A stretch of 64,000 nt of DNA, taken from NCBI RefSeq assembly GCF_017094525.1, contig NZ_CP064788.1, positions 868,001-932,000 of the forward strand. The letters run 5' to 3'. Below, one piece after another: positions 1 to 64,000 of the stretch (the first letter of the stretch is position 1; each line of letters starts with the position of its first letter). The DNA comes from Halapricum desulfuricans (GTDB lineage: Archaea; Halobacteriota; Halobacteria; Halobacteriales; Haloarculaceae). The notes beneath the pieces were generated by a model. The model was not told where the DNA came from, ran no database searches, and saw only the letters and a program-made list of their open reading frames with translations. Both the position numbers and the translations under genes were made by a program.

Positions 1-49
1 TATCGACAGCCGCGACCGCGTCTCGAAACCGGACTTTCTCGACAAGTAG
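1..49 (+). CDS. C-terminal tail of a truncated gene
   Basis: The first 49 bases read in one frame to a TAG at 47-49 and encode about 15 residues ending PDFLDK. This is the end of a gene that starts outside the window. The piece is too short to name. It converges with the small minus-strand gene that ends at 92. Confidence 0.45.
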   Translation, partial: IDSRDRVSKPDFLDK

Positions 50-91
50 CGGCCCGCGTAGCGAGTCCCGTTCCGGACGCGTGACCGGCGG

Positions 92-376
92 TCACAGCGA
101 GAGCGGGTCGGGGCCGTCCTCGCCGGGCGCGATCGGATCGCGGTCGCTGTAGTACTTGCGGCCGATCCCTTTGCTCGAAACCGCACAGTACGTCGCAGTG
201 CGAGCATCGCCCGCCGTCTCGAACGTCTCGCTCTCGAACCGGCCGAGGACCTCCCCCAGCGTCTCGGTCCCGTTGGGCAACGTCAACTCGGTCTCGCCGT
301 ACGCCTCGATCAACTCCTCCGTCGTCGCCGGGTAGGTGTGAGTCTCGAACTGTTCGACAGCTTTTGTGAGTTTCAT
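92..376 (-). CDS. DUF5789-like small haloarchaeal protein
   Basis: A 94-residue acidic protein beginning MKLTKAVEQFETHTYPATTE. The composition and the pattern of an N-terminal helix followed by a small strand-helix fold resemble the DUF5789 family; no function is known to me. The open frame extends 9 codons upstream, but ATG at 376 is preferred because a TATA-like TTTATG (401-406 on this strand) sits 27 bases before it, giving a leaderless transcript. The C-terminal 20 residues are proline- and aspartate-rich and probably disordered. The family name is from memory and should be treated as tentative. Confidence 0.75.
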   Translation of the reverse strand: MKLTKAVEQFETHTYPATTEELIEAYGETELTLPNGTETLGEVLGRFESETFETAGDARTATYCAVSSKGIGRKYYSDRDPIAPGEDGPDPLSL

Positions 377-400
377 ACAAGCGTCGAACCGGCGCGGAGG

Positions 401-406
401 CATAAA
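401..406 (-). promoter_or_regulatory. TATA-like box for the gene at 92-376
   Basis: On the minus strand this reads TTTATG, centred about 27 bases upstream of the ATG at 376. This is the spacing expected for an archaeal TATA box driving a leaderless transcript. Confidence 0.5.
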
Positions 407-525
407 CCTTAACTATTAATCATACAGTTCTATCGAAGGTATCCGTATGTGTTTAAGGTTCGTCGAGAGCGCAATCGTCTCTGACGGATCGGAAAGTGCT
501 TCCGGGAGGCCGGGTAACGGGGGAT

Positions 526-1317
526 ATGGTCCGCGCGGATCTGCACGTGCACACGACAGTCTCGGACGGCGAACTCGACCCCGAGGCGGTGCCGGCAGCC
601 GCGCGCCAGGCCGGGCTGGACGCCGTCGCGATTACCGACCACGATCGGCTCCAGCCCGACCTGGACGACCCGGTCGTCCGCCGTGACGGCCTGACGGTCG
701 TCCACGGGATCGAGCTCCGGGTCGACGCCGGGAGCCAGCGGGTCGATCTGCTCGGGTACGGGCTGGAGCCGACAGCCGACCTCGAGGCGGCCTGCGAGCG
801 CATCCAGCGCGACCGGATCGAGCGGGCCCGGACGATCGTCGAGTGCGTCGAGGACCGGCTCGGCGCCGCGCTGGGGGTCGATTTCCATCCGGGCGTCGGG
901 CGGCCACACGTCGCCCGCGCGATCGCCGAGAGCGACGCCGATCTCGGCTATCAGGAGGCCTTCGAGACGCTCATCGGCGACGACGACCCCTGTTTCGTCG
1001 CCCGGGAGATTCCCGACTTCGAGACCGGCCGGCGACTGCTTGAAGAGGCGGCCGCGTTCGTCGGGCTGGCTCACCCACTGCGCTACCGCGACCCCGACCA
1101 CGCCCTCGAGCTGACCGCCGAACTTGACGCCGTCGAGCTGGCCTATCCGTACGATCACGACGCCGATCTTGGCAGGGTTCGGCGGGCGATCGATCGCCAC
1201 GGGCTGCTGGCGACCGGCGGAAGCGACGCGCACGGACGGCGACTGGGGATCACTGGTCTCGACGCCGAGGCGTTCGAGCGGGTCCGAAAACGGCTTCCAC
1301 ACCCGGCCGTCGAGTGA
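526..1317 (+). CDS. PHP-domain phosphoesterase
   Basis: A 263-residue protein of the PHP superfamily. The N-terminus MVRADLHVHTTVSDGE carries the first metal-binding motif (H7, H9), followed by AITDHDRL (second motif, D-H-D), a mid-protein H in the GLAHPLRYRDP region, and a C-terminal GGSDAHG motif with D and H. These residues normally bind two or three metal ions and hydrolyse a phosphoester, for example a nucleotide or oligonucleotide phosphate; the substrate is not evident. The start is ATG 526, because the motif begins four residues in; the upstream 10-codon extension looks non-coding. It lies head-to-tail with the small zinc-finger gene at 1395. Confidence 0.85.
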   Translation: MVRADLHVHTTVSDGELDPEAVPAAARQAGLDAVAITDHDRLQPDLDDPVVRRDGLTVVHGIELRVDAGSQRVDLLGYGLEPTADLEAACERIQRDRIERARTIVECVEDRLGAALGVDFHPGVGRPHVARAIAESDADLGYQEAFETLIGDDDPCFVAREIPDFETGRRLLEEAAAFVGLAHPLRYRDPDHALELTAELDAVELAYPYDHDADLGRVRRAIDRHGLLATGGSDAHGRRLGITGLDAEAFERVRKRLPHPAVE

Positions 1318-1394
1318 TCGTCCCGTCGAACCTGTCAGACGCACGCACGACGACAAACGCAGGGTTCAATGTGGTCGCGGCCGTACGGTAGACC

Positions 1395-1559
1395 ATGAAC
1401 TGCCACTACTGTGATCGTGACGCCGACGTCACCGTCGAGAAGGACGGGATCAAGGTCGGCGTCTGCAAGGAGCACTTCCGCGAGCGGATGGAAGAACTCG
1501 CGGACTCGGAGTGGCTCCAGGGCGTCGAAGAGGAGCTGGACATCGATCGCGCCGAGTGA
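1395..1559 (+). CDS. Small zinc-finger protein (54 aa), possibly DUF6757
   Basis: A short gene missed by length cut-offs. It encodes MNCHYCDRDADVTVEKDG, then VGVCKEHFRERMEELADSEW, and ends in DIDRAE. C3, C6 and a later CxxH pair (VCKEH) form a likely Zn(2+) site, followed by an amphipathic acidic helix. It resembles the small haloarchaeal family I recall as DUF6757, which has no known function. Third-position GC bias and the acidic tail support real coding. The HVO_0476-type zinc protein follows 70 bases later. Confidence 0.72.
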   Translation: MNCHYCDRDADVTVEKDGIKVGVCKEHFRERMEELADSEWLQGVEEELDIDRAE

Positions 1560-1628
1560 ACTGTCCCCCATATTTCTCCCGCGCCGGCTGTCACACGGCT
1601 TTTACGTGCGTACCGAGTACCAGCAGGT

Positions 1629-2276
1629 ATGACCGACGCTACGGATCGGATCGCAGTGCCGTGTCCGGCCTGCTCGCCCGAGTTCGAGACCGTCCACGAG
1701 GTGCTCTCGGAGGGCGGTCAGGCGACCGTCAGATGCACCGAGTGCGGACACGTCCACAAGACGAGTCTGCCCGAAGAGACCACGCTCCAGCGCGACGTCG
1801 TCGTCTCTCAGGACGGCGAGTCGTTCGCCGCGAGCACCGACGTGCCAGCCGAGGAGACGCTAGCTGTCGGCGAGGAGTTCCTGCTGGAGACCGACGAGGC
1901 GATCATGACCGTCCGGATCACCAGTCTCGAACTGGATGAGGATCGGGTCGAGCAGGCCCCGGCCGAAGCCGTCCGGACAATCTGGACCCGCGCAGTCGGC
2001 AACGTCAGCGTCGACGCGACCGTCCACCCGAAGGACGGCGACCGCGAGGGCACGCGCAGCGAGACGCTGCACGTCCCCGGCGACTACGAGTTCGTCGTCG
2101 GCGAGACTGACGAACTGGGCGACCTGGAGTTCACGATCGAGGGGATTCACCTCCGGGCAGACGCCCACGGATACACCCACGAGAAGCTCGATCACGACGG
2201 CGATATGGCCTTCGCCAAGGACGTCAAGCGTCTGCTCGTCCGCGACGAGAGTTCGACCGCCTGGTCGGCGTGGTAG
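1629..2276 (+). CDS. HVO_0476-family zinc finger protein
   Basis: A 215-residue protein with an N-terminal zinc ribbon (CPACSPEFE at 15-23, then CTECGHVHK at about 37-45) followed by about 150 residues of beta-rich acidic sequence. This matches the haloarchaeal HVO_0476 family, of unknown function. A TATA-like TTTTAC at 1600-1605 lies 27 bases before the ATG, so the mRNA is probably leaderless. The methyltransferase pcm starts one base after the stop (TAG G ATG), so the two are likely co-transcribed and translationally coupled. The zinc ribbon suggests RNA, DNA or protein binding, but nothing shows which. Confidence 0.85.
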   Translation: MTDATDRIAVPCPACSPEFETVHEVLSEGGQATVRCTECGHVHKTSLPEETTLQRDVVVSQDGESFAASTDVPAEETLAVGEEFLLETDEAIMTVRITSLELDEDRVEQAPAEAVRTIWTRAVGNVSVDATVHPKDGDREGTRSETLHVPGDYEFVVGETDELGDLEFTIEGIHLRADAHGYTHEKLDHDGDMAFAKDVKRLLVRDESSTAWSAW

Positions 2277-2277
2277 G

Positions 2278-2922
2278 ATGTTCGGTGGCGACGACGACGC
2301 AACGCGCGAGCACCTTCTCGAAGGTCTTCGCCAGCGGATCGACGATTCCGACGTCATCGAGGCGATGGGGGCCGTTCCGCGCGAGGAGTTCGTCCCCGAC
2401 AGCCAGCGATCGAGCGCCTACGCCGACCGGCCGCTCCCGATCGGCGAGGGGCAGACGATCAGCGCACCACACATGGTCGCGATCATGGCCGAACTGCTGG
2501 ATCTCGAACCCGGACAGACAGTGCTGGAGATCGGCACCGGCTGTGGCTATCACGCCGCCGTCACGGCCGAGCTCGTCGGGTCCGGTAGCGTCTACAGCGT
2601 CGAGTACCACGAGTCGCTGGCCCGCGAGGCCCGCGAGCGGCTGGCCGAACTGGGGTACGAGGGCGTCTCGATCCGCGCCGGCGACGGCCACGAGGGGTGG
2701 GCCGAGCACGCCCCCTACGACCGCGCGTATCTGACCTGTGCCGCCGCCGAGTTCCCCGACGCGGTCGTCGAACAGGTCCGGCCCGGGGGCGTCCTGCTCG
2801 GCCCGCTGGGCGACGGCCACCAGCGGCTGGTCCGCGCCAGCAAACGCGAGGGCGGCACGCTCGACCGCGAACATCACGGCGGCGTGCGGTTCGTCCGGAT
2901 GCAGGGCGAAGGGCGAGCGTAG
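2278..2922 (+). CDS. pcm: Protein-L-isoaspartate O-methyltransferase
   Basis: A 214-residue SAM-dependent enzyme that methylates L-isoaspartyl residues in damaged proteins as the first step of repair. Family landmarks are visible in order: AMGAVPREEFVP near residue 28, the GQTISAPHMVAIM substrate segment, motif I VLEIGTGCGYHAAV, an acidic post-I residue in VYSVEYHE, RAGDGHEGW, and the VRPGGVLLGPLG post-II strand. Full length for an archaeal Pcm. Start ATG 2278 directly follows the upstream stop, so it is in an operon with the HVO_0476-type gene. It converges with the TrmB-type regulator that ends 15 bases further on. Confidence 0.93.
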   Translation: MFGGDDDATREHLLEGLRQRIDDSDVIEAMGAVPREEFVPDSQRSSAYADRPLPIGEGQTISAPHMVAIMAELLDLEPGQTVLEIGTGCGYHAAVTAELVGSGSVYSVEYHESLAREARERLAELGYEGVSIRAGDGHEGWAEHAPYDRAYLTCAAAEFPDAVVEQVRPGGVLLGPLGDGHQRLVRASKREGGTLDREHHGGVRFVRMQGEGRA

Positions 2923-2937
2923 CGGGACCGGACGGAC

Positions 2938-3741
2938 CTACAGTTCGAGCGAGTGAGCGTCCGCCCACCGAGCCTGAAACTCCGCGGTGACCGTCGCGGC
3001 GAACTCGGGATCCTTGAAATCGATGACGGCGAACGTTTCGTTCTCCCGGAGGGGGTGGGGCACCTCGATGCAGACCTCTGTGTCGTCGATCACTTCGAAC
3101 GTGCCGACGACGTTCTCGCTGGTCCGGACCTCGAAACCGTCGTGCGGTTGCAGGAGTTCCCGATAGCGCTCGCCGACGTCGTCCGGGAGCGAACCGACCA
3201 TCTCGGGTGGCATGAGCAGCGAGATGTCGACGCCACGGTCGAGTGCGTCCTTGAGGGTAGCGACGCTGCGGTCGCCGATCTCGTCGATGTCGAACTGCTG
3301 GGAGAACTGCGAGGTGACGATGACGATCCGGTCTTCGGCGGCCGTGAGCCGCTCGATCAGCAGGTCCGCCGTCTCCTCGGCTCCGATCGCCGCCGTCCAG
3401 AACGTCTCCCCGAGCGGCTCTGCGGCCTCAAGATCGTCTGCTAGCGAATCGACGATCTCCTCGTACTGGGCGGCCTGCTGTTCGAGTTCGCGTTTCTTGT
3501 CTTCGAGCAGGCGATCCAGCGCCGTCTCCGGTTCGACCGCGACGTACTTCTTCGGACGGCTCGCGGTCTGGCTCCGGACGAGACTGTGTGTTTCCAGGCT
3601 CTTGAGCACGTCGTAGATCCGCCCCATCGGGACATCGCTCCGGCGCGACAACTCTTTCGCCGTTGTCGGTCCCGTCTCGAGCAGTGATCGATACGTCCGA
3701 GTCTCGTATTCCGACAGCCCGAGATCACGAAGCGAAGCCAT
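2938..3741 (-). CDS. TrmB-family transcriptional regulator
   Basis: A 267-residue regulator. Residues 1-75 form a winged helix (LGLSEYETRTYRSLLETGPT, KELSRRSDVPMGRIYDVLKSLE, RPKKYVAVEP), then a short coiled coil (about 78-105), then a C-terminal TrmB sensor domain of the phospholipase-D-like fold (ETFWTAAIGAEETADLLIERL, VTSQFSQQFD). TrmB proteins sense sugars or related metabolites and control transport and central metabolism genes. Start ATG 3741 is supported by a T-rich TATA-like box about 27 bases upstream (around 3763-3770). The adjacent divergent-side neighbours are the glycan genes, but the target is not determinable here. Confidence 0.88.
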   Translation of the reverse strand: MASLRDLGLSEYETRTYRSLLETGPTTAKELSRRSDVPMGRIYDVLKSLETHSLVRSQTASRPKKYVAVEPETALDRLLEDKKRELEQQAAQYEEIVDSLADDLEAAEPLGETFWTAAIGAEETADLLIERLTAAEDRIVIVTSQFSQQFDIDEIGDRSVATLKDALDRGVDISLLMPPEMVGSLPDDVGERYRELLQPHDGFEVRTSENVVGTFEVIDDTEVCIEVPHPLRENETFAVIDFKDPEFAATVTAEFQARWADAHSLEL

Positions 3742-3782
3742 ATCGGTCCGTCGAGAGGCAAACTCAAAAACGTATCGGGAGT

Positions 3783-5702
3783 TTACGGTTCGTCGCATTC
3801 GCCCGTCCGTTCGAGGACGATCGTGTACCCGTAGACGCCGACGTCCTGGGGGTCGCCGTACTGGATCGTCCGGGGGAAGATCCCGGTTCGGATCACGTTC
3901 CAGGTTCGGTCGTACGGCTGGCCGTCCTCGAGAAACGGCGGCTCTCGGCCGAACCGCGCGGCCACGTCGTAGGGGTAGGGTGCGTTCTCGGTCTCGTAGG
4001 GGCCGCCCTCGGCCAGCAGATCGCGGACGTACTCGGCGTCGCCCGGCCGCGTCCAGCGATCGGACAGTTGACTGTGATTGTCCGGTGCGAGCCAGATCAT
4101 CGCGCGCTGGTAGTTGAGGACGACGTAGTCGGGACAGCGCCGTTCGACGTTCTGCATCCACTCTCCCCGGGGTAGGCCGTCCGTCCGGTAGATCGTCCAG
4201 CCGTGGGGAACTGCGGCCTCCTGAGAGTCGCCGGCGTAGGTCTCGACCGTCGTGTCGGCACCGCCGTGGGCCTGCAGCCAGCCGACGGCATCGTCGCGTG
4301 GCTGGCTGGCGTAGCCGACCGTCCCGACGCCCGCGTAGATCGCTGTCGAGACGATCAGAACGATTGCGAGCGTGCGAGCGACGCGTTCGCGGTCGGTATC
4401 GAGCCACTGCAACGCGAGCGCGACCAGCAGGATCCCCATCGGGAACATCGGCAGCAGGTGATGGGTCCGGAAGTACGCCCACGTCGAGTACACGCCGGTC
4501 ATGACGGCGATCACCGACAGCGCGAGGGCGATCGCGGCGGTTTCGAGCGAGACGGTCGGCCGCCCGCGTCCGGCGTCGTTCGACTCCCTCACCAGCGCCG
4601 CGAACGCTCGCCGCCCCAGCGCGCCGACTCCGGCCGCGATCCCGGCGACCGAGGCGAGCGCCAGCGGCCAGCCGAGGCCGTTCGCGCTCCCGCGGACGTA
4701 CCACCACCAGGCCGGCCGGGAGAGCCACCCGTGGGAACTCGTCTTCTCGCCCGCGACGCGATCGACGCGATCGAGGATCACTTCCGGGCCGTCCCACAGC
4801 TCGGCCAGCACACTGCCGGACGCGCCGCTCGGGATCGTGTTGAGCACGGCACTCGGAAACGAGAGATAGATCGTGAAAACCGCGAGCAGGGGACCGCCGA
4901 CGAGCAACTCGGGCCGCAACAGCGCCCGCGTGGGGTCGTCGGCCCGACCGACGCGAAGCAGGTACGCGACGCCCAGCAGTATCGCCGTCACGCCGGCGGT
5001 CGGCTTGAACGCGATCGCGACCCCGCCAATGGCACTCCCCGCCAGAAAGAGCCGACGCGAACCCGTTTCGACGTACCGCACCGCGAGATAGAACACGAGC
5101 AGGACACAGAACAGCGCCGGGATGTCCTCGCCGGCCTCGTGTGCGAGGACGATCACGGCCCAGGTCAGCGCCAGCAACAGCGCGGCCAGCCGTCCGGTCG
5201 GCCGGTCGCGGACGTGCGTCCCGATCCGATACAGCAGATAGACCGACCCGACCGCGAAGGCGACGTTCGTCAGCCGGGCCGGCAGGACCGTCGCCCACCA
5301 CAGCCAGGCCGGGATCGACTGCCAGTGGGCGTAGAAGTCCGTCCCGAGCGCGCCGAAGATGTCACCGAACGCGCTCGCGTCGCCGATCAGGACCGCGATC
5401 GCGATCGCCGGCAGCGCCACGAGCGCGTAGAGATACAGCGTCGGTCCGAACACGCGCCAGTATTTCGTCCCCTCCTGTAGCGTCTCGAGGCCGAACCCGT
5501 CGTTGACGACGAAGCCGGCGACCTCCATCACGTCGACGACCCGCCAGCGCTCGTCTCTGGTCGCGAAGTTCGGCAATCGATGCCAGAGCCAGAACGCCGA
5601 GAGCAGCGCCGACAGCAACAGGATGTACTTGAGATACGGGTCGGCAGCGAGATCCTCACGGACCTGTCGGCGGGCGCGGTCGAGCGGGGAGGGCAACCAC
5701 AT
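3783..5702 (-). CDS. GT39-type membrane glycosyltransferase
   Basis: A 639-residue polytopic protein. An N-terminal TM segment (KYILLLSALLSAFWLWHRLP) is followed by an extracytoplasmic loop with a D-E pair (ATRDERWRVVDVMEVAG), as in the PMT/ArnT (GT-C, family 39) fold, then about ten more TM helices and a 170-residue soluble C-terminal domain (from about residue 460). These enzymes move a sugar from a lipid-linked donor to a protein or lipid outside the membrane. Translation can start at GTG 5705 or ATG 5702; a TATA-like CTTTTTGT at about 5727-5734 suits either. It is divergent from the GT2 gene at 5816, suggesting one shared glycan pathway. Confidence 0.78.
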   Translation of the reverse strand: MWLPSPLDRARRQVREDLAADPYLKYILLLSALLSAFWLWHRLPNFATRDERWRVVDVMEVAGFVVNDGFGLETLQEGTKYWRVFGPTLYLYALVALPAIAIAVLIGDASAFGDIFGALGTDFYAHWQSIPAWLWWATVLPARLTNVAFAVGSVYLLYRIGTHVRDRPTGRLAALLLALTWAVIVLAHEAGEDIPALFCVLLVFYLAVRYVETGSRRLFLAGSAIGGVAIAFKPTAGVTAILLGVAYLLRVGRADDPTRALLRPELLVGGPLLAVFTIYLSFPSAVLNTIPSGASGSVLAELWDGPEVILDRVDRVAGEKTSSHGWLSRPAWWWYVRGSANGLGWPLALASVAGIAAGVGALGRRAFAALVRESNDAGRGRPTVSLETAAIALALSVIAVMTGVYSTWAYFRTHHLLPMFPMGILLVALALQWLDTDRERVARTLAIVLIVSTAIYAGVGTVGYASQPRDDAVGWLQAHGGADTTVETYAGDSQEAAVPHGWTIYRTDGLPRGEWMQNVERRCPDYVVLNYQRAMIWLAPDNHSQLSDRWTRPGDAEYVRDLLAEGGPYETENAPYPYDVAARFGREPPFLEDGQPYDRTWNVIRTGIFPRTIQYGDPQDVGVYGYTIVLERTGECDEP

Positions 5703-5815
5703 CACCGTCAGGTATCGCCTCGGTGTACAAAAAGACAGGCGATTCCCGGCAATCTGCCCTCGAAAGGTCTTTGAGAGCCCACGGGGAACGGTCAGGTATC
5801 TCGCCGGGGACAGTC

Positions 5816-6604
5816 ATGGAAACGCAATCGACCCAGACGGGAACGGACAACGACCTTTCACAGGCCGGTTCGAACGTCTCGCCGGCCGACCGGGACGCGG
5901 AGCAGCCAGCCCGAGACGTGGAGACGGACCTGTCGGTGCTGGCGATCGTGCCCGCGTACAACGAGGCCGAGACGGTCGCTGACGTCGTCGCCGAGACTGA
6001 TCGCTACGTCGACAGGATTGTCGTCGTCGACGACGCGAGCACGGATGACACCGTCGAAAGGGCACGTGAGGTCGCTGACGGCGTCGTTTCCCATCCCCAG
6101 AACATGGGCGTTGGGGGGGCGGTCCACACCGGCTATCGGGTCGGCGTACGCGAAGAGTTCGACGTGGTCATCCAGATCGACGCCGACGGACAGCACGACC
6201 CGGCCGACATCCCGCGCTTGCTCGAACGGATCGACGACGGGGCCGACATGGTGATCGGAAGCCGGTGGCTCAACGACAGCCACAAGGAGTACAGCCTCGT
6301 CCGGCGGGCCGGAATCCAGTTTTTCACCTGGGAGGTCAACACGCTGGCCGACCTCGACATCACGGACGTCACGAGCGGGTTCCGGGCGTACACGACCGAG
6401 CTGCTCGCGGACCTCTCCCGACCGGAGAACAGCCACTGGGCGCTCGAACAGACGCTGGAAGCGTCCCGGAAGGGATACCGGATCGTCGAGGTGTCGACGC
6501 CGATGCCCCCCGAGACCGACGGGTCACAGTTCGACTTCGGGACGTTCCTCAAGTACCCGCCGCGGATGATCAAGACCACGATGAAAGTGCTCCTGTTCAG
6601 ATGA
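5816..6604 (+). CDS. GT2 glycosyltransferase (polyprenyl-phosphate sugar synthase type)
   Basis: A 262-residue family-2 transferase. After about 38 low-complexity residues, SVLAIVPAYNEAETVADVV starts the GT-A fold, followed by IVVVDDASTDDT, QIDADGQHDP (DxD-type metal site), GSRWLND and TSGFRAYTTELL. This is the pattern of dolichyl-phosphate mannose/glucose synthases such as AglJ or AglD N-domain homologues, which load sugars on polyprenyl phosphate at the cytoplasmic membrane face. There is no C-terminal TM domain; instead the next gene, a DUF2304 membrane protein, overlaps by ATGA and probably supplies the membrane anchor. Start ATG 5816 is chosen over an upstream open frame with no protein-like sequence. 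Confidence 0.88.
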   Translation: METQSTQTGTDNDLSQAGSNVSPADRDAEQPARDVETDLSVLAIVPAYNEAETVADVVAETDRYVDRIVVVDDASTDDTVERAREVADGVVSHPQNMGVGGAVHTGYRVGVREEFDVVIQIDADGQHDPADIPRLLERIDDGADMVIGSRWLNDSHKEYSLVRRAGIQFFTWEVNTLADLDITDVTSGFRAYTTELLADLSRPENSHWALEQTLEASRKGYRIVEVSTPMPPETDGSQFDFGTFLKYPPRMIKTTMKVLLFR

Positions 6605-6993
6605 TCGGGTTCGAACTCGCTCCTATCCACGGAATCGGCGCCGTCGCAGGGCTAGCGCTACTGTACCAGAGTTACCGGCTCGTCGCTGCACGCAAGGGAA
6701 GCGTCTTCGAGTTCCTGCTGTGGGCCGGCTTCGGGATCGGACTGCTCGCGATCTCGGTCGGCAGCGCGCTGAAGTCGGTCGATCTACTCTATGCGCTCGA
6801 GGGGACGCTCTCCGCGCTCGGGTTCGGCCCCGGTACCGACTCAATTTTCTTCGTCTCGAACCTCCTGTTGCTGTTCGTCGTCTTCTACACCTACGTCCAG
6901 CTCGTCGAGAGCCGCCGACGGCTCTCCGATCTCAACCAGGAACTCGCACTGCTGCGCTACGACCTCGAACAGCGGACCGACGACGAGGACTGA
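6601..6993 (+). CDS. DUF2304 small membrane protein
   Basis: A 130-residue protein with three predicted TM helices (about 8-25, 37-55, 80-100), then an amphipathic coiled C-terminus (ESRRRLSDLNQELALLRYDLEQRT). This is the layout of DUF2304 proteins, often encoded beside GT2 glycosyltransferases. Its ATG overlaps the stop of the GT2 gene (ATGA at 6601-6604), so translation is coupled and the two proteins likely act together. Biochemical function is unknown; membrane anchoring or flipping of the lipid-linked product is an inference from context. Confidence 0.83.
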   Translation: MIGFELAPIHGIGAVAGLALLYQSYRLVAARKGSVFEFLLWAGFGIGLLAISVGSALKSVDLLYALEGTLSALGFGPGTDSIFFVSNLLLLFVVFYTYVQLVESRRRLSDLNQELALLRYDLEQRTDDED

Positions 6994-6996
6994 TCC

Positions 6997-7821
6997 ATGA
7001 CAGCTCGTGCCGTCCTCTCGGTCGATTTTGAGAGTTTCGCTCACACGCCCGCCTACAGGAGCGCGTCGGGAACCACGTCGGATCCCGAGGACATCGGCCC
7101 CGATCAGACGGAGCGACTGCTCGAAACGTTCGAGACTCACGACGCGACCAGTACCTTCTTCGTCGTCTCGGAAGTCGCCCAGCGCCATCCCGATCGGATC
7201 GTCGCCGCGGCCGACCGAGGCCACGAGATCGCCTCCCATACGCACACACATCCGCTGTTGATCGATCGTACAGTCGCCGAGCGTCGCGAGGAGCTGACGC
7301 GATCGAGACAGATTCTGGAGTCGGTGACGGACGCATCGGTAACGGGCTTTCGTGCTCCGGCCTTCGATTTCGGCGCGGATCACTTCGAGTTGCTGGCCGA
7401 TGCGGGCTACCAATACGACTCCAGCGTCGCCCCCTGCCGGTCGATTCCGGGCTGGTACGGCGGCGAGTGGTCAGTGCGAGAACCGACGCCGGCCAGCGAG
7501 TTGCGGGCGAACGCACCCGACTCGGTGACCGAACTGCCGATCGCAGTAATGCCCGGGCTCGGACTGCCGCTGACGGGGACCTGGATCCGGTTTTTCGGCG
7601 TCCACTACACCCTGCTGGGAATGAAACTGCTCGCCAGACGCGGGATCGCGCCCGTCCTGTACGTCCACCCGTGGGAGCTCGCGGACCTCCCGCCCGTCGA
7701 GGGCGTTCCACGACGGGTGTACGTCCGGACCGGCGAGTGGATGTGGCGTGCCGTCGAACGGATCCTACAGAGCGATTTCGAGTTCGTCACCGCCCGAAAC
7801 GTTGTGGAGGAGACGGAATGA
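6997..7821 (+). CDS. NodB-type polysaccharide deacetylase
   Basis: A 274-residue NodB-fold carbohydrate esterase (CE4-like). Motif 1 VLSVDFESF supplies the catalytic and metal-binding acids (D10), motif 2 EIASHTHTHPLL gives H81 and H85 for metal binding, motif 3 is TGFRAPAFDF, and VLYVHPWEL near residue 225 gives the late histidine. No signal peptide is visible, so it may act inside the cell on a lipid-linked N-acetyl sugar. It starts four bases after the DUF2304 stop and lies in the glycan operon. Exact substrate is unknown. Confidence 0.88.
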   Translation: MTARAVLSVDFESFAHTPAYRSASGTTSDPEDIGPDQTERLLETFETHDATSTFFVVSEVAQRHPDRIVAAADRGHEIASHTHTHPLLIDRTVAERREELTRSRQILESVTDASVTGFRAPAFDFGADHFELLADAGYQYDSSVAPCRSIPGWYGGEWSVREPTPASELRANAPDSVTELPIAVMPGLGLPLTGTWIRFFGVHYTLLGMKLLARRGIAPVLYVHPWELADLPPVEGVPRRVYVRTGEWMWRAVERILQSDFEFVTARNVVEETE

Positions 7822-7840
7822 TAGCCACGGGAGAACCGCG

Positions 7841-8896
7841 ATGATCGACCGGCGGCGCGTGCTGTGGGCGTTACGCTACGGGATCGGGACCGTCGCGCTC
7901 GCGTGGCTGGTCGTCCGGGCCGACTGGGCCGAGGTGGTGACGACGCTCTCGGGGATGGCACCCTCGGCCGTCGCGATCGTGCTCGGCGCGTCGGTGATCG
8001 GGACGGTCGCGCAGTGCTGGACCTGGCACGTCCTGCTGAACCGGATACGTTCGACGCCGTTCCGGGCGGCTGCCGGCGTGCTGTTGACGGTTCGGTTCAT
8101 CAACCACCTCACGCCGTCACAGGCCGTCGGCAAGTCCCTCGCACCGGCGGTGCTGCGGCAGTACACCGGCTACCCCTGGGGGACAGTCGTCGCGGTGGCG
8201 ACGCTGCATACGGCGCTGTACGCCGTACTCTACGGGGTCGTCGCACTGGCCGGTCTCGGCGTGTTCGCCTCGTCGCTGTCGGTCGGACTGCTGGTCGTGA
8301 TTGCCGCCTCCGCGGGGCTGTATCTCGTCGTCGGCCCGCTGCTGTTCGTGGCCGGGACACGGCTCGACGGAGCCGCAGCGGTGGCCGCCGCGGTTCGCGA
8401 GCGCGTCCCGATCCAGCGACTCCCATACGCCGAGGCGCTGCTGGCGAAGGCCGTCGGTGCACTGCCTGACATCGGCGAGGAGACCGCCGAGACGCTGACT
8501 CGGCTGCGCCGCGATCCGGTCGCGATCGGGGGGTATACCGTCGGCTGGACGATCGCGCTACTGGTCGTTCCCGGCGTCCGGGTGTGGGTGTTGCTGTCGG
8601 CGGCCGGCGTCACGTTCGCGCCGGTTTCGCTGTCGGTCGCCGGCGTCGAACTCGCCGTGCTCCTGTTGCCGATCGCGCTGGTGACCGCCTACGCCGTGAC
8701 GCTGCTGCCGATCACGCCGGGCGGGATCGGCGTCGCCGAGGCCTCCGCGACGCTGGTGCTGGCCGCGCTGGGCGTCCCGGCGACCATCGCCGGGCCGACG
8801 ATTCTCATCGACCGCTTTCTCGGCGTCTATCTCCCCGCGCTGGTCGGCTGGTACCCGACGATACAACTGGATCCGTCCTGGGAGACGGGCGAGTGA
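7841..8896 (+). CDS. Lysylphosphatidylglycerol-synthase-type TM protein (UPF0104)
   Basis: A 351-residue integral membrane protein of the LPG synthase transmembrane/UPF0104 family, with about eight TM helices. Typical family pieces are NHLTPSQAVGKSLAPAVLRQYTGY and, near the end, LLPITPGGIGVAEASATLVLAALG. Relatives form the flippase-like domain of MprF and the C-terminal half of AglD. In this operon, downstream of GT2 and deacetylase genes, a role in lipid or lipid-linked sugar translocation is a reasonable inference. ATG 7841 is chosen; the open frame further upstream overlaps the deacetylase gene. Confidence 0.83.
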   Translation: MIDRRRVLWALRYGIGTVALAWLVVRADWAEVVTTLSGMAPSAVAIVLGASVIGTVAQCWTWHVLLNRIRSTPFRAAAGVLLTVRFINHLTPSQAVGKSLAPAVLRQYTGYPWGTVVAVATLHTALYAVLYGVVALAGLGVFASSLSVGLLVVIAASAGLYLVVGPLLFVAGTRLDGAAAVAAAVRERVPIQRLPYAEALLAKAVGALPDIGEETAETLTRLRRDPVAIGGYTVGWTIALLVVPGVRVWVLLSAAGVTFAPVSLSVAGVELAVLLLPIALVTAYAVTLLPITPGGIGVAEASATLVLAALGVPATIAGPTILIDRFLGVYLPALVGWYPTIQLDPSWETGE

Positions 8897-8944
8897 CCAC
8901 CGCGGGATGGACAGACATTTGGCGGGTGCAGGGCAACGGCCGCT

Positions 8945-10486
8945 ATGACCAGAACGTTTGTGCTTGGGCTGGACGGGGCCAGCTGGCGGCTGCTCGAGCC
9001 CTGGATCGAGACCGGCGAGTTGCCGAACCTCGAGGCGCTGCGCGAGTCGGGCACGTGGGCGGAGAGTCGCAGTTGCCTGCCGCCGGTGACCTTCCCTAAC
9101 TGGAAGTGCTACGCCTCCGGGAAGAACCCCGGCGGGTTCGGCGTCTTCTGGTTCGAGCGCGTCGATCTCGACGCCGGCGAGATCTCGGTCTGCAACGGTA
9201 ACGACTTCGACACGCTCGAGCTGTGGGACTACCTCAACGACGAGGGACAGACGGCGGGCATAATGAACATGCCGTCGACGTACCCGCCGCGCGAGATCGA
9301 CGACTTCATCGTCTCGGGCGGGCCGGACGCTGTCGAGGGCGAGTACCGATCGCTCGAGGAGGGCTACACCCATCCGCCCGAACTGGCCGAAGAACTCGAA
9401 GACCGATTCGGCTACCGGGTCCATCCCGAGCCGCTGCTATCGAGCAACGACGAGACCGGCGCGGAGGTCGACGCGATCCTCGACCTGTTCGAGGCGCGCT
9501 TCGAGGCCGCCATCACCCTCTTCGAGGAGCGCGATCTGGACTTCATGCACTTGACGCTGTTCTATCTGAACGTCCTGCATCACTTCTTCTGGGACGAAGC
9601 GTCGACCAGACGCGGCTGGAAACTCGTCGACGAGTGGATCGGTCGCCTCGCCGACCTGGAGGACACGGACCTGATCGTGATGTCCGACCACGGCAGCGGG
9701 CCGACTCAGACGGAGTTTTACGTCAACGAGTGGCTGGCCGAACACGGCTATCAGGCACGCACCCAGTCGATCGGGAGCGTCTTCCAGCGGGTGGGACTGA
9801 CCCGGGAGAACGCGCTGGCGGTCGCCAAGCGCCTAGGGATGGTCGAGTTCCTCTCGCGAGCCGTCCCCGAACGCGTCCAGCAACTCGTCCCCCAGGAGGC
9901 CGGCGTCAAGCGCGGTCAAAAGCTCGACGCGATCGACCTGCCGAACACGCAGGCTGTCGCGAGCGCCCAGGGACCGATCTACGTCAACCCCGCATACGAC
10001 GTCGAGAGCGTCGTCGACTCCCTGATCGAGGACCTCCGGACGGTCGAGGACGAGCACGGCCGGATCTTCACGGACGTCTACCGTGGCGAGGAGATCTACG
10101 ACGGTCCCTACGTCGACGAGGCGCCGGAAGTCGTCGTCGAACAGCGCCCCGGCGTCCACGTCAACGACGGGATCGGCGGCGGCGAGATCATGACCGAACC
10201 GGCCCGCTGGGCCGCGGAAAACACGAACACGGGGATCTTCGTCGCGTCCGGTCCCTCCTTCGAGGCGGGCGGCAAGCGCGAGCGGATCTCGATCACCGAC
10301 ATCGCGCCGACGGTGCTGGCAAACGCCGGCTGTGCGGTCCCGACGGACATGCGCGGCGACGTCCTCGATATCTTCCGCGAAGACCCTGACGTCGAGACGC
10401 GCGACCCGCTCGAATCGGCGGGCCGGCGGTCCGAAGCGGGCGAGGAAGTCTCCGAGCGACTCCAGCAGCTGGGCTACATGGAGTGA
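8945..10486 (+). CDS. Alkaline-phosphatase-superfamily phosphodiesterase
   Basis: A 513-residue protein of the type I phosphodiesterase/nucleotide pyrophosphatase branch. Metal ligand D10 lies in VLGLDGASW, the candidate nucleophile T49 in CLPPVTFPNWK, the metal motif LIVMSDHGSG is near residue 244, and a late H sits in RPGVHVND. It is cytoplasmic by sequence, with no signal peptide. Similar genes occur in archaeal glycan and phospholipid clusters and may transfer or remove phospho-groups such as phosphoethanolamine; the substrate here is not shown. It is the last gene of the 5816-10486 run. Confidence 0.82.
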   Translation: MTRTFVLGLDGASWRLLEPWIETGELPNLEALRESGTWAESRSCLPPVTFPNWKCYASGKNPGGFGVFWFERVDLDAGEISVCNGNDFDTLELWDYLNDEGQTAGIMNMPSTYPPREIDDFIVSGGPDAVEGEYRSLEEGYTHPPELAEELEDRFGYRVHPEPLLSSNDETGAEVDAILDLFEARFEAAITLFEERDLDFMHLTLFYLNVLHHFFWDEASTRRGWKLVDEWIGRLADLEDTDLIVMSDHGSGPTQTEFYVNEWLAEHGYQARTQSIGSVFQRVGLTRENALAVAKRLGMVEFLSRAVPERVQQLVPQEAGVKRGQKLDAIDLPNTQAVASAQGPIYVNPAYDVESVVDSLIEDLRTVEDEHGRIFTDVYRGEEIYDGPYVDEAPEVVVEQRPGVHVNDGIGGGEIMTEPARWAAENTNTGIFVASGPSFEAGGKRERISITDIAPTVLANAGCAVPTDMRGDVLDIFREDPDVETRDPLESAGRRSEAGEEVSERLQQLGYME

Positions 10487-10504
10487 TCGTCAGACTGAGC
10501 CGAA

Positions 10505-11533
10505 TCACTCGAGACAGGCCGCGACGGCCCTGAGTAGCGTCTCCCCGCGGACCTCGTCGGCGAACAGCGGGACGCGCTTGACGTCGTGGCCGCGGAAGAC
10601 GTCCTGCGAGCGCTGCAGGGCCTTCTGCTGGACCTCCCAGCGGCGCTGGCAGAACTCACAGTCGTCAAGGTTCGGCGAGACGAACCAGTCGGCCTCGATG
10701 TCCGCGACGGCAGTCAAATCCTCCATCACGCGATTGACGACGATCGTCCCGACGGGAATCCCGAACTCCTCAAGCTGTGTCAGGAGTCGCTCGGACTCCA
10801 TAACGCTGAGCTCTTCGGGCACCATGACGACCCGGAAGTCCGTCTTCTCGGGGTCCTGCAGGACGGCTCGCAGGCGCTCGATCCGCCGGCTGAGCTCGCG
10901 CAGATCGCCCATTCCCTCCTCAAGCTGTTCGTCCCCGTCCCCGAACATGCCCGTCACCGATTCCATGACGCCGCTCATGCGCTCGCGGAACGCGATCAGT
11001 CGACCGACCATCGTCTCCATCACGTCCGGCAACTCGAGCAGGCGCAGGGTGTGGCCGGTCGGCGCGGTGTCGACGACGACGCGATCGAACCGTTCGTCGT
11101 CGAGATACCGGACGAGCAGGCGCATCGCCGCGGCCTCGTCGGTGCCGGGCATCGCCGCGCCGAAGGGGTCGGCCATGTCGTCACCCAGCAGCTCGGCGAG
11201 CGGGCCGAGGCTGTCCTCGACGCCCAGCGGGTTCTCGCCGAAGGCGTCCTCGGGGTCGATCTCGACGGCGTACAGCGGGATCTCCTCGCGGATCTGTGTC
11301 GGTTCGCCCGGGATGTCGGTTTCGAGGGTGTCCGACAGCGAGTGTGCCGGATCGGTCGAGACGATCAGCGTCGACGTACCGTCGCGGGCGCTTGCAAGCC
11401 CCGTGGCGGCAGCCATCGTCGTCTTGCCCACACCGCCCTTGCCGCCGTAGAGCACGTAGTCGGGGGCGTCGACCCCGCTCGGCACGGCCGCGTCGTCGAT
11501 CTCCTCGACCGCCTCGACGTCGATGTCAGTCAT
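10505..11533 (-). CDS. ArsA/Get3-type ATPase
   Basis: A 342-residue cytosolic ATPase of the TRC40/GET3/ArsA family. The deviant Walker A GGKGGVGKTT lies at about 29-38, followed by switch I STDPAHSLSD, switch II DTAPTGHTLRLL, and a CxxC pair in DDCEFCQRRW that in Get3 binds the dimer-interface zinc. Eukaryotic Get3 delivers tail-anchored membrane proteins; archaeal homologues are believed to do similar chaperone work, while an arsenite role would need an arsB partner, which is absent here. The start is ATG 11533. Confidence 0.9.
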   Translation of the reverse strand: MTDIDVEAVEEIDDAAVPSGVDAPDYVLYGGKGGVGKTTMAAATGLASARDGTSTLIVSTDPAHSLSDTLETDIPGEPTQIREEIPLYAVEIDPEDAFGENPLGVEDSLGPLAELLGDDMADPFGAAMPGTDEAAAMRLLVRYLDDERFDRVVVDTAPTGHTLRLLELPDVMETMVGRLIAFRERMSGVMESVTGMFGDGDEQLEEGMGDLRELSRRIERLRAVLQDPEKTDFRVVMVPEELSVMESERLLTQLEEFGIPVGTIVVNRVMEDLTAVADIEADWFVSPNLDDCEFCQRRWEVQQKALQRSQDVFRGHDVKRVPLFADEVRGETLLRAVAACLE

Positions 11534-11623
11534 GGCCGGCGCTACCCGGGCGAGACTTGTGTACCCGTCGGTCTCACGATACTCGCGGCTACATCACCGA
11601 CGCGGTCCGACCGCCTCGAACGA

Positions 11624-12997
11624 TCAGTATTCGGGCTCGTCGAGCACGATCGACTGCTCGCGGCCGGGGCCGATACCGATCGCGTAGATCGGCGTGTCGA
11701 GTTCGTCGCTGATGTACTCCAGATACACTCGCGCGTTCTCGTCGAGCGCCTCGTAGCCCGCCTCGGCGACGGCGCCCCAGTCCTGTTCCGGCCAGCCGTC
11801 GAACGTACGGAACGTGGCCTCACACCGTTCCCACTGCTCGGTCGTCGCGGGGACCGTCCGACACTCCTCGCCGTCCAGCATGTACGTGTGGCCGACCTTC
11901 ACTTCCTCGAGGCCGGCGAGCGTGTCCACGTGGTTGACCGCGAGCCCGGTGAACCCGGACGCGCGGGCGGCGTGGCGCAACATCGGCATGTCGAGCCAGC
12001 CGACGCGGCGCGGCCGACCGGTGACGGTGCCGTACTCGTCGCCTGCCTCGCGGATGTAGGTCGCCAGTTCCTCGTGTTCGCCCTCGCCCTGCTCGTCGTA
12101 GCCGGGCGTGTCACCGACGACGCCGCCAAGTTCCGTGGGCATCGGGCCCGAACCCACGCGGGACAAGTAGGCCTTGACGATGCCGATCACTTCGCCGTCA
12201 CCGACGACGCCCGGCGCGAGCCCGCTCCCGACGCAGGCCCCGCCGGCGGTCGGGTTCGAGGAGGTCACGTAGGGATAGTTGCCGTGGTCGATATCGAGAA
12301 GCGTCCCCTGTGCCCCCTCGAGCATGACGTTCTTGCCGTCGGCCCTGGCCTCGGTGAGGAACTGGCCGGCGTTGACCGCCATCGAATCCAGCCGGCGGCC
12401 GTATTCGCTGAACTCCTCGTGCAACGCGTCGACGTCGAAGGCGTTCGGGTACTCCAGATCGTCCGGGTCCAGCCCGTAGACGTCCTTGACGAGCGCTCGC
12501 TTCTGTGGGACGACGTACTCCAGCCGTTCCCGAAGCACGTCGGGCTCCAGCAGGTCGCCGATCCGGACGCCGCGTCGGCCCGCCTTGTCCTCGTAGGTGG
12601 GGCCGATCCCGCGGCCGGTGGTTCCGACCTCCTGATCGTCCTCGCTTTTGACGTCCTCTTCGATCGAGTCCAGTACGCGGTGGAACGGCAGGATCACGTG
12701 TGCGCGTTCGGCGACGCGGATGTCCGGATCGAGTCCGCGCTCGCGCAGCGAGTCGATCTCCTCGAACAGCGTCCGCGGATTGATCACGCAACCGTTGCCG
12801 AGCACACCGATCTTGCCTCGAACCGCGCCGCTGGGAACCAGCGAGAGCTTGTAGGTCTCTCCGCCCTCGACGACGGTGTGACCCGCGTTGTCTCCGCCCT
12901 GGTATCGAACGACGACGTCGGCCGCGTCGCCGTAGAGATCGACGACGCCGCCCTTCCCCTCGTCGCCGAGCTGTGAGCCGACGATCGTGACAGTCAT
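11624..12997 (-). CDS. purA: Adenylosuccinate synthetase
   Basis: A 457-residue enzyme that joins IMP and aspartate using GTP in the first committed step to AMP. Signature segments are the N-terminal GSQLGDEGKGGVVDLYGD (catalytic D and GDEGKG P-loop), DNAGHTV (catalytic H), GTTGRGIGPTYEDKAGRRG, LEGAQGTLLDIDHGNYPYVTSS and a C-terminal PIYAIGIGPGREQ. Length is normal. ATG 12997 is chosen over an adjacent GTG at 13000; a TATA-like TTTACC (about 13022-13027) lies 28 bases upstream, giving a leaderless transcript. Confidence 0.96.
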   Translation of the reverse strand: MTVTIVGSQLGDEGKGGVVDLYGDAADVVVRYQGGDNAGHTVVEGGETYKLSLVPSGAVRGKIGVLGNGCVINPRTLFEEIDSLRERGLDPDIRVAERAHVILPFHRVLDSIEEDVKSEDDQEVGTTGRGIGPTYEDKAGRRGVRIGDLLEPDVLRERLEYVVPQKRALVKDVYGLDPDDLEYPNAFDVDALHEEFSEYGRRLDSMAVNAGQFLTEARADGKNVMLEGAQGTLLDIDHGNYPYVTSSNPTAGGACVGSGLAPGVVGDGEVIGIVKAYLSRVGSGPMPTELGGVVGDTPGYDEQGEGEHEELATYIREAGDEYGTVTGRPRRVGWLDMPMLRHAARASGFTGLAVNHVDTLAGLEEVKVGHTYMLDGEECRTVPATTEQWERCEATFRTFDGWPEQDWGAVAEAGYEALDENARVYLEYISDELDTPIYAIGIGPGREQSIVLDEPEY

Positions 12998-13020
12998 CAC
13001 GGCCGATTTCCCACCACCCG

Positions 13021-13029
13021 GGTAAACAG
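13021..13029 (-). promoter_or_regulatory. TATA-like box for purA
   Basis: The minus strand reads CTGTTTACC here, about 28 bases before the purA ATG at 12997. The spacing fits an archaeal TATA box with a leaderless start. Confidence 0.5.
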
Positions 13030-13135
13030 ATTACGGTCCGTCCCCGTCGACGGCTGCTTGTGAACACATCCCAATATCTAAATACCGGGACGTTGTAGTT
13101 CACTGTAGCGATTTCCGCTCGCTCAGACAGCAACC

Positions 13136-13141
13136 TTTAAA
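13136..13141 (+). promoter_or_regulatory. TATA box for the winged-helix gene at 13169
   Basis: The hexamer TTTAAA ends 28 bases before the ATG at 13169 and is preceded by a purine/C-rich BRE-like stretch. It is one of the clearest archaeal promoters in the window and argues for a leaderless mRNA. Confidence 0.6.
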
Positions 13142-13168
13142 CCCTGGGCATACAAGTTAACAAATGCC

Positions 13169-13474
13169 ATGATAGACCGGCTTGAGAAGGAAGTCGACAT
13201 GCTGGAGCGCCATCTGCAGGTCCTGCGGATGGTCATCGAGAACGAACCGATTGGGATCGTAAAGATGTCCAACGAGACGGGCTATCCCCACCACAAGGTC
13301 CGGTACTCGCTGCGCGTGCTCGAAGAGGAGAACCTCATCGAACCGTCCAGTCAGGGTGCGATCACGACCGAACAGACCGCGGAGTTCGTCGACGATCTCG
13401 ACGGTAAGATCGATCACATCATCGAGAAGCTCGACGGGATGAAAATCGACGACGCGGCCGAAGTCGAACGCTAG
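13169..13474 (+). CDS. Winged-helix protein, putative transcriptional regulator
   Basis: A 101-residue protein: an N-terminal helix (MIDRLEKEVDMLERHLQVLR), a winged helix (VIENEPIGIVKMSNETGYPHHKVRYSLRVLEEENLIEPSSQGA) and a C-terminal coiled helix (about 74-95) likely for dimerization. It looks like a conserved haloarchaeal DNA-binding regulator. The strong TATA box upstream suggests high expression. Its TAG stop is shared, through CTAG at 13471-13474, with the convergent coiled-coil gene. The regulated target is unknown. Confidence 0.82.
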   Translation: MIDRLEKEVDMLERHLQVLRMVIENEPIGIVKMSNETGYPHHKVRYSLRVLEEENLIEPSSQGAITTEQTAEFVDDLDGKIDHIIEKLDGMKIDDAAEVER

Positions 13475-15585
13475 AGTTCCGGAACCGAGAGGTGGAAGCC
13501 GCCGTCACGCGACTCGACCAGACAGAGGTGAAAGCCGCCTTTTCTCGACAGTCGGACGAAGCTCTCGCGCTTGTCGCGGCTGAGAATCCCGCCGCCAGTC
13601 GCTTCGGCAGCCGTCTTGAGCGCGTCCGGCTCGAAGAAACTCGACGTGACAAAGACGGCTCCGGCGAGCCGCTCGTGTGCTTCCCCGGCTCGCGTGGCGG
13701 CGGTCACCAGTCCGGTCATCATCTCCTCAGTCGTCGCCGTCCGGGAGTCGTCGAGGTTCGTCACCACGAGCGGGTTTCCCATCCGGTCGCGCACGACGAC
13801 GTCGAACGACTCCTCCTGCGGTGTCGCTTCGTCTCCGTCCACGGTGACAGTTCCGGCCAGTTGCACGCGATCGATCTTCGGGATCGCGTCGTAGAGGTCC
13901 TCGAGGACCTTCCGGTGGCCGGTATCGCGGATCTCGTAGAGGAGTTCGTGGACGAGCCACTCGACGAACTGGTAGTGGATCGTCTCCTGCAGGAACGACT
14001 CGAAGGGCTCGCCCTCGACGGTCGCCTCCGAGTCGTCGAACTCCGTGTGATGCTCCAGCGAGAGGTTGGCGTCGACGGCCGCCGCGTCCACCTCGCCGTC
14101 GTGAGCGCTCGACAGCGTCGCGTCGCTTCTCGAACCGTAGCGCACGAACAGGTTCGTCCCCGCGATCGCTTCCCGCGGCGTCAGTGACGGTCCCGTCGTT
14201 GACGACTGGGACAGTTGCGAATCGTCGGCTGCGGGTTCGTCCGCGGCTTCGAGACGGTCTTCGAGGTCGGCGACCTCCGTCCGGAGTCGCTGTACTTCCT
14301 CCTGCAGGTCGTCGCGCTCCTGTCTGACCTGCTTGAGTTCCGCCTGTAGCTCGTCACGCTCCGTCCGGAGTTCCGATCGGCTGGCCTCGAGTTCCTCGAT
14401 CCGCGCTTCGAGGTCGGCGATTTCCGCTCCGGCGTCGCTGGACGCCGCGCGTTGGCGATCGGGCTGGCCCCCGTGTTCAGCGTGCTGGCGATCGGGCTGG
14501 CGCCGGGCCGAGGTCGCCTGCCGGGCCGCGTCCGTCTCTGGGTGCTGTTCGTGCCGGGAGTCGTCCGCCGTCTCGCCGTCGGGCGTCCACGTGCGGTCAG
14601 GATCGACCGAGGGAATCGTCCGCCGTTCGAGAGCGGTGCTTGTCGCGCCCTCCGTGGCCTCTTCGCGCCGGGCCGAATCGTCCTCGTGTCGCCGCTCGCG
14701 TGTCGTTTGTTTGGTTTCCTGCCGGGGTTCGGCGCTGACAGTCCGGTCACGACCTTCGGGCGTCCCGGATGACGGAGGGTCATCAGTTGCCTCGGAGGAG
14801 GAGGCACTCTCGACCGTCCCGGACGACGGAGGGTCGTCAGCTGTCTCGGAGGAGGAGTCACCCGTGTCCCTCGGTCGTTCGTCGCGACGGGTACGGTCGT
14901 CCGTCTCCGACTCGTCGTCGTCCTGACTGGGATCGCTGGCTCCGCTGTCGGTGTCGTCGGCCCGAGACGGGCCGGTTTCGGCCGATTCGTCACCAGTCGG
15001 CCGATCCTCGTCGTCCCCGGACGTCGAGTCGGTCTCCGCGGCCGGGGGGTCCGGGAGTTCGATCGGATCGATGTCGACAGGTCGAACCTCGTAGATGCCG
15101 ACCTCGTCGTCGGCGCGTTCGAAGGCCTCGTCGCCGCTGGCCAGCTGGCCGCTCTCCCCCAGAAAGGCCACGCTCATCGACTTGCCTGCCTGGTAGACGA
15201 CGTAGTAATCGCCGCTGAGGACGTTTTCCGACAACTCGACGTGCCCTGTGAACCCCCCCTCGGAGAGTTTCCTGTCGACCTCGTGCAGCGCGGTCTCCTC
15301 GCTGTAGTACTTCGCTCGCACCTCGTCGCCGCGCTCTTGCATCACTGCAAGCAGTGGCAACGCCGGTGTCGGTGCCTTGTGGACCGTTCCGGTCGCGTCC
15401 TCGAAATCCGTGATCGTCCCGTCGAGGATGTCGACGGCCGTGCCCTCGATCATGTACAGCGTCGCACGACCCGTCGTGACCGCGCCGGAGAACGACTGGT
15501 CGGCGAGCGTCCGGAGTTGCTCGTAGCCGTCGGTGAACGGACGCGACTCCCACTCGTCGACTTGCTCGGCCGCGCGCGTCGTCAT
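13471..15585 (-). CDS. Large acidic coiled-coil protein of unknown function
   Basis: A 704-residue protein in three parts. Residues 1-170 hold two related beta-rich segments (SFSGAVTTGRATLYMIEG and FTGHVELSENVLSGDYYVVY) that vaguely recall DUF4388/PATAN-type domains. Residues 170-385 are an extreme Asp/Glu/Ser/Thr/Arg-rich linker with repeats such as ATDDPPSSGT. Residues 395-455 are a strong coiled coil. Residues 475-704 are a globular C-terminal domain with VVRDRMGNPLVVTNLDDSR. ATG 15585 is preferred to TTG 15597. A scaffold or signalling role is only a guess. It converges with the winged-helix gene by a shared CTAG stop. Confidence 0.78.
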   Translation of the reverse strand: MTTRAAEQVDEWESRPFTDGYEQLRTLADQSFSGAVTTGRATLYMIEGTAVDILDGTITDFEDATGTVHKAPTPALPLLAVMQERGDEVRAKYYSEETALHEVDRKLSEGGFTGHVELSENVLSGDYYVVYQAGKSMSVAFLGESGQLASGDEAFERADDEVGIYEVRPVDIDPIELPDPPAAETDSTSGDDEDRPTGDESAETGPSRADDTDSGASDPSQDDDESETDDRTRRDERPRDTGDSSSETADDPPSSGTVESASSSEATDDPPSSGTPEGRDRTVSAEPRQETKQTTRERRHEDDSARREEATEGATSTALERRTIPSVDPDRTWTPDGETADDSRHEQHPETDAARQATSARRQPDRQHAEHGGQPDRQRAASSDAGAEIADLEARIEELEASRSELRTERDELQAELKQVRQERDDLQEEVQRLRTEVADLEDRLEAADEPAADDSQLSQSSTTGPSLTPREAIAGTNLFVRYGSRSDATLSSAHDGEVDAAAVDANLSLEHHTEFDDSEATVEGEPFESFLQETIHYQFVEWLVHELLYEIRDTGHRKVLEDLYDAIPKIDRVQLAGTVTVDGDEATPQEESFDVVVRDRMGNPLVVTNLDDSRTATTEEMMTGLVTAATRAGEAHERLAGAVFVTSSFFEPDALKTAAEATGGGILSRDKRESFVRLSRKGGFHLCLVESRDGGFHLSVPEL

Positions 15586-15673
15586 TGTCTTGGACAAGTC
15601 CTATCTGGGCCAAATAGTTTGCGCCGATCGCCGGGACCGGTGAGCCTTTTCGGCTCGAAGCCGAACCGCGTCT

Positions 15674-16087
15674 ATGAGCGAGAAAGCGGGCGTCAGCGAC
15701 CGCTACCCGACTGCGAGCCCCTGGCCAGTGTTCGTCGCGCTCGGGTTCGCGCTGACCGAACTCGGACTCTTCCTGGGCGCGTTCCCGATCGCGGTCGGCG
15801 GCGGACTGCTCTTCGGCGGGAGTGTCGCCGGAATCCTGACCGAGGCCGACTACGTGAGCCACCTCTGGCGGACGACGGCGTACATGGGCGTCGCGCTCGT
15901 GATCGCCGGTGCGGGCCTGATGGCGCTGGGCGGCCAGTTCGACCTCGGTGTCCTCGCCGACTCGATCGACCGGCCGAACGTCGCCGGTCACCGACTGCTC
16001 AGCCGCGGGCTGGCGATTGCGACCGCCGGGGTCATGCTAATCGCAACCGGCGCGGCCGGGCAGTTCGGTCGACACCCGACAGCTTAG
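15674..16087 (+). CDS. Small membrane protein (137 aa)
   Basis: Four hydrophobic helices are visible (about 18-36, 38-55, 73-92, 113-128) with a short hydrophilic N-terminus. It resembles the haloarchaeal DUF7541-type membrane proteins often near heme-copper oxidase genes; this is from memory and tentative. The next gene, 44 bases downstream, is a second small membrane protein, and the pair is probably co-transcribed. No catalytic motif is visible. Confidence 0.75.
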   Translation: MSEKAGVSDRYPTASPWPVFVALGFALTELGLFLGAFPIAVGGGLLFGGSVAGILTEADYVSHLWRTTAYMGVALVIAGAGLMALGGQFDLGVLADSIDRPNVAGHRLLSRGLAIATAGVMLIATGAAGQFGRHPTA

Positions 16088-16131
16088 CCGCTACCAACAA
16101 CCTATTTACCTCGCTGGTCCACCTCACGGGT

Positions 16132-16428
16132 ATGTCGGGGCGCATCTTCGATCGGGACACGCTGCTTGATCTCACCGTCAACGTCATCCCGCTGGCCATG
16201 CTCGCGTTCTTCCTCGTCGCGTTTCTCGTGTACGCGCCCGGCCCGTTCGCGTTCGACCCGGTGCTCTCGACGATCCAGCTGTCGATCGTCTTCACGACGT
16301 TCTTCTTGCTTGCCGTGCTGACCTACTACGCCGGGAAGGCGATCGCCGGTGCGGAGAAGAGCCACGGCGTCCACGCCGAGACTGCGACCGTCCAGCCGGA
16401 CGAAACCGACGACTCCGGGACGCCATAG
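16132..16428 (+). CDS. Small membrane protein (98 aa), DUF6684-like
   Basis: The sequence MSGRIFDRDTLLDLTVNVIPL is followed by two TM helices (about 18-36 and 48-70) and a polar acidic tail. The N-terminal motif FDRxTLLDLTVNxIPL recalls haloarchaeal DUF6684 proteins linked to respiratory oxidase assembly; the link is recalled, not shown. The upstream gene is also a small membrane protein in the same orientation. ATG 16132 is used; the longer upstream frame overlaps that gene and does not read as protein. Confidence 0.75.
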   Translation: MSGRIFDRDTLLDLTVNVIPLAMLAFFLVAFLVYAPGPFAFDPVLSTIQLSIVFTTFFLLAVLTYYAGKAIAGAEKSHGVHAETATVQPDETDDSGTP

Positions 16429-16519
16429 CCTCCCGAAGCTCGATCCGGCGCGACGACTGCTTGCAGCCAAATTTGCTCGAACCGCAATCGACTGTTTTTG
16501 GCCCGACTTGCAGGTGTAC

Positions 16520-17308
16520 ATGCCGCGACTCGACGCGATATACGTCTATCCGATCAAATCCCTCGACGGGGTCGAACTGGAGACCGGGCAGGTCGGCCCC
16601 GGCGGCTCGCTGACCCGCGACCGTCAGTACGCGATGGTCGATGCCGACGGCGAGTACGTCAACGGCAAGCGGACGCCAGCAGTCCATCGAATCCGCGCCG
16701 ACTTCGATACGAGCGGGACGATCGTCACGCTGCGCGACGGATCGGAATCGGCGAGATTCGATCTCGAACGCGAACGCGACCGGGCGCAGGCGTGGCTCGA
16801 CGAGCGGTTCGACCCCGAGATCGAACTCGTCTCCAACGACCGTCTGGGGTTTCCCGACGATACGACCGATTTCGGCCCGACCGTGATTTCGACGGGCACG
16901 CTGGCCGTCGTCGCGGACTGGTTCGACGAGATCGATGGCCCCGAGGAAATGCGGCGTCGCCTGCGCCCGAACCTCGTCGTCGACGCGGCACCGTTCTGGG
17001 ATGACCGGCTCTATGCGGGTCCCGACTCGCGTGTCCGGTTCGATGTCGGAGACGTGACCTTCGAGGGTCGTGGCCCCTGCCAGCGATGTGTCGTGCCCGC
17101 ACGCGACCCCGACAGCGGCCGCGAGACCGAACGATTCCGGACGCGGTTCGTCGAAAAGCGCCGCGAGACGCTCCCGGAGTGGGCACCCGAAGAGCGATTC
17201 GACCACTACTACCGGGTCATGGTCAACACGCGAACGCCGGCCGACTCCCGCGGCGAGTGGATTTCCGTCGGCTCGGAAGTCGTGATCGACGAGGCGACAG
17301 GCCGTTAG
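16520..17308 (+). CDS. MOSC-domain protein (YcbX/mARC type)
   Basis: A 262-residue protein. The MOSC N-terminal beta-barrel reads IYVYPIKSLDGVEL at about 6-19, then LTRDRQYAMVDADGEY. The C-terminal MOSC domain reads RRLRPNLVVD and FEGRGPCQRCVVPARDPDSG, whose conserved cysteine (in GPCQRC) would ligate the molybdenum cofactor. Relatives (YcbX, mARC) reduce N-hydroxylated compounds. ATG 16520 fits the family start; the upstream extension reads poorly. It stands apart from its neighbours. Confidence 0.85.
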   Translation: MPRLDAIYVYPIKSLDGVELETGQVGPGGSLTRDRQYAMVDADGEYVNGKRTPAVHRIRADFDTSGTIVTLRDGSESARFDLERERDRAQAWLDERFDPEIELVSNDRLGFPDDTTDFGPTVISTGTLAVVADWFDEIDGPEEMRRRLRPNLVVDAAPFWDDRLYAGPDSRVRFDVGDVTFEGRGPCQRCVVPARDPDSGRETERFRTRFVEKRRETLPEWAPEERFDHYYRVMVNTRTPADSRGEWISVGSEVVIDEATGR

Positions 17309-17367
17309 CGCTGGTCGTCGAGGAACTCGATCTGTATCCGCTCGCGCCACTCCGGATCGTCGATCAT
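17305..17367 (-). CDS. Possible tiny ORF or gene remnant (20 aa)
   Basis: Minus strand ATG 17367 to TAA 17305 encodes MIDDPEWRERIQIEFLDDQR. Its composition is typical of a haloarchaeal protein C-terminus, and in-frame sequence upstream (ending VPVEVITGEGAGNG) also reads protein-like without an obvious start. The stop overlaps the MOSC gene stop. It may be a small peptide, the tail of an eroded gene, or chance. No promoter is evident. Confidence 0.25.
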   Translation of the reverse strand: MIDDPEWRERIQIEFLDDQR

Positions 17368-17468
17368 GCCGTTTCCTGCACCCTCACCGGTGATCACCTC
17401 GACGGGGACCGCCGCTCGTTTCGGCCGGCGGGGGCAACCCTTTTGGCTCGACCGGGACAGTTGCGGAT

Positions 17469-17765
17469 ATGGACTGGCCACACGATCCGGACGGCGAAGA
17501 GGGGAGCGAAGGCCGGCGCAAGTACGGCCACGCTGTCCTCGCGAAGAAAGTCTCTGAGGAGGACTTCCCGCTGACTGCGACCGAATACGTCGAGGAGTTC
17601 GGCGATCACCCGGTGCGAATCGACTACGAGACAGTCGTCAGCGTCGCGGACGTGTTCGAGCACGTCGACAGCGAGGAGTTCGAGGACTTCCCCGAGTTTC
17701 ACCGGGCGATCGGACGGGCGATGCGAGAAGCCGGCTACTGGCCGTACGAACTCGAACGAGCGTAG
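17469..17765 (+). CDS. DUF5785-like small protein (98 aa)
   Basis: Starts MDWPHDPDGEEGSEGRRKYG, continues with a small alpha/beta domain (AVLAKKVSEEDFPLTATEYVEEFG, VRIDYETVVSVADVFEHVDS) and ends in a helix with REAGYWPYELERA. It looks like the conserved haloarchaeal DUF5785 family; function unknown. A CTTTTGG about 25-30 bases upstream is a weak TATA candidate. It is followed by GTP cyclohydrolase III 46 bases downstream in the same orientation. Confidence 0.8.
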   Translation: MDWPHDPDGEEGSEGRRKYGHAVLAKKVSEEDFPLTATEYVEEFGDHPVRIDYETVVSVADVFEHVDSEEFEDFPEFHRAIGRAMREAGYWPYELERA

Positions 17766-17811
17766 CGGATCGACACACCAATATCGGCCGGCCCGTTATG
17801 CACGGACAGTT

Positions 17812-18573
17812 GTGACGAACACGCAGCTCACCCACATTCAGATCGATAACTACGGCCCCTGGACAGTGACTCCCGAACCGCGCCGGGAGGTCGACCTCCA
17901 GACGCTCCAGTCGCGGCTCTACGCCGACCTCTCGCAGTTTTTCGGTAATCGCGGCGGCTACACGTTCTTCACTCGATTCGACAATATGGTGGCCGTCTCC
18001 AACGGTCTGACGATGGACGATCATGCGATCCTTCAGGAATCGGTCGGCAATCGCTATCCCGTGACGATGAGCCTGAGCGTCGCGACCGGCACGACGCCTG
18101 CGAGCGCGCTCGCGACCGCGACCGAGCAACTTCAGGACGCCGGCAGCGCCCAGGACAAGTCCCGCCGGGAGATCCTGCGTGGCCGTCACATCGACGAGGA
18201 GTTCCGGACCGATGAGGACCTGCGGATCGCACACTTCGACGTCAACGACGCGACCGGCAAGTACACTGACCAGCTCAACGAGTTCGATACGTTCATCCGG
18301 ATCGAACAGGGCTACGCCTCGCTGATGAAGTACATGCGACACGCCTACGACAGCCTCTCGTTTTTCGTCGGCGGCGACAACATCATCGCGGTCTGTCCCG
18401 AACTGGACACCGGGGAGTACCGCGACGCGATCGAACACGTCCGCGACGACGTCGGCGTCGAACTCAAGGTCGGCGTCGGCGAGGGTCGCCGCGCCGACGA
18501 GGCCGGCATGGCCGCGAAACACGCCCTCGAGGAGTGCCGCGCGACAGGCGCGGACGTCGAACTCGACTGCTAG
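17812..18573 (+). CDS. gch3: GTP cyclohydrolase III
   Basis: A 253-residue archaeal enzyme (ArfA) that opens the GTP ring to the formamidopyrimidine product, the first step of archaeal riboflavin and F420 synthesis. The sequence TNTQLTHIQIDNYGPWTVTPEPRREVDLQTLQ, then FFGNRGGYTFFTRFDNMVA and HAYDSLSFFVGGDNIIAVCPE, shows the family's duplicated ferredoxin-like, adenylyl-cyclase-related fold. The start codon is GTG at 17812. Length matches the family. No other riboflavin gene is adjacent. Confidence 0.93.
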   Translation: MTNTQLTHIQIDNYGPWTVTPEPRREVDLQTLQSRLYADLSQFFGNRGGYTFFTRFDNMVAVSNGLTMDDHAILQESVGNRYPVTMSLSVATGTTPASALATATEQLQDAGSAQDKSRREILRGRHIDEEFRTDEDLRIAHFDVNDATGKYTDQLNEFDTFIRIEQGYASLMKYMRHAYDSLSFFVGGDNIIAVCPELDTGEYRDAIEHVRDDVGVELKVGVGEGRRADEAGMAAKHALEECRATGADVELDC

Positions 18574-18652
18574 GCGAATCGCCGGCTGCTATTCACTACC
18601 GTGGCAACATTAAGCATACGTCCGAGAGCCGTATAAACGTACTGCAGGTAGC

Positions 18653-18658
18653 TTTTAG
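18653..18658 (+). promoter_or_regulatory. TATA-like box for the CBS gene at 18683
   Basis: TTTTAG lies 25-30 bases before ATG 18683 in an A/T-rich intergenic stretch (18574-18682). A second TATA-like GTATAAA lies further up at 18631-18637. The placement suits a leaderless transcript. Confidence 0.45.
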
Positions 18659-18682
18659 ACGCCATCGCGCAAAATAGCACGT

Positions 18683-19246
18683 ATGAACGGCGACGTCACA
18701 GTTCAGGAGGCGATGACGCGTGACTACGTGGGGGTGAGTGGGTCCGATAGCGTCCGTGACACGGCGAAACTACTGCTCGAAGAGGAGACGCCGGGGGCAG
18801 TCGTCCTGAAGGGTCGGGAGCCGATCGGAATCGTCACCGCGAGTGATGCCCTCTCGTGTCACGTCGGCGACGAGAGTGCCGATGCGGCTGTGACCGAGTG
18901 CATGTCCGATGTCGTGCCCGAGGTCGCGCCCGACCAGCCGATCGAGGCCGCCGTCGACGAACTGTTCGCCCAGTCGGCGACGATGCTGGTCGTGACTGAC
19001 AACGGCGGCGAGCCGCTGGGCGTACTCACCCAGCGCGACGTGATCGCGGCGACGACGTTCACTCCGAGCGAGGTCAGTTCCGAGCAGAACGCCGAGCCGG
19101 CGCGTCTCGAATCCGAATCGCAAGCCCCGGCCGACGCGGACGGCGGCTACAGCGAGCAGGGAATCTGCGAGCGATGTGGCGCGCTCACGTCCGATCTGGT
19201 CTCGTTCAACGGGCAACTGCTCTGTCCGGACTGCCGTGAAGTCTGA
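18683..19246 (+). CDS. CBS-domain pair fused to a zinc ribbon
   Basis: A 187-residue protein. CBS 1 (about 6-60: VQEAMTRDYVGVSGSDSVRDTAKLLLEEETPGAVVLKGREPIGIVTASDA) and CBS 2 (about 70-128: MSDVVPEVAPDQPIEAAVDEL, NGGEPLGVLTQRDVI) normally form a nucleotide-binding Bateman module. An acidic linker leads to a C-terminal zinc ribbon ICERCGALTSD ... LLCPDCREV (CxxC x2). The layout suggests an energy- or nucleotide-sensing regulator with a protein- or nucleic-acid-binding ribbon, but the target is unknown. Confidence 0.86.
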   Translation: MNGDVTVQEAMTRDYVGVSGSDSVRDTAKLLLEEETPGAVVLKGREPIGIVTASDALSCHVGDESADAAVTECMSDVVPEVAPDQPIEAAVDELFAQSATMLVVTDNGGEPLGVLTQRDVIAATTFTPSEVSSEQNAEPARLESESQAPADADGGYSEQGICERCGALTSDLVSFNGQLLCPDCREV

Positions 19247-19324
19247 TGGTACTGCCCTCGATATTCAGTGGTCGAACTGCCCGATCTCAGGCACTCGTAC
19301 GCGAGTCGCGATGAACCGCCACAC

Positions 19325-19810
19325 ATGAGCGATCTCGATTCGGTCACGATCGAGTCAGCGACGATGGACGAACTGGACCGGCTGGTCGAGCGCTGGCTCG
19401 AACTGGCGGCTGGCCAGCGCGAGTACGGCTCGCAGTTGCAGACGGCGACCAACCGGAGCCGGATCCGGGACTCGTTCGCACGACGGATCGCTGGCGGGCA
19501 GGCACGTGTCGCCCGAGACGGCGACCGGATCGTCGGCTTCGTCACGTTCACGATGGAGGGAAGCACGTTTTCGAAGTCGGTCCAGCGCGGGGTCGTCCAG
19601 AACCTCTACGTCGAGCCGGAGTCGCGCAGTGAGGGAATCGGAACGCGACTGCTCGAAGCCGCGGAGCGCGCGCTCATCGAGGCCGGGGCGGACGCGATCT
19701 CACTGGAAGCGATGGCGGACAACGAGTCGGCCCGACAGTTCTACCGCGACCGCGGCTACCGTCCCCATCGTGTTACCTACGAAAAGTCGGTCGAAAACGA
19801 TACGCCTTAA
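19325..19810 (+). CDS. GNAT-family N-acetyltransferase
   Basis: A 161-residue GNAT protein. The acetyl-CoA-binding segment is QNLYVEPESRSEGIGTRLLEAAERAL (R/Q-x-x-G-x-G/A form: RSEGIGTR) at about 98-122, followed by ISLEAMADNESARQFYRDRGYRP, the family's last strand and helix. The acceptor is unknown. ATG 19325 is chosen because the upstream in-frame stretch is not protein-like. The tRNA-Thr gene follows 26 bases after the stop. Confidence 0.82.
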   Translation: MSDLDSVTIESATMDELDRLVERWLELAAGQREYGSQLQTATNRSRIRDSFARRIAGGQARVARDGDRIVGFVTFTMEGSTFSKSVQRGVVQNLYVEPESRSEGIGTRLLEAAERALIEAGADAISLEAMADNESARQFYRDRGYRPHRVTYEKSVENDTP

Positions 19811-19836
19811 ACCCTCACCCCACTACCACCACGTGC

Positions 19837-19910
19837 GCCAGGGGAGCTTGGGTGGTCCAAGCACCCGACTTGTAATCGGGAGTTCACGGGTTCAAATCCC
19901 GTCCCTGGCT
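19837..19910 (+). tRNA. tRNA-Thr (anticodon UGU)
   Basis: A 74-nt cloverleaf. The acceptor stem GCCAGGG (19837-19843) pairs with CCCTGGC (19903-19909), with T as discriminator. The D-stem is GCTT/AAGC. The anticodon stem CCCGA/TCGGG encloses the loop CTTGTAA, placing TGT at the anticodon (threonine, ACA codons). The T-stem ACGGG/CCCGT encloses TTCAAAT. CCA is not encoded. No intron is seen. An inverted 13-nt copy of the T-arm lies 48 bases downstream. Confidence 0.95.
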
Positions 19911-19948
19911 CTTCTGCGCGAACGAACGTGAGCGGTGAAAGTCACCGA

Positions 19949-19961
19949 GGGATTTGAACCC
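19949..19961. repeat. Inverted copy of the tRNA T-arm
   Basis: GGGATTTGAACCC here is the exact reverse complement of GGGTTCAAATCCC at 19888-19900 in the tRNA. It is followed by a G/C-rich hairpin (about 19973-19994, containing GCGCGAACG...AGTGAGCGCG) of a kind that recurs in haloarchaeal intergenic DNA. It may be a relic of an integration site or a trailer structure that can pair with the tRNA; both are inferences. Confidence 0.5.
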
Positions 19962-20039
19962 CGGAAGTCGCAGCGCGCGAACGCAGTGAGCGCGACCGTC
20001 TTCCCGTGGGAAAAAGTCCGCCCAGCAAAGCCCGCACCG

Positions 20040-20867
20040 CTAGAGATCGATTCGATCGCCGATCTCGATAACCTTGACCTGCTCGGGGTACTCGAAACTC
20101 CGGGCGTGGTGGTGCAACACGGTCGGGTCAGCGTTCAGTCCCTTCCACATGTCCCAGTGTGTCGGCACGAGCGTCTCGACCTGAAGTTCGTTGGCGGCCT
20201 CGATAATCTCGTTTTCGTCGTTGTACCACTTCGTGTACTTGGGGTCGCGGGTCTGCTTGTCGCGGATCATCCCGGCACTGCCGAATGCCAGCGCCGCCGC
20301 GTCGATGTCGTAGTTTTCCCCGACAGGCTCGAACGCACCCGGCCTGGCGTCGCCACCGTGGACGAACGTCCCCGCCTCGTGTTCGAAGACGTAAGCGACG
20401 GAATGGGTCGCGTCGGGATCGTTTGCGGGCTCGACAGTGATCGTCAGCGATCCCAGTTCGACGGTGTCGCCCTCGCTCACTTCGACGAACTGGTCGTCGC
20501 TGATCGCCCACCGTTCGTCCCAGCCGGCCTCGCGAGCGGCGGCGAGGCTGTCGTCCGGTCCGTAGAACGGTGCGCCGGAATCCTCGAGGATCGGGCCGGT
20601 CGATTCGCCGTGGACGTGATCGGTGTGTTCGTGCGTCGCGAACACGGCGTCGACGGGGCCGACGTCCTCGGGATCGAACGGCACCGGGATCATGCGGACG
20701 GTGCGAGGCGGGTCGCCGGTCCCGAGATAAGGGTCGACGAACACCGTCGTGCCGTCGTCGGCCTTCAGGACGAACCCATTGCACCCGAGATACCAGATCG
20801 CGACGCCTTCGGGGTCGGCGTCCTCGATCGCACGCGGGAGCCAGTCTCCCCAGTCGCTGTGTACCAT
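20040..20867 (-). CDS. Metallo-beta-lactamase-fold hydrolase (UlaG-like)
   Basis: A 275-residue MBL-fold protein. The zinc motif ATHEHTDHVHG (HxHxDH) lies at about 77-87, with metal ligands likely in FVHGGDARPG and LVPTHWDMWKG. The overall layout (WYLGCNGFVLKADDGTTVFVDPYLG at the N-terminus) matches UlaG/L-ascorbate-6-phosphate lactonase relatives, but haloarchaeal members act on unknown substrates. ATG 20867. The gene upstream on this strand is rfcS, separated by a stem-loop element at 20981-21060. Confidence 0.85.
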   Translation of the reverse strand: MVHSDWGDWLPRAIEDADPEGVAIWYLGCNGFVLKADDGTTVFVDPYLGTGDPPRTVRMIPVPFDPEDVGPVDAVFATHEHTDHVHGESTGPILEDSGAPFYGPDDSLAAAREAGWDERWAISDDQFVEVSEGDTVELGSLTITVEPANDPDATHSVAYVFEHEAGTFVHGGDARPGAFEPVGENYDIDAAALAFGSAGMIRDKQTRDPKYTKWYNDENEIIEAANELQVETLVPTHWDMWKGLNADPTVLHHHARSFEYPEQVKVIEIGDRIDL

Positions 20868-20980
20868 ACTGTTCGTTCCGCTGTCGGGACGGCTAAGGGT
20901 TTCGAACCGGCCGAACCGGACCGTCGGTCCGATCGTTCAGGAGACCAGAGCAGGATCGAAGAGGGCGACGCAGTCGCCTT

Positions 20981-21060
20981 ATACTGCCGGCTGTAAGTTC
21001 GTAAAGATATTCGGCACGACGTCGTGCCGAATCATTTCGAAAAGTTACAGCCGGCAGTAT
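20981..21060 (-). repeat. 80-bp stem-loop element abutting the rfcS stop codon
   Basis: The arms ATACTGCCGGCTGTAA (20981-20996) and its perfect reverse complement (21045-21060) enclose a 48-base interior that itself contains a perfect 24-bp palindrome (21009-21032). The outer base at 21060 is the last base of the rfcS TAA stop (minus strand). A relative of the same length and orientation follows guaA at 45895-45975. The element lies where an rfcS mRNA would end, so terminator, mRNA-stability structure or small mobile repeat are all possible. Confidence 0.75.
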
Positions 21061-24000
21061 TAGTCTTCCAGCGCGAGCGACGCCAGCAGCGCCTCGAGTT
21101 GGATACGCTCGTTCGCGCCTTCGGTGATCCGGTAGTCGGCCTCGCCGACGCGGTCGAGAATCCGCACGGCGGCCTCGTCGCCGACATCGAACTCCCAGAC
21201 TGACCGGTGGATCTGATCGAGGATGTCTCCGCCGGCGATGCCCTGATCGGTGAGCAGTCGGTCGAGTTCCGACCGCGCGGCGGTGAAATCGCCGTCCAGC
21301 GCCTGCTCGACCATCGCAGTGATCTCTTCGGGACGGGCCGTCGAGGTGATCTTGAAGACGGCGTCCTCGTCGACGACGTTGCCGGTGACCGAAGCGGCCT
21401 GTAGCCCGTTGATCGCCTTGCGCATGTCGCCGCCGACCACGTAGATCAGCGCCTCGACGCCGTCGTCAGTGATCTCGATTCCCTCGGCCTCGGCGATCCG
21501 GAGGATCTGCTCTTCGATGGCGTCGTCACCGAGCGGCGAGAACCGGAAGACGGCACAGCGAGACTGGATGGGGTCGATGATCTGACTGGAGTAGTTACAC
21601 GAGAGGATAAACCGGACGTTGTTCGAGAACTGCTCCATCGTCCGGCGGAGCGCTGATTGCGCCTCGGAGGTAAGTGCGTCGGCCTCATCGAGGAATATAA
21701 TACGATATTCGTACCCTCCAAAAGAAGTCCGCGCGAAGGACTTGACCCGGTCGCGAATGACGTCGATCCCGCGCTGGTCGGAAGCGTTCAGCTCCAGGAA
21801 GTTGTCCTGCCAGTCGTCGCCGTACAGCTCGCGGGCGATCGCCATGGCGGAAGTCGTATTGTGAACAACTGTTGGCACTTCCCCAGCGACGTAATTACGA
21901 TGTGTCGGAACGGTGAGGTCGTATACGTGAATGGGCTCGTCGACGGTTTCAATTTCCGTCACTTCGTCGAAGTACAACCTGGCTGTTGCGAGTGTGTCCA
22001 GCGTAGCGACTAGTTCGACAGCTTTTGCAGACAGCATTTCCGAGGCCATCTCGTCGATACGAGTCGCCACTGTTTCGAACCGGGTCAGCGACTTGATCGA
22101 GTGGTCGTTGTTCGTCAAGAGGTTCTTGATATCGGTTCCCCGAAGATGCGTTCCGTTGGCGATGGCACTGTACTCGAGATCGAGAGAATCGACGGCGCCC
22201 CGGAGCGTCGCTTTTAGTTCGCCAATATCTGGATAGTCGTTGGCGTCGAGCTTTTCGAGTAAGTCGAACGCTCGTCCAGCGTATGGGTTCCGGTCTCCAG
22301 TCCCGTATTCCGCAAGCCGGGAAGCACTGATACCAGTTGATTCCGCAACCGCTGACTGGGCAGATCGTTCGGTAAGCGCGTGTCGTGTCTCGGCCCATCG
22401 GATCGGCACCGACGACACTTTCTGGATTGTCGGCCGGACAGCGACTAGCGTCTCTCTCACTTCTTGCGCTGCTTCGAGACGCTCGGAAGCGGCTTCGATG
22501 ACGTCATCAAGCGCGTGGCGGTATCGCTCACGACCCGGCGTTTCAGGGTTCAACGACTTCGGAACTAGCGCCGACTTCGAGAGGTTGAGTTCGTCACAGA
22601 GGCTATCGACTGCCGTCTGAACAGGCATTGTGTCGTGATTTGGATTCCCCTCCTTCGAAGCGTGACGTGTCAGTGCCTCGCGCTTGTAGTCAATCGAGAA
22701 TCCGACTTCGTCCTCGAACCGAGCTAGATGGGATGCGCCAGATATCAACAACGTCTCATACTGGCGTTCGGTCCCGCTCCCGTTTGTTGCCGCTTTGTGT
22801 TTGGTCTTCCGGCGGCTTGGAATCCCGAAACCCGCGAGCAGATATGACAACAGCGTAATGAGCCGCCCGTCTTTCTGTGAGAGTTCGATAATACCGTTCT
22901 TTGAGACGTGACTTTCGGCATCGAACACAGCTCGTAGAAATCGACGCCTCGTCTTCTCGTCAGCTCGAGTCAGACGATTCCCGATAGCACGGTCCGACTC
23001 ACCTTTTGCCGGAAAGACATCGAAACAGGATTCAAGGAACGCGGTCAACGATCGGCTATTGATACCAACGTATGGAACGTCTTTCTGCGTTCCTCGTTTT
23101 GACTCGATCCCGAATAGGCGTTGCGCGAGTGATTCAAACCGATCGAGTAATTGCTCGTCAGTGTTGTAGAACTTGATTCGCCCGTCTTCTATTTGCGCTT
23201 CACTCACAGCGAGCCCCAGAAATTCGCCGATCTCTGGGGAAACCTCCCAGACTGGTGAAATAGGCGGGGAACGACGACCGTTCGAAGTGGCAACGCGCTG
23301 GATTGCGATGATGTGGTCTTGCAGACGCGACTGCGCAACGTCGAGGTCACGGAGGTATGAGAGCGAACAGACAGTGCTTTGAGTTTCGAGGGTGTCGGAG
23401 TCAATTCGGCGGCGCACTGCTGTCGCATATTTACGCGTCACGTCAGTACGCGAAGCTATTTCTTTCGGAGTTTGGTCTAATCGTAACCCACGAATGATCT
23501 GTTTCTTTTGCCCGACGAACTGCTCTTCGGGCGGAATATCATGCTCTCGTGCGAACGTTTCAGAGACATGAACGAGAGTGCGGTCCCCATCAAGCGCTTG
23601 GAGCCAGTCAAGGTCAGTATCGGTTTCGGGTAGTGGTGCATGGAGCGGCCGGACGATACGATCTCCGGGTTCGAGATCCGCGGCCGGTTGCCACGAGAGC
23701 CCGTCATTGGTGATGACGAGGTACCGATGCTCTGGAGTGGTCGTCATCTCTGTCCCATCCCTGCTCGTAATCCGGATCCCCGTTTCGGCGTGATCACTGT
23801 ACAGGTGAGACACGGGCGAGTACTCCATTTTCCCACTGTCGGCGAATGATAACACCTGCAGTGAGGAGGGTGCCGGCTCGAAACCATTGGCGTCGCCGAC
23901 AATATCTTCGATTTGGTATAGCCCACTGTTCGTGAGTACCGGTGTGTCACCAGTCACACACTTTCCCGTACCTGCAGGACCTGAAAATAACATGTGGCTC

Positions 24001-24140
24001 AGGTCGTTTCGGTCGACGTAACTCTGCAGTCGTTCGATGATATCCTCGTGGCCGGCGACCTCCGAGAGAGTCTGGGGACGGTATTTCTCGATCCAGACTT
24101 CCTCGCGGCCCGCCCGCGACGCTGACTCGCCCTCGCTCAT
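21060..24140 (-). CDS. rfcS: Replication factor C small subunit with an intein
   Basis: A 1,026-residue precursor. The host part is 325 residues: 1-60 ends in the Walker A GPAGTGK, which is interrupted by a 701-residue intein (21858-23960), and resumes with [11 protein letters not shown]. Walker B is FLDEADALT, the SRC box [10 protein letters not shown], sensor 2 [11 protein letters not shown]. With the large subunit it loads the PCNA clamp at primer ends. ATG 24140 ([22 protein letters not shown]) is preceded by a TATA-like TTTATC at 24165-24170, ruling out the longer upstream frame that reads through a tandem repeat. The stop overlaps the stem-loop element. Confidence 0.95.
21858..23960 (-). 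other. Intein in the RfcS P-loop, with LAGLIDADG endonuclease
   Basis: The spliced-out segment is 701 residues, from Cys ([13 protein letters not shown], block A) to VVHN (block G), followed by Thr of the extein. Block B is [10 protein letters not shown]. The homing endonuclease motifs are FLGLAVSEA (block C) and [10 protein letters not shown] (block E); the acidic residues E and D are both kept, so it could still cut. Block F is [17 protein letters not shown]. The site, after GPAGTGK, is the known RFC intein insertion point. The intein is visibly more A/T-rich than the extein. Confidence 0.93.
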
Positions 24141-24164
24141 GGTCGTGGTGTGGCCCCGGTCGGT

Positions 24165-24170
24165 GATAAA
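24165..24170 (-). promoter_or_regulatory. TATA-like box for rfcS
   Basis: The minus strand reads TTTATC, 25-30 bases before ATG 24140. It supports that start over the longer open frame and lies just before the tandem repeat at 24174. Confidence 0.5.
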
Positions 24171-24173
24171 CCC

Positions 24174-24316
24174 CGCGAGGACGAGCGAAGCGAGTCCTCG
24201 AAGTGAAGCGAGCGGTGACAACGGAGCCGTGAGCCGCGAGGACGAGCGAAGCGAGTCCTCGAAGTGAAGCGAGCGGGGAGAGACGACCCGCGAGCCGCGA
24301 GGACGAGCGAAGCGAG
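24174..24316. repeat. 61-bp-period tandem repeat with hairpins
   Basis: A 42-base unit starting CGCGAGGACGAGCGAAGCGA recurs at 24174, 24235 and (partial) 24296, exactly 61 bases apart. The first two copies continue as GTCCTCGAAGTGAAGCGAGC; the third stops at 24316. The 19-base spacers differ. Each unit holds GAGGAC...GTCCTC, able to fold into a hairpin. The repeat fills the rfcS/samp2 intergenic gap and so lies between two divergent promoters. Confidence 0.8.
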
Positions 24317-24361
24317 TTGCGAGAACGCTACGCTCATGTGGGCTGGCACGAATCCACACGT

Positions 24362-24562
24362 ATGCGCGTCACCGTCGACGTCGTCGGCGAGGATACCCAC
24401 GAGATCGAACTCGAGGCGGACGGCACCTACGCGGATCTGCTGGAGCCGCTCGAATACAGCCGCCACGAGGTCTCGATCGTCGTCGACGGCCAGCCGGTTC
24501 CCGAAGACCAGTCCGTCGAGGTCGATCGCGTGCAGGTCCTCAGACTCGTTCAGGGTGGCTAG
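24362..24562 (+). CDS. samp2: Ubiquitin-like small archaeal modifier protein 2
   Basis: A 66-residue beta-grasp protein ending in the diglycine LRLVQGG. The sequence [21 protein letters not shown], then [23 protein letters not shown] and [18 protein letters not shown] closely matches Haloferax SAMP2 as I remember it. SAMP2 is adenylated by UbaA, attached to lysines, and also carries sulfur for tRNA thiolation. A missed call by length in many pipelines. A GNAT gene starts one base after its stop (TAGG ATG), and rfcS is divergent, an order I recall as shared with Haloferax. Confidence 0.92.
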
Positions 24563-24563
24563 G

Positions 24564-24944
24564 ATGGTCCGTGTGCGACAGGCGAAACCGACCGAATTCG
24601 AGCCCGCCACGTCGATTCTCGACGCCGCTGTCCTCGAAACCGACCCCGGACTAGTTCGACAGCGTATCGACAACGACCGGGTGCTCGTCGCCGTCGACGA
24701 CGGGCGAATCGTCGGTTCCGTCGTCGCACAGTCGATCGATCAGGGGGTCCGAATCGACGCGATCGCGGTACGCAAGCGCCGCCAGGGGCAGGGGATCGGG
24801 ACGATGCTTGTCGAGACGCTACTTGACCATCATGAGCGTGTCATCGCCGAATTCGACGACCGGGCGCGGCCGTTCTACGAGGCACTCGGATTCGAAATAC
24901 AGGAGCAGCAATCGGGACGGTATCGCGGCGTCCGGACGACCTAG
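24564..24944 (+). CDS. GNAT-family N-acetyltransferase
   Basis: A 126-residue GNAT protein. The segment RIDAIAVRKRRQGQGIGTMLVETLL carries the acetyl-CoA loop RRQGQGIG at about 75-82, and the end reads FYEALGFEIQ. It is tightly coupled to samp2 (one base between genes), which suggests but does not prove a functional tie. Its TAG stop is shared through CTAG at 24941-24944 with the convergent phosphohexomutase. Confidence 0.82.
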   Translation: MVRVRQAKPTEFEPATSILDAAVLETDPGLVRQRIDNDRVLVAVDDGRIVGSVVAQSIDQGVRIDAIAVRKRRQGQGIGTMLVETLLDHHERVIAEFDDRARPFYEALGFEIQEQQSGRYRGVRTT

Positions 24945-26317
24945 ACGAGCGGTTCGACCAGATCGCGGCCGGCATCGAGCAGCGCTTCGACGCGCTCGGG
25001 ACTGTCGGCTTCGGCGTAGACCCGGAGCTTGGGCTCGGTGCCGCTGGGACGGACCAGCACCCAGGTGTCGTCTTCGAAGGTGATCTTAAACCCGTCGACG
25101 GTGTTCACGCTTGCGACCGCCGCGCCCGCGAGTTCGTCGGGGAGCGCACCGTCGAGTTCTTCGAGGACGCCGTCCTTGCGCGCGTCGGGACAGGCGACGC
25201 TGATGCGGTCCTGGAAGACGTGGCCGTGCTCGTCGTGAATCTCGGCGATCCGGTCGTCGATCGGCCGTTCGGCCTCGGCAGCGGCCGCAAGCAGCGCGAT
25301 CAGGACGCCGTCCTTGTTGCGCAAATGGCTCGTGATGCCGAACCCACCGGACTCCTCGCCGCCCATGAGCGCGTCGTGATCTTCCATCGCCTGGGCGACC
25401 CACTTGAACCCGACCGCCGTCTCGAAGACCTCCTCGCCGTGTGCGCGGGCGACCTTGTCCAGGATGCTCGACGTCGAGACCGTCCGAACGGCGGGTCCGG
25501 ATCCGTCTTCGAGCAGATATTCATAGAGGACGGCGTACTGGAGGCTCGGGTCGAGGAACCCTTCCTCGGGCGTGACGACGCTGATTCGGTCGGCGTCGCC
25601 GTCGTTTGCGATCCCCAGATCGGCCTCACCCTCGGTGACTGTTTCGATGAGGTCGTGCAGGCGGTCGGCCTCCGGTTCCGGGGGCGTGCCGCCGAACTCC
25701 GGATCGCGTTCACACCGGAGTTCGATCACGTCCGCACCGGCCCGCTCCAGCAGGTCGCCGGTCACGTCCCGACCGCTGCCGTGCATGGCGTCGTAGGCGA
25801 TAGTCAACCCCGAGAGGTCGGCGTCGACGAACTCCAGGACGTGTTCGAGGTACGGCTCGACGAAGTCGGTCTCGGAGACCGAGCCGTGATCCAGCTCCGG
25901 GACGGTCTCGGGTTCGGCGAGCAGTTCCTCGAGTCGGTCGGTCACTTCGGGCAGTGCCGGCGCGCCCCCTTCGGGGATGAACTTCACGCCGTTGTAGTTC
26001 GGCGGGTTGTGACTGGCGGTGACCATCAGCGCACCGGCCAGGTCGTGATCGCGAACGGCCCAGCCGACCACGGGCGTCGGGCAATCCCGCTCGCTCAGCA
26101 GGACTTCGATCCCGTTGCCGGCCAGCGTCCGTGCGAGGTCTTCCGCGAATCCCCGCGAACTGTCCCGCGCGTCGTAGCCGACCGCGACGGGACCGTCCCC
26201 GTCCAGATACGTCGCGACAGCCTGACCGACCATCCGAACGCGCGGCGTCGTGAACACGTCGAGCGTCGCTCGCCAGCCGTCGGTACCGAACTCGATAGCG
26301 TCAGCGTCAGTTCCCAT
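24941..26317 (-). CDS. Phosphohexomutase (phosphoglucomutase/phosphomannomutase)
   Basis: A 458-residue alpha-D-phosphohexomutase that moves phosphate between C1 and C6 of glucose, mannose or an aminosugar. Domain 1 holds the phosphoserine loop VTASHNPPNYNGVKF (S102); domain 2 the metal loop GIANDGDADRIS; domain 3 GGEESGGFG, which binds sugar; domain 4 VRPSGTEPKLRVY, which binds phosphate. The GEESGG form does not settle the sugar. ATG 26317 is chosen because an upstream in-frame stretch is not conserved-looking. It could supply sugar-1-phosphate to the glycan genes. Confidence 0.92.
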   Translation of the reverse strand: MGTDADAIEFGTDGWRATLDVFTTPRVRMVGQAVATYLDGDGPVAVGYDARDSSRGFAEDLARTLAGNGIEVLLSERDCPTPVVGWAVRDHDLAGALMVTASHNPPNYNGVKFIPEGGAPALPEVTDRLEELLAEPETVPELDHGSVSETDFVEPYLEHVLEFVDADLSGLTIAYDAMHGSGRDVTGDLLERAGADVIELRCERDPEFGGTPPEPEADRLHDLIETVTEGEADLGIANDGDADRISVVTPEEGFLDPSLQYAVLYEYLLEDGSGPAVRTVSTSSILDKVARAHGEEVFETAVGFKWVAQAMEDHDALMGGEESGGFGITSHLRNKDGVLIALLAAAAEAERPIDDRIAEIHDEHGHVFQDRISVACPDARKDGVLEELDGALPDELAGAAVASVNTVDGFKITFEDDTWVLVRPSGTEPKLRVYAEADSPERVEALLDAGRDLVEPLV

Positions 26318-26391
26318 ACCCCCGAGTCGGCCCTCCGCGAGCAAAAAGATGCCCCATCGTTGGTCGCTTGCCGGTTATCCGCCAGGGCCGA

Positions 26392-27006
26392 TCACGGGTC
26401 GTAGGTGACAACCGATGCGGCGTCCCGGGCGAACGATTCCGCGTCCGCGTCGAACGAATCGGCGTATCTGACGACCAACAGCAGCACTGTCTCGGGATTC
26501 ACGAGCCGGTAGCCGTCAGTCCGGTCGAGTAGCCCGACCGCTTCCAGTTCACCCGCGTACTTGCTGACCGTCGGTCGGGAAACGCCGACCGCCTCTGCGA
26601 TGTCACTGCCCGACGACTCGGGCTCTTCGAGGAGCGCAATCAGTATGCCGCGGACCGTGTCCCGACGGAGGTACGACAGCGCGGTTTTCTCGAAGTCGTC
26701 GAACCGGCCTGCGGGGAAGAATCGCCGGTAGTCTCCGTCCTCGTGGCTTTCGATCGCGCCGGACTCGAGCAGTTGCCGGAGGTGGTGCTGCGTTTCGCCG
26801 GTCCCCAGGTGCAGGTCGTCGCGGAGCTTCGAGAAGTGAGCGCCGGGCGTCGCTTCGAGATAGCCGACGATCGCGTCACGAGTGTCCGAATCGCCGGTCG
26901 CGGCGTCGGCCCCACCCGCGAAGCGAGCGATCGACCCTGCGGTCCCGAGTGCCGCGAACCGCCGGAGTGTCGCCCGCTTGCTCTCGTCTACCCCCTCGTC
27001 GCTCAT
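26392..27006 (-). CDS. Two-winged-helix transcriptional regulator
   Basis: A 204-residue protein with two winged helices: about 55-110 (DAIVGYLEATPGAHFSKLRDDLHLGTGETQHHLRQLLESGAIE) and about 125-180 (RGILIALLEEPESSGSDIAEAVGVSRPTVSKYAGELEAVGLLD). Haloarchaeal proteins of this type are DNA-binding regulators. The N-terminus KRATLRRFAALGTAGSIARFAGG is odd: it has a twin-arginine-like RRFxALG followed by a weakly hydrophobic stretch. A T/A-rich TATA-like box at 27031-27040 precedes ATG 27006 by 27 bases. Confidence 0.83.
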   Translation of the reverse strand: MSDEGVDESKRATLRRFAALGTAGSIARFAGGADAATGDSDTRDAIVGYLEATPGAHFSKLRDDLHLGTGETQHHLRQLLESGAIESHEDGDYRRFFPAGRFDDFEKTALSYLRRDTVRGILIALLEEPESSGSDIAEAVGVSRPTVSKYAGELEAVGLLDRTDGYRLVNPETVLLLVVRYADSFDADAESFARDAASVVTYDP

Positions 27007-27030
27007 CGTGCATCGGTAGGCGATCCACGA

Positions 27031-27040
27031 ATAAAATAAC
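27031..27040 (-). promoter_or_regulatory. TATA-like box for the regulator at 26392-27006
   Basis: The minus strand holds TTATTTTATT, about 27 bases before ATG 27006. It is one of the most A/T-rich stretches nearby and fits a leaderless promoter. Confidence 0.5.
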
Positions 27041-27072
27041 TTCCCCCTCAAGCCGTCGCAGTCGCACTCGGC

Positions 27073-27648
27073 CTAGCTGGTGTCGTATTTGTAGGTGGCC
27101 TCGTCGGGGTCGATCCCGAAGTCCTCGGGTGATTCGGTCGGTTCGTCGTCCTCCTCGGCGTCGGCCGCCTTGAACGCCTCGCGGCGGCCGGGCGGAACCT
27201 GAAAGTCCTCGACGCGCAGACGCGTGGGGACGGCGTCGGGCTGGACCCCTTCGCGTTTCTCGGTCAGCCGATCGCGGAGTTTCTCCGGCAGAGCGCTTTC
27301 GTCGATCGGTTCGAAGCCGAACTGGGCCAGGTACTCCGGCTGGTCGGTCAGCGAGTAGACGACCTCGAAGTCCTGATCGCCCGCTTTCTGGACGAGTCGC
27401 TCGACGACGTGCGCGCCGACACCCTGGCCGCGCCACGCTTCGAGGACGCCGATGCTCGTGAGTTCACAGACGGTCTCCTCGTCGGTCTTGTGGATCCGGA
27501 TCCGACCGAAGCCGGCCTTCTCGTTGGTCTCCTCGTCGATAGCGATGACGTAATCGCGCGATCGAAAGGCCGTCTCGTCCAGGCCCATTTCTTCGATCCG
27601 ATCCAGCAACCAGACCTCCTCGCGGTTCTTGGCGTCCCGGACGTACAT
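27073..27648 (-). CDS. GNAT-family N-acetyltransferase
   Basis: A 191-residue GNAT protein. The acetyl-CoA loop lies in LTSIGVLEAWRGQGVGAHVVERLV (RGQGVG at about 75-80), then DFEVVYSLTDQPEYLAQFGFEPI. The C-terminal 55 residues are an acidic tail typical of haloarchaeal proteins (AEEDDEPTESPEDFGIDPDEA). The acceptor is unknown. A CTTTTTG at about 27673-27679 lies 27 bases upstream of ATG 27648 as a TATA candidate. Confidence 0.83.
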   Translation of the reverse strand: MYVRDAKNREEVWLLDRIEEMGLDETAFRSRDYVIAIDEETNEKAGFGRIRIHKTDEETVCELTSIGVLEAWRGQGVGAHVVERLVQKAGDQDFEVVYSLTDQPEYLAQFGFEPIDESALPEKLRDRLTEKREGVQPDAVPTRLRVEDFQVPPGRREAFKAADAEEDDEPTESPEDFGIDPDEATYKYDTS

Positions 27649-27797
27649 ATGTCACTCTACGCTACCGCCCGTCAAAAAGTGTCGCATATCGGTGGTCGGC
27701 ACGGCCGATCGCATTCAGGAGCGACACCCCATCGAGAGATGCGATAGCACATTCCAGTCCGCGAGAAACTTATACGGCCAGTCCTCGTACTGACTCC

Positions 27798-28886
27798 ATG
27801 TTCGTCGGGCACGCGCTGCTGGCGTTCTCTCTCGCGGTGCTGATCGCGGACTGGCGAGGCTGGCCCGCCCGTCGCGCGCTCGCGCTCGGCTTCGTCGCGG
27901 GCGGGTTCGCCGCGATCCCCGACGTCGATATGATCTACACGGCGGTGGCGCTCGATCTGAGTCGGCTGAGCGTCGAGACGCTGACTCGACCGAGCGTGTT
28001 CTGGGACGCCAGTCGCGGGGTCCACCGCTCGATCACGCATTCGCTCCCGATCGCGCTCGCGGCCGGTCCGGCCTTCGGCGCGTGGGCGGCCGGGACGAGT
28101 ACGTCCCGCCGATGGCTCGCTGTCCGGGGGATCGCCGGGGCGTTTCTCTCGGCGCTCGTCTGGGTGGCCTGGACCTACAGCGGGCCGGCCGGCGCCGTCG
28201 TCGTCGGGACGTTCGTCGCGGCGGGACTGATCGTCGCCCGACTGGCCCGTACGCGAACCGACCTGTCCGGCTCGACGATCGCGCTCGTCGCGACTGCCGG
28301 CCTGCTGTCACACCCCTGGGGAGATCTGGTGACAGGCGATCCGCCCCGGCTGCTCTATCCCTTCGACGTCCAGGTCTTCGAGGCAATCGTCCTGTTGCAC
28401 GCCGACCCGACGATCCACCTGCTCGGTGCGTTCGCACTCGAGCTGGGCGTCGTCTGGCTCGCGGCCGTCGCGGTCGCGCGCGTCGCCGATCAGTCGCTGA
28501 CAGCGCTGCTGGACTCCCGGGCCGTGGCCGGCGTCGTCTACGGCGTCGCGGCGGTCGTGCTCGCACCCCCGACGCTGGACGTATCCTATCACTTCGTGCT
28601 CACGATCCTCGGGGTCGGCGCGGCCACTGGCGCGCTGGCGGCGTTCCCGAACACCCGCTCCGCGCTGACGCGTCGGCTCCGGTACCCCCCGATCACGCGC
28701 TGGAGCCCCCTCCGTTACGTCCGCCTCTCGTGGGTCAGCCCGCCGCGAGTCTACGTCCCGTCGATCGATATCGACCGGTTCCTCCAGCGGTATCCGTCGC
28801 CGTTCGAGGCTGCCTTCGTCGCTCTCGGCTGCGTTACTGTCGCCCTCGGCAGTTACGCCCTCGTTTACGTGTTCTTCGTCGCGTGA
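27798..28886 (+). CDS. Membrane-bound metal-dependent hydrolase (YdjM/DUF457 type)
   Basis: A 362-residue protein with about eight TM helices. The N-terminal MFVGHALLAFSLAVL motif (metal-binding H), FAAIPDVDMIY (D-x-D) and RGVHRSITHSL (H-x6-H-like) match the YdjM/DUF457 metal-dependent hydrolase family, and LLSHPWGDLVTGD supplies a later histidine. The substrate is unknown. TATA-like CTTATAC at 27769-27775 lies about 27 bases before the ATG. The helicase gene follows 29 bases after the stop. Confidence 0.83.
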   Translation: MFVGHALLAFSLAVLIADWRGWPARRALALGFVAGGFAAIPDVDMIYTAVALDLSRLSVETLTRPSVFWDASRGVHRSITHSLPIALAAGPAFGAWAAGTSTSRRWLAVRGIAGAFLSALVWVAWTYSGPAGAVVVGTFVAAGLIVARLARTRTDLSGSTIALVATAGLLSHPWGDLVTGDPPRLLYPFDVQVFEAIVLLHADPTIHLLGAFALELGVVWLAAVAVARVADQSLTALLDSRAVAGVVYGVAAVVLAPPTLDVSYHFVLTILGVGAATGALAAFPNTRSALTRRLRYPPITRWSPLRYVRLSWVSPPRVYVPSIDIDRFLQRYPSPFEAAFVALGCVTVALGSYALVYVFFVA

Positions 28887-28915
28887 CTGTCGGCTGACAG
28901 ATATGATGGGGTTGG

Positions 28916-31285
28916 TTGCCACTCCCCTCACACTGGCGGAACCGATTTGGTGCTCTCGCCGATAGACCGGGCGTGGACGAGACGATCGACTGGCTCCGCG
29001 ATCGGCCCTACTACGAGGGGCAGATCGCGGCCGAACGGACGCTCGAGGGTCGCGAGGCCTCGTTCGCCGACGTCGAACTGGACACCCGAGTCGAAAGCGT
29101 TCTCGAATCGGCCGGTATCGACGCCCTCTATCGCCACCAGGCCGACGCGATCGAAGCGGTCCGGGGCGGCGACGACGTCGTGCTGGCGACGCCGACCGCC
29201 AGCGGCAAGAGTCTGGCGTACACCGTGCCTGCCTTCGAGCGCGCTCTGGAAAGCCGGCGGACGACGCTGTACGTCGCTCCGCAGGTCGCGCTGATCAACG
29301 ATCAGGCCGAGACACTCTCCGAGTGGGCGCGAGGACTCGGGTTCGCCTCGGGCGTGACCGTCGACCGCTACACGGGTCGACTCTCGAAGACCGAAAAACG
29401 CAGGGTGCGCGAGCGCCAGCCGACGGTCCTGCTGACCACGCCCGACATGCTCCACTACGGGATCTTGCCTCACGCCCACCGCCTGTGGGACTGGTTTTTC
29501 GACCGCCTGGAGACGGTCGTCCTCGACGAGGTCCACGAGTACCGCGGGGTCTTCGGCAGCCAGATCGCGCTCGTCACCCGACGGCTCGATCGCGTCGCCC
29601 GTCGGTTCGACAGCGACCCCCAGTACGTCTGCTGTTCGGCGACGATCGGCAACCCCGTCAAGCACGCCGCGACCGTCACGGGCCGGGACGCCGATTCGTT
29701 CACGCTCGTCGATCGGAGCAGCGCCGCGACGGGGCCGACCCACTGGCTGCTGTGGAACCCTCCGGAGTACGAGGGCGGCGGCTGGGGCAGCGGTCGCCGC
29801 AAGTCCAGCCACACCGAGGCCAAGCGACTGTTCGTCAATCTCCTCCAGCGCGGGCTCCAGACGGTCGTGTTCACCACCTCCAGACAGGTCGCGGAGCGGT
29901 ACGCGACCGAGAGCGCCGACGCGCTGCGCGAACGCGGCGAGCACGACCTGGCGAGCGGCGTCGGTGCCTATCAGGCCGCTCTCCGGAGCGAGCGACGGCG
30001 CGAACTCGAGACCGGGCTCCGGGAGGGATCGATCCGCGGGCTCTGGAGCACGAACGCGCTCGAACTCGGCGTCGACATCGGCGGCCTCGACGCGGTCGTG
30101 CTCGACGGCTATCCGGGGACGCGGATGGCCGCCTTCCAGCAGGCCGGACGCGCGGGCCGGGGGACCGATCCCGCGCTGGTCGCGCTGGTCGCCGGCGAGG
30201 ACCAGCTCGATCAGTATCTTCTCGCCCATCCGGACGCGCTGTTCGAACAAGATCCAGAACGCGCCATCGCGAACCCCGAAAACGAGCACATCCTGCCGAA
30301 ACACGTGCTCGCGGCCGCCCGCGAGAACTGGTTGCATCCCGGCGACGACCGGTACTTCGGCGAGCGGTTTCCGGACGTGGTCGCCGACTTCGAATCCGCG
30401 GGCGAACTCGATCGCCGGACGACGGCTGAGGGGATCCGCTGGACCTACGCCGGCGACGGCAGCCCCCAACACGAGATGTCACTGCGGACGGCCGAAGACC
30501 GGGAGATCGTCCTGCAGGCCCGGGGCCGCGACGATCCGATCGCGACGCTGCCGTTCGGTGACGCCCTGCGGGACGCCCACCCCGGCGCGATCTATCACCA
30601 TCAGGGGACGAGCTACGAGGTGACGGACCTGGATCTGCGCCACGACGTCGCCACGCTCCAGCGGACCTACGCCGGCCACTACACGCAGGTCCTGCACGAC
30701 AAGGAGATCACCGTCGACCGCGACCGCGAAGAAAAGCCGTTTCCGACCCGCGAGGACGTCACTGTCAGGCTCGCGGACGTGACCATGCACAAGCAGATCA
30801 CGGGCTTTGAGCGCCGGGACCGGTCGTCCGGGGAGGTTCTGGGCAGGGAGACGCTTGACCTGCCGGAGACGAGCTTGGAGACGACGGCGCTGTACTACAC
30901 GCTCCCGTCGGCGCTGACCCGCCGTCTGGAGACGATGGGCGACTTCGCGGGCGGGATCCACGCCGCCGAGCACGCGATGATCTCGCTGTTCCCCTTCGAG
31001 TTCCTCTGTGATCGGCGGGACGTCGGCGGGCTCTCGACGCCGATCCACCCGCACACCGACCGCAGTACGATCTTCATCTACGACGGCTATCCCGGCGGCG
31101 TCGGGCTGGCGGAGAACGGTTACGAGGAGATCGGCAATCTCGCCTCGCGGACTCTGGAGATGCTGCGCGCCTGTGGCTGTTCGGACGGCTGTCCGGCCTG
31201 CGTGCAGTCGCCCCACTGTGGCAACGCCAACGAACCGCTGGACAAGGGCGTCGCGATCGGATTGCTTTCGGCGCTCGTCGAGTAG
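28916..31285 (+). CDS. Hrq1/YprA (MrfA)-type DEAD/H helicase
   Basis: A 789-residue SF2 helicase. Walker A is TPTASGKSLAYTVP, motif II VVLDEVHEYRG, motif III CCSATIGN, motif VI QQAGRAGRGTDP. After the helicase core, residues 450-790 include the DUF1998/MZB domain with a four-cysteine zinc site CGCSDGCPACVQSPHCGN. Relatives (yeast Hrq1, Bacillus MrfA) unwind 3'-tailed DNA and take part in repair of crosslinks or mitomycin damage. No ATG is available; TTG 28916 is used because the following residues read as protein, with GTG 28973 as alternative. Hairpin repeats follow its stop. Confidence 0.88.
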   Translation: MPLPSHWRNRFGALADRPGVDETIDWLRDRPYYEGQIAAERTLEGREASFADVELDTRVESVLESAGIDALYRHQADAIEAVRGGDDVVLATPTASGKSLAYTVPAFERALESRRTTLYVAPQVALINDQAETLSEWARGLGFASGVTVDRYTGRLSKTEKRRVRERQPTVLLTTPDMLHYGILPHAHRLWDWFFDRLETVVLDEVHEYRGVFGSQIALVTRRLDRVARRFDSDPQYVCCSATIGNPVKHAATVTGRDADSFTLVDRSSAATGPTHWLLWNPPEYEGGGWGSGRRKSSHTEAKRLFVNLLQRGLQTVVFTTSRQVAERYATESADALRERGEHDLASGVGAYQAALRSERRRELETGLREGSIRGLWSTNALELGVDIGGLDAVVLDGYPGTRMAAFQQAGRAGRGTDPALVALVAGEDQLDQYLLAHPDALFEQDPERAIANPENEHILPKHVLAAARENWLHPGDDRYFGERFPDVVADFESAGELDRRTTAEGIRWTYAGDGSPQHEMSLRTAEDREIVLQARGRDDPIATLPFGDALRDAHPGAIYHHQGTSYEVTDLDLRHDVATLQRTYAGHYTQVLHDKEITVDRDREEKPFPTREDVTVRLADVTMHKQITGFERRDRSSGEVLGRETLDLPETSLETTALYYTLPSALTRRLETMGDFAGGIHAAEHAMISLFPFEFLCDRRDVGGLSTPIHPHTDRSTIFIYDGYPGGVGLAENGYEEIGNLASRTLEMLRACGCSDGCPACVQSPHCGNANEPLDKGVAIGLLSALVE

Positions 31286-31381
31286 CCGTGTCAGCGCCAG
31301 TACGGGCGCTCGTCGAGTGACCATGTCAGCGCCAGTTCAGGCGCTCGACTATGAGGATGTCAGCACCAGTTCAGGTGCTCG
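31271..31381 (+). repeat. Tandem ~35-bp hairpin repeats at the helicase 3' end
   Basis: Units start GCGCTCGTCGAGT at 31271 (inside the last helicase codons) and again about 36 bases later, with a third diverged copy and a fragment. Each carries AGCGCC...GGCGCT or its compensated variant AGCACC...GGTGCT, forming a hairpin with loop AGTTCA or AGTACG. The repeats lie just behind the helicase stop and would be transcribed with it. They may work as a terminator or stability element. Confidence 0.7.
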
Positions 31382-31385
31382 GCCA

Positions 31386-31645
31386 TTACCGTCGCGTCAC
31401 GACGAGCACGCCGGCCGCGGCCACTGCGCCGGCGACAGCGCTGGTCACGACCGCGAACCGGAGGTCACCACCCACGCGAAGCCGACGAGGAACACGCCGA
31501 GAACCGTCGTTCCGAAGGCTCCGCTGGCGAAGGCGAGCACGAACGCGGCGACCCTGGCGGCGGTCGAGAGCACGGCGTCGGTGTAGCCCATCGACGGCCA
31601 CGTTCTCGCGGTATCCCCAGAGTGGTTCTGCCGTTCGGCTGCCAT
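31386..31645 (-). pseudogene. Frameshifted small membrane protein gene
   Basis: From ATG 31645 the frame reads MAAERQNHSGDTARTW, then a TM helix pair (AARVAAFVLAFASGAFGTTVLGVFLVGFAWV) and stops early at 31445. In the next frame the sequence goes on naturally as GDLRFAVVTSAVAGAVAAAGVLVVTRR to TAA at 31386. The span is 260 bases, one short of 87 codons, so a single-base deletion near 31472-31480 is likely. It is divergent from the transglutaminase gene and close to that locus. A sequencing error cannot be excluded. Confidence 0.6.
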
Positions 31646-31683
31646 CTCTGGGACAACTCGGGGCGTAGCTGTTTTGTCAGTCC

Positions 31684-34422
31684 ATGCCCTCGCTGAGGGT
31701 GAAACGGATGACGACTGACGCCGCCCCGAGCGGCCGCGAGTACGGCCGCGCCGCGTTCGTCCTCGGCGGCGTGCTCGCGGTGGTGCTGGCCGGACTGTTG
31801 CTCCCGGCGCTGGTGGGACCGCTCGAGGCGGCACCCCTCGAATCGTTGCTCTCGCCTCCGCAACCTGCCGGTAACGGGGCCGGCGGCCAACTCGGCGCGC
31901 TCGATCCGGGCGACTCGACGAGCGTCGGCGGCCTCGAGGGGGGCGGAACCGCCGCACTGCGCTCCCAGAGCGCCGAGACGCACTTCGTCGTCGAATCGAC
32001 GGAGGCCGCCTACTGGCGAACGGGCGCGTACGACACCTACACCGGCAGCGGCTGGGATCGCTCCGGCGATACCGCCCCCTACGACGGATCGATCGAATCC
32101 GGCGGCCTCGTCGACCGAACGCTCTCCTATCGCGTCGAACTGAAACGCGCGGCCGGCGCGTTGCCGACGGTGTGGCGGCCGCGGTCGGTCGAGACTGAAG
32201 CGCCGATCGAGGTGACAGACGGGCGAGCGATCGCCAGTTCGCGGACCGTCGATCCCGGGACGACCTACGCGGCGACCAGCGCGCGCCCGCCTGACGATTC
32301 GACGACGCTCGCGGCCGCCGGCGACGACTATCCCGACGCGATCGAAGACCGATACACGCAGTTGCCCGACTCGACGCCCGATCGGCTGGGTCGGTTCACC
32401 GATCAGGTGACCGACGGGGCCGGATCGCCCTACGAGACCGCGGCGCGGATCGAACGCTGGCTGGAGGGTAACAAGTCCTACTCGCTGAACGTCTCCGATC
32501 CGGGCGGCGATAGCGTCGCGAGTGACTTCGTTTTCGATATGGACGAGGGGTACTGCGAGTACTTCGCGACCTCGATGGTCACGATGTTGCGCACACAGGA
32601 CATTCCGGCGCGGTACGTCGTCGGCTACTCGACCGGTCAGCCGAGCGGGGAGAACACCTACACTGTCCGGGGGATGAACGCCCACGCCTGGGTCGAGGTC
32701 TACTTCCCCGACGTGGGCTGGGTACAGTTCGACCCGACGCCGGGCCGCGAGCGCATGCAGGCCGAGCAGGACGCGCTACAGGAGCAGAACCCGGACGCCA
32801 GCAGCTACGAACATACCGAGACCGGAAGCCCCGGCGAGCGGTTCAGTCCCGACGAGTCGGGATCGGTCGCAGAGCCGACGCCCGAGGACGATCAGGATCA
32901 GAACGGGAACGACGGCCCCGACACCGACGACGGGTCGGGCAACGAGACCGACCCCGGCGGAAACGACGACGGATCGGGCGACGAGACCGACGATGGACAG
33001 GACCCCGGACGGGATGACTCGGTCGGCTCCTACGAGGTCGCCCTGTCGGACCGGCCCGTGCCGGGCACGAACGTTACGGTTCGCGTCACCGCTGACGGCT
33101 CGCCGGCGGCCGGCGTGGTCGTGCTGTTCAACGGCGACTCCATCGGCGAGACCGATACGGACGGGACGGTCATCGGTACGGTCCCCTACGAGCGACGACT
33201 GAACGTGACCGTTCGAACCGTCGACGGCCGCGGCGCTCCCGCAGGCGACCTTGCGAGCGACAACCGCCTGTACGCCGGCCGATCGGTCCCCTACTCCAGC
33301 CCTCGTACGGTTCGGGCGACGAACCGGACCTACGAGGTGCCGACGGACGCGACGCTATCGATAACGGGAACGGTCGTGACCGGACGGACGGTCACGCTGA
33401 CGGCGACCGTCGAGGGGCAAGCGATTCCGAACGCGACGGTCGAACGCGACGGCGAACGCGTCGGCGTGACCGACGGAGACGGGCGACTCGACGTGGCGCT
33501 TCCCGACCGGCCTGGATCGACGACGCTGTCGGTCCGACGGGGCGCGGTCGGCGGGAACCGGACGCTGGAGTTGCACGAACTCGAACTGACAGCCGATCCC
33601 CGGCTGCCGGTCGCGCTCCCCTGGACCGGCGTGACCGTCACGGCCGAACTCGGCAACGAGACGGTTGCCGGCCTGCCGGTCTCGATGGGCGGCGAGCGGA
33701 TCGGCACGACCGGCGTCGACGGCACGCTGTCGGCGTCACTCCCCCTCTCCGATAGCGTCTCGCTCGTCACCACGGCCTACGGCCAGCGCGCGACGACGAC
33801 GATCACTGGCCTGTGGGCCAACCTCGCGCTGGTTTTCGGCGTGCTCGCGGCGGTCCCGCTCGGTGTCGTCGTCGTGGCGTACCGGCGCGGAATCAGTCTC
33901 GGGGCCGCACTCGACCGTCTCGTCGGCGTCGTCCTCGCGCTCCCGAGATATCTGCTCGTCGCGCTCGTCACGGCCGCGGACGCGGCTGTCGACGTCGCCG
34001 GTCGCCTGTTTCGAAACGGGCGTTCGACGCTGCGCGAGCTGTGGGCCGGCAATCTGACGCGCGACGCGATCGCGGCGGCCGCTCGACGGCGGATCGACGC
34101 GTTCGCCGGTCGCCTGCGGTCGCTTCGACCGGGGGCCGACGGTCGGTCGGACGCCGGCAGTTCGACGGCGCGAGTCTCGATCCGTGCGGCCTGGGCGCAG
34201 TTCCTCGCACAGGTGTCGGTTACCGACCCCGAGACGAAGACGCCGGGCGAACTCGCGGCCCACGCGATCGAGCGGGACGAACTCCCGGCCGACGCGGTCG
34301 AGACGCTCAGAGACGCCTTCCGGGCGGTCGAGTACGGCGCTCGCGCGCCCGAAGCGAAACTCCCCGCCGTCCAGTCGGCGGTCGAACGGCTGGACAGCAC
34401 CGAACGGGAGGACGAGCGATGA
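31684..34422 (+). CDS. Membrane-anchored transglutaminase-fold protein with DUF4129-like end
   Basis: A 912-residue protein. The N-terminal TM helix (about 24-46) is followed by an extracytoplasmic domain with the transglutaminase/protease triad C291 (EGYCEYFATSMVTMLR), H334 (MNAHAWVEVYFPD) and D350 (WVQFDPTPG). Then comes a D/G/N/E-rich linker (about 375-445), Ig-like or carboxypeptidase-regulatory-like repeats (NVTVRVTADGSPAAGVVVLFNG), another TM helix (about 712-735) and a cytosolic DUF4129-like tail. It is the first gene of a four-gene operon overlapping by ATGA/GTGA. Such TGase-DUF58-MoxR loci are widespread but of unknown role. Confidence 0.87.
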   Translation: MPSLRVKRMTTDAAPSGREYGRAAFVLGGVLAVVLAGLLLPALVGPLEAAPLESLLSPPQPAGNGAGGQLGALDPGDSTSVGGLEGGGTAALRSQSAETHFVVESTEAAYWRTGAYDTYTGSGWDRSGDTAPYDGSIESGGLVDRTLSYRVELKRAAGALPTVWRPRSVETEAPIEVTDGRAIASSRTVDPGTTYAATSARPPDDSTTLAAAGDDYPDAIEDRYTQLPDSTPDRLGRFTDQVTDGAGSPYETAARIERWLEGNKSYSLNVSDPGGDSVASDFVFDMDEGYCEYFATSMVTMLRTQDIPARYVVGYSTGQPSGENTYTVRGMNAHAWVEVYFPDVGWVQFDPTPGRERMQAEQDALQEQNPDASSYEHTETGSPGERFSPDESGSVAEPTPEDDQDQNGNDGPDTDDGSGNETDPGGNDDGSGDETDDGQDPGRDDSVGSYEVALSDRPVPGTNVTVRVTADGSPAAGVVVLFNGDSIGETDTDGTVIGTVPYERRLNVTVRTVDGRGAPAGDLASDNRLYAGRSVPYSSPRTVRATNRTYEVPTDATLSITGTVVTGRTVTLTATVEGQAIPNATVERDGERVGVTDGDGRLDVALPDRPGSTTLSVRRGAVGGNRTLELHELELTADPRLPVALPWTGVTVTAELGNETVAGLPVSMGGERIGTTGVDGTLSASLPLSDSVSLVTTAYGQRATTTITGLWANLALVFGVLAAVPLGVVVVAYRRGISLGAALDRLVGVVLALPRYLLVALVTAADAAVDVAGRLFRNGRSTLRELWAGNLTRDAIAAAARRRIDAFAGRLRSLRPGADGRSDAGSSTARVSIRAAWAQFLAQVSVTDPETKTPGELAAHAIERDELPADAVETLRDAFRAVEYGARAPEAKLPAVQSAVERLDSTEREDER

Positions 34423-35000
34423 GGGTCCGGAGCGTCGCCGGGGCCGTCGGACTGCTTGGGGCGTTGCTCGCGCTCGGGCTAGTCGCCGCGCCGCAGTCCG
34501 CCACGTCGATCCGACCAGTCGCCCTGCTGGCGGAGACGCTGCCGGTCGATCGCGCCGATCTGCTGGTGACCGGACTCGGGGCGGTCGTCGGTCTCGTGGC
34601 GGCGACGCTCGCGTACTCGCTCAGCGGCGACGGGGGAGCCGGACCGCTGGTCGAGCAGCCCCCGGAAGCCGTCAACGCGCGGACGCCCTCCCGTCCCGGC
34701 CGGGCGTTCGACCGACACCTCGAGGGCAACTTCGACGCGAGCGACACCGACGAGCGCGTCCGGGTGGTGCTTCGTGAGGCGGCGATCGAGACGCTCGTCA
34801 GACAGGACGGTATGCAACCCGAGAACGCCCGGACGGCCGTCGACCGCGGTCGCTGGACGGACGACCGCGTCGCCGCGGCGTTTCTGGGCACACCCGCGCA
34901 ATCGCTGGGCGCGCGCTTGCGCCGCTGGCTCGACCCCGACCGCGAACGCCGACGGCGGGCGAACCGCACGATCGAGGCCATCGAGCGGGGACAACAGTGA
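34419..35000 (+). CDS. Small membrane protein of the TGase-DUF58 operon (DUF7269-like)
   Basis: A 193-residue protein with an N-terminal TM helix (about 5-24), a second (about 48-67), then a soluble acidic/arginine-rich domain ending in WLDPDRERRRRANRTIEAIERGQQ. It fits the haloarchaeal DUF7269 pattern as I recall it. ATG 34419 overlaps the upstream TGA and its own TGA overlaps the next GTG, so translation is coupled along the operon. No catalytic motif is visible. Confidence 0.75.
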   Translation: MRVRSVAGAVGLLGALLALGLVAAPQSATSIRPVALLAETLPVDRADLLVTGLGAVVGLVAATLAYSLSGDGGAGPLVEQPPEAVNARTPSRPGRAFDRHLEGNFDASDTDERVRVVLREAAIETLVRQDGMQPENARTAVDRGRWTDDRVAAAFLGTPAQSLGARLRRWLDPDRERRRRANRTIEAIERGQQ

Positions 35001-36400
35001 CGCGATACAGCCATCACCGCTGGAGCGTCGGGCTCGCGGGGGCGCTTGCGTTCGTCGCCATCGGGCTCCTGTACGGCTCGTCGGAACCGCTTCTGCTCGC
35101 CGTCGTCCCGCTGTCGTACGTCGCGTACGGCGCGCTCTCGCGGTATCCGGAGCCGACCCTCGATATCGAGCGATCGCTGTCGCCGTCGGCCCCGACGCCG
35201 GGATCGACGGTGACGGTGCAGGTGACGGTGACCAACGGCGGCGATCGGACACTGCCCGACCTGCGCGTCGTCGACGGCGTCCCGGACGAACTGGCGGTCA
35301 CAGACGGGACGCCGCGGGCGGGGCTGGCGATCCCCGCCGGCGAGTCGCGGTCGTTCACCTACGGGGTGATGGCAAAGCGCGGCGAGTACGCGTTCGACTC
35401 GCCGGTCGTTCGGACGCGGTCGATCAGCGGTTCACGGGTCGTCACGACCGATGTCGAACCGGGCGGTGCGACGACGCTGTCCTGTTCGACGACGGTCGAT
35501 CGGACGCCGATCGATCGGACGGCCCGCCGTCGAACCGGGACGCTGCCGACCGACTCCGGCGGCCCGGGTCTGGAGTTCTACTCGACGCGGGAGTACCGGC
35601 CGGGCGACCCGGTCAGCCGGCTGGACTGGCGGCGACTCGCCCGCACCGACGAACTCTCGACGATCGACTTCCGCGAGGAGCAGGCCACGCGCCTGATTGT
35701 CCTCGTCGACGTGCGACCGCCCGCCAGAATCGCGCCCCGGCCCGGCTATCCGACCGGAGCCGGACTCGCCGCGTACGCCGGCGAGCGCGTCTACGAGGCG
35801 CTCAGGTCGGGTGGCCATCAGGTCGGCGTGTCCGTGCTCGGTCTCGATGCGGGCGACCGACCGGGACACGGCGCAGGACTGCCGTGGGTCGAACCGCCAG
35901 CCGAGGGCGGCTCGGTCGCGGCCGCGCGAGCGCTGTTCGAGGCGGCCGCCGGCGTCGAGAGCGACGCGAACGCGGTTCCCGATCCCGTGATGCGCGAGTG
36001 GACCGGCAACGCCACTGCCGTGCGCGACCCCGCTGTCGGCCAGCAGGCAGCGCGCGGTGACGCTGACGAACCAGCGAGGCGCGACCGTGCTGACGAGCCG
36101 GACCGCGTCGAACAGCTGCTCGCCAGACTCCCGCCCGGCGCGCAGGTCCTGCTGGTGTCGCCGCTGCTCGACGACGAGCCGTCCGAGTTGACGGAGACGC
36201 TGTTGAGCCGCGGCGTTCCGGTGACGGTCCTGAGCCCGGACGTGACCGTCTCGGACACGCCAGGTAGCCGCGTGGCGGCGCTGCGCCGCCGAAACACAGT
36301 CACGTCGCTGCAGTTTCGCGGCGTGACCGTCGTCGAGTGGCCGCCGAACGAGTCGCTGGAGGTCGTCATCGACCGCTCGTTACCGGAGGTGGTCCCGTGA
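34997..36400 (+). CDS. DUF58 protein (MoxR partner, vWA-like)
   Basis: A 467-residue protein. Two N-terminal TM helices (about 10-48) are followed by a beta-sandwich region and the DUF58 signature YSTREYRPGDPVSRLDWRRLARTDELSTIDFREE (about 193-226), then a vWA-like fold starting RLIVLVDVRPPAR. DUF58 proteins are partners of MoxR AAA ATPases in metal-insertion or envelope maturation systems; the MoxR gene lies just beyond the next gene, convergent. GTG 34997 overlaps the upstream stop (GTGA). Confidence 0.87.
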   Translation: MTRYSHHRWSVGLAGALAFVAIGLLYGSSEPLLLAVVPLSYVAYGALSRYPEPTLDIERSLSPSAPTPGSTVTVQVTVTNGGDRTLPDLRVVDGVPDELAVTDGTPRAGLAIPAGESRSFTYGVMAKRGEYAFDSPVVRTRSISGSRVVTTDVEPGGATTLSCSTTVDRTPIDRTARRRTGTLPTDSGGPGLEFYSTREYRPGDPVSRLDWRRLARTDELSTIDFREEQATRLIVLVDVRPPARIAPRPGYPTGAGLAAYAGERVYEALRSGGHQVGVSVLGLDAGDRPGHGAGLPWVEPPAEGGSVAAARALFEAAAGVESDANAVPDPVMREWTGNATAVRDPAVGQQAARGDADEPARRDRADEPDRVEQLLARLPPGAQVLLVSPLLDDEPSELTETLLSRGVPVTVLSPDVTVSDTPGSRVAALRRRNTVTSLQFRGVTVVEWPPNESLEVVIDRSLPEVVP

Positions 36401-37914
36401 TCGACCAGCGCCCGACGCGGTTCAGTACCGTCATCGCCGTGGCCGTCCCGGTCGCCGCGACCGCCGCGCTCGTCCGCGCCGTCGGGCTGGAGCGGCAGAC
36501 CGCCTACGCGGCGATCGGTGCCGTCGCGGTCGCGATCGTGCTGGGGTTGCTCGCCACCGAGCGTCTCCGGCCGGTCGGTGCCGCGCTCGTCGGCCCCGTC
36601 TTCCCCGTCGTCGCGCTCGCCGTGATCGCCGGTGGGGGGATCGCGCTCGTCGGCCAACTGCGCAACGCGCTCCCGATCGGGTCCGCGTTCGTCGTCGGCG
36701 GAGCGGCCCTGACGGCGTTCGGTGCCGTACTGGCGGTCCGCGACTCGCTCTCACGCGACGTGCTAGCACGTGCCGTCGCGAGCGGGCTGCGCGCGACAGC
36801 CGTCATGGGACTCGCAATGGCAGTCGCGCTTTCGATCCGGTTCGCTCCAGTACGTTCCGAGGCTGCGACCGCCCTCGAGGGACTGGCGGGATGGGTGTTC
36901 GAACCGACGGCCGCGTTCCCGCTCGCGTCGTTTCTGACGCTGTCGATCGCCGTCCTGTATCTGACGCGGGCCACCGTTCGCGCGCTCCCGCTCGCGGCAC
37001 TGCTCGGCGACCGTCTCGCCGACGCCCGGGAGACGCTGAAACAGGCCGATCGGACGCTCAAACTGTCTATAATGGCGCTCGTGGCGACGGCGCTGGGGGC
37101 GCTGCTGCTAGAGGTGACGGCCCCGGATCCCTACGTCTGGGTCCCGGACGGAGTCGAGGGCGTGCTCGGCACTCTGACAGGGTCGACGCAACTCCGTCAG
37201 CTGTTGGTCGCCGTGCTGGTCGTCGACGGGCTGTTGCTTGCGAGCGCGACGTCCCTCAAGCGGGCGTATCGGGGCTCCGGCCGGGCGGCGCTGCTCGCTG
37301 TCGTACCGTACTTCGGCGGTGGCGTGGTCGTCGCGGCGGTGGTTCGATACCGGGAGCCGTTCGTCTCGACGCTGGTCGAACAGGCCCTCAACCGGCTGCC
37401 AGCCCAACTCGCCAGCCCGTTCGACGCGCTGGTCTCACGGCTCGTCGCCGTCTACGGTGAGGCCGCGCTCGCGTTGATGATCGTGACTGCGCTGTCCGGG
37501 CTGACACTCGTCGTTTTGCTCGCGCTGTTCGTGAGCAGCGCGCTCGGCCTGCTCGCCGATCGAGCCGGCGGGGTGGCACTGGCGGCCAGCGGAACCGTCC
37601 TCACGACGGCGTTTGCCGCGACGATCGGCGTCGACCTCCGGCTCGCGCTGGCCGGAGCAGTCGGGGCGTTCATCGCCTGGGACGTCGGCTCGTTCGGTGC
37701 CGGGCTCGGCCGTGAACTCGGTGCGCGAGCGAGCACTGCCAGGATCGAGCTGGTTCATGGCGGCGCAACGGTACTGGTGGGCATCGGGGCAGTCGGAATG
37801 ACGATCGCGGCCGACCGATCGCTCGAGTCGGTTGGCGTCAGCGAGACGCTGGCCGTGCCGGCGCTCGTCGCCGCGACCGTCGGCCTGCTGTTGCTCGTGA
37901 TCGCGAGCCGCTAG
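36397..37914 (+). CDS. Polytopic membrane protein of the TGase-DUF58 operon (DUF7519-like)
   Basis: A 505-residue hydrophobic protein with about ten to twelve TM helices and no soluble domain. It corresponds to the haloarchaeal DUF7519 type usually encoded with DUF58 and transglutaminase genes (recalled, tentative). GTG 36397 overlaps the DUF58 stop (GTGA). Its TAG shares CTAG (37911-37914) with the convergent MoxR gene. Function unknown; a membrane partner of the DUF58/transglutaminase pair is an inference. Confidence 0.75.
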   Translation: MIDQRPTRFSTVIAVAVPVAATAALVRAVGLERQTAYAAIGAVAVAIVLGLLATERLRPVGAALVGPVFPVVALAVIAGGGIALVGQLRNALPIGSAFVVGGAALTAFGAVLAVRDSLSRDVLARAVASGLRATAVMGLAMAVALSIRFAPVRSEAATALEGLAGWVFEPTAAFPLASFLTLSIAVLYLTRATVRALPLAALLGDRLADARETLKQADRTLKLSIMALVATALGALLLEVTAPDPYVWVPDGVEGVLGTLTGSTQLRQLLVAVLVVDGLLLASATSLKRAYRGSGRAALLAVVPYFGGGVVVAAVVRYREPFVSTLVEQALNRLPAQLASPFDALVSRLVAVYGEAALALMIVTALSGLTLVVLLALFVSSALGLLADRAGGVALAASGTVLTTAFAATIGVDLRLALAGAVGAFIAWDVGSFGAGLGRELGARASTARIELVHGGATVLVGIGAVGMTIAADRSLESVGVSETLAVPALVAATVGLLLLVIASR

Positions 37915-38867
37915 TCGTCGGCGACCGCGGGGACCGCGACGCGATCGAGGACATCGTCGAGGGCGTCTGCCGGCCGGACACCCCGGACGCTGGCCTCTGC
38001 GGTGAGCACCAGCCGGTGACGGAGCGTCGGCCCGGCGACGCGCTTGACGTCGTCCGGGACGACGTACTCGCGGCCCGCCACGACAGCGCTGGCGCGGGCC
38101 GTCTCGAACAGCCGCTGGACGCCTCGCGGCGAGACGCCGACGTCGACGCGCTCGTCCTCGCGGGTCGCCCGTCCCAGATCGACGACGTAGTCGCGGATCT
38201 TCTCGTCGACCCGGACCGTCTCGGGGACGTCCTGCAGGTCGGTGACCGACTGCCCCTCGAGAACGGACCGGACGCTGGGCATCTTGGCGTCCCGGTCGGC
38301 TCGCCGATCGATCAGTTCGCGCTCGCCGGCGCGGTCGGGATACCCGAGTTCGGCCTTGACGGCGAACCGGTCGCGCTGGGCCTCCGGAAGCGCGAAGGTT
38401 CCCTCCTGCTCGATGGGGTTCTGAGTCGCGATGACGAAAAACGGCTCCGGCAGCTCGTGTGTCTCGCCGTCGACGGTGACCTGTCGCTCGCCCATCGCTT
38501 CCAGCAGTGCAGCCTGGGTCTTCGGCGGGGCGCGGTTGATCTCGTCGGCCAGCACGACGTTCGCAAAGACGGGGCCGGGCGAGAACTCGAACTGTCCGGT
38601 CGACTTGTCGTAAATATTCGACCCGGTGATGTCCGCCGGCAGGAGGTCCGGCGTGAACTGGACTCGCTGGAAGGATAGGCCGAGCGCGTCCGCGAAACTC
38701 CTGGCCGTCAGTGTTTTGCCCGTGCCGGGGACGTCCTCGAGTAGCACGTGGCCGCGAGCGAGCACGCCGATTAATACCGTCTCGAGGAACTGCTCGTCGG
38801 CGATGACAGCTTCGCCCACCCGTTCGAGCACGCTCCGGCAGGCACATGAGGCGTCCTGAGCGTCCAT
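37911..38867 (-). CDS. MoxR-family AAA+ ATPase
   Basis: A 318-residue AAA+ ATPase. Walker A is LEDVPGTGKTLTARS (about 43-57), Walker B VVLADEINRAPPKTQ, sensor 1 FFVIATQNPIEQEG, and the C-terminal lid contains GVSPRGVQRLFETARA (sensor 2). MoxR proteins remodel or load cofactors into partner proteins, usually with DUF58/vWA proteins, which are encoded in the facing operon. It is convergent with, not co-transcribed with, that operon. Start ATG 38867 is the first in frame. Confidence 0.92.
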   Translation of the reverse strand: MDAQDASCACRSVLERVGEAVIADEQFLETVLIGVLARGHVLLEDVPGTGKTLTARSFADALGLSFQRVQFTPDLLPADITGSNIYDKSTGQFEFSPGPVFANVVLADEINRAPPKTQAALLEAMGERQVTVDGETHELPEPFFVIATQNPIEQEGTFALPEAQRDRFAVKAELGYPDRAGERELIDRRADRDAKMPSVRSVLEGQSVTDLQDVPETVRVDEKIRDYVVDLGRATREDERVDVGVSPRGVQRLFETARASAVVAGREYVVPDDVKRVAGPTLRHRLVLTAEASVRGVRPADALDDVLDRVAVPAVADD

Positions 38868-38938
38868 ACCGGCCGAAGGGGCTGGTCCGGCCTAACGGTT
38901 ATGCCTCAACAGTATCAAAACTGATGAACGAGGCTGAA

Positions 38939-38945
38939 CATTAAG
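38939..38945 (+). promoter_or_regulatory. TATA-like box for the TFB-like gene
   Basis: The sequence CATTAAG lies 26-32 bases before ATG 38971, fitting a leaderless archaeal promoter. The stretch between it and the MoxR start holds A/T-rich DNA without a gene. Confidence 0.45.
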
Positions 38946-38970
38946 GTCCCGCTCTCGGAATATAGGGACA

Positions 38971-40737
38971 ATGCCGAACGCAGCCGAACGAGACGACGTC
39001 GAACAACAGCTCACGACTGTGGCTGAGGCACTCTCGTTGCCGAGCAGCACGGCCCAGATCACCCGGGTCCGGCTCAATCAGCTGGGTTCCGAACCCGAGA
39101 TCGAGGACAGCTCGCTGTCGATCGTCGGCGCGACGACGCTGTCACTGTCTGCGCGCGAAGATGGGCTCCCAATAACGGTGTCCGATGTCGCCGAAGCGTG
39201 GTCGGAGACGCTCGAGGGCACGTCGATCGACCCTGGCGCGATGACGGCACTGTTCGATGACATCGCTGCCAATCTCGATATCGACGGCGTCCCGCCGGAG
39301 CCGCGGGCGCTGATCGAGCGGTTCGGCACGGAACTGGACCTGCCGGACGGGATCGTCGTCGTCGCCAAGCGGATCCTCGAGGACGCCTTCGAGGCCGATC
39401 CTCAGACGATCGCTGGCAGCACCTCTCCCGCCGGTACCGCCGGTGCCGTCCTCTATCTCGCTGCGGCGGTCAACGACGTTGACGGTGCCGACGAGGACGC
39501 GCTCGGCGACGTCACCGACACGAGCCAGGTAACGGTCAGAAACCGCTACAAGGAACTACGCGATCTGCTGGGCGAACAGCACCTTGAGACGACACAGCGA
39601 TACCAGCTCGACCCGGATACCGGCGCGCCGATGGCGACCAGCAGCGCGCCGGACACAGAGAGCGCGCCTGTCGAGACAGCCGACGACGAGACGAGCGGCG
39701 AAGACCCTGAAGCGACCGACAAGGCCTCAGCGGACGCGCCAGGGGAAGGCGAGCCCGAGACGGCGAACGCGGACGACGAGAGCACACCGACGGCTGAGAC
39801 CGCCGAGGTCGTCACGGCGCTGTTCCCCGACGAACTCCCGACGACCGACCGCGTCGCCGAGGAACTCGCTGCCGATCCGGAGGCGATCGCCGCCGATCTG
39901 GAGACGCTCGTCGCGGACGGGACCGTCGAGCGAAAGCGAGCCGGCTCCACGGACGTCTGGCTGCCCGGCGATCGGGACGCGCTCGGTCCGGATCTCACCG
40001 AAGACGCCGTCCAGCGCGAGGTCGACGCGATCGCCGACGAGCTGGATCTCGACGCGTCTGTTCGACTGTTCGCTCGCGGACTCGTCAGCGACGTCGTCGA
40101 GGCCGTCGACGTCGAGCACGCGGGCGAACTCGGCGGCGCAGCGCTGCTCGCGGCCTGCCGGGTCAACGATGTCGACGTCGAGGCGAGCGAGATCGCCGCC
40201 ACCGGCGAGTTCGCGGCTCGTGCGTTGTACGACTGGCTGGAGACGCTCGATTCGGCCGTCGACATCGAGATCCCGACCGCCGGTGCAGAGACGTACGTCG
40301 ATCGGCTGGCCGACGTGCTCGATCTCGACGAATCGGTCCGCGAGGAGAGCGTCCGCGCCATCGAGCAGTACGACCCCCGGCCCGACGACCCGTCGTACAC
40401 GCCGCCGGAGCTGGCCGCCGGCGCGACCGTCTTCGCGGCGACCGTCCGCGGGACCGGGGTCGAACTCGAGCAACTGGCCGAAGCCAGCGGCGCCGACCCC
40501 GCGTTCATCTCCGAGGCGACGGACTCCGTGCTGGTCTCGCTGTGTCTGGACCTCGTCCGGGAGGACCTCGACTACGAGGAGACCGGCTGGACGGGCGACC
40601 TGCTGGAGTCGGAACTCTCTCCGGAGTTCGGCGATTCGGAGACCGGCGCGGCGATCGCGCTGGCGAAAGCCTACGCCGCCGGTCGGGAGTCCCAGCCCGT
40701 CGACGAGGCGACGATCGACGCGCTGGTCGGTCGTTGA
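38971..40737 (+). CDS. TFB-like protein with four cyclin-type folds and no zinc ribbon
   Basis: A 588-residue protein that reads as two TFB cores. Residues 8-90 match cyclin repeat 1 (SIVGATTLSLSAREDGLPIT, as in TFB first repeats); residues 95-200 match repeat 2 with SPAGTAGAVLYLAAAVNDVDG and VTVRNRYKELRDLL. An acidic linker (210-270) leads to a winged helix (about 272-330: VVTALFPDELPTTDRVAEELA), then two more cyclin-like folds (about 340-420 and 430-560: ELGGAALLAACRVNDVDV; PPELAAGATVFAATVRGTGV). No N-terminal CxxC zinc ribbon or B-finger exists, so it cannot act as a normal TFB. A competitor or specialised factor is an inference. Confidence 0.75.
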   Translation: MPNAAERDDVEQQLTTVAEALSLPSSTAQITRVRLNQLGSEPEIEDSSLSIVGATTLSLSAREDGLPITVSDVAEAWSETLEGTSIDPGAMTALFDDIAANLDIDGVPPEPRALIERFGTELDLPDGIVVVAKRILEDAFEADPQTIAGSTSPAGTAGAVLYLAAAVNDVDGADEDALGDVTDTSQVTVRNRYKELRDLLGEQHLETTQRYQLDPDTGAPMATSSAPDTESAPVETADDETSGEDPEATDKASADAPGEGEPETANADDESTPTAETAEVVTALFPDELPTTDRVAEELAADPEAIAADLETLVADGTVERKRAGSTDVWLPGDRDALGPDLTEDAVQREVDAIADELDLDASVRLFARGLVSDVVEAVDVEHAGELGGAALLAACRVNDVDVEASEIAATGEFAARALYDWLETLDSAVDIEIPTAGAETYVDRLADVLDLDESVREESVRAIEQYDPRPDDPSYTPPELAAGATVFAATVRGTGVELEQLAEASGADPAFISEATDSVLVSLCLDLVREDLDYEETGWTGDLLESELSPEFGDSETGAAIALAKAYAAGRESQPVDEATIDALVGR

Positions 40738-40996
40738 TCCAGCCGTCCGGCTCTCACATCTGTCTCCCAGTTAATCAAAACAGAAATTCACTACCTTAAT
40801 TAAACCACAGATCGAAATCCGATTGCGGAGTCCGCAGTACGTGCTTCTGACATATTGGCGTGACCTCGCGGGCTCCCTGCCGTATTTTCCGATAGACAGT
40901 GTGGCGTCTCCGACGCCACGGGCGGACGGCGAAACCGCCGCTACCGAGGCGTTCTCGGTGAATTAATACGCGTCGACGGCGACTCTCGAATCGAGC
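40738..40996 (+). other. Hairpin-rich intergenic region, no gene seen
   Basis: These 259 bases hold no convincing ORF. A/T-rich DNA (40768-40805) is followed by four inverted repeats: TGCGGAGTCCGCA (40824-40836), GTGGCGTC-TCC-GACGCCAC (40901-40919, perfect 8-bp stem), GCGG...CCGC (40922-40938) and ACCGAG-GCGTT-CTCGGT (40943-40959). A TATA-like ATTAATA (40962-40968) for the next gene closes it. It could be a structured RNA, the end of a small IS200/IS605-type element, or nested terminators. Confidence 0.5.
40962..40968 (+). promoter_or_regulatory. TATA-like box for the gene at 40997
   Basis: ATTAATA lies 29-35 bases before ATG 40997, directly after the last hairpin of the upstream intergenic region. 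Confidence 0.45.
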
Positions 40997-41335
40997 ATGT
41001 CCGACGACGACATCGACGCCATCGCGGACGCGCTGGGTGCGGTCAAGGCGGGGACGGACCGCTCGACGCTACCGGTCAGATCAGTCGCTGACGACGGCGA
41101 TATCGTGCGGATCTCCCTCGAGACGCCGGCCGGAAACGTCTTCGAGCGCGAACTGAAGCGTCCGCCGGTGTGGGGACCCAACTGCGAACTGAAGACGCTG
41201 CTCGACGCCTACGACCTCGGTCCCGACGAGGTGGACGCCCTGAAGGGGAAGGCTCTGCCCGTCAGGCGGGAGGTCGTCGACGGGCGGCCGCGGTTCGAAC
41301 TCGATCTCGACGCGCTCAGCGATAAGAAAACATAA
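40997..41335 (+). CDS. Hypothetical protein (112 aa)
   Basis: A soluble acidic protein, MSDDDIDAIADALGAVKAGTDR, with a beta-rich middle (IVRISLETPAGNVFERELKRPPVWGPNCELKTLLDAYDLGPDEV) and a conserved-looking WGPNCELKTLLDAY motif. I do not recognise the family. A TATA-like box precedes it at the expected distance. Its stop at 41333-41335 is immediately followed by the 10-bp duplication that bounds the inserted kinase unit. Confidence 0.65.
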   Translation: MSDDDIDAIADALGAVKAGTDRSTLPVRSVADDGDIVRISLETPAGNVFERELKRPPVWGPNCELKTLLDAYDLGPDEVDALKGKALPVRREVVDGRPRFELDLDALSDKKT

Positions 41336-41345
41336 CTACACAAGT
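41336..41345. repeat. Left 10-bp direct repeat (putative target-site duplication)
   Basis: CTACACAAGT occurs here and again, perfectly, at 43200-43209. The two copies bound the 41346-43199 unit exactly at the outer terminal inverted repeats. Confidence 0.65.
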
Positions 41346-41518
41346 AGCGGTGATATAGAAGTCTTCACACATCCTGACCTGCCCGATCTTGGTTTTGAGT
41401 AGACAAGATTTCGCTCTGATATGAGCCATTTGGCCCTCTGAATGTCGGTTCGGTTAATACGATCCCGGTGATCGCAATCCGCCGAGTTAGGCCTTGAGAA
41501 CTATTCTGCATCACTGCC
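41346..41518. repeat. Direct repeat A (MITE-like, 173 bp)
   Basis: It begins AGCGGTGATATAGAAGTCTT and ends with the inverted form, whose reverse complement is GGCAGTGATGCAGAATAGTT. It shares identical blocks of 54 bases (41401-41454 vs 43088-43141) and 37 bases (41479-41515 vs 43160-43196) with repeat B. No ORF of its own. Confidence 0.75.
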
Positions 41519-41547
41519 ACAATGTTATACAAGATCGGGATTGCTCG

Positions 41548-42972
41548 CTACTGGTTCAGGCGGGGGAGTGTCACTTGTAGAGCTGTTTCGGGGATTGGCC
41601 GACCAACGAGTTCAATCTCTCCACCGATCTCAAGCAGCGTCAAATAAACCTGCGCTATGTCCAATCCAAGGCCGTGGTTTAGCTCAGTCTCTACCCCGCG
41701 AGTGAGTAGATCGTGATGGCTATCTGAGAGTAAGGGTTCGTTTCCGCGGATCGTCACCACCACTTCCGTCTCTGAGATGTCAACGGTCACATCGATGGCT
41801 GGTTGCGACATATACTCCCCAGTGTGTGAGAGGAGCTGTCCGATGGCGGAGTTTGCTGGTGCCGGTATCGCGACTGTCTCATCGGCAGTCGGAGCAGCAA
41901 CTGACCCGGTTGTGGTCTCTGCAAGGACGGCCTCCATCGTGATCACGAGTTCTTCGAGGTTGAGTGGTTTAGAGCGTGCCACTGACTTGTCAGTAAGGAA
42001 CTGAGACTGGGTGACTTGACGGCTTAACCCGGCTAGATCTGCGGCTGCGGTCTCGATTTTCTCGGCGGCTTTCTGTGTGAGTCCCGAATCTGGGTCTTCA
42101 TCATTCTTGAGAGCCGAGGTGTGCCCCTGAATGATCGTTAGTTTGTTCCGTAGATTGTGTCGGAGCACCCGATGCAGGACTTCAAGTCCGTGGCGACGCC
42201 GCTTACGGTCGGTGATCTCGACTGCAGTCCCAATGACACCAGTCACGGTGTCATCATCGTTGTAGAGCGGCTGGGCGAATAGTTCCGTATGGAGTCGGGA
42301 ACCGTCTTTCGTACGAAGAACTGTCTCATATCCGTTGAGATCCTCGCCGTCAAGGATACGATTGAGCAAGTCAGTAAGTGATTCCTCAGTCAGTAACGGA
42401 TATGATTCACCGACGATTTCGGCAGAACTGTATCCGAACGTGTCTTCCGCCGCTTGATTCCACAACTGGATTTGTCCTTCGGTGTCAAGAGCAGCGATTG
42501 GTAGCGGAGCCGCATCGAGGAGCGTTTTGAGTCGAGTTGTCGTTGTCCGGAGTTGCTGTTGGCGTTCGAGACGAGCACTGATATCACGGAAGACACCGAG
42601 TACGAACGTCCGATTTTGCTTTTGAATACGTTGGGCGTTGATTTCCACTGGGACGCATTCGCCCGTCTGTGTCTCAATATAGAGCGGGCTGCCGTCCGGG
42701 AGGCGTTCGACCTGTTCACTCTCGCGCGCACGGCTGAACGCAGTGTCGTAGGCGTCGCGATTCTCCGCTGGGTGGAGTGTGTGTCGTGTATGGCCAACTA
42801 GCGTCTCGGGCTGGCATTCAAACAATTCCCCAGCTGCATCGTTAACCGCGACAATTTCGTCCGTGGTGATGTCTACAACAATCACTGCATCCGGGATACT
42901 TTCAAGGACAGTAGTCAACGAAAGTGTCGGGATCGCGTTCAACCTCTCGTACGACCGGTTCACTTCGGACAT
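41548..42972 (-). CDS. PAS-PAS sensor histidine kinase (mobile passenger gene)
   Basis: A 474-residue soluble kinase. PAS 1 is at about 18-135 (SIPDAVIVVDITTDEIVAVNDAAGELF), PAS 2 at about 145-258 (LLDAAPLPIAALDTEGQIQLWNQAAEDTFG), the HisKA box is HRVLRHNLRNKLTIIQG with H272, and the ATPase domain at about 360-474 has a weak N box (APANSAIGQLLSH) and NHGLGLDIAQ as G2. No receiver or TM segment. The open frame runs on upstream through repeat B, but ATG 42972 is where kinase-like sequence begins. A 60-base sample (42061-42120) has 33 G+C, lower than neighbouring genes. Confidence 0.82.
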   Translation of the reverse strand: MSEVNRSYERLNAIPTLSLTTVLESIPDAVIVVDITTDEIVAVNDAAGELFECQPETLVGHTRHTLHPAENRDAYDTAFSRARESEQVERLPDGSPLYIETQTGECVPVEINAQRIQKQNRTFVLGVFRDISARLERQQQLRTTTTRLKTLLDAAPLPIAALDTEGQIQLWNQAAEDTFGYSSAEIVGESYPLLTEESLTDLLNRILDGEDLNGYETVLRTKDGSRLHTELFAQPLYNDDDTVTGVIGTAVEITDRKRRRHGLEVLHRVLRHNLRNKLTIIQGHTSALKNDEDPDSGLTQKAAEKIETAAADLAGLSRQVTQSQFLTDKSVARSKPLNLEELVITMEAVLAETTTGSVAAPTADETVAIPAPANSAIGQLLSHTGEYMSQPAIDVTVDISETEVVVTIRGNEPLLSDSHHDLLTRGVETELNHGLGLDIAQVYLTLLEIGGEIELVGRPIPETALQVTLPRLNQ

Positions 42973-43035
42973 TTCATTCTCACATCCACTTTGGCTGATA
43001 GCTTGTGAACGGAGTGCCCAACAATTTGGGCTGCC

Positions 43036-43199
43036 GGTAGTGCAGAAGTCTTCACACACCCTGGACTGCCCGGTCTTGGTTTTGAATAGACAAGATTTCG
43101 CTCTGATATGAGCCATTTGGCCCTCTGAATGTCGGTTCGGTGATCCAGATAATCGAAACCCGCCGAGTTAGGCCTTGAGAACTATTCTGCATCACTTCC
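43036..43199. repeat. Direct repeat B (MITE-like, 164 bp)
   Basis: It starts GGTAGTGCAGAAGTCTTCAC, which aligns to the A left end with a 3-base deletion, and ends in ATTCTGCATCACTTCC. It lies on the promoter side of the kinase gene and may contain its promoter. Between it and the kinase ATG is a short hairpin (CCCAAATTGTTGGG, about 43017-43030). Confidence 0.72.
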
Positions 43200-43209
43200 C
43201 TACACAAGT
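43200..43209. repeat. Right 10-bp direct repeat (putative target-site duplication)
   Basis: CTACACAAGT, identical to 41336-41345. It lies about 85 bases upstream of the pyrG TATA-like box, so the unit inserted just outside the pyrG promoter. Confidence 0.65.
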
Positions 43210-43293
43210 GCGAACCCGCCCGAACACTTCCGGGTGACGACGAAGGTCGGCGGGGAGTGACAGCCGTCCACGAACCGGATCGGTCCCGAAATC

Positions 43294-43299
43294 GTTTTG
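43294..43299 (+). promoter_or_regulatory. TATA-like box for pyrG
   Basis: GTTTTG lies 24-29 bases before ATG 43323, giving a leaderless pyrG-guaA transcript. It sits outside the inserted unit. Confidence 0.45.
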
Positions 43300-43322
43300 A
43301 CCTGCGCGAGCGCACCGTCAGT

Positions 43323-44978
43323 ATGCCCACTGAATCCGACACGGGGTACGACCCCACACTCGGAAACAAGTTCGTTTTCGTCACCGGCGGGGTGATGTCC
43401 GGGCTCGGCAAGGGGATCACGGCCGCCAGCACCGGCCGACTCCTGAAAAACGCCGGGTTCGACGTCACTGCTGTCAAGATCGACCCGTACCTGAACGTCG
43501 ACGCAGGCACGATGAACCCCTTCCAGCACGGCGAGGTGTACGTGCTCAAGGACGGCGGCGAGGTCGACCTCGACCTGGGGAACTACGAGCGGTTCCTCGA
43601 TGAGGACATGACCTCCGACCACAACGTCACGACCGGCAAGACCTATCGCCACGTCATCGAGAAGGAACGCGCCGGCGACTACCTCGGCAAGACCGTCCAG
43701 ATCATCCCGCACATCACCGACGACATCAAACGGCGGATCCGCGAAGCCGCCGAAGGGACCGACGTCTGTATCGTCGAGGTCGGTGGGACCGTCGGCGACA
43801 TCGAGGGGATGCCCTATCTGGAGGCGCTGCGGCAGTTCGCTCACGAACAGGACGACAACGACATCCTCTTTACCCACGTCACGCTCGTCCCCTACTCGAA
43901 AAACGGCGAGCAGAAGACCAAGCCGACCCAACACTCCGTGAAGGAACTGCGCTCGATCGGCCTCCAGCCGGATATCCTGGTCGGGCGCTGTGAGGATCGG
44001 CTCTACCCCGACGTCAAGGAGAAAATCGCGCTGTTCTGTGACGTCCCGACGGAGGCGGTCTTCTCGAACCCGGACGTCGAGGACATCTATCACGTCCCGC
44101 TGATGGTCGAGGAGGAAGGCCTCGACGAGTACGTCATGCAGGAACTCGGACTCGCGGAGCGCGCACTGCCCGAAGAGGAACGCGACAACACCTGGCGGAA
44201 CCTCGTCACACAGGAGACCACCGGCGAGGTCGACATCGCCCTCGTGGGGAAGTACGACCTCGAGGACGCCTACATGTCGGTCAACGAGGCGCTGAAACAC
44301 GCCGGCCTGGAGAAGAACGTCGACGTCAATATCCGCTGGGTCGACTCCGACGAGGACGACGTCACCGAGAGCGCGAACCTCACCGAGGCCGACGGCGTCG
44401 TCGTCCCCGGAGGGTTCGGTGCCCGCGGCACGGAAGGCAAGGTCGAGGCGATCCGGTACGCCCGCGAGCACGACGTGCCGTTTTTGGGGCTGTGTCTGGG
44501 CTTCCAGATGGCCGTCGTCGAGATCGCCCGCAACGTTCTGGGGTACGAGGAGGCCCACTCCGCGGAGATGGACGAGGAGACGCCCGATCCGGTCATCGAC
44601 ATCCTGCCCGAGCAGGAACACACCGAGGACATGGGCGGGACGATGCGACTCGGAGCCCACCAGACCGACATCACGCCCGGGACGCTCGCGGAAGACCTCT
44701 ACGAGTCGACGGTCTGCACCGAACGGCATCGCCACCGCTACGAGGTCAACCCCGAGTACTTCGAGGACTTCGCCGAGACCTCGGTGGTCTTTTCCGGTCG
44801 CGCGGGTCGGCGGATGGAGATCCTCGAACTCGACGACCACCCCTACTTCCTGGGGACGCAGTTCCACCCCGAGTTCCGCTCGCGGCCGACGCGCGCCTCG
44901 CCGCCCTTCGTCGGGCTACTCGAGGCAGTGCTTGGCGAACGTGACTGGCGCGAACCGGAAACGGAGGTGGAGGCCTGA
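43323..44978 (+). CDS. pyrG: CTP synthase
   Basis: A 551-residue enzyme that aminates UTP to CTP with glutamine and ATP. The synthetase domain starts [21 protein letters not shown] and contains [21 protein letters not shown] and [14 protein letters not shown]. The C-terminal class I glutamine amidotransferase has [12 protein letters not shown], the nucleophile Cys in [11 protein letters not shown], and the H-x-E in [15 protein letters not shown] 43323 gives the family's N-terminus. The stop overlaps the guaA start (TGATG), so two amidotransferase-linked nucleotide genes are coupled. Confidence 0.97.
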
Positions 44979-45895
44979 TGGTCGACGTCGAGCAGTTCGT
45001 CGACGAGAAGATCGACGAGATTGGCGACGCGATCGGCGACGCCGAGGCGGTCATCGCGCTGTCGGGCGGCGTCGACTCCTCGACTGCGGCCGCGCTCGCC
45101 TACGAGGCCGTCGGCGACCAGCTGCACCCTGTCTACGTCGACACCGGTCTGATGCGAAAGGGCGAAACCGAGCAGATCCGGGAAACGTTCGACTACATGG
45201 ACAGTCTGCGGATCGTCGACGCAAAAGACCGGTTCCTCGACGAGCTGTCGGGAGTCACCGACCCCGAAGAGAAACGACACGTCATCGGCGAGCAGTTCAT
45301 CCGCGAGTTCGAGACCGTCGCCGATGAGGTCGACGCCGACTACCTCGTCCAGGGGACGATCTACCCGGACCGAATCGAATCGGAGGGGACGATCAAATCC
45401 CACCACAACGTCGGCGGGCTACCCGAGCGCATCGACTTCGAGGGGATCGTCGAACCCATGCGGGACCTCTACAAGGACGAGGTCCGGGAGGTCGCTCGCG
45501 AACTCGCCCTCGAGGAGATCATCTCCGAGCGGATGCCGTTTCCCGGGCCCGGACTCGCGGTGCGGATCATCGGCGAAGTCACCGAGGAGAAACTCGAGGT
45601 CGCCCGCGAGGCCAACCACGTCGTCGAGGAGGAACTGGCGGAGTACGACCCCTGGCAGGCGCTTGCCGCAGTCATCGGCAAGGCGACGGGCGTCAAAGGC
45701 GACAACCGCGTCCACGGCTGGGTCGTGGCCGTCCGTTCGGTCGACTCCCGGGACGGCATGACCGCCCGCGCACAGGAGATCGACTGGGAGACCCTCCAGC
45801 GAATCCAGTCGCGCATCACCGGTTCTCACGAGAACGTCGCCCGCGTCGTCTACGACGTCACACACAAGCCGCCGGCGACGATCGAATACGAGTGA
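44978..45895 (+). CDS. guaAB: GMP synthase subunit B (ATP pyrophosphatase)
   Basis: A 305-residue archaeal-type GMPS synthetase subunit. The PP-loop [15 protein letters not shown] is at about 28-42, then [27 protein letters not shown] and the dimerization domain with [15 protein letters not shown] and [16 protein letters not shown]-like end. In archaea the glutaminase subunit is a separate gene, which is not in this window. Its ATG overlaps the pyrG stop. Its TGA stop ends exactly on the first base of the 81-bp stem-loop element. Confidence 0.95.
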
Positions 45896-45975
45896 TACGG
45901 TCGGTTGTAACGATTTACCGGTACGATCGCATAACGGGTGCGATCGATCCGGAATAGACTTACAACCGACCGTAT
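45895..45975 (+). repeat. 81-bp stem-loop element abutting the guaA stop codon
   Basis: The arms ATACGGTCGGTTGTAA (45895-45910) and TTACAACCGACCGTAT (45960-45975) are perfect complements. The interior has a second hairpin, CGATCGCA-TAACGGG-TGCGATCG (45924-45946). The first arm base is the last base of the guaA TGA. Compared with the rfcS element the arms differ at three positions, all compensated, and both share TGTAAC after the left arm and ACTTACA at the right. Confidence 0.75.
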
Positions 45976-46030
45976 GAGGCTGTCGGCGCGTCTCGCAGTC
46001 CGAAACGATGGCACCGCTGGTTGTCTCTTT

Positions 46031-47077
46031 CTAACGCTCCGAGACGGTGACGCCGTCGGCCGTATCGATCGCGCTCACAGCCGCATCACCCCCGATGTTC
46101 TCGATGGCCTCGAGCAGCGCCGGCGCGCGCCCGCTCTTGACCGCCACGAGGACATCGGAACCGATCGTCCGTGCGCCGTATGCCCCGTGTTCTCCGGCCG
46201 TCTCGAGGATCCGGTCGACAGTGGGCGAACCCGCCCCGACGTTCTCGGTCAGGTCGTGGTGTGCCTCGTCGAGTAGTTCGCCGAATCGATCGAGATCGCC
46301 GTCGTCGAGCGCCGTCGCCGCCTGACTGACGCGTGCGTTCTCGCGGACGAGATAGCCCAGTCGATCCGCTCCGGGCCCGTCAAGCTGCGGGAGCATCGCC
46401 AGATCGACCTCGGGGGCGGATTCGACACCGAGCTCTTCGAGCGCCCGCCGGACGCCGTTACGCCGCTCGCTGACCCGCTCCCCGACGCCGTCAGATCCCG
46501 TCGAGACGGAGAGCAACTGGAGCGCGTCGGGCACGGCTACTCGGGCGTACGAATCAGCGTCCGCATCGACGAACAGCGCCAATCCCGCTTTCGAGAGTGC
46601 GATCGCGAACGACGCGGCGGTCGGACGGTCGCGGCCGAGAAACTCCGTCTCCACACGCCGGGCGAGTCGGGCGATATCCAGCCGCGAGAGGTCCAGCTCG
46701 TAGGCCGATCCGAGCAGCGCCAGCACTGCGAGTTCCAGGCTCGAAGTGACGTTGACGTCGGCGGGCCGATTTCCAGCCAGTGCGCTCGGTTCGATCAGTT
46801 CGCCGTCGACGCCCCCCTCGAACCCCCCAGGTTCGAACCCGGCGTCCGCGAGTACGGCGTAACAGCCGCGGATCGGGTCGGCCCAGTCGCCGGCCGGCTG
46901 TGGGTCTGCTGTTTCGAACGTCCGAGTCTCGTCCCCGAGCGTGACGGTCACGTCTTCGGCCGGAGTCGCTGCAAGCGCCGTCGCCCGATCGGTCGCGACC
47001 GAGAGCGTGTACCCGCCGGTGTCGGGCGTTCGATCGCCGAACAGGACCGCCGCTCCGGGGGAACGAACCTGATACAT
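46031..47077 (-). CDS. Galactokinase-like GHMP family protein, probably degenerate
   Basis: A 348-residue protein. The start VRSPGAAVLFGDRTPDTGGYTLSVATDRA mirrors the galactokinase segment that has GEHTDYNxGYVLPVALD; the middle VTSSLELAVLALLGSAYELDLSRLDIARLARRVETEFLGRD mirrors the SSSA-LEVA-ARRAENEFVG region; the end DVLVAVKSGRAPALLEAI mirrors the GHMP C-terminal domain. The ATP-binding PxGxGLSSSA loop is reduced to NRPADVNVTSSLE, so catalysis is doubtful. It follows fen1 by two bases on the same strand. Confidence 0.65.
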   Translation of the reverse strand: MYQVRSPGAAVLFGDRTPDTGGYTLSVATDRATALAATPAEDVTVTLGDETRTFETADPQPAGDWADPIRGCYAVLADAGFEPGGFEGGVDGELIEPSALAGNRPADVNVTSSLELAVLALLGSAYELDLSRLDIARLARRVETEFLGRDRPTAASFAIALSKAGLALFVDADADSYARVAVPDALQLLSVSTGSDGVGERVSERRNGVRRALEELGVESAPEVDLAMLPQLDGPGADRLGYLVRENARVSQAATALDDGDLDRFGELLDEAHHDLTENVGAGSPTVDRILETAGEHGAYGARTIGSDVLVAVKSGRAPALLEAIENIGGDAAVSAIDTADGVTVSER

Positions 47078-47079
47078 GC

Positions 47080-48060
47080 TCACGACCACTGGTCGAGGCC
47101 GGTTTGGACTTGCGATTGCTCGATCCGCTCGAACCCGCGCTCGACCTCCTCGGGATCGACCTCCCAGGTCCCGGTGACGTACTCGCGGGCCGCGTCCACG
47201 TCCGGCGAGACGTCGAGATCGAGGTCCGGCGTCTCGGTGACCGGCGGATCGCGAAAGAGCTGTCTGATCCGGTCGGCGTTCTCGACGTGGAGTCCGTCGG
47301 CCTCGATGACGCCCCACAGGTCGCCGTGCTCTTTGATGGCTTTGACGGACGTTTTCGGCCCGTATCCGGACACGCCCTCGTTGAAATCCGTCCCGCAGAG
47401 GATCGCGACGTCGATCAACTGCTCCCAGGAGATGTCGTGCGCTTCGAGCGTCGCGTCCAGATCCATCAGTTCCGGATCGCCCTTGCTGGTCAACTGCCGG
47501 AGCGTCAGCGGTGCGCCGAACAGCAGCGCGTCGTAGTCCTCGGTGCCGACGTAATCGACGTCGCCGCGGCGGGCCATCACCGCCGCCTGTGCCTCGCCCT
47601 CGGCCGGCGCGTCGACGATCGGCACGTCCAGCAGTTCGAGCAGCTCGCGGGTCGTCTCGACGATCGTCTCGGTCAGTCGCTGGGTGCGGCTCTCCAGCCG
47701 TGCGACGGCGATCTCGTCGCCTTCCTCGCGGGCGGTTTCGAGGCGCTGTTGGGCGGCCTCGCGTTGCTCGCGTCGCTGCTGTACTTCGTCGTCTTTCAGG
47801 TCGGTGACTGCGCCGTCGAAGACGAATACGGGCGTCAGATCGTGTTCGAAGAACTTCGGCAGTCCCTGGACGACGCCGACGAGGTTGGCGACTTCTTCGC
47901 CGTCGCTGGTCGTGTAGACCTCATCGCTGGTCCACTTGACTGTCGTCGTCAGGTACCGGTACAGCCAGTTGTGGGCGTCCACGGCGACGACCGACCCCTG
48001 CAGGTCGGCGAACGGGACGTCCTCGAGGACCGCCAGTTCGCGCAGCGCTGCGTTTCCCAT
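47080..48060 (-). CDS. fen: Flap endonuclease 1
   Basis: A 326-residue XPG-family nuclease that cuts 5' flaps in Okazaki-fragment maturation and repair. The N domain reads [18 protein letters not shown] and [11 protein letters not shown]; the I domain [34 protein letters not shown] gives the E and D metal ligands; the helix-two-turn-helix region [26 protein letters not shown] follows. The C-terminal QTGLDQWS is a PIP-like PCNA-binding peptide. ATG 48060 has GATTCAAATC about 28 bases upstream. A GHMP-family gene follows in the same transcript. Confidence 0.95.
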
Positions 48061-48148
48061 CGATTCTCTCTTGGGTCGACAGCGATTTGAATCCCCTGAC
48101 CTCCGATGAGTGGATTGATTTACAAGACGGTACGTTCAATCCAGTTCT

Positions 48149-48742
48149 ATGACGGATCGAAATTCGTCGTCACGCGAGTCCGTGCGAACTGACGGGGGGA
48201 CCGAGGGGCCACGAGTCGACGATCCCGAAGCCGAGTTGCTCGCCGCAGGGGCTCTCCAAGAGGGTCCGTCGGGCGATCTGCAGGTCACGCCGGCGTTCAA
48301 CGAGGCATGGCAATCCGAGATCGAGGACGTGAAGGCCGACGAGGACGCGAACAGGGCGGAACTGGTCGAGGTCATGGGGATCGACTCGGAGGGCGACGTC
48401 GCACTTGAAGCCGTCGACGACGCCTTCCGTATCACGATCGACGGCGCGTTGATCGGCTCGCTGGAGTCACAGGCCGCCTTCTACGCGGATCTGGCCGGTG
48501 CTCGTCTGCTCGCGGACCGCGTCGACGCGTGGCACGACCTGCCGGTCGCCGACCGGAGTCGCCTGCTGAAAGGACTGCGACTGTTCCTCGAGACCTGTCC
48601 CGCATGCGGGACCGAGGTCGTCTTCGAGACCGAGACCGTTGAGTCCTGCTGTGGGAGCTATCAGGTCGCGGCGGTCGACTGTGACGGATGCGGGGCGCGG
48701 CTGTTCGAGTCGGCACCGATCAACGAAGACGCGTTGTCGTAG
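48149..48742 (+). CDS. Conserved haloarchaeal protein with C-terminal zinc ribbon
   Basis: A 197-residue protein. The N-terminal 25 residues are polar and disordered, followed by an alpha-helical middle with LQVTPAFNEAWQSEIEDV and AAFYADLAGARLLADRV, and a C-terminal zinc ribbon FLETCPACGTEVVFET...ESCCGSYQVAAVDCDGCGARLFE. I do not recognise the family by name, though a similar protein is common in haloarchaea. ATTTACA at 48117-48123 serves as TATA-like box. It is divergent from fen1. Confidence 0.75.
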   Translation: MTDRNSSSRESVRTDGGTEGPRVDDPEAELLAAGALQEGPSGDLQVTPAFNEAWQSEIEDVKADEDANRAELVEVMGIDSEGDVALEAVDDAFRITIDGALIGSLESQAAFYADLAGARLLADRVDAWHDLPVADRSRLLKGLRLFLETCPACGTEVVFETETVESCCGSYQVAAVDCDGCGARLFESAPINEDALS

Positions 48743-48793
48743 CGAGACTGCTCGGACGCAGCAGTGACGGGACCCACCGAACGCATCCACCGA

Positions 48794-49318
48794 TCACGTG
48801 GAGAACGGTTCGACGACCGGCGGTGCCGTCTCGCGGGATTCGACGAACTCGGCGACACCGGATTCGAGGTCGTCCTCGCGGAAGGTCGTCAGGCCCTCTC
48901 GATAGCGTTCGTCACGGTTCGGAGCGGGCCAGGCCAGGACGCGCTCGGCCAGGCCCGTCCGTTCGCCCGTGTAGCCGAACCCGGCCTTCGAGGCGGCCTC
49001 GTAGGCGAACGGGTTGTTCACGGCGATCACGACCCGGCCGAAGCCCCGTTCCGATGCTCGTTCGCGAACCGTCCGGAGCAGCCGTGAGCCGATTCCCTCT
49101 CCCCGGCGGTCGCGACGGACGGTCACGTACCGGATCCGAAGCGCCGAGTCGTCAGTCCGATCGGGGTCGAACGCCGCCGCGGCGACGACGTCGCCGTCCT
49201 CGCGCACGACCGCCTTGCCCGTCGAGGACATGACGAACTTGCCGGCGTAGCTGAACTGCTCGTAGTCGAGTCGCAGCGTCGGTCCCTCGGCGGGCCAACC
49301 GAGCAGTTCGAATTCCAT
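48794..49318 (-). CDS. GNAT-family N-acetyltransferase
   Basis: A 174-residue GNAT protein. The core is SALRIRYVTVRRDRRGEGIGSRLLRTVRERA with acetyl-CoA loop RRGEGIG at about 73-79, then FGRVVIAVNNPFAYEAASKAGFGYTGE. The C-terminal tail is acidic. The acceptor is unknown. It is divergent from a methyltransferase gene at 49394. ATG 49318 is chosen; the longer upstream frame crosses the intergenic region. Confidence 0.83.
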   Translation of the reverse strand: MEFELLGWPAEGPTLRLDYEQFSYAGKFVMSSTGKAVVREDGDVVAAAAFDPDRTDDSALRIRYVTVRRDRRGEGIGSRLLRTVRERASERGFGRVVIAVNNPFAYEAASKAGFGYTGERTGLAERVLAWPAPNRDERYREGLTTFREDDLESGVAEFVESRETAPPVVEPFST

Positions 49319-49393
49319 ACTGACGCCAGACGCGCCGGCGGCAAAGACGTATTGCTCCGCGCTGCTTTTCTCGCTCGACCTGCTATACGTGTT

Positions 49394-49969
49394 ATGTCCA
49401 CCGGCGACGTCGCCCTCTTCGACCGTTTCGCGCGCTACTACGATTTGTTCGTGCCCGGCGCGAAGGCGACCAATCTCTCTCGCGGACTTGAGACGGCGAC
49501 CCGACCGGTCGAACGACTGGTCGATGTCGGCGGCGGGACCGGCCGGGCGGCGCGGGCGCTCGGCGTCGATCAGCGGGTCGTCCTCGACGCCTCGCGGGGG
49601 ATGCTCTCTCAGACTGCGCTCTCGAGCATCCAGGGCGACGCCGGCCGACTCCCGCTTGCGACCGACGCCGTCGACGCGATCACCGTCGTCGACGCGCTGC
49701 ATCACATCCACGGCTGGGACGCCGTCTTCGAGGAGGCGTTTCGCGTGCTCTCCCCGGGCGGCGTGCTCGTGATCAGCGACTTCGACCCGGCGACCGTCCC
49801 CGGACGGCTGCTGGTGGCCGGCGAGCGACTCGTCGGATTCGATTCGTGTTTCGAGTCGCCTGACCGACTCCGCGAGCGTCTCGAGGCGATCGGTTTCGAG
49901 ACCCGACTGATCGACGGCGGGTTCGGATACACGGTCGCCGCAGTCGTCCCGAAACGCGAAGGCACATAG
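49394..49969 (+). CDS. Class I SAM-dependent methyltransferase
   Basis: A 191-residue Methyltransf_11-type enzyme. The SAM motif I is LVDVGGGTGRAARALG (about 42-57), the acidic loop VVLDASRGML, then GDAGRLPLATDAVDAITVVDALHHIH (motif II-like) and VLSPGGVLVISDFD. The substrate is not evident; the short size and architecture suggest a small-molecule or quinone/tetrapyrrole-type acceptor. CTTTTC at about 49364-49369 is a TATA candidate. A DUF3054 gene follows 23 bases later. Confidence 0.83.
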   Translation: MSTGDVALFDRFARYYDLFVPGAKATNLSRGLETATRPVERLVDVGGGTGRAARALGVDQRVVLDASRGMLSQTALSSIQGDAGRLPLATDAVDAITVVDALHHIHGWDAVFEEAFRVLSPGGVLVISDFDPATVPGRLLVAGERLVGFDSCFESPDRLRERLEAIGFETRLIDGGFGYTVAAVVPKREGT

Positions 49970-49992
49970 GCCCGGCGTCCGAGTAGGCGGGT

Positions 49993-50412
49993 ATGCAGGT
50001 GGTCGATGCGATCGGTCGCCGGGTCGACCGGACGCGACTGTCCGCGCTGGTCGCTCTCGGTGACGTCGCCTTGCTCGCACTGTTCGTCACGGTCGGCGAG
50101 GTTTCCCACGGTACTCCTCCCTGGGAGTTTCCGGTTCGGGCCGTCGAAGCGCTCGTCCCGTTTCTACTCGGGTGGGGGATCGCGGCGTTCGTCGGCGGGC
50201 TGTACACGAGCGACGCCTGGGAGTTTCCGCTCCGTGCCGTCTCCTGGACGACGCCCGGCTGGCTGACGGCCGTTCTGATCGCGATGGCGATCCGGTCGCT
50301 ACCGTTCGTCCGCGGGGGCGTCCAGCTCTCGTTCGTCGCCGTTTCAGTGGCTGTCGGACTCGTCTTGCTCGTTCCCTGGCGAACGACGGTCGCACTGCGA
50401 TACGGCCGGTAG
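49993..50412 (+). CDS. DUF3054 membrane protein
   Basis: A 139-residue protein with four TM helices (about 19-37, 50-70, 88-105, 112-128). The ALGDVALLALFVTVGEVSHG start and the WTTPGWLTAVLIAMAIRSL segment fit the DUF3054 family, whose function is unknown. Probably co-transcribed with the preceding methyltransferase. Confidence 0.82.
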   Translation: MQVVDAIGRRVDRTRLSALVALGDVALLALFVTVGEVSHGTPPWEFPVRAVEALVPFLLGWGIAAFVGGLYTSDAWEFPLRAVSWTTPGWLTAVLIAMAIRSLPFVRGGVQLSFVAVSVAVGLVLLVPWRTTVALRYGR

Positions 50413-50465
50413 TATGCGAAAATTGGTGCCGCCGACGGACCGACGCTCGACCGCGATGGAGGACC

Positions 50466-50636
50466 CTACCGGTACTCTTCGATCGCCACGGCTACGGTCG
50501 ACTGGATCCAGGCCTCGTGGTTTTCCCGATCGTAGATGACGAACTCGTCGTCATCGAGTGTCAGCTCGGCGTATCGCTGTGGCTGGTTGTCGTCCGTCGC
50601 TGGCCCGGCCGTGTTGTCCGTGGCATTGCCGCTCAT
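50466..50636 (-). CDS. Small protein (56 aa), DUF7331-like
   Basis: It encodes MSGNATDNTAGPATDDNQPQ, then RYAELTLDDDEFVIYDRENHEAWIQSTVAV and ends EEYR. The core YDRENHEAWIQS motif recurs in small haloarchaeal proteins I recall as DUF7331. No function is known. ATG 50636 is taken; a longer in-frame start at 50675 adds basic, non-conserved-looking residues. Confidence 0.7.
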   Translation of the reverse strand: MSGNATDNTAGPATDDNQPQRYAELTLDDDEFVIYDRENHEAWIQSTVAVAIEEYR

Positions 50637-50984
50637 TGCTCTGTGTGGACGGAATTGCCGTCCCGCTGCCTCCACCCCTAGCTGCGTTCCCGTTCAGTAT
50701 AAGCTCTCTGTCCCAATTATCATTCGACAAAATGGAAGTCGGATCGCTGTCTGTCGATTTTCGAGATCGACTCCGCTTCGATCCGGGCCGCTAAAACGAC
50801 ACTTCCACGTTTCGGTCCATCTCTCATCTCTGTTATCGGATGCGATAATCTGACGATTGCGCGTTTGTGTCGTCTTCGATCCGTCGCGTTCATCGGCGGC
50901 GTGGCAATCCGGGTGTCGTCTCGTTGCTGGATCGCGGTCGCGTTCGCAGGGGCTTTTATGCCCGGCCGTTCACAGAGGTACCGT
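50637..50984. other. Intergenic region without a supported gene
   Basis: These 348 bases separate a minus-strand gene from a plus-strand one. They are relatively A/T-rich (around 50697-50740), with no ORF of convincing composition. The right end holds the promoter of the gene at 50985; the left end should hold that of the small gene at 50636, with GCTTATACT (minus strand, about 50697-50705) a possible TATA box and hence a longer leader. Confidence 0.6.
50953..50959 (+). promoter_or_regulatory. TATA-like box for the gene at 50985
   Basis: CTTTTAT lies 26-32 bases before ATG 50985. It argues that translation begins at 50985 rather than at the ATG inside the box (50958). Confidence 0.5.
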
Positions 50985-51605
50985 ATGGAAGTCTCGGAGC
51001 TCGACGCGCTGCTCCATGACAGTCGCAACAACGCCGTCATCGGGTGGCTGTTGATCGCACTGCTGGGCGGTACTGCCGTCGGGATCGTCGTCGCCACCGG
51101 GCTGCTGTGGTCGGTGTTCGCACTCGGCGTCGTCGTGCTGGCGCTGCTGCCGCCGCTGGCGTATCGCTCGCCGTACGTCATGCTCCCCTGGGAGGTCCTG
51201 CTGGTGGCCGCGCTCCCGATCGTCGGGCTCGCGATCGGATCGGAGCGGCTCTCAGGTCAGTTCACGGTGTATTTCGCCATCGCGGCAGTCGCGCTGGTGA
51301 TCGCCGTCGAACTGCAGTCGTTCACGTCGATCCGGTATCCGCCGTGGTTCGCAGTTGTGCTCGTGGTCGTCGCGACGCTCGCTTCGGCCGCGCTGTGGGC
51401 GCTGCTCCGGTGGGGGTTCGACGTGTACGTCGGAACGAACTACATCACCACCAACGACGAACTGATGTACGAGTGGCTCTACTCGGCCGCGGCGGGGCTG
51501 CTCGCGGGTGTGACGTTCACACTGTACTTCCGACGACGACGGAAATCCGTCGACGCCATGCTCGAAGAAATCGACGAGCTGCAGAACGAGAGTGGGCAAT
51601 CGTGA
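50985..51605 (+). CDS. Integral membrane protein (206 aa)
   Basis: Six TM helices are visible (about 18-36, 38-58, 65-85, 90-108, 118-140, 160-178), then a polar tail RRRRKSVDAMLEEIDELQNESGQS. I do not recognise a catalytic motif. Its TGA overlaps the GTG of the following membrane protein gene (GTGA at 51602-51605), so the two are coupled and probably form a unit. Confidence 0.75.
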   Translation: MEVSELDALLHDSRNNAVIGWLLIALLGGTAVGIVVATGLLWSVFALGVVVLALLPPLAYRSPYVMLPWEVLLVAALPIVGLAIGSERLSGQFTVYFAIAAVALVIAVELQSFTSIRYPPWFAVVLVVVATLASAALWALLRWGFDVYVGTNYITTNDELMYEWLYSAAAGLLAGVTFTLYFRRRRKSVDAMLEEIDELQNESGQS

Positions 51606-52255
51606 ACGACTCCAGGATTCGACTCTCTCAGCGTCGGCAAGCACAGGTGACCCGCTTCATGGAGCTGTCGCTGGTCGGACTGTTTTTCATCGGGCTCGAA
51701 CGCGGCAGCGTCGGGATTATCATCAACACCGGTGTGGCGCTACTCGTGACGCGCGTCCCATCGATCCTCGAACGCGACTATCAGCTCGCGATGGATCCGA
51801 AGATCACGCTGTGGATCACCAGTGCCGCGTTCCTCCACGCGCTCGGTACGGTCGGTGTCCCCGGGCTGGGGTGGAAGCCCTACTCCGCGATTCCGTGGTG
51901 GGATCACGCGACGCACGCGCTGTCAGCGTCGGTCGTGGCCGCCGCCGGGTACGCGACGGTCCGGGCGATCGACGAACACTCCGAAAAGGTGCATCTCCCC
52001 TCGAAGTTCGTCGCCGCGATCATCCTGCTTTTCGTCCTCGCGTTCGGGGTTCTCTGGGAACTGCTGGAGTTCGCGCTCGGTATCGCGGCGGACCAACTGG
52101 GTACCTCGTCGGTGCTCACCCAGTACGGCGTCTACGACACGCTGTGGGACCTCGTCTACAACTCCATCGGCGCGGTCCTGGTCGCGCTGTGGGGCGGGCT
52201 CTATCTCTCTGATCTCTCCGACGCGATCGGCGAACGGTTCCTGTCGACCGACTAG
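51602..52255 (+). CDS. Integral membrane protein (217 aa), DUF2238-like
   Basis: Starts with GTG 51602. Five to six TM helices (about 22-40, 42-58, 70-88, 100-120, 137-160, 185-205). Motifs WWDHATHALSASVVAAAGYATVRAID and FGVLWELLEFALGIAADQLG, with conserved acidic and His residues inside helices, recall DUF2238/YjdF-type membrane proteins. No function is established. It converges with the trpG-like gene. Confidence 0.75.
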   Translation: MNDSRIRLSQRRQAQVTRFMELSLVGLFFIGLERGSVGIIINTGVALLVTRVPSILERDYQLAMDPKITLWITSAAFLHALGTVGVPGLGWKPYSAIPWWDHATHALSASVVAAAGYATVRAIDEHSEKVHLPSKFVAAIILLFVLAFGVLWELLEFALGIAADQLGTSSVLTQYGVYDTLWDLVYNSIGAVLVALWGGLYLSDLSDAIGERFLSTD

Positions 52256-52298
52256 CGACAGCTGGTTGCGTGCCGGTCTGACGGCCAAGACGGGTAGT

Positions 52299-52952
52299 TC
52301 ACCAGTATTCCCGGAAGAACGACGCCAGCAACCGTTTCCCGTGCTCGGTCAGGACACTCTCGGGATGGAACTGCACGCCGACGTGCGGCCGTGACTCGTG
52401 TCGAACCGCCATAACGAGCGACCGTTCGTCGTCGGTCCGGGCCGTCTCGATCAGCCCGTCGGGCAAGTCGGCCCGCTCGACCGCCAGCGAGTGATAGCGG
52501 CCGACCTCGAACGTCTCCGGCAGCCGCGCGAAGACCCCCGCCCCGTCGTGGGAGATCGTCGACGGCTTGCCGTGGACAACGTCCGGCGCGTAGCCGACCG
52601 ACCCGCCGTTGGCCGCACACAGCGCCTGATGGCCCAGACACACTCCCAGCGTCGGGATCGACAGTTCCTCGAAGATTGCCGTCGAGACGCCCGCTTCCGC
52701 CGGTGTCCCCGGCCCCGGCGAGACGACGATCGCGTCCGGGTCGAGTTCGCGGATCCCCTCGATGTCGATTTCGTCGTTGCGGCGGACGATCACGTCGTCG
52801 TGGTGGCTGGTTGCTTCCTCGCCGCCGCTCGCCCACTTCGAGGACTCCTTGCGGTCGTCCTCGCTACTCTCGACGATTTCTCCAACGTACTGCACGAGAT
52901 TGTACGCGAACGAATCGTAGTTGTCGATCACCAGTACCGACAGCCCGCTCAT
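52299..52952 (-). CDS. trpG: Anthranilate/aminodeoxychorismate synthase glutaminase subunit
   Basis: A 217-residue class I glutamine amidotransferase. The start [20 protein letters not shown] is diagnostic of TrpG/PabA; the oxyanion segment is VVSPGPGTP, the nucleophile C105 in [10 protein letters not shown], and the H-E pair in [15 protein letters not shown] 25-residue acidic/serine insertion ([20 protein letters not shown], about 31-50) is a lineage feature. It overlaps the component I gene by ATGA. Whether the pair makes anthranilate or aminodeoxychorismate is undecided; no pabC or other trp gene is adjacent. Confidence 0.9.
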
Positions 52953-54448
52953 CGCGACTGCCCTCCCTCGGACTGTTCGCCACGTTCCCCGACAGCAAAA
53001 TCAGGCCCGCTGTCCATAGCCGCGTCGACGGCGTTGATCAGCGCTCGCCCCTTGTCCAGCGTCTCCTGATACTCCCGCCGCGGGTCCGAGTCGTGGACGA
53101 TCCCCGCGCCGACCCGGAGGTGATACTCCCGTCCGTACCGGACTAGCGTCCGGATGACGATGTTCAGCGTCGCCCGGTCGTCGAACCCGAAGATCCCGAT
53201 CGATCCCGTGTAGGGACCGCGGCGGGTCGACTCGACCTCGTCGATGATAGCCATCGTCCGGGGCTTGGGCGCGCCGGTGATTGTCCCGCCCGGGAACACC
53301 GCTTCGACGGCGTCTTGGAGTGTCCGGTCGCCGCGCAGACGCCCCTCGACGAGCGACACGAGGTGCATCACCTCGCTGTAGCGGTCGACGCGGCGGTACT
53401 CGCTCACCTCGACGGTCCCGTACTCGCTGACCTTCCCGAGGTCGTTGCGCTCGAGGTCGACGAGCATCGCGTGTTCGGCCCGCTCCTTCTCGTCGCCGGT
53501 CAGCTCGGCTTCCAGTCGCTCGTCCGCCGCCGGCGTCTCGCCGCGCGGTCGCGTCCCCGCGATCGGCTCGGTTTCGAGTCGCTGACCCGCTCGATCCAGG
53601 AGCAGTTCGGGACTGGCGGACACCAGATCGACACCCGGGAACTCCAGCAACGCCGAGTACGGGGCTGGGTTGACCGACCGCAACGCATCGAAGACAGCGA
53701 CCGGATGGGCCGCCGCCGGAGCCGCGAGGCGATGGGAGACGTTCGCCTGAAACGTATTCCCGTCACGGACGTGTGCTTTGACTCGTCGAACCCGCTCGGC
53801 GAAGGCGTCTGCCCCACACTCGCTCCGGAACGTCGCTCGCTCGCGCTCGACTGACGGTGGCCCGACGGTCGGATCGCCGTCGACGGCCGCTTCGGCCAGC
53901 TCGAGTGCCCGCTCGCGGCCGTGCTCGTATGCGTCAAACGCGCCCTCGAAGGCATCCACGCGGGGACAGGCGGTCACGTGCACCGTCGTCGGCTGCTCGC
54001 GCGGTTCGCGCCAGGCGGCCAGCCGGTCGTAGACGCCAAGTTGCATGCGCGGCAGGTCCCGGTCGCGGGTGGCCGATTCCGGGAGCGACTCGATCTCACG
54101 GGCGACGTCGTAGGAGAGCCAGCCGATCGCGCCGCACGGATAAGGTATCTCACAGTCTCCCCGGGACAGCGACTCCCCACCGACGACCGATTCGAGCGTC
54201 GACAGCGTCCCCTCGCCGGGCCACGTCTCGACGAGTTCGACCGGATCGACGCCGAAGTACCCCCAGCCCGAGCGACCGCCGGTGGTCCCCAGATAGACGC
54301 TGCCGTCTCCGGCCCGTGCGCGTCGGTAGGCCTCGAACGGGTCGTCGACTTCGACCGTGACCTCGACGGGGACGCGGTGGTCGCCGGAGGTCGCCGTCGC
54401 TGCCGTCAGAAAGGACTCCCGATCCGTCTCGACTCGCGGTTTGCCCAT
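52949..54448 (-). CDS. Anthranilate/aminodeoxychorismate synthase component I
   Basis: A 499-residue chorismate-binding enzyme. Visible motifs: [17 protein letters not shown] in the N-terminal half, [91 protein letters not shown] and [28 protein letters not shown] rather than PIKGT points to anthranilate synthase chemistry, while the [13 protein letters not shown] context is PabB-like. ATG 54448 is used. It is the upstream partner of the trpG-like gene. Confidence 0.85.
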
Positions 54449-54515
54449 TGTCTGTCCGAAGCAGACGGGGCTGCTTGTAGGTTGCGAGGCCGGCAACGTT
54501 GACGGAACGCAGAAT

Positions 54516-55091
54516 TCAGCGGTGTTTCGCGCGGTCGATCCAGGTCTGCAGGCGCTTCTCGGAGATGTCGGTCTCCTCGGCGAGCGCATCGGCGTCACGA
54601 ACCGCCAGATCCGCGACCGTCTCCACGCCGGCGTCGGCGAGCCGATCGGCGTACGTCGATCCGATTCCCTTGATCACGTCGGTCGGTTCGTCCGTCCCGA
54701 GACCCTCGTCCGGTTCCGGTTTGGTCTCCTCGTCCGGCTCTGTTTCCTCGTCGGGTGCTGTCTCACCCTGTTCTGCACTCGGTTTTTCGCCGGGTTCTGT
54801 CTCGTCGGCCGCTTCGTCTCCCTCCGGCTCATCGTCGCCGGCCTCTTCGGCGTCCTCGGTCGCCGAGACATCGCCTTCCTCGGCAGCCTCGCCTGTCGTG
54901 TCAGTGCCCTTGACGGCGTCTTCGGACCCCGTCGAGGGTTCGCGCTCGACTGTAACTGTCGTCTCTTCGGACGTGGATTCGGTGGCCAGTTCGTCTCCCG
55001 TCCGGGGTGGTCGCCGTTCCGACTGCTGGCCTCGGGGTCCACCGAGCCCGAGCGCCGCCTTGATCCGATCGAGTAGGTCCGACAATCCCAT
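54516..55091 (-). CDS. Acidic linker protein with C-terminal helix-hairpin-helix domain
   Basis: A 191-residue protein. A short N-terminal helix [17 protein letters not shown] precedes about 110 residues of highly acidic low-complexity sequence (runs such as [16 protein letters not shown]). Residues 135-190 form an HhH/DUF4332-type fold ([51 protein letters not shown]), which usually binds DNA without sequence preference. The TATA-like CTTTAAG lies 27 bases upstream and overlaps the stop codon of aroE. Confidence 0.82.
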
Positions 55092-55115
55092 GTGCGCGTT
55101 TTCGATCCCGGATTA

Positions 55116-55122
55116 CTTAAAG
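55116..55122 (-). promoter_or_regulatory. TATA-like box for the HhH gene, inside the aroE end
   Basis: CTTTAAG on the minus strand sits 25-31 bases before ATG 55091 and includes the aroE TAA stop (55117-55119). The HhH gene thus probably has its own promoter although it lies 25 bases behind aroE. Confidence 0.5.
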
Positions 55123-55908
55123 CCGGGCGCGAAGCGCCGCGTTCATCGACTCGACCGGCGCGTCCCGCCCGGTCCACCGTTCGAAGGCCTCGACGCCCTG
55201 GTACAGCAGCATCCACGCCCCGTCGACGGTCGTCGCGCCGGCGGCCGCCGCGTCGCTGAGCAGTCGTGTCTTGATCGGCGTGTACACCGCATCGAGGACG
55301 GCAAGCCCCTCGTGGAGCGCTTCGGCCGGGACCGGCGAGCGATCCTCCTCCATACCGACGCTCGTGGCGTTGACCAGCACGTCCGCCTCGGCGAGCAGCG
55401 CCGGGAGTTCGTCGAGACCGTGACCGCTCGCCCCGGGCACTGCCTCGGCCAGTCCGTGTGCGCGTTCGACGGTCCGGTTCGCGATCCGGACGCTCGCTCC
55501 GGCGTCGGCCAGTCCGAACGCAACGGCCCGACCCGCACCGCCGGCCCCGACGACGACCGCCTCGCCGTCGAGAGCCACGCCGTGTGCTTCCAGCGCTCGC
55601 ACCGCGCCGACAGCGTCGGTGTTGTAACCGACTGGACCGTTGCCGGCGAAAGCGACGGTGTTGACCGCGCCGATTCGCGCCGCGAGGTCGTCCGGCTCGA
55701 CGGCCTCCAGCGCGTCCTGCTTGAACGGGATCGTCACGTTCAGTCCGGCGACGCCCAGCGTCTCGGCGGCCTCGATCGCGGGTGCCGCCGCCTCCGGCTC
55801 GAAGGTGACGTATCTGGCCTCGATCCCGAGTTCGTCGTAGGCCGCCTCGTGCATCGGCGGCGACAGCGAGTGCTCGACCGGGTTCCCGATCAATCCGTAG
55901 ACGTCCAT
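55117..55908 (-). CDS. aroE: Shikimate dehydrogenase
   Basis: A 263-residue NADP-dependent enzyme that reduces 3-dehydroshikimate to shikimate. Substrate-binding motifs are [18 protein letters not shown] (S14/S16) and [10 protein letters not shown] with catalytic K63; D in [10 protein letters not shown]; the nucleotide loop [19 protein letters not shown]; and a C-terminal Q in [14 protein letters not shown]. Full length. GCTTAAC at 55932-55939 (minus strand) lies 27 bases upstream of ATG 55908. It feeds chorismate, used by the nearby trpG/trpE-type genes. Confidence 0.95.
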
Positions 55909-56003
55909 ACGCCAGCCTCAGGAGCGATCGAGTTAAGCGTTCATCGATGAGTCCGTCGTAGCCGGGACATACTACTATGACCGAGGGTCCCATAGCGTCG
56001 CCA

Positions 56004-57566
56004 ATGACAGATCTGGCCGAGCTGGTGGCGCGCTCGCTCGAAGCGGCCACGCGCGAGGAGTTCGACAGCCGTGTCCGGGAACAGACGGAGTTTCTCTACG
56101 GACAGCTCGACGAGGGCGCGCTCGACAACGAGGGGTTCGCGATCGGACTCGAGATGGAAGTGTACGCGGTCGCCGGGCAGCGAGACGACAGCGAGCGGAC
56201 GGTTCGGCCGACCGAAGCGAGTCGATTGCACCAGATTCCGGGGAGCATCTTCGAGGATACCGACGCCGTCAGCAAGGAACTCGGATTGCACAACGCCGAG
56301 ATCAACACTGATCCCAATACCTTCGACGCGGCCGGGCTCGACGCGCAGGCCACCGCAATCGAGATGGAAACCCGGAAAGCTCGTGCGGCGGCGGGCGAAG
56401 AGAACTGCGCGCTCGTCCTCGACGCGATGTGGACGATCCCGCCGGAATCGGGGACCGTCGAGTACCTCTCGGCGACGACGGACCTCGACGGCGTTCGGCT
56501 GGCGACCAACATGCGCACCGATCCGCGGTACGTGGCGATCGACACCGACCTGCTTGAGCGGGCCGACGGGTCGATCGAGCTGTCGGTGCCGGGCGTCGAA
56601 CGATCGTTTCCCTCGATCCTCCTCGAATCGCTGGCGACGTCGATCCAGCCGCACCTGCAGATCCCACAGACAGAGGATTTCCCCGAGTACTACAACGCCG
56701 CGATCCGGACGATGGGGCCGCTGGTGGCGCTGGCGAGCAACTCCCCGTTTCTCCCTGCGGACCTCTACAGCGAAGTGTCAGATCCCGAACGGCTGCTCGA
56801 GGACTCCCACCACGAACTCCGGATCGCCGTCTTCGAGCAGTCGGTCAACGTCACCCCCAACCCGAAAGTCCGCGTCCCGTCGGACCTCGACGCCGTGACT
56901 GACGTCGTCGACGACGTGCGCGAGGACGACGTCGTCGCGCCGTTTCTCAGTGAGTGGCTCGACGCTGGCTCCGGCAGCGAGTACACGGACAACTACTGGG
57001 AGTTCGAGCACAAGCGCGGCACGTACTGGCGGTGGGTCCGCTGCGTGATCGGTGGCGACCCCGTCGAGGGGGCCGGCGACGAGCGCTCGGTCCGGATCGA
57101 GTATCGCCCGCTACCCACTCAGCCGACCGTCACGGACGTAGTCGGTCTCCAGGCGCTGACCGCCGGGTTGATCCGCGGGCTGGTCGCCGCCGACCACCCC
57201 ATCACTGACCTCCCGTGGGACGCGACCGAGTCGGCGTTCTACGCGGCCGCCAGGGACGGACCGGACGCCGAGCTGGCGTGGGTGACCGCCGACGGCGAGC
57301 GCACGGCCGATCGCGACGAGATCTTCTCCGAGGTGTTCGAGTACGCCAAATACGGGCTCGACGTTCAGGGGATCGACGACGGCGCGTCGTATCTCGATCC
57401 GATCCGGGCGCGCTGGCGGGCGGAGACGACGCCCAGCAGCTGGAAGAAAACCCGCGTGCGCGAGCACATCCAAGACGGTCTCGGATTTTCGGCGGCGATC
57501 GAGCGAATGCAACGCGAGTATATCAGGCAAAGTCGCGAAACCGATTCGTTCGCGGAGTGGCTATAG
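56004..57566 (+). CDS. Glutamate-cysteine-ligase-like protein
   Basis: A 520-residue soluble protein. The N-terminal half has IGLEMEVYAVAG (an acidic metal/ATP site as in the GCS2 family start), LGLHNAEINTDPNTFDAAGLDAQ and a C-terminal half with NYWEFEHKRGTYWRWVRC and RSVRIEYRPLPTQPTVTDVVGLQALTAGLI, all recalling the GCS2/COG2170 glutamine-synthetase-like fold. It may join an amino acid or amine to glutamate, but the substrate is not evident. ATG 56004 is preferred with a TATA-like CATACTACTA near 55967-55976; ATG 55977 is possible. Confidence 0.72.
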   Translation: MTDLAELVARSLEAATREEFDSRVREQTEFLYGQLDEGALDNEGFAIGLEMEVYAVAGQRDDSERTVRPTEASRLHQIPGSIFEDTDAVSKELGLHNAEINTDPNTFDAAGLDAQATAIEMETRKARAAAGEENCALVLDAMWTIPPESGTVEYLSATTDLDGVRLATNMRTDPRYVAIDTDLLERADGSIELSVPGVERSFPSILLESLATSIQPHLQIPQTEDFPEYYNAAIRTMGPLVALASNSPFLPADLYSEVSDPERLLEDSHHELRIAVFEQSVNVTPNPKVRVPSDLDAVTDVVDDVREDDVVAPFLSEWLDAGSGSEYTDNYWEFEHKRGTYWRWVRCVIGGDPVEGAGDERSVRIEYRPLPTQPTVTDVVGLQALTAGLIRGLVAADHPITDLPWDATESAFYAAARDGPDAELAWVTADGERTADRDEIFSEVFEYAKYGLDVQGIDDGASYLDPIRARWRAETTPSSWKKTRVREHIQDGLGFSAAIERMQREYIRQSRETDSFAEWL

Positions 57567-57608
57567 CGATTCGCAGGCAACTGTTGTGGTCTTCGATGCG
57601 GTCACCGG

Positions 57609-59006
57609 TCACTTTTCGGCGACTTCGACGCCCGTGATCTCGAACCATGCGCCACCGCGCTCGCTGTCGGCAATCTTGATTTCCCAGCCGTGTGCACCGA
57701 CGATCTGTCTGACGATCGTCAGCCCGAAACCGGTCCCTCGCTCGTCGGTCGAGTAGCCACTCTCGAAGACGGACTCACGCTCATCCGGGGGGATTCCAGG
57801 GCCGTCGTCAGCAACGTAGAAACCGCCTTCGAGCCCGCCGACTGTGACAGTGACGTCATCCCCGCCGTGCTGGTCGGCATTCCGAAACAAGTTCTCAAGC
57901 AGCGTCGTCAACCGGTTCGGATCGGCACGTATCGTCGGGATATCGTCGACAACGAGGTCAGAATCGCGTGTATCAACGTTGTTCCAGCACTGCGTGACGC
58001 ATTCCTGCAGCCGTACGGGTTCGAGTTCACCGACGACCTCTCCCTGCTGGGCAAGCGACAACAGGTCCGTGATGAGGTCGTCCATCCGCTTCAGCTCCCC
58101 CTCGATGTCGTCGAGGTGCGGGCTATCACAGTCTTCTCTGACCAACTCCAGTCGTCCATTCGCCACGTTCAGGGGATTCCGAAGGTCGTGAGAGACGAAG
58201 CTGGCGAACTCCTCCAGACGGTCCCGCTCCCGTTTGAGCTCGCGTTCGCTGTACTTCAGCTCCGAAACGTCCCGACAGATGGCTACGGTCCCGTCCACGC
58301 GTCCGTTCTCGTCGTAATGCGGGTACCGGAGCGTCGAGAACCACTCCTCGCCCCGGTGAGGGAACGACGGGCGGATCTCGTACCGAAGCGCAGACTCCGT
58401 TTCGATCACTTGCGCTTTGTTCGACGCGATTGTGTCGGCAGCCTCCTCGTCCATGAACGCGTACTCGTCGGCACCGAGCAGGTCATTCGTCGACATACTC
58501 GCGTAGTCCGCCACGGCTTGATTGATGACCTCGAACTCCCCGTCCCGGTTCTGCAACATCACCGGGTCGTCGAGTTGCTCGACGACATCCCGATACAGCA
58601 GGAGCCTCTGTTCGGCGTGATAGTCCTCGATCTCCGCAAGCAGGACATCGATCAGGTCCGGCACGCTCGATTTCGGATCATTCCGTTTCCTTACGTAGCG
58701 ATCCGCGCCGAGATTGAGCGCCTCGATCGCTGTTTCCGCACCAGTTTCTGAGGTGAATAAAATGAACGGTATATCACTCTCCCGTTCTAGCCGGATCGAC
58801 GTCAGGATGTCGAGTCCATCACCTTTCGGGAGGTGGTAGTCGGAGACAACGGCGTCGTATTCTCGCTCGTTCAGGCAATCGAGCGCGTCGCTCGCGGACG
58901 CTGCGGTCTCGACCCTGAATTGACTCTCCGCACGTGATAGCGTCTCCTCGAGCGCGTTCGCAGCGGCCGACTCGTCGACGAGAAGTACTTCCAACGGCGC
59001 GCCCAC
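57609..59006 (-). CDS. Receiver-PAS-histidine kinase hybrid
   Basis: A 465-residue soluble signalling protein. The receiver (1-120) has the phosphoacceptor D56 in AVVSDYHLPKGDG and K106 in YVRKRND. A PAS domain follows (about 135-255: LLYRDVVEQLDDPVMLQNRDGEFEVINQAVADYASM). HisKA has FASFVSHDLRNPLNVANGRL (H273), and the ATPase has NLFRNADQHGG (N box), YVADDGPGIPPDE (G1) and GTGFGLTIVRQIVGAHGW (G2). All catalytic motifs are intact. CATTTATC at 59030-59038 is its TATA-like box. The input signal is unknown. Confidence 0.92.
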   Translation of the reverse strand: MGAPLEVLLVDESAAANALEETLSRAESQFRVETAASASDALDCLNEREYDAVVSDYHLPKGDGLDILTSIRLERESDIPFILFTSETGAETAIEALNLGADRYVRKRNDPKSSVPDLIDVLLAEIEDYHAEQRLLLYRDVVEQLDDPVMLQNRDGEFEVINQAVADYASMSTNDLLGADEYAFMDEEAADTIASNKAQVIETESALRYEIRPSFPHRGEEWFSTLRYPHYDENGRVDGTVAICRDVSELKYSERELKRERDRLEEFASFVSHDLRNPLNVANGRLELVREDCDSPHLDDIEGELKRMDDLITDLLSLAQQGEVVGELEPVRLQECVTQCWNNVDTRDSDLVVDDIPTIRADPNRLTTLLENLFRNADQHGGDDVTVTVGGLEGGFYVADDGPGIPPDERESVFESGYSTDERGTGFGLTIVRQIVGAHGWEIKIADSERGGAWFEITGVEVAEK

Positions 59007-59029
59007 ATCCGATTTCTATGCGCTATCGC

Positions 59030-59038
59030 CAGATAAAT
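59030..59038 (-). promoter_or_regulatory. TATA-like box for the hybrid kinase
   Basis: The minus strand contains CATTTATC about 28 bases before ATG 59006, a good archaeal TATA candidate for a leaderless mRNA. Confidence 0.5.
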
Positions 59039-59079
59039 GCCCATCCACCGTTATCAGCGTTGATATCACTATGACAGTA

Positions 59080-59976
59080 TCAGATCCCGTACAGCGTGAC
59101 CGTCCAGAAGTCCTCAAAGGCCTGTTCGAGCGCTGGTTCGGGCTCGCCCGTGGCGTCGACGGCGGCGGTCGCGTCGGCGGCGTCGCTGACCGCGCCGAGG
59201 ACGCTTCGCTCGCCGACGACGAACAGCGGCGCGTCGCCCGGCCGCTCGGCGAGCGCCTCCTGACAGCGCCCGAGGTGCGTGTCGATCTGACCGTCGCGGA
59301 TCCGCTCGAAGCGCGACTGTGAGAACCCGCCCTTGGAGTGGTTGCTCTTGAGTTCGCTGTCGAAGCCGTGAAAGGCCGTCCGCTCGCGCCCCTCGTAGAC
59401 GCCCATCGCGAACAGGTCTGACCGGACGAGCGCGAGCGTGAACCGCCCGGTCGGCTCGAACCACGACCGTTCGAGTTCGACGCCGTCGCTCCAGCGCGCG
59501 AATGGCTCCGGGGGGTTCGGGATATCGAAAGCGGCACTCACCATCCCGGCGTCGTCGGTCACGGCCAGACAGGGCGCGGCCCGGGAGATCAACGCCGCAC
59601 GCTCGCCGAACCCCTCTCTAAGCGCGTCCGGTATCCGGTGGTCGTCGGCGACGACCGCGGTGAGGACACTCTCCGGTTGCCCTTCGAGCGACGCCAGTCG
59701 GTCGAGGACGTCCCCGACGCGCTCGCCCGCGAGTCGCTCGCGTCGTCGGTAGGACAGGGTCTGTTCGCCGTCTTCGAGTCGGTCGATCCGGTCCCGCAAT
59801 TGCGTGATCCGGTCTTCGAGTTCGTTGACGCGACGTTCGGCGGCCTGTCTGTCGGTGACGGCGTCCTTGCGACGCTCCCGCTCGGCCTCGAGGCGGTCCT
59901 GCAGGTCGGCCTTCTCGTCTTCGAGCGTTTCGATGCGCTCTTTGAGTTCGGCGCGGCCGAACAACTCGTCGAACAT
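59080..59976 (-). CDS. Vms1/aRF1-like (VLRF1-type) protein
   Basis: A 298-residue protein. Residues 5-70 are a coiled coil (LKERIETLEDEKADLQDRLEAE), followed by an eRF1-like alpha/beta domain with the loop SNHSKGGFSQSRFERIRDGQ (about 205-224), the position of the GGQ-like or Vms1 catalytic loop, and a C-terminal APLFVVGERSVLGAVSDA strand region. Vms1/ANKZF1 release nascent chains from stalled large ribosomal subunits; archaeal members are presumed to act in ribosome quality control. GATTTAAGC at about 60000-60008 is the TATA-like box. Confidence 0.8.
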   Translation of the reverse strand: MFDELFGRAELKERIETLEDEKADLQDRLEAERERRKDAVTDRQAAERRVNELEDRITQLRDRIDRLEDGEQTLSYRRRERLAGERVGDVLDRLASLEGQPESVLTAVVADDHRIPDALREGFGERAALISRAAPCLAVTDDAGMVSAAFDIPNPPEPFARWSDGVELERSWFEPTGRFTLALVRSDLFAMGVYEGRERTAFHGFDSELKSNHSKGGFSQSRFERIRDGQIDTHLGRCQEALAERPGDAPLFVVGERSVLGAVSDAADATAAVDATGEPEPALEQAFEDFWTVTLYGI

Positions 59977-60001
59977 ACCCGCATGCGGGAGACGAAGGCG
60001 C

Positions 60002-60355
60002 TTAAATCCCGGTCTGATCCGGCAGGGACTGTTCCATCCCCAGCAGTTGCTCGGCCCGGTCGGCCTTCACGAGGAAGACCTCTCTGAGCGCCGGGGGATT
60101 GCGGATCCGCGCGTCGTCTTCGAGAATCGCCGGCGGAACTGCGAGCGTGTCAGCCGGCACGCCGTCGTCGGCGTGGACCCGGAAGTGTCGCGTCCCGAGT
60201 TTCATTACGAGCGGCTGTTCGGGTGTCGTGTGCTCTGCGTACAGTTGCGTCGCTATCTGTTCGTACTGCTGGCGACACAGTGTCGCTGGCTCGTGGTCCT
60301 GTGGCTCGACGTAGCGACGCCCGAGATAGTACCCCCGGGAGAACTGTTCGAACAT
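60002..60355 (-). CDS. DUF5802-like protein (117 aa)
   Basis: Begins MFEQFSRGYYLGRRYVEPQDHEPATL, then LVMKLGTRHFRVHADDGVPADTLAVPPAIL and ends with PALREVFLVKADRAEQLLGMEQS. This fits the haloarchaeal DUF5802 family, whose function is unknown to me. CTTATAC at about 60386-60392 lies about 33 bases upstream, giving a leader of a few bases. Confidence 0.8.
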   Translation of the reverse strand: MFEQFSRGYYLGRRYVEPQDHEPATLCRQQYEQIATQLYAEHTTPEQPLVMKLGTRHFRVHADDGVPADTLAVPPAILEDDARIRNPPALREVFLVKADRAEQLLGMEQSLPDQTGI

Positions 60356-60529
60356 TCTATGCGTGTGTCTCTCTCACACGAACGCGTATAAGTCTTCCGC
60401 GGGCTCGTCCGGGCCGGCTGTGGGAGCAGCACAATCGACGCGGGATCACTCCCCGGAGACGCGCTTGATCGCGGTCGCGTTGACGAAGTAGACAGTCGCG
60501 TTCATTTCGAGATGGTATCGCCACCAGGA

Positions 60530-63163
<2,634 letters not shown>

Positions 63164-63269
63164 TGGTGGCTCCCCGCGTCCGGCGCGTTACCGGGGGTTC
63201 GGGTGAACGAGGGAAAACACTTCGGCTGTTCGGGGTCGTCTAGGTGGAGACGTGGCTGTTGTGAAGAGT

Positions 63270-63290
63270 GAATAAAACGAAAAAGTGAGT
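63270..63290 (-). terminator. T-rich terminator of the pilin genes
   Basis: Downstream of the pilin stop (63299) the minus strand reads CACTTTTTCGTTTTATTC, two T-runs close together. This is the usual form of an archaeal transcription terminator and lies before leuS on the same strand. Confidence 0.5.
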
Positions 63291-63298
63291 TTCGTTAG

Positions 63299-63742
63299 TT
63301 AGGCCTCAGGACCTTCCCAGGTACCAAGTGTGGATGACGAGTCGCCGGAGGGATCATTGTAGACGACTCGGACAGTATCGTCAATGTCCACGCCGATATT
63401 TGCTGTATCCCCAGACGAGACATCATTTGACCAAGGCGATTCAGTACTATTTCCGTCCGTCACTTCTAGGTCCTCGCCGCTAATTGTGTCTCCGCTTTCG
63501 TGAGTTACAGTGAGTGTGCCGTTTCGAGAAGTATCATTTAGATAGTAGTTGCTAGACGGTGTGGTTGAATTGTCATAGTCGAAATCAAAGCTCGCCTGCG
63601 GTGTCGTGTTCGTTGTGTCGCCCAGTCCGAGGACGAACGACGCGATGACAGCCGCGAGGATCACCGTGATCGCGACCATCAGGATCACGCCGATCACCGG
63701 ACTGACTGCGTCGTCGTCGGTGAAGAGTTCTTTCAGTTTCAT
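63299..63742 (-). CDS. Type IV pilin
   Basis: A 147-residue haloarchaeal pilin (Pilin_N/DUF1628 type). [41 protein letters not shown] shows a short charged leader, a PibD cleavage site just before [11 protein letters not shown], and the hydrophobic assembly helix. The rest is an acidic Ser/Thr/Asn/Asp-rich domain with several N-x-S/T sequons for N-glycosylation. The C-terminus [11 protein letters not shown] matches the next pilin. ATG 63742 lies three bases after the upstream stop, so the two are one operon. Confidence 0.92.
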
Positions 63743-63745
63743 AGA

Positions 63746-64000
63746 TTATGCGTCAGGCCCTTCCCAAGTGCTGAGCGTGCTGGAGCTATCTCCAGACTCA
63801 TCAGTGTATACGATTCGGACTGTGTCATCACTGTCGACTCCAAAAGTGAGAGTAGTGCCGGCACCGATTTTTTCACCATCATCTATGGTGCTGCTGAAGT
63901 TGCTACTAAGGTCCTCGATAGTATGATCTCCGTCCGTGATGGATAGCCGGTTTTCATTTATCGAGTCGCCACTTTCGTGAGTGACCGTCAGGTTTCCAGT
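63746..64000 (-). CDS. Second type IV pilin, cut by the window end
   Basis: The last 84 residues of a paralogue, reading [18 protein letters not shown], then STIDDGEKIGAGTTLTFGVD and [20 protein letters not shown] with GPDA at the end. The shared TVTHESGD and SSSTL-TWEGP-A segments show recent duplication of the pilin to its downstream side. The N-terminal leader and helix lie beyond position 64000. Confidence 0.85.
   Translation of the reverse strand, partial: TGNLTVTHESGDSINENRLSITDGDHTIEDLSSNFSSTIDDGEKIGAGTTLTFGVDSDDTVRIVYTDESGDSSSTLSTWEGPDA

Follow-up and report, generated by a model that had tools for sequence, protein, structure and literature searches.

MITE-bounded composite transposons are known in bacteria, where a pair of Tn3-derived miniature elements bounds each TIME-COMP (PMC13367494). 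MITE-associated passenger DNA without a transposase of its own is likewise found in the MITE-flanked class 1 integrons of Acinetobacter (reviewed in PMC10969869) and in the qnrS2 mobile insertion cassette (PMC5444012). The MITEs of Haloquadratum walsbyi, as far as the accessible part of their description goes (PMC3119063), also lack a transposase, share their ends and duplication length with insertion sequences, and in some cases have no intact partner in the genome; no pair of them around a cargo gene is described in that part. In the literature searched, itself limited in extent, no archaeal MITE-bounded composite was found.

The window analyzed here, a 64,000-nucleotide stretch of the Halapricum desulfuricans chromosome, contains a block at positions 41346 to 43199 that we consider, with moderate confidence, to be a non-autonomous MITE-bounded composite transposon, mobilized in trans and inserted once. 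It shares with TIME-COMPs the arrangement of two transposase-less miniature elements, which in TIME-COMPs are often in direct orientation, on either side of a passenger gene, the target duplication being confined to the outer ends. However, its ends are IS5-like rather than Tn3, its duplication is 10 bp rather than 5 bp, it resides on an archaeal chromosome rather than enterobacterial plasmids, its cargo is a sensor rather than a resistance gene, and it was seen at one insertion site only. It is therefore not a TIME-COMP in the strict sense, which is defined by Tn3-family ends and a 5-bp duplication. The Acinetobacter integrons and the qnrS2 cassette differ from it in element family and cargo and are found in several strains or plasmids.

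The 1.85-kb block lies between a gene for a 112-aa protein (40997 to 41335, plus strand), conserved in 6/6 genus genomes, and pyrG, encoding CTP synthase (43323 to 44978, plus strand). MITE copy A occupies 41346 to 41518 and copy B 43035 to 43199 (left limit approximate), both on the plus strand. They are direct repeats with matching blocks of 107 bp (92%) and 58 bp (90%), offset in register by a 6-bp deletion private to B. The sequence CTACACAAGT is present at 41336 to 41345, immediately after the upstream gene's stop codon, and again at 43200 to 43209, and is absent from both inner ends. Among random position pairs drawn within the window and given the same ±3-bp slack, 4/20,000 matched over at least 10 bp (chance, ∼2e-4). 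Because the inner (left) end of B is eroded in the window, with a deletion of ∼115 bp relative to the sister species G005, the missing inner duplication had to be checked in that species, which keeps ∼115 bp between the cargo gene and B. It was absent there too. Two MITE copies around a non-transposase cargo, with direct repeats confined to their outer sides, are thus present in two genomes, as expected of a composite transposon; insertion at two or more sites, which would be supporting evidence for mobility rather than part of the strict definition, was not observed, a single site being occupied. The preliminary description had taken A and B for direct copies framed by one outer 10-bp repeat, which holds in the window and in G005, and had proposed that the whole moved as one unit without its own transposase, which the outer-only duplication supports, as it fits a single insertion.

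A and B are members of a ∼176-bp MITE family that, in the proposed search of haloarchaeal genomes with repeat A, was found in Halapricum, Halorhabdus, and other haloarchaeal genera. Members are short (<500 bp), lack a transposase, and carry GGCGGTGGTGCAGAA... terminal inverted repeats on both sides. More than 10 intact solo copies were identified in several genera, most of them flanked by their own duplication of 7 to 10 bp and some by none. The target duplications at these independent sites include CAACTGACG, CTGATAGAA, GACTGTATAA, CCATTATT, TAATTGTT, CTAGGTAGA, and CTGCGATG, as well as further ones. The repeats are therefore MITEs, in line with the first description as MITE-like, and not ordinary intergenic repeats present at many loci without such duplications, a finding that had been named as refuting the proposal. 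The genome containing the window holds one further full copy and one truncated copy, and plasmid pHSR-Bgl01 of Halapricum desulfuricans carries a solo copy; apart from the latter, plasmid, phage, and viral collections yielded only two weak plasmid matches. No second MITE pair around any cargo was found in 392 order-level genomes. As a separate observation, a 55-bp sequence (G001:C5, 1 to 55) is repeated at the ends of many G001 contigs and probably represents the terminus of another mobile element; in the genome of the window, part of it is found ∼110 bp away from a MITE (2847983).

The MITE ends match those of an autonomous IS5-like insertion sequence of 1,068/1,069 bp, the type of partner that the preliminary description had suggested looking for. 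The copy in G154 (1,069 bp) has an open 332-aa transposase frame with a DDE_Tnp_1 domain and agrees with the MITE ends at 24/24 bp on the left and 23/24 bp on the right. G119 carries five copies of 1,068 bp with ends GGCGGTGGTGCAGAAGTCCTCACAAG, related to the MITE ends, and with duplications of 9 to 10 bp. The same lineage also occurs on a Halorientalis marina plasmid. Transposase relatives at about 54 to 55% identity are annotated as IS5-like (ISHti7, ISNpe15, and ISNpe2, all haloarchaeal) and belong to the same broad transposase family, from which the parent element stands apart as a separate 1,068/1,069-bp lineage with GGCGGTGGTGCAGAA ends. IS6/IS26 parentage, suggested by similar-looking ends (GGC-CTG-TGCA-AA), was ruled out: no matching end pair was found around 30 haloarchaeal IS240/IS6 transposase loci, as a pseudo-compound element of that family would have.

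Within the genome of the window, all that was found of the parent element was a 671-bp copy with an internal deletion, remnants of its ends, and partial matches that are more distant, and G005 has no match to it at all. Since neither carrier genome was found to have an intact partner transposase, the unit is probably immobile today. At G000:C1:2022300-2022360, a right and a left end of the parent element, oriented in parallel, are separated by 33 bp and precede a decayed transposase start; this is a nested or tandem remnant.

In the sister species G005, ∼95% identical in this region, A, the gene, B, and both copies of CTACACAAGT are found at the identical site. Synonymous divergence between the two species is alike for the cargo gene (dS, 0.139) and the upstream flank gene (dS, 0.132); hence, inheritance of the unit has been vertical from the species split onward, and there seems to have been one insertion, in their common ancestor. 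The A and B copies of both species form one group (bootstrap, 92%), being 90 to 94% identical among themselves and at most 88.6% identical to other MITE copies. As the 6-bp deletion in B is present in both species, A and B were already distinct before the split. The A copy of G005 carries a B-like tract at which A of the window retains the ancestral letters, a pattern that points to gene conversion between A and B.

These data can be accommodated in a single scheme. Two ∼176-bp MITEs of the IS5-like family, in direct orientation, would bound the PAS-sensor gene; a transposase supplied in trans by the full-length 1,068/1,069-bp insertion sequence would act on the outer ends of both A and B, used together in one transposition; and the whole 1.85 kb would have been inserted between the 112-aa gene and pyrG in an ancestor shared by the window species and G005, duplicating 10 bp of the target. 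Counting for this reading are the outer 10-bp duplication, with none for A or B alone in both genomes, the close relationship of A and B to each other, the shared site with similar dS in flank and cargo, and the duplications of solo MITEs and of an insertion sequence with matching ends. Counting against it, no second insertion site of the composite was found, and homologous recombination at a solo MITE is another way of generating direct repeats of this kind.

The latter route is the main rival, possible but less likely. Here, a solo MITE would have inserted first, making the CTACACAAGT duplication, and a circle carrying a MITE and the sensor gene would then have integrated into it by homologous recombination to give MITE-gene-MITE. 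The resulting anatomy, with direct orientation and outer duplication only, is identical to that observed, A and B are sister copies, and the B-like tract in A of G005 indicates that the two still recombine. Moreover, this route has been proposed for Tn3-derived MITESen1 structures that have the location and direct repeat of a solo copy (PMC13367494). However, none of the genomes examined has a solo MITE at the site, and the circle or pre-existing MITE-gene junction that the route requires was not found elsewhere.

In two relatives, G004 and G001, a gene for a 415-aa family-2 glycosyltransferase lies between the upstream gene and pyrG; this insert was considered as a kinase gene without MITEs, which was ruled out, the glycosyltransferase being unrelated. 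Only about 20 to 60 bp separate the matched flanks in G002 and G003. In the window, a 48-bp remnant of the 3′ end of the glycosyltransferase gene follows the unit on its right (43213 to 43260, plus strand; last 15 codons and the stop), and no orthologue was found in G000 or G005, the only relative elsewhere being 47% identical. Beside pyrG, two related species retain the gene intact and two have lost it. Therefore, the insertion occupies a deletion scar. The native flanks of G004 and G001 lack CTACACAAGT, and the site was thus altered before or during the insertion. Among species representatives, no empty site with a single CTACACAAGT, as predicted in the preliminary description, was found, and unit-free relatives have a different spacer or the glycosyltransferase gene; this, too, counts against the single-insertion scheme. 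As the duplication is intact on both sides, presumably either the deletion preceded the insertion, or a whole fragment was imported together with its duplication.

We regard the second of these courses as rather improbable. The composite would have jumped elsewhere, and a fragment including the duplication would have replaced the glycosyltransferase gene by deletion-coupled insertion, CTACACAAGT being donor sequence. The position of the unit exactly on the scar of a gene intact in G004 and G001 and the lack of CTACACAAGT in their flanks would both be explained, and deletion-coupled insertions are described for Haloquadratum (PMC3119063). However, one extra event is required, the donor locus CTACACAAGT-A ... 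B-CTACACAAGT was not found, and a plain deletion leaving a short junction before insertion is simpler. For the composite inserted directly at this site, we infer that the glycosyltransferase gene was lost beforehand. Finally, it is very improbable that MITEs inserted independently to the left and right of a resident kinase gene and that the 10-bp match is due to chance: MITEs do insert repeatedly in these genomes, but neither A nor B has a duplication of its own, the 10-bp match of the outer ends is shared by two species, and no relative has the kinase at this locus without the repeats, which was the other finding named as refuting.

The cargo is a single minus-strand gene between the repeats, best read from 42972 to 41548 (474 aa). 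Position 42972 is the most likely start; a 522-aa open reading frame with its start within B is a mechanical extension. The protein combines two PAS domains with an H-box (HNLRNK) and a G-box-like motif (GLGLD) in a histidine-kinase-like C terminus, where the HATPase_c match reached 20.3 bits, under the Pfam cut-off of 26.4. A canonical histidine kinase has recognizable N, D, and G boxes; in the cargo and its close homologues, N and D boxes cannot be recognized, the more distant G002 protein being different in this respect. Hence, of the original assignment as a PAS-PAS histidine kinase, the PAS domains stand, and the kinase label is doubtful because the ATPase domain has no recognizable N and D boxes. 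The cargo may be a signaling protein without kinase activity. In a family of haloarchaeal PAS-PAS proteins, the alignment shows the phospho-acceptor H-box kept and the N and D boxes unrecognizable, so that this is possibly a pseudokinase family. Between the window and G005, the cargo gene has a dN of 0.018 and a dN/dS ratio of ∼0.13; it is kept under purifying selection.

The preliminary description had further envisaged paired elements spreading a sensor kinase among haloarchaea. This is not supported: a single insertion was seen, inherited by two sister species, and homologues of the cargo elsewhere are at most 61% identical, with no MITE found near them. The nearest, encoded at another locus in G001 close to genes for an MCP and a shikimate-kinase-like protein, was rejected as the donor, being too divergent (61%) and without a MITE. 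Plasmid, phage, and viral collections contained no relative of the kinase.

The Halapricum unit is therefore best described as one old event of a known kind. It is a well-preserved MITE-bounded composite on an archaeal chromosome, for which the insertion sequence with matching ends was identified, the insertion was dated relative to a species split, and the cargo was found to be under selection. The case suggests that gene carriage by MITE pairs, known in bacteria for resistance genes, is possible in archaea as well. A single fixed event does not demonstrate a running route for the spread of signaling genes, and the broader proposal that IS5-type MITE pairs are a real haloarchaeal class of mobile cassettes moving chromosomal regulatory genes between sites, with this unit as one fixed example, seems doubtful to us.

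In base composition, the cargo gene is A/T-richer than its neighbors, as noted initially, with a GC content of 54.4% (window, 65.7%) and a GC3 of 56.6% (pyrG, 88.2%). A second AT-rich stretch in the window, at 21060 to 24359 on the minus strand, encodes a replication factor C small subunit with an intein-like insert (CVTGDTPVL...VVHN).
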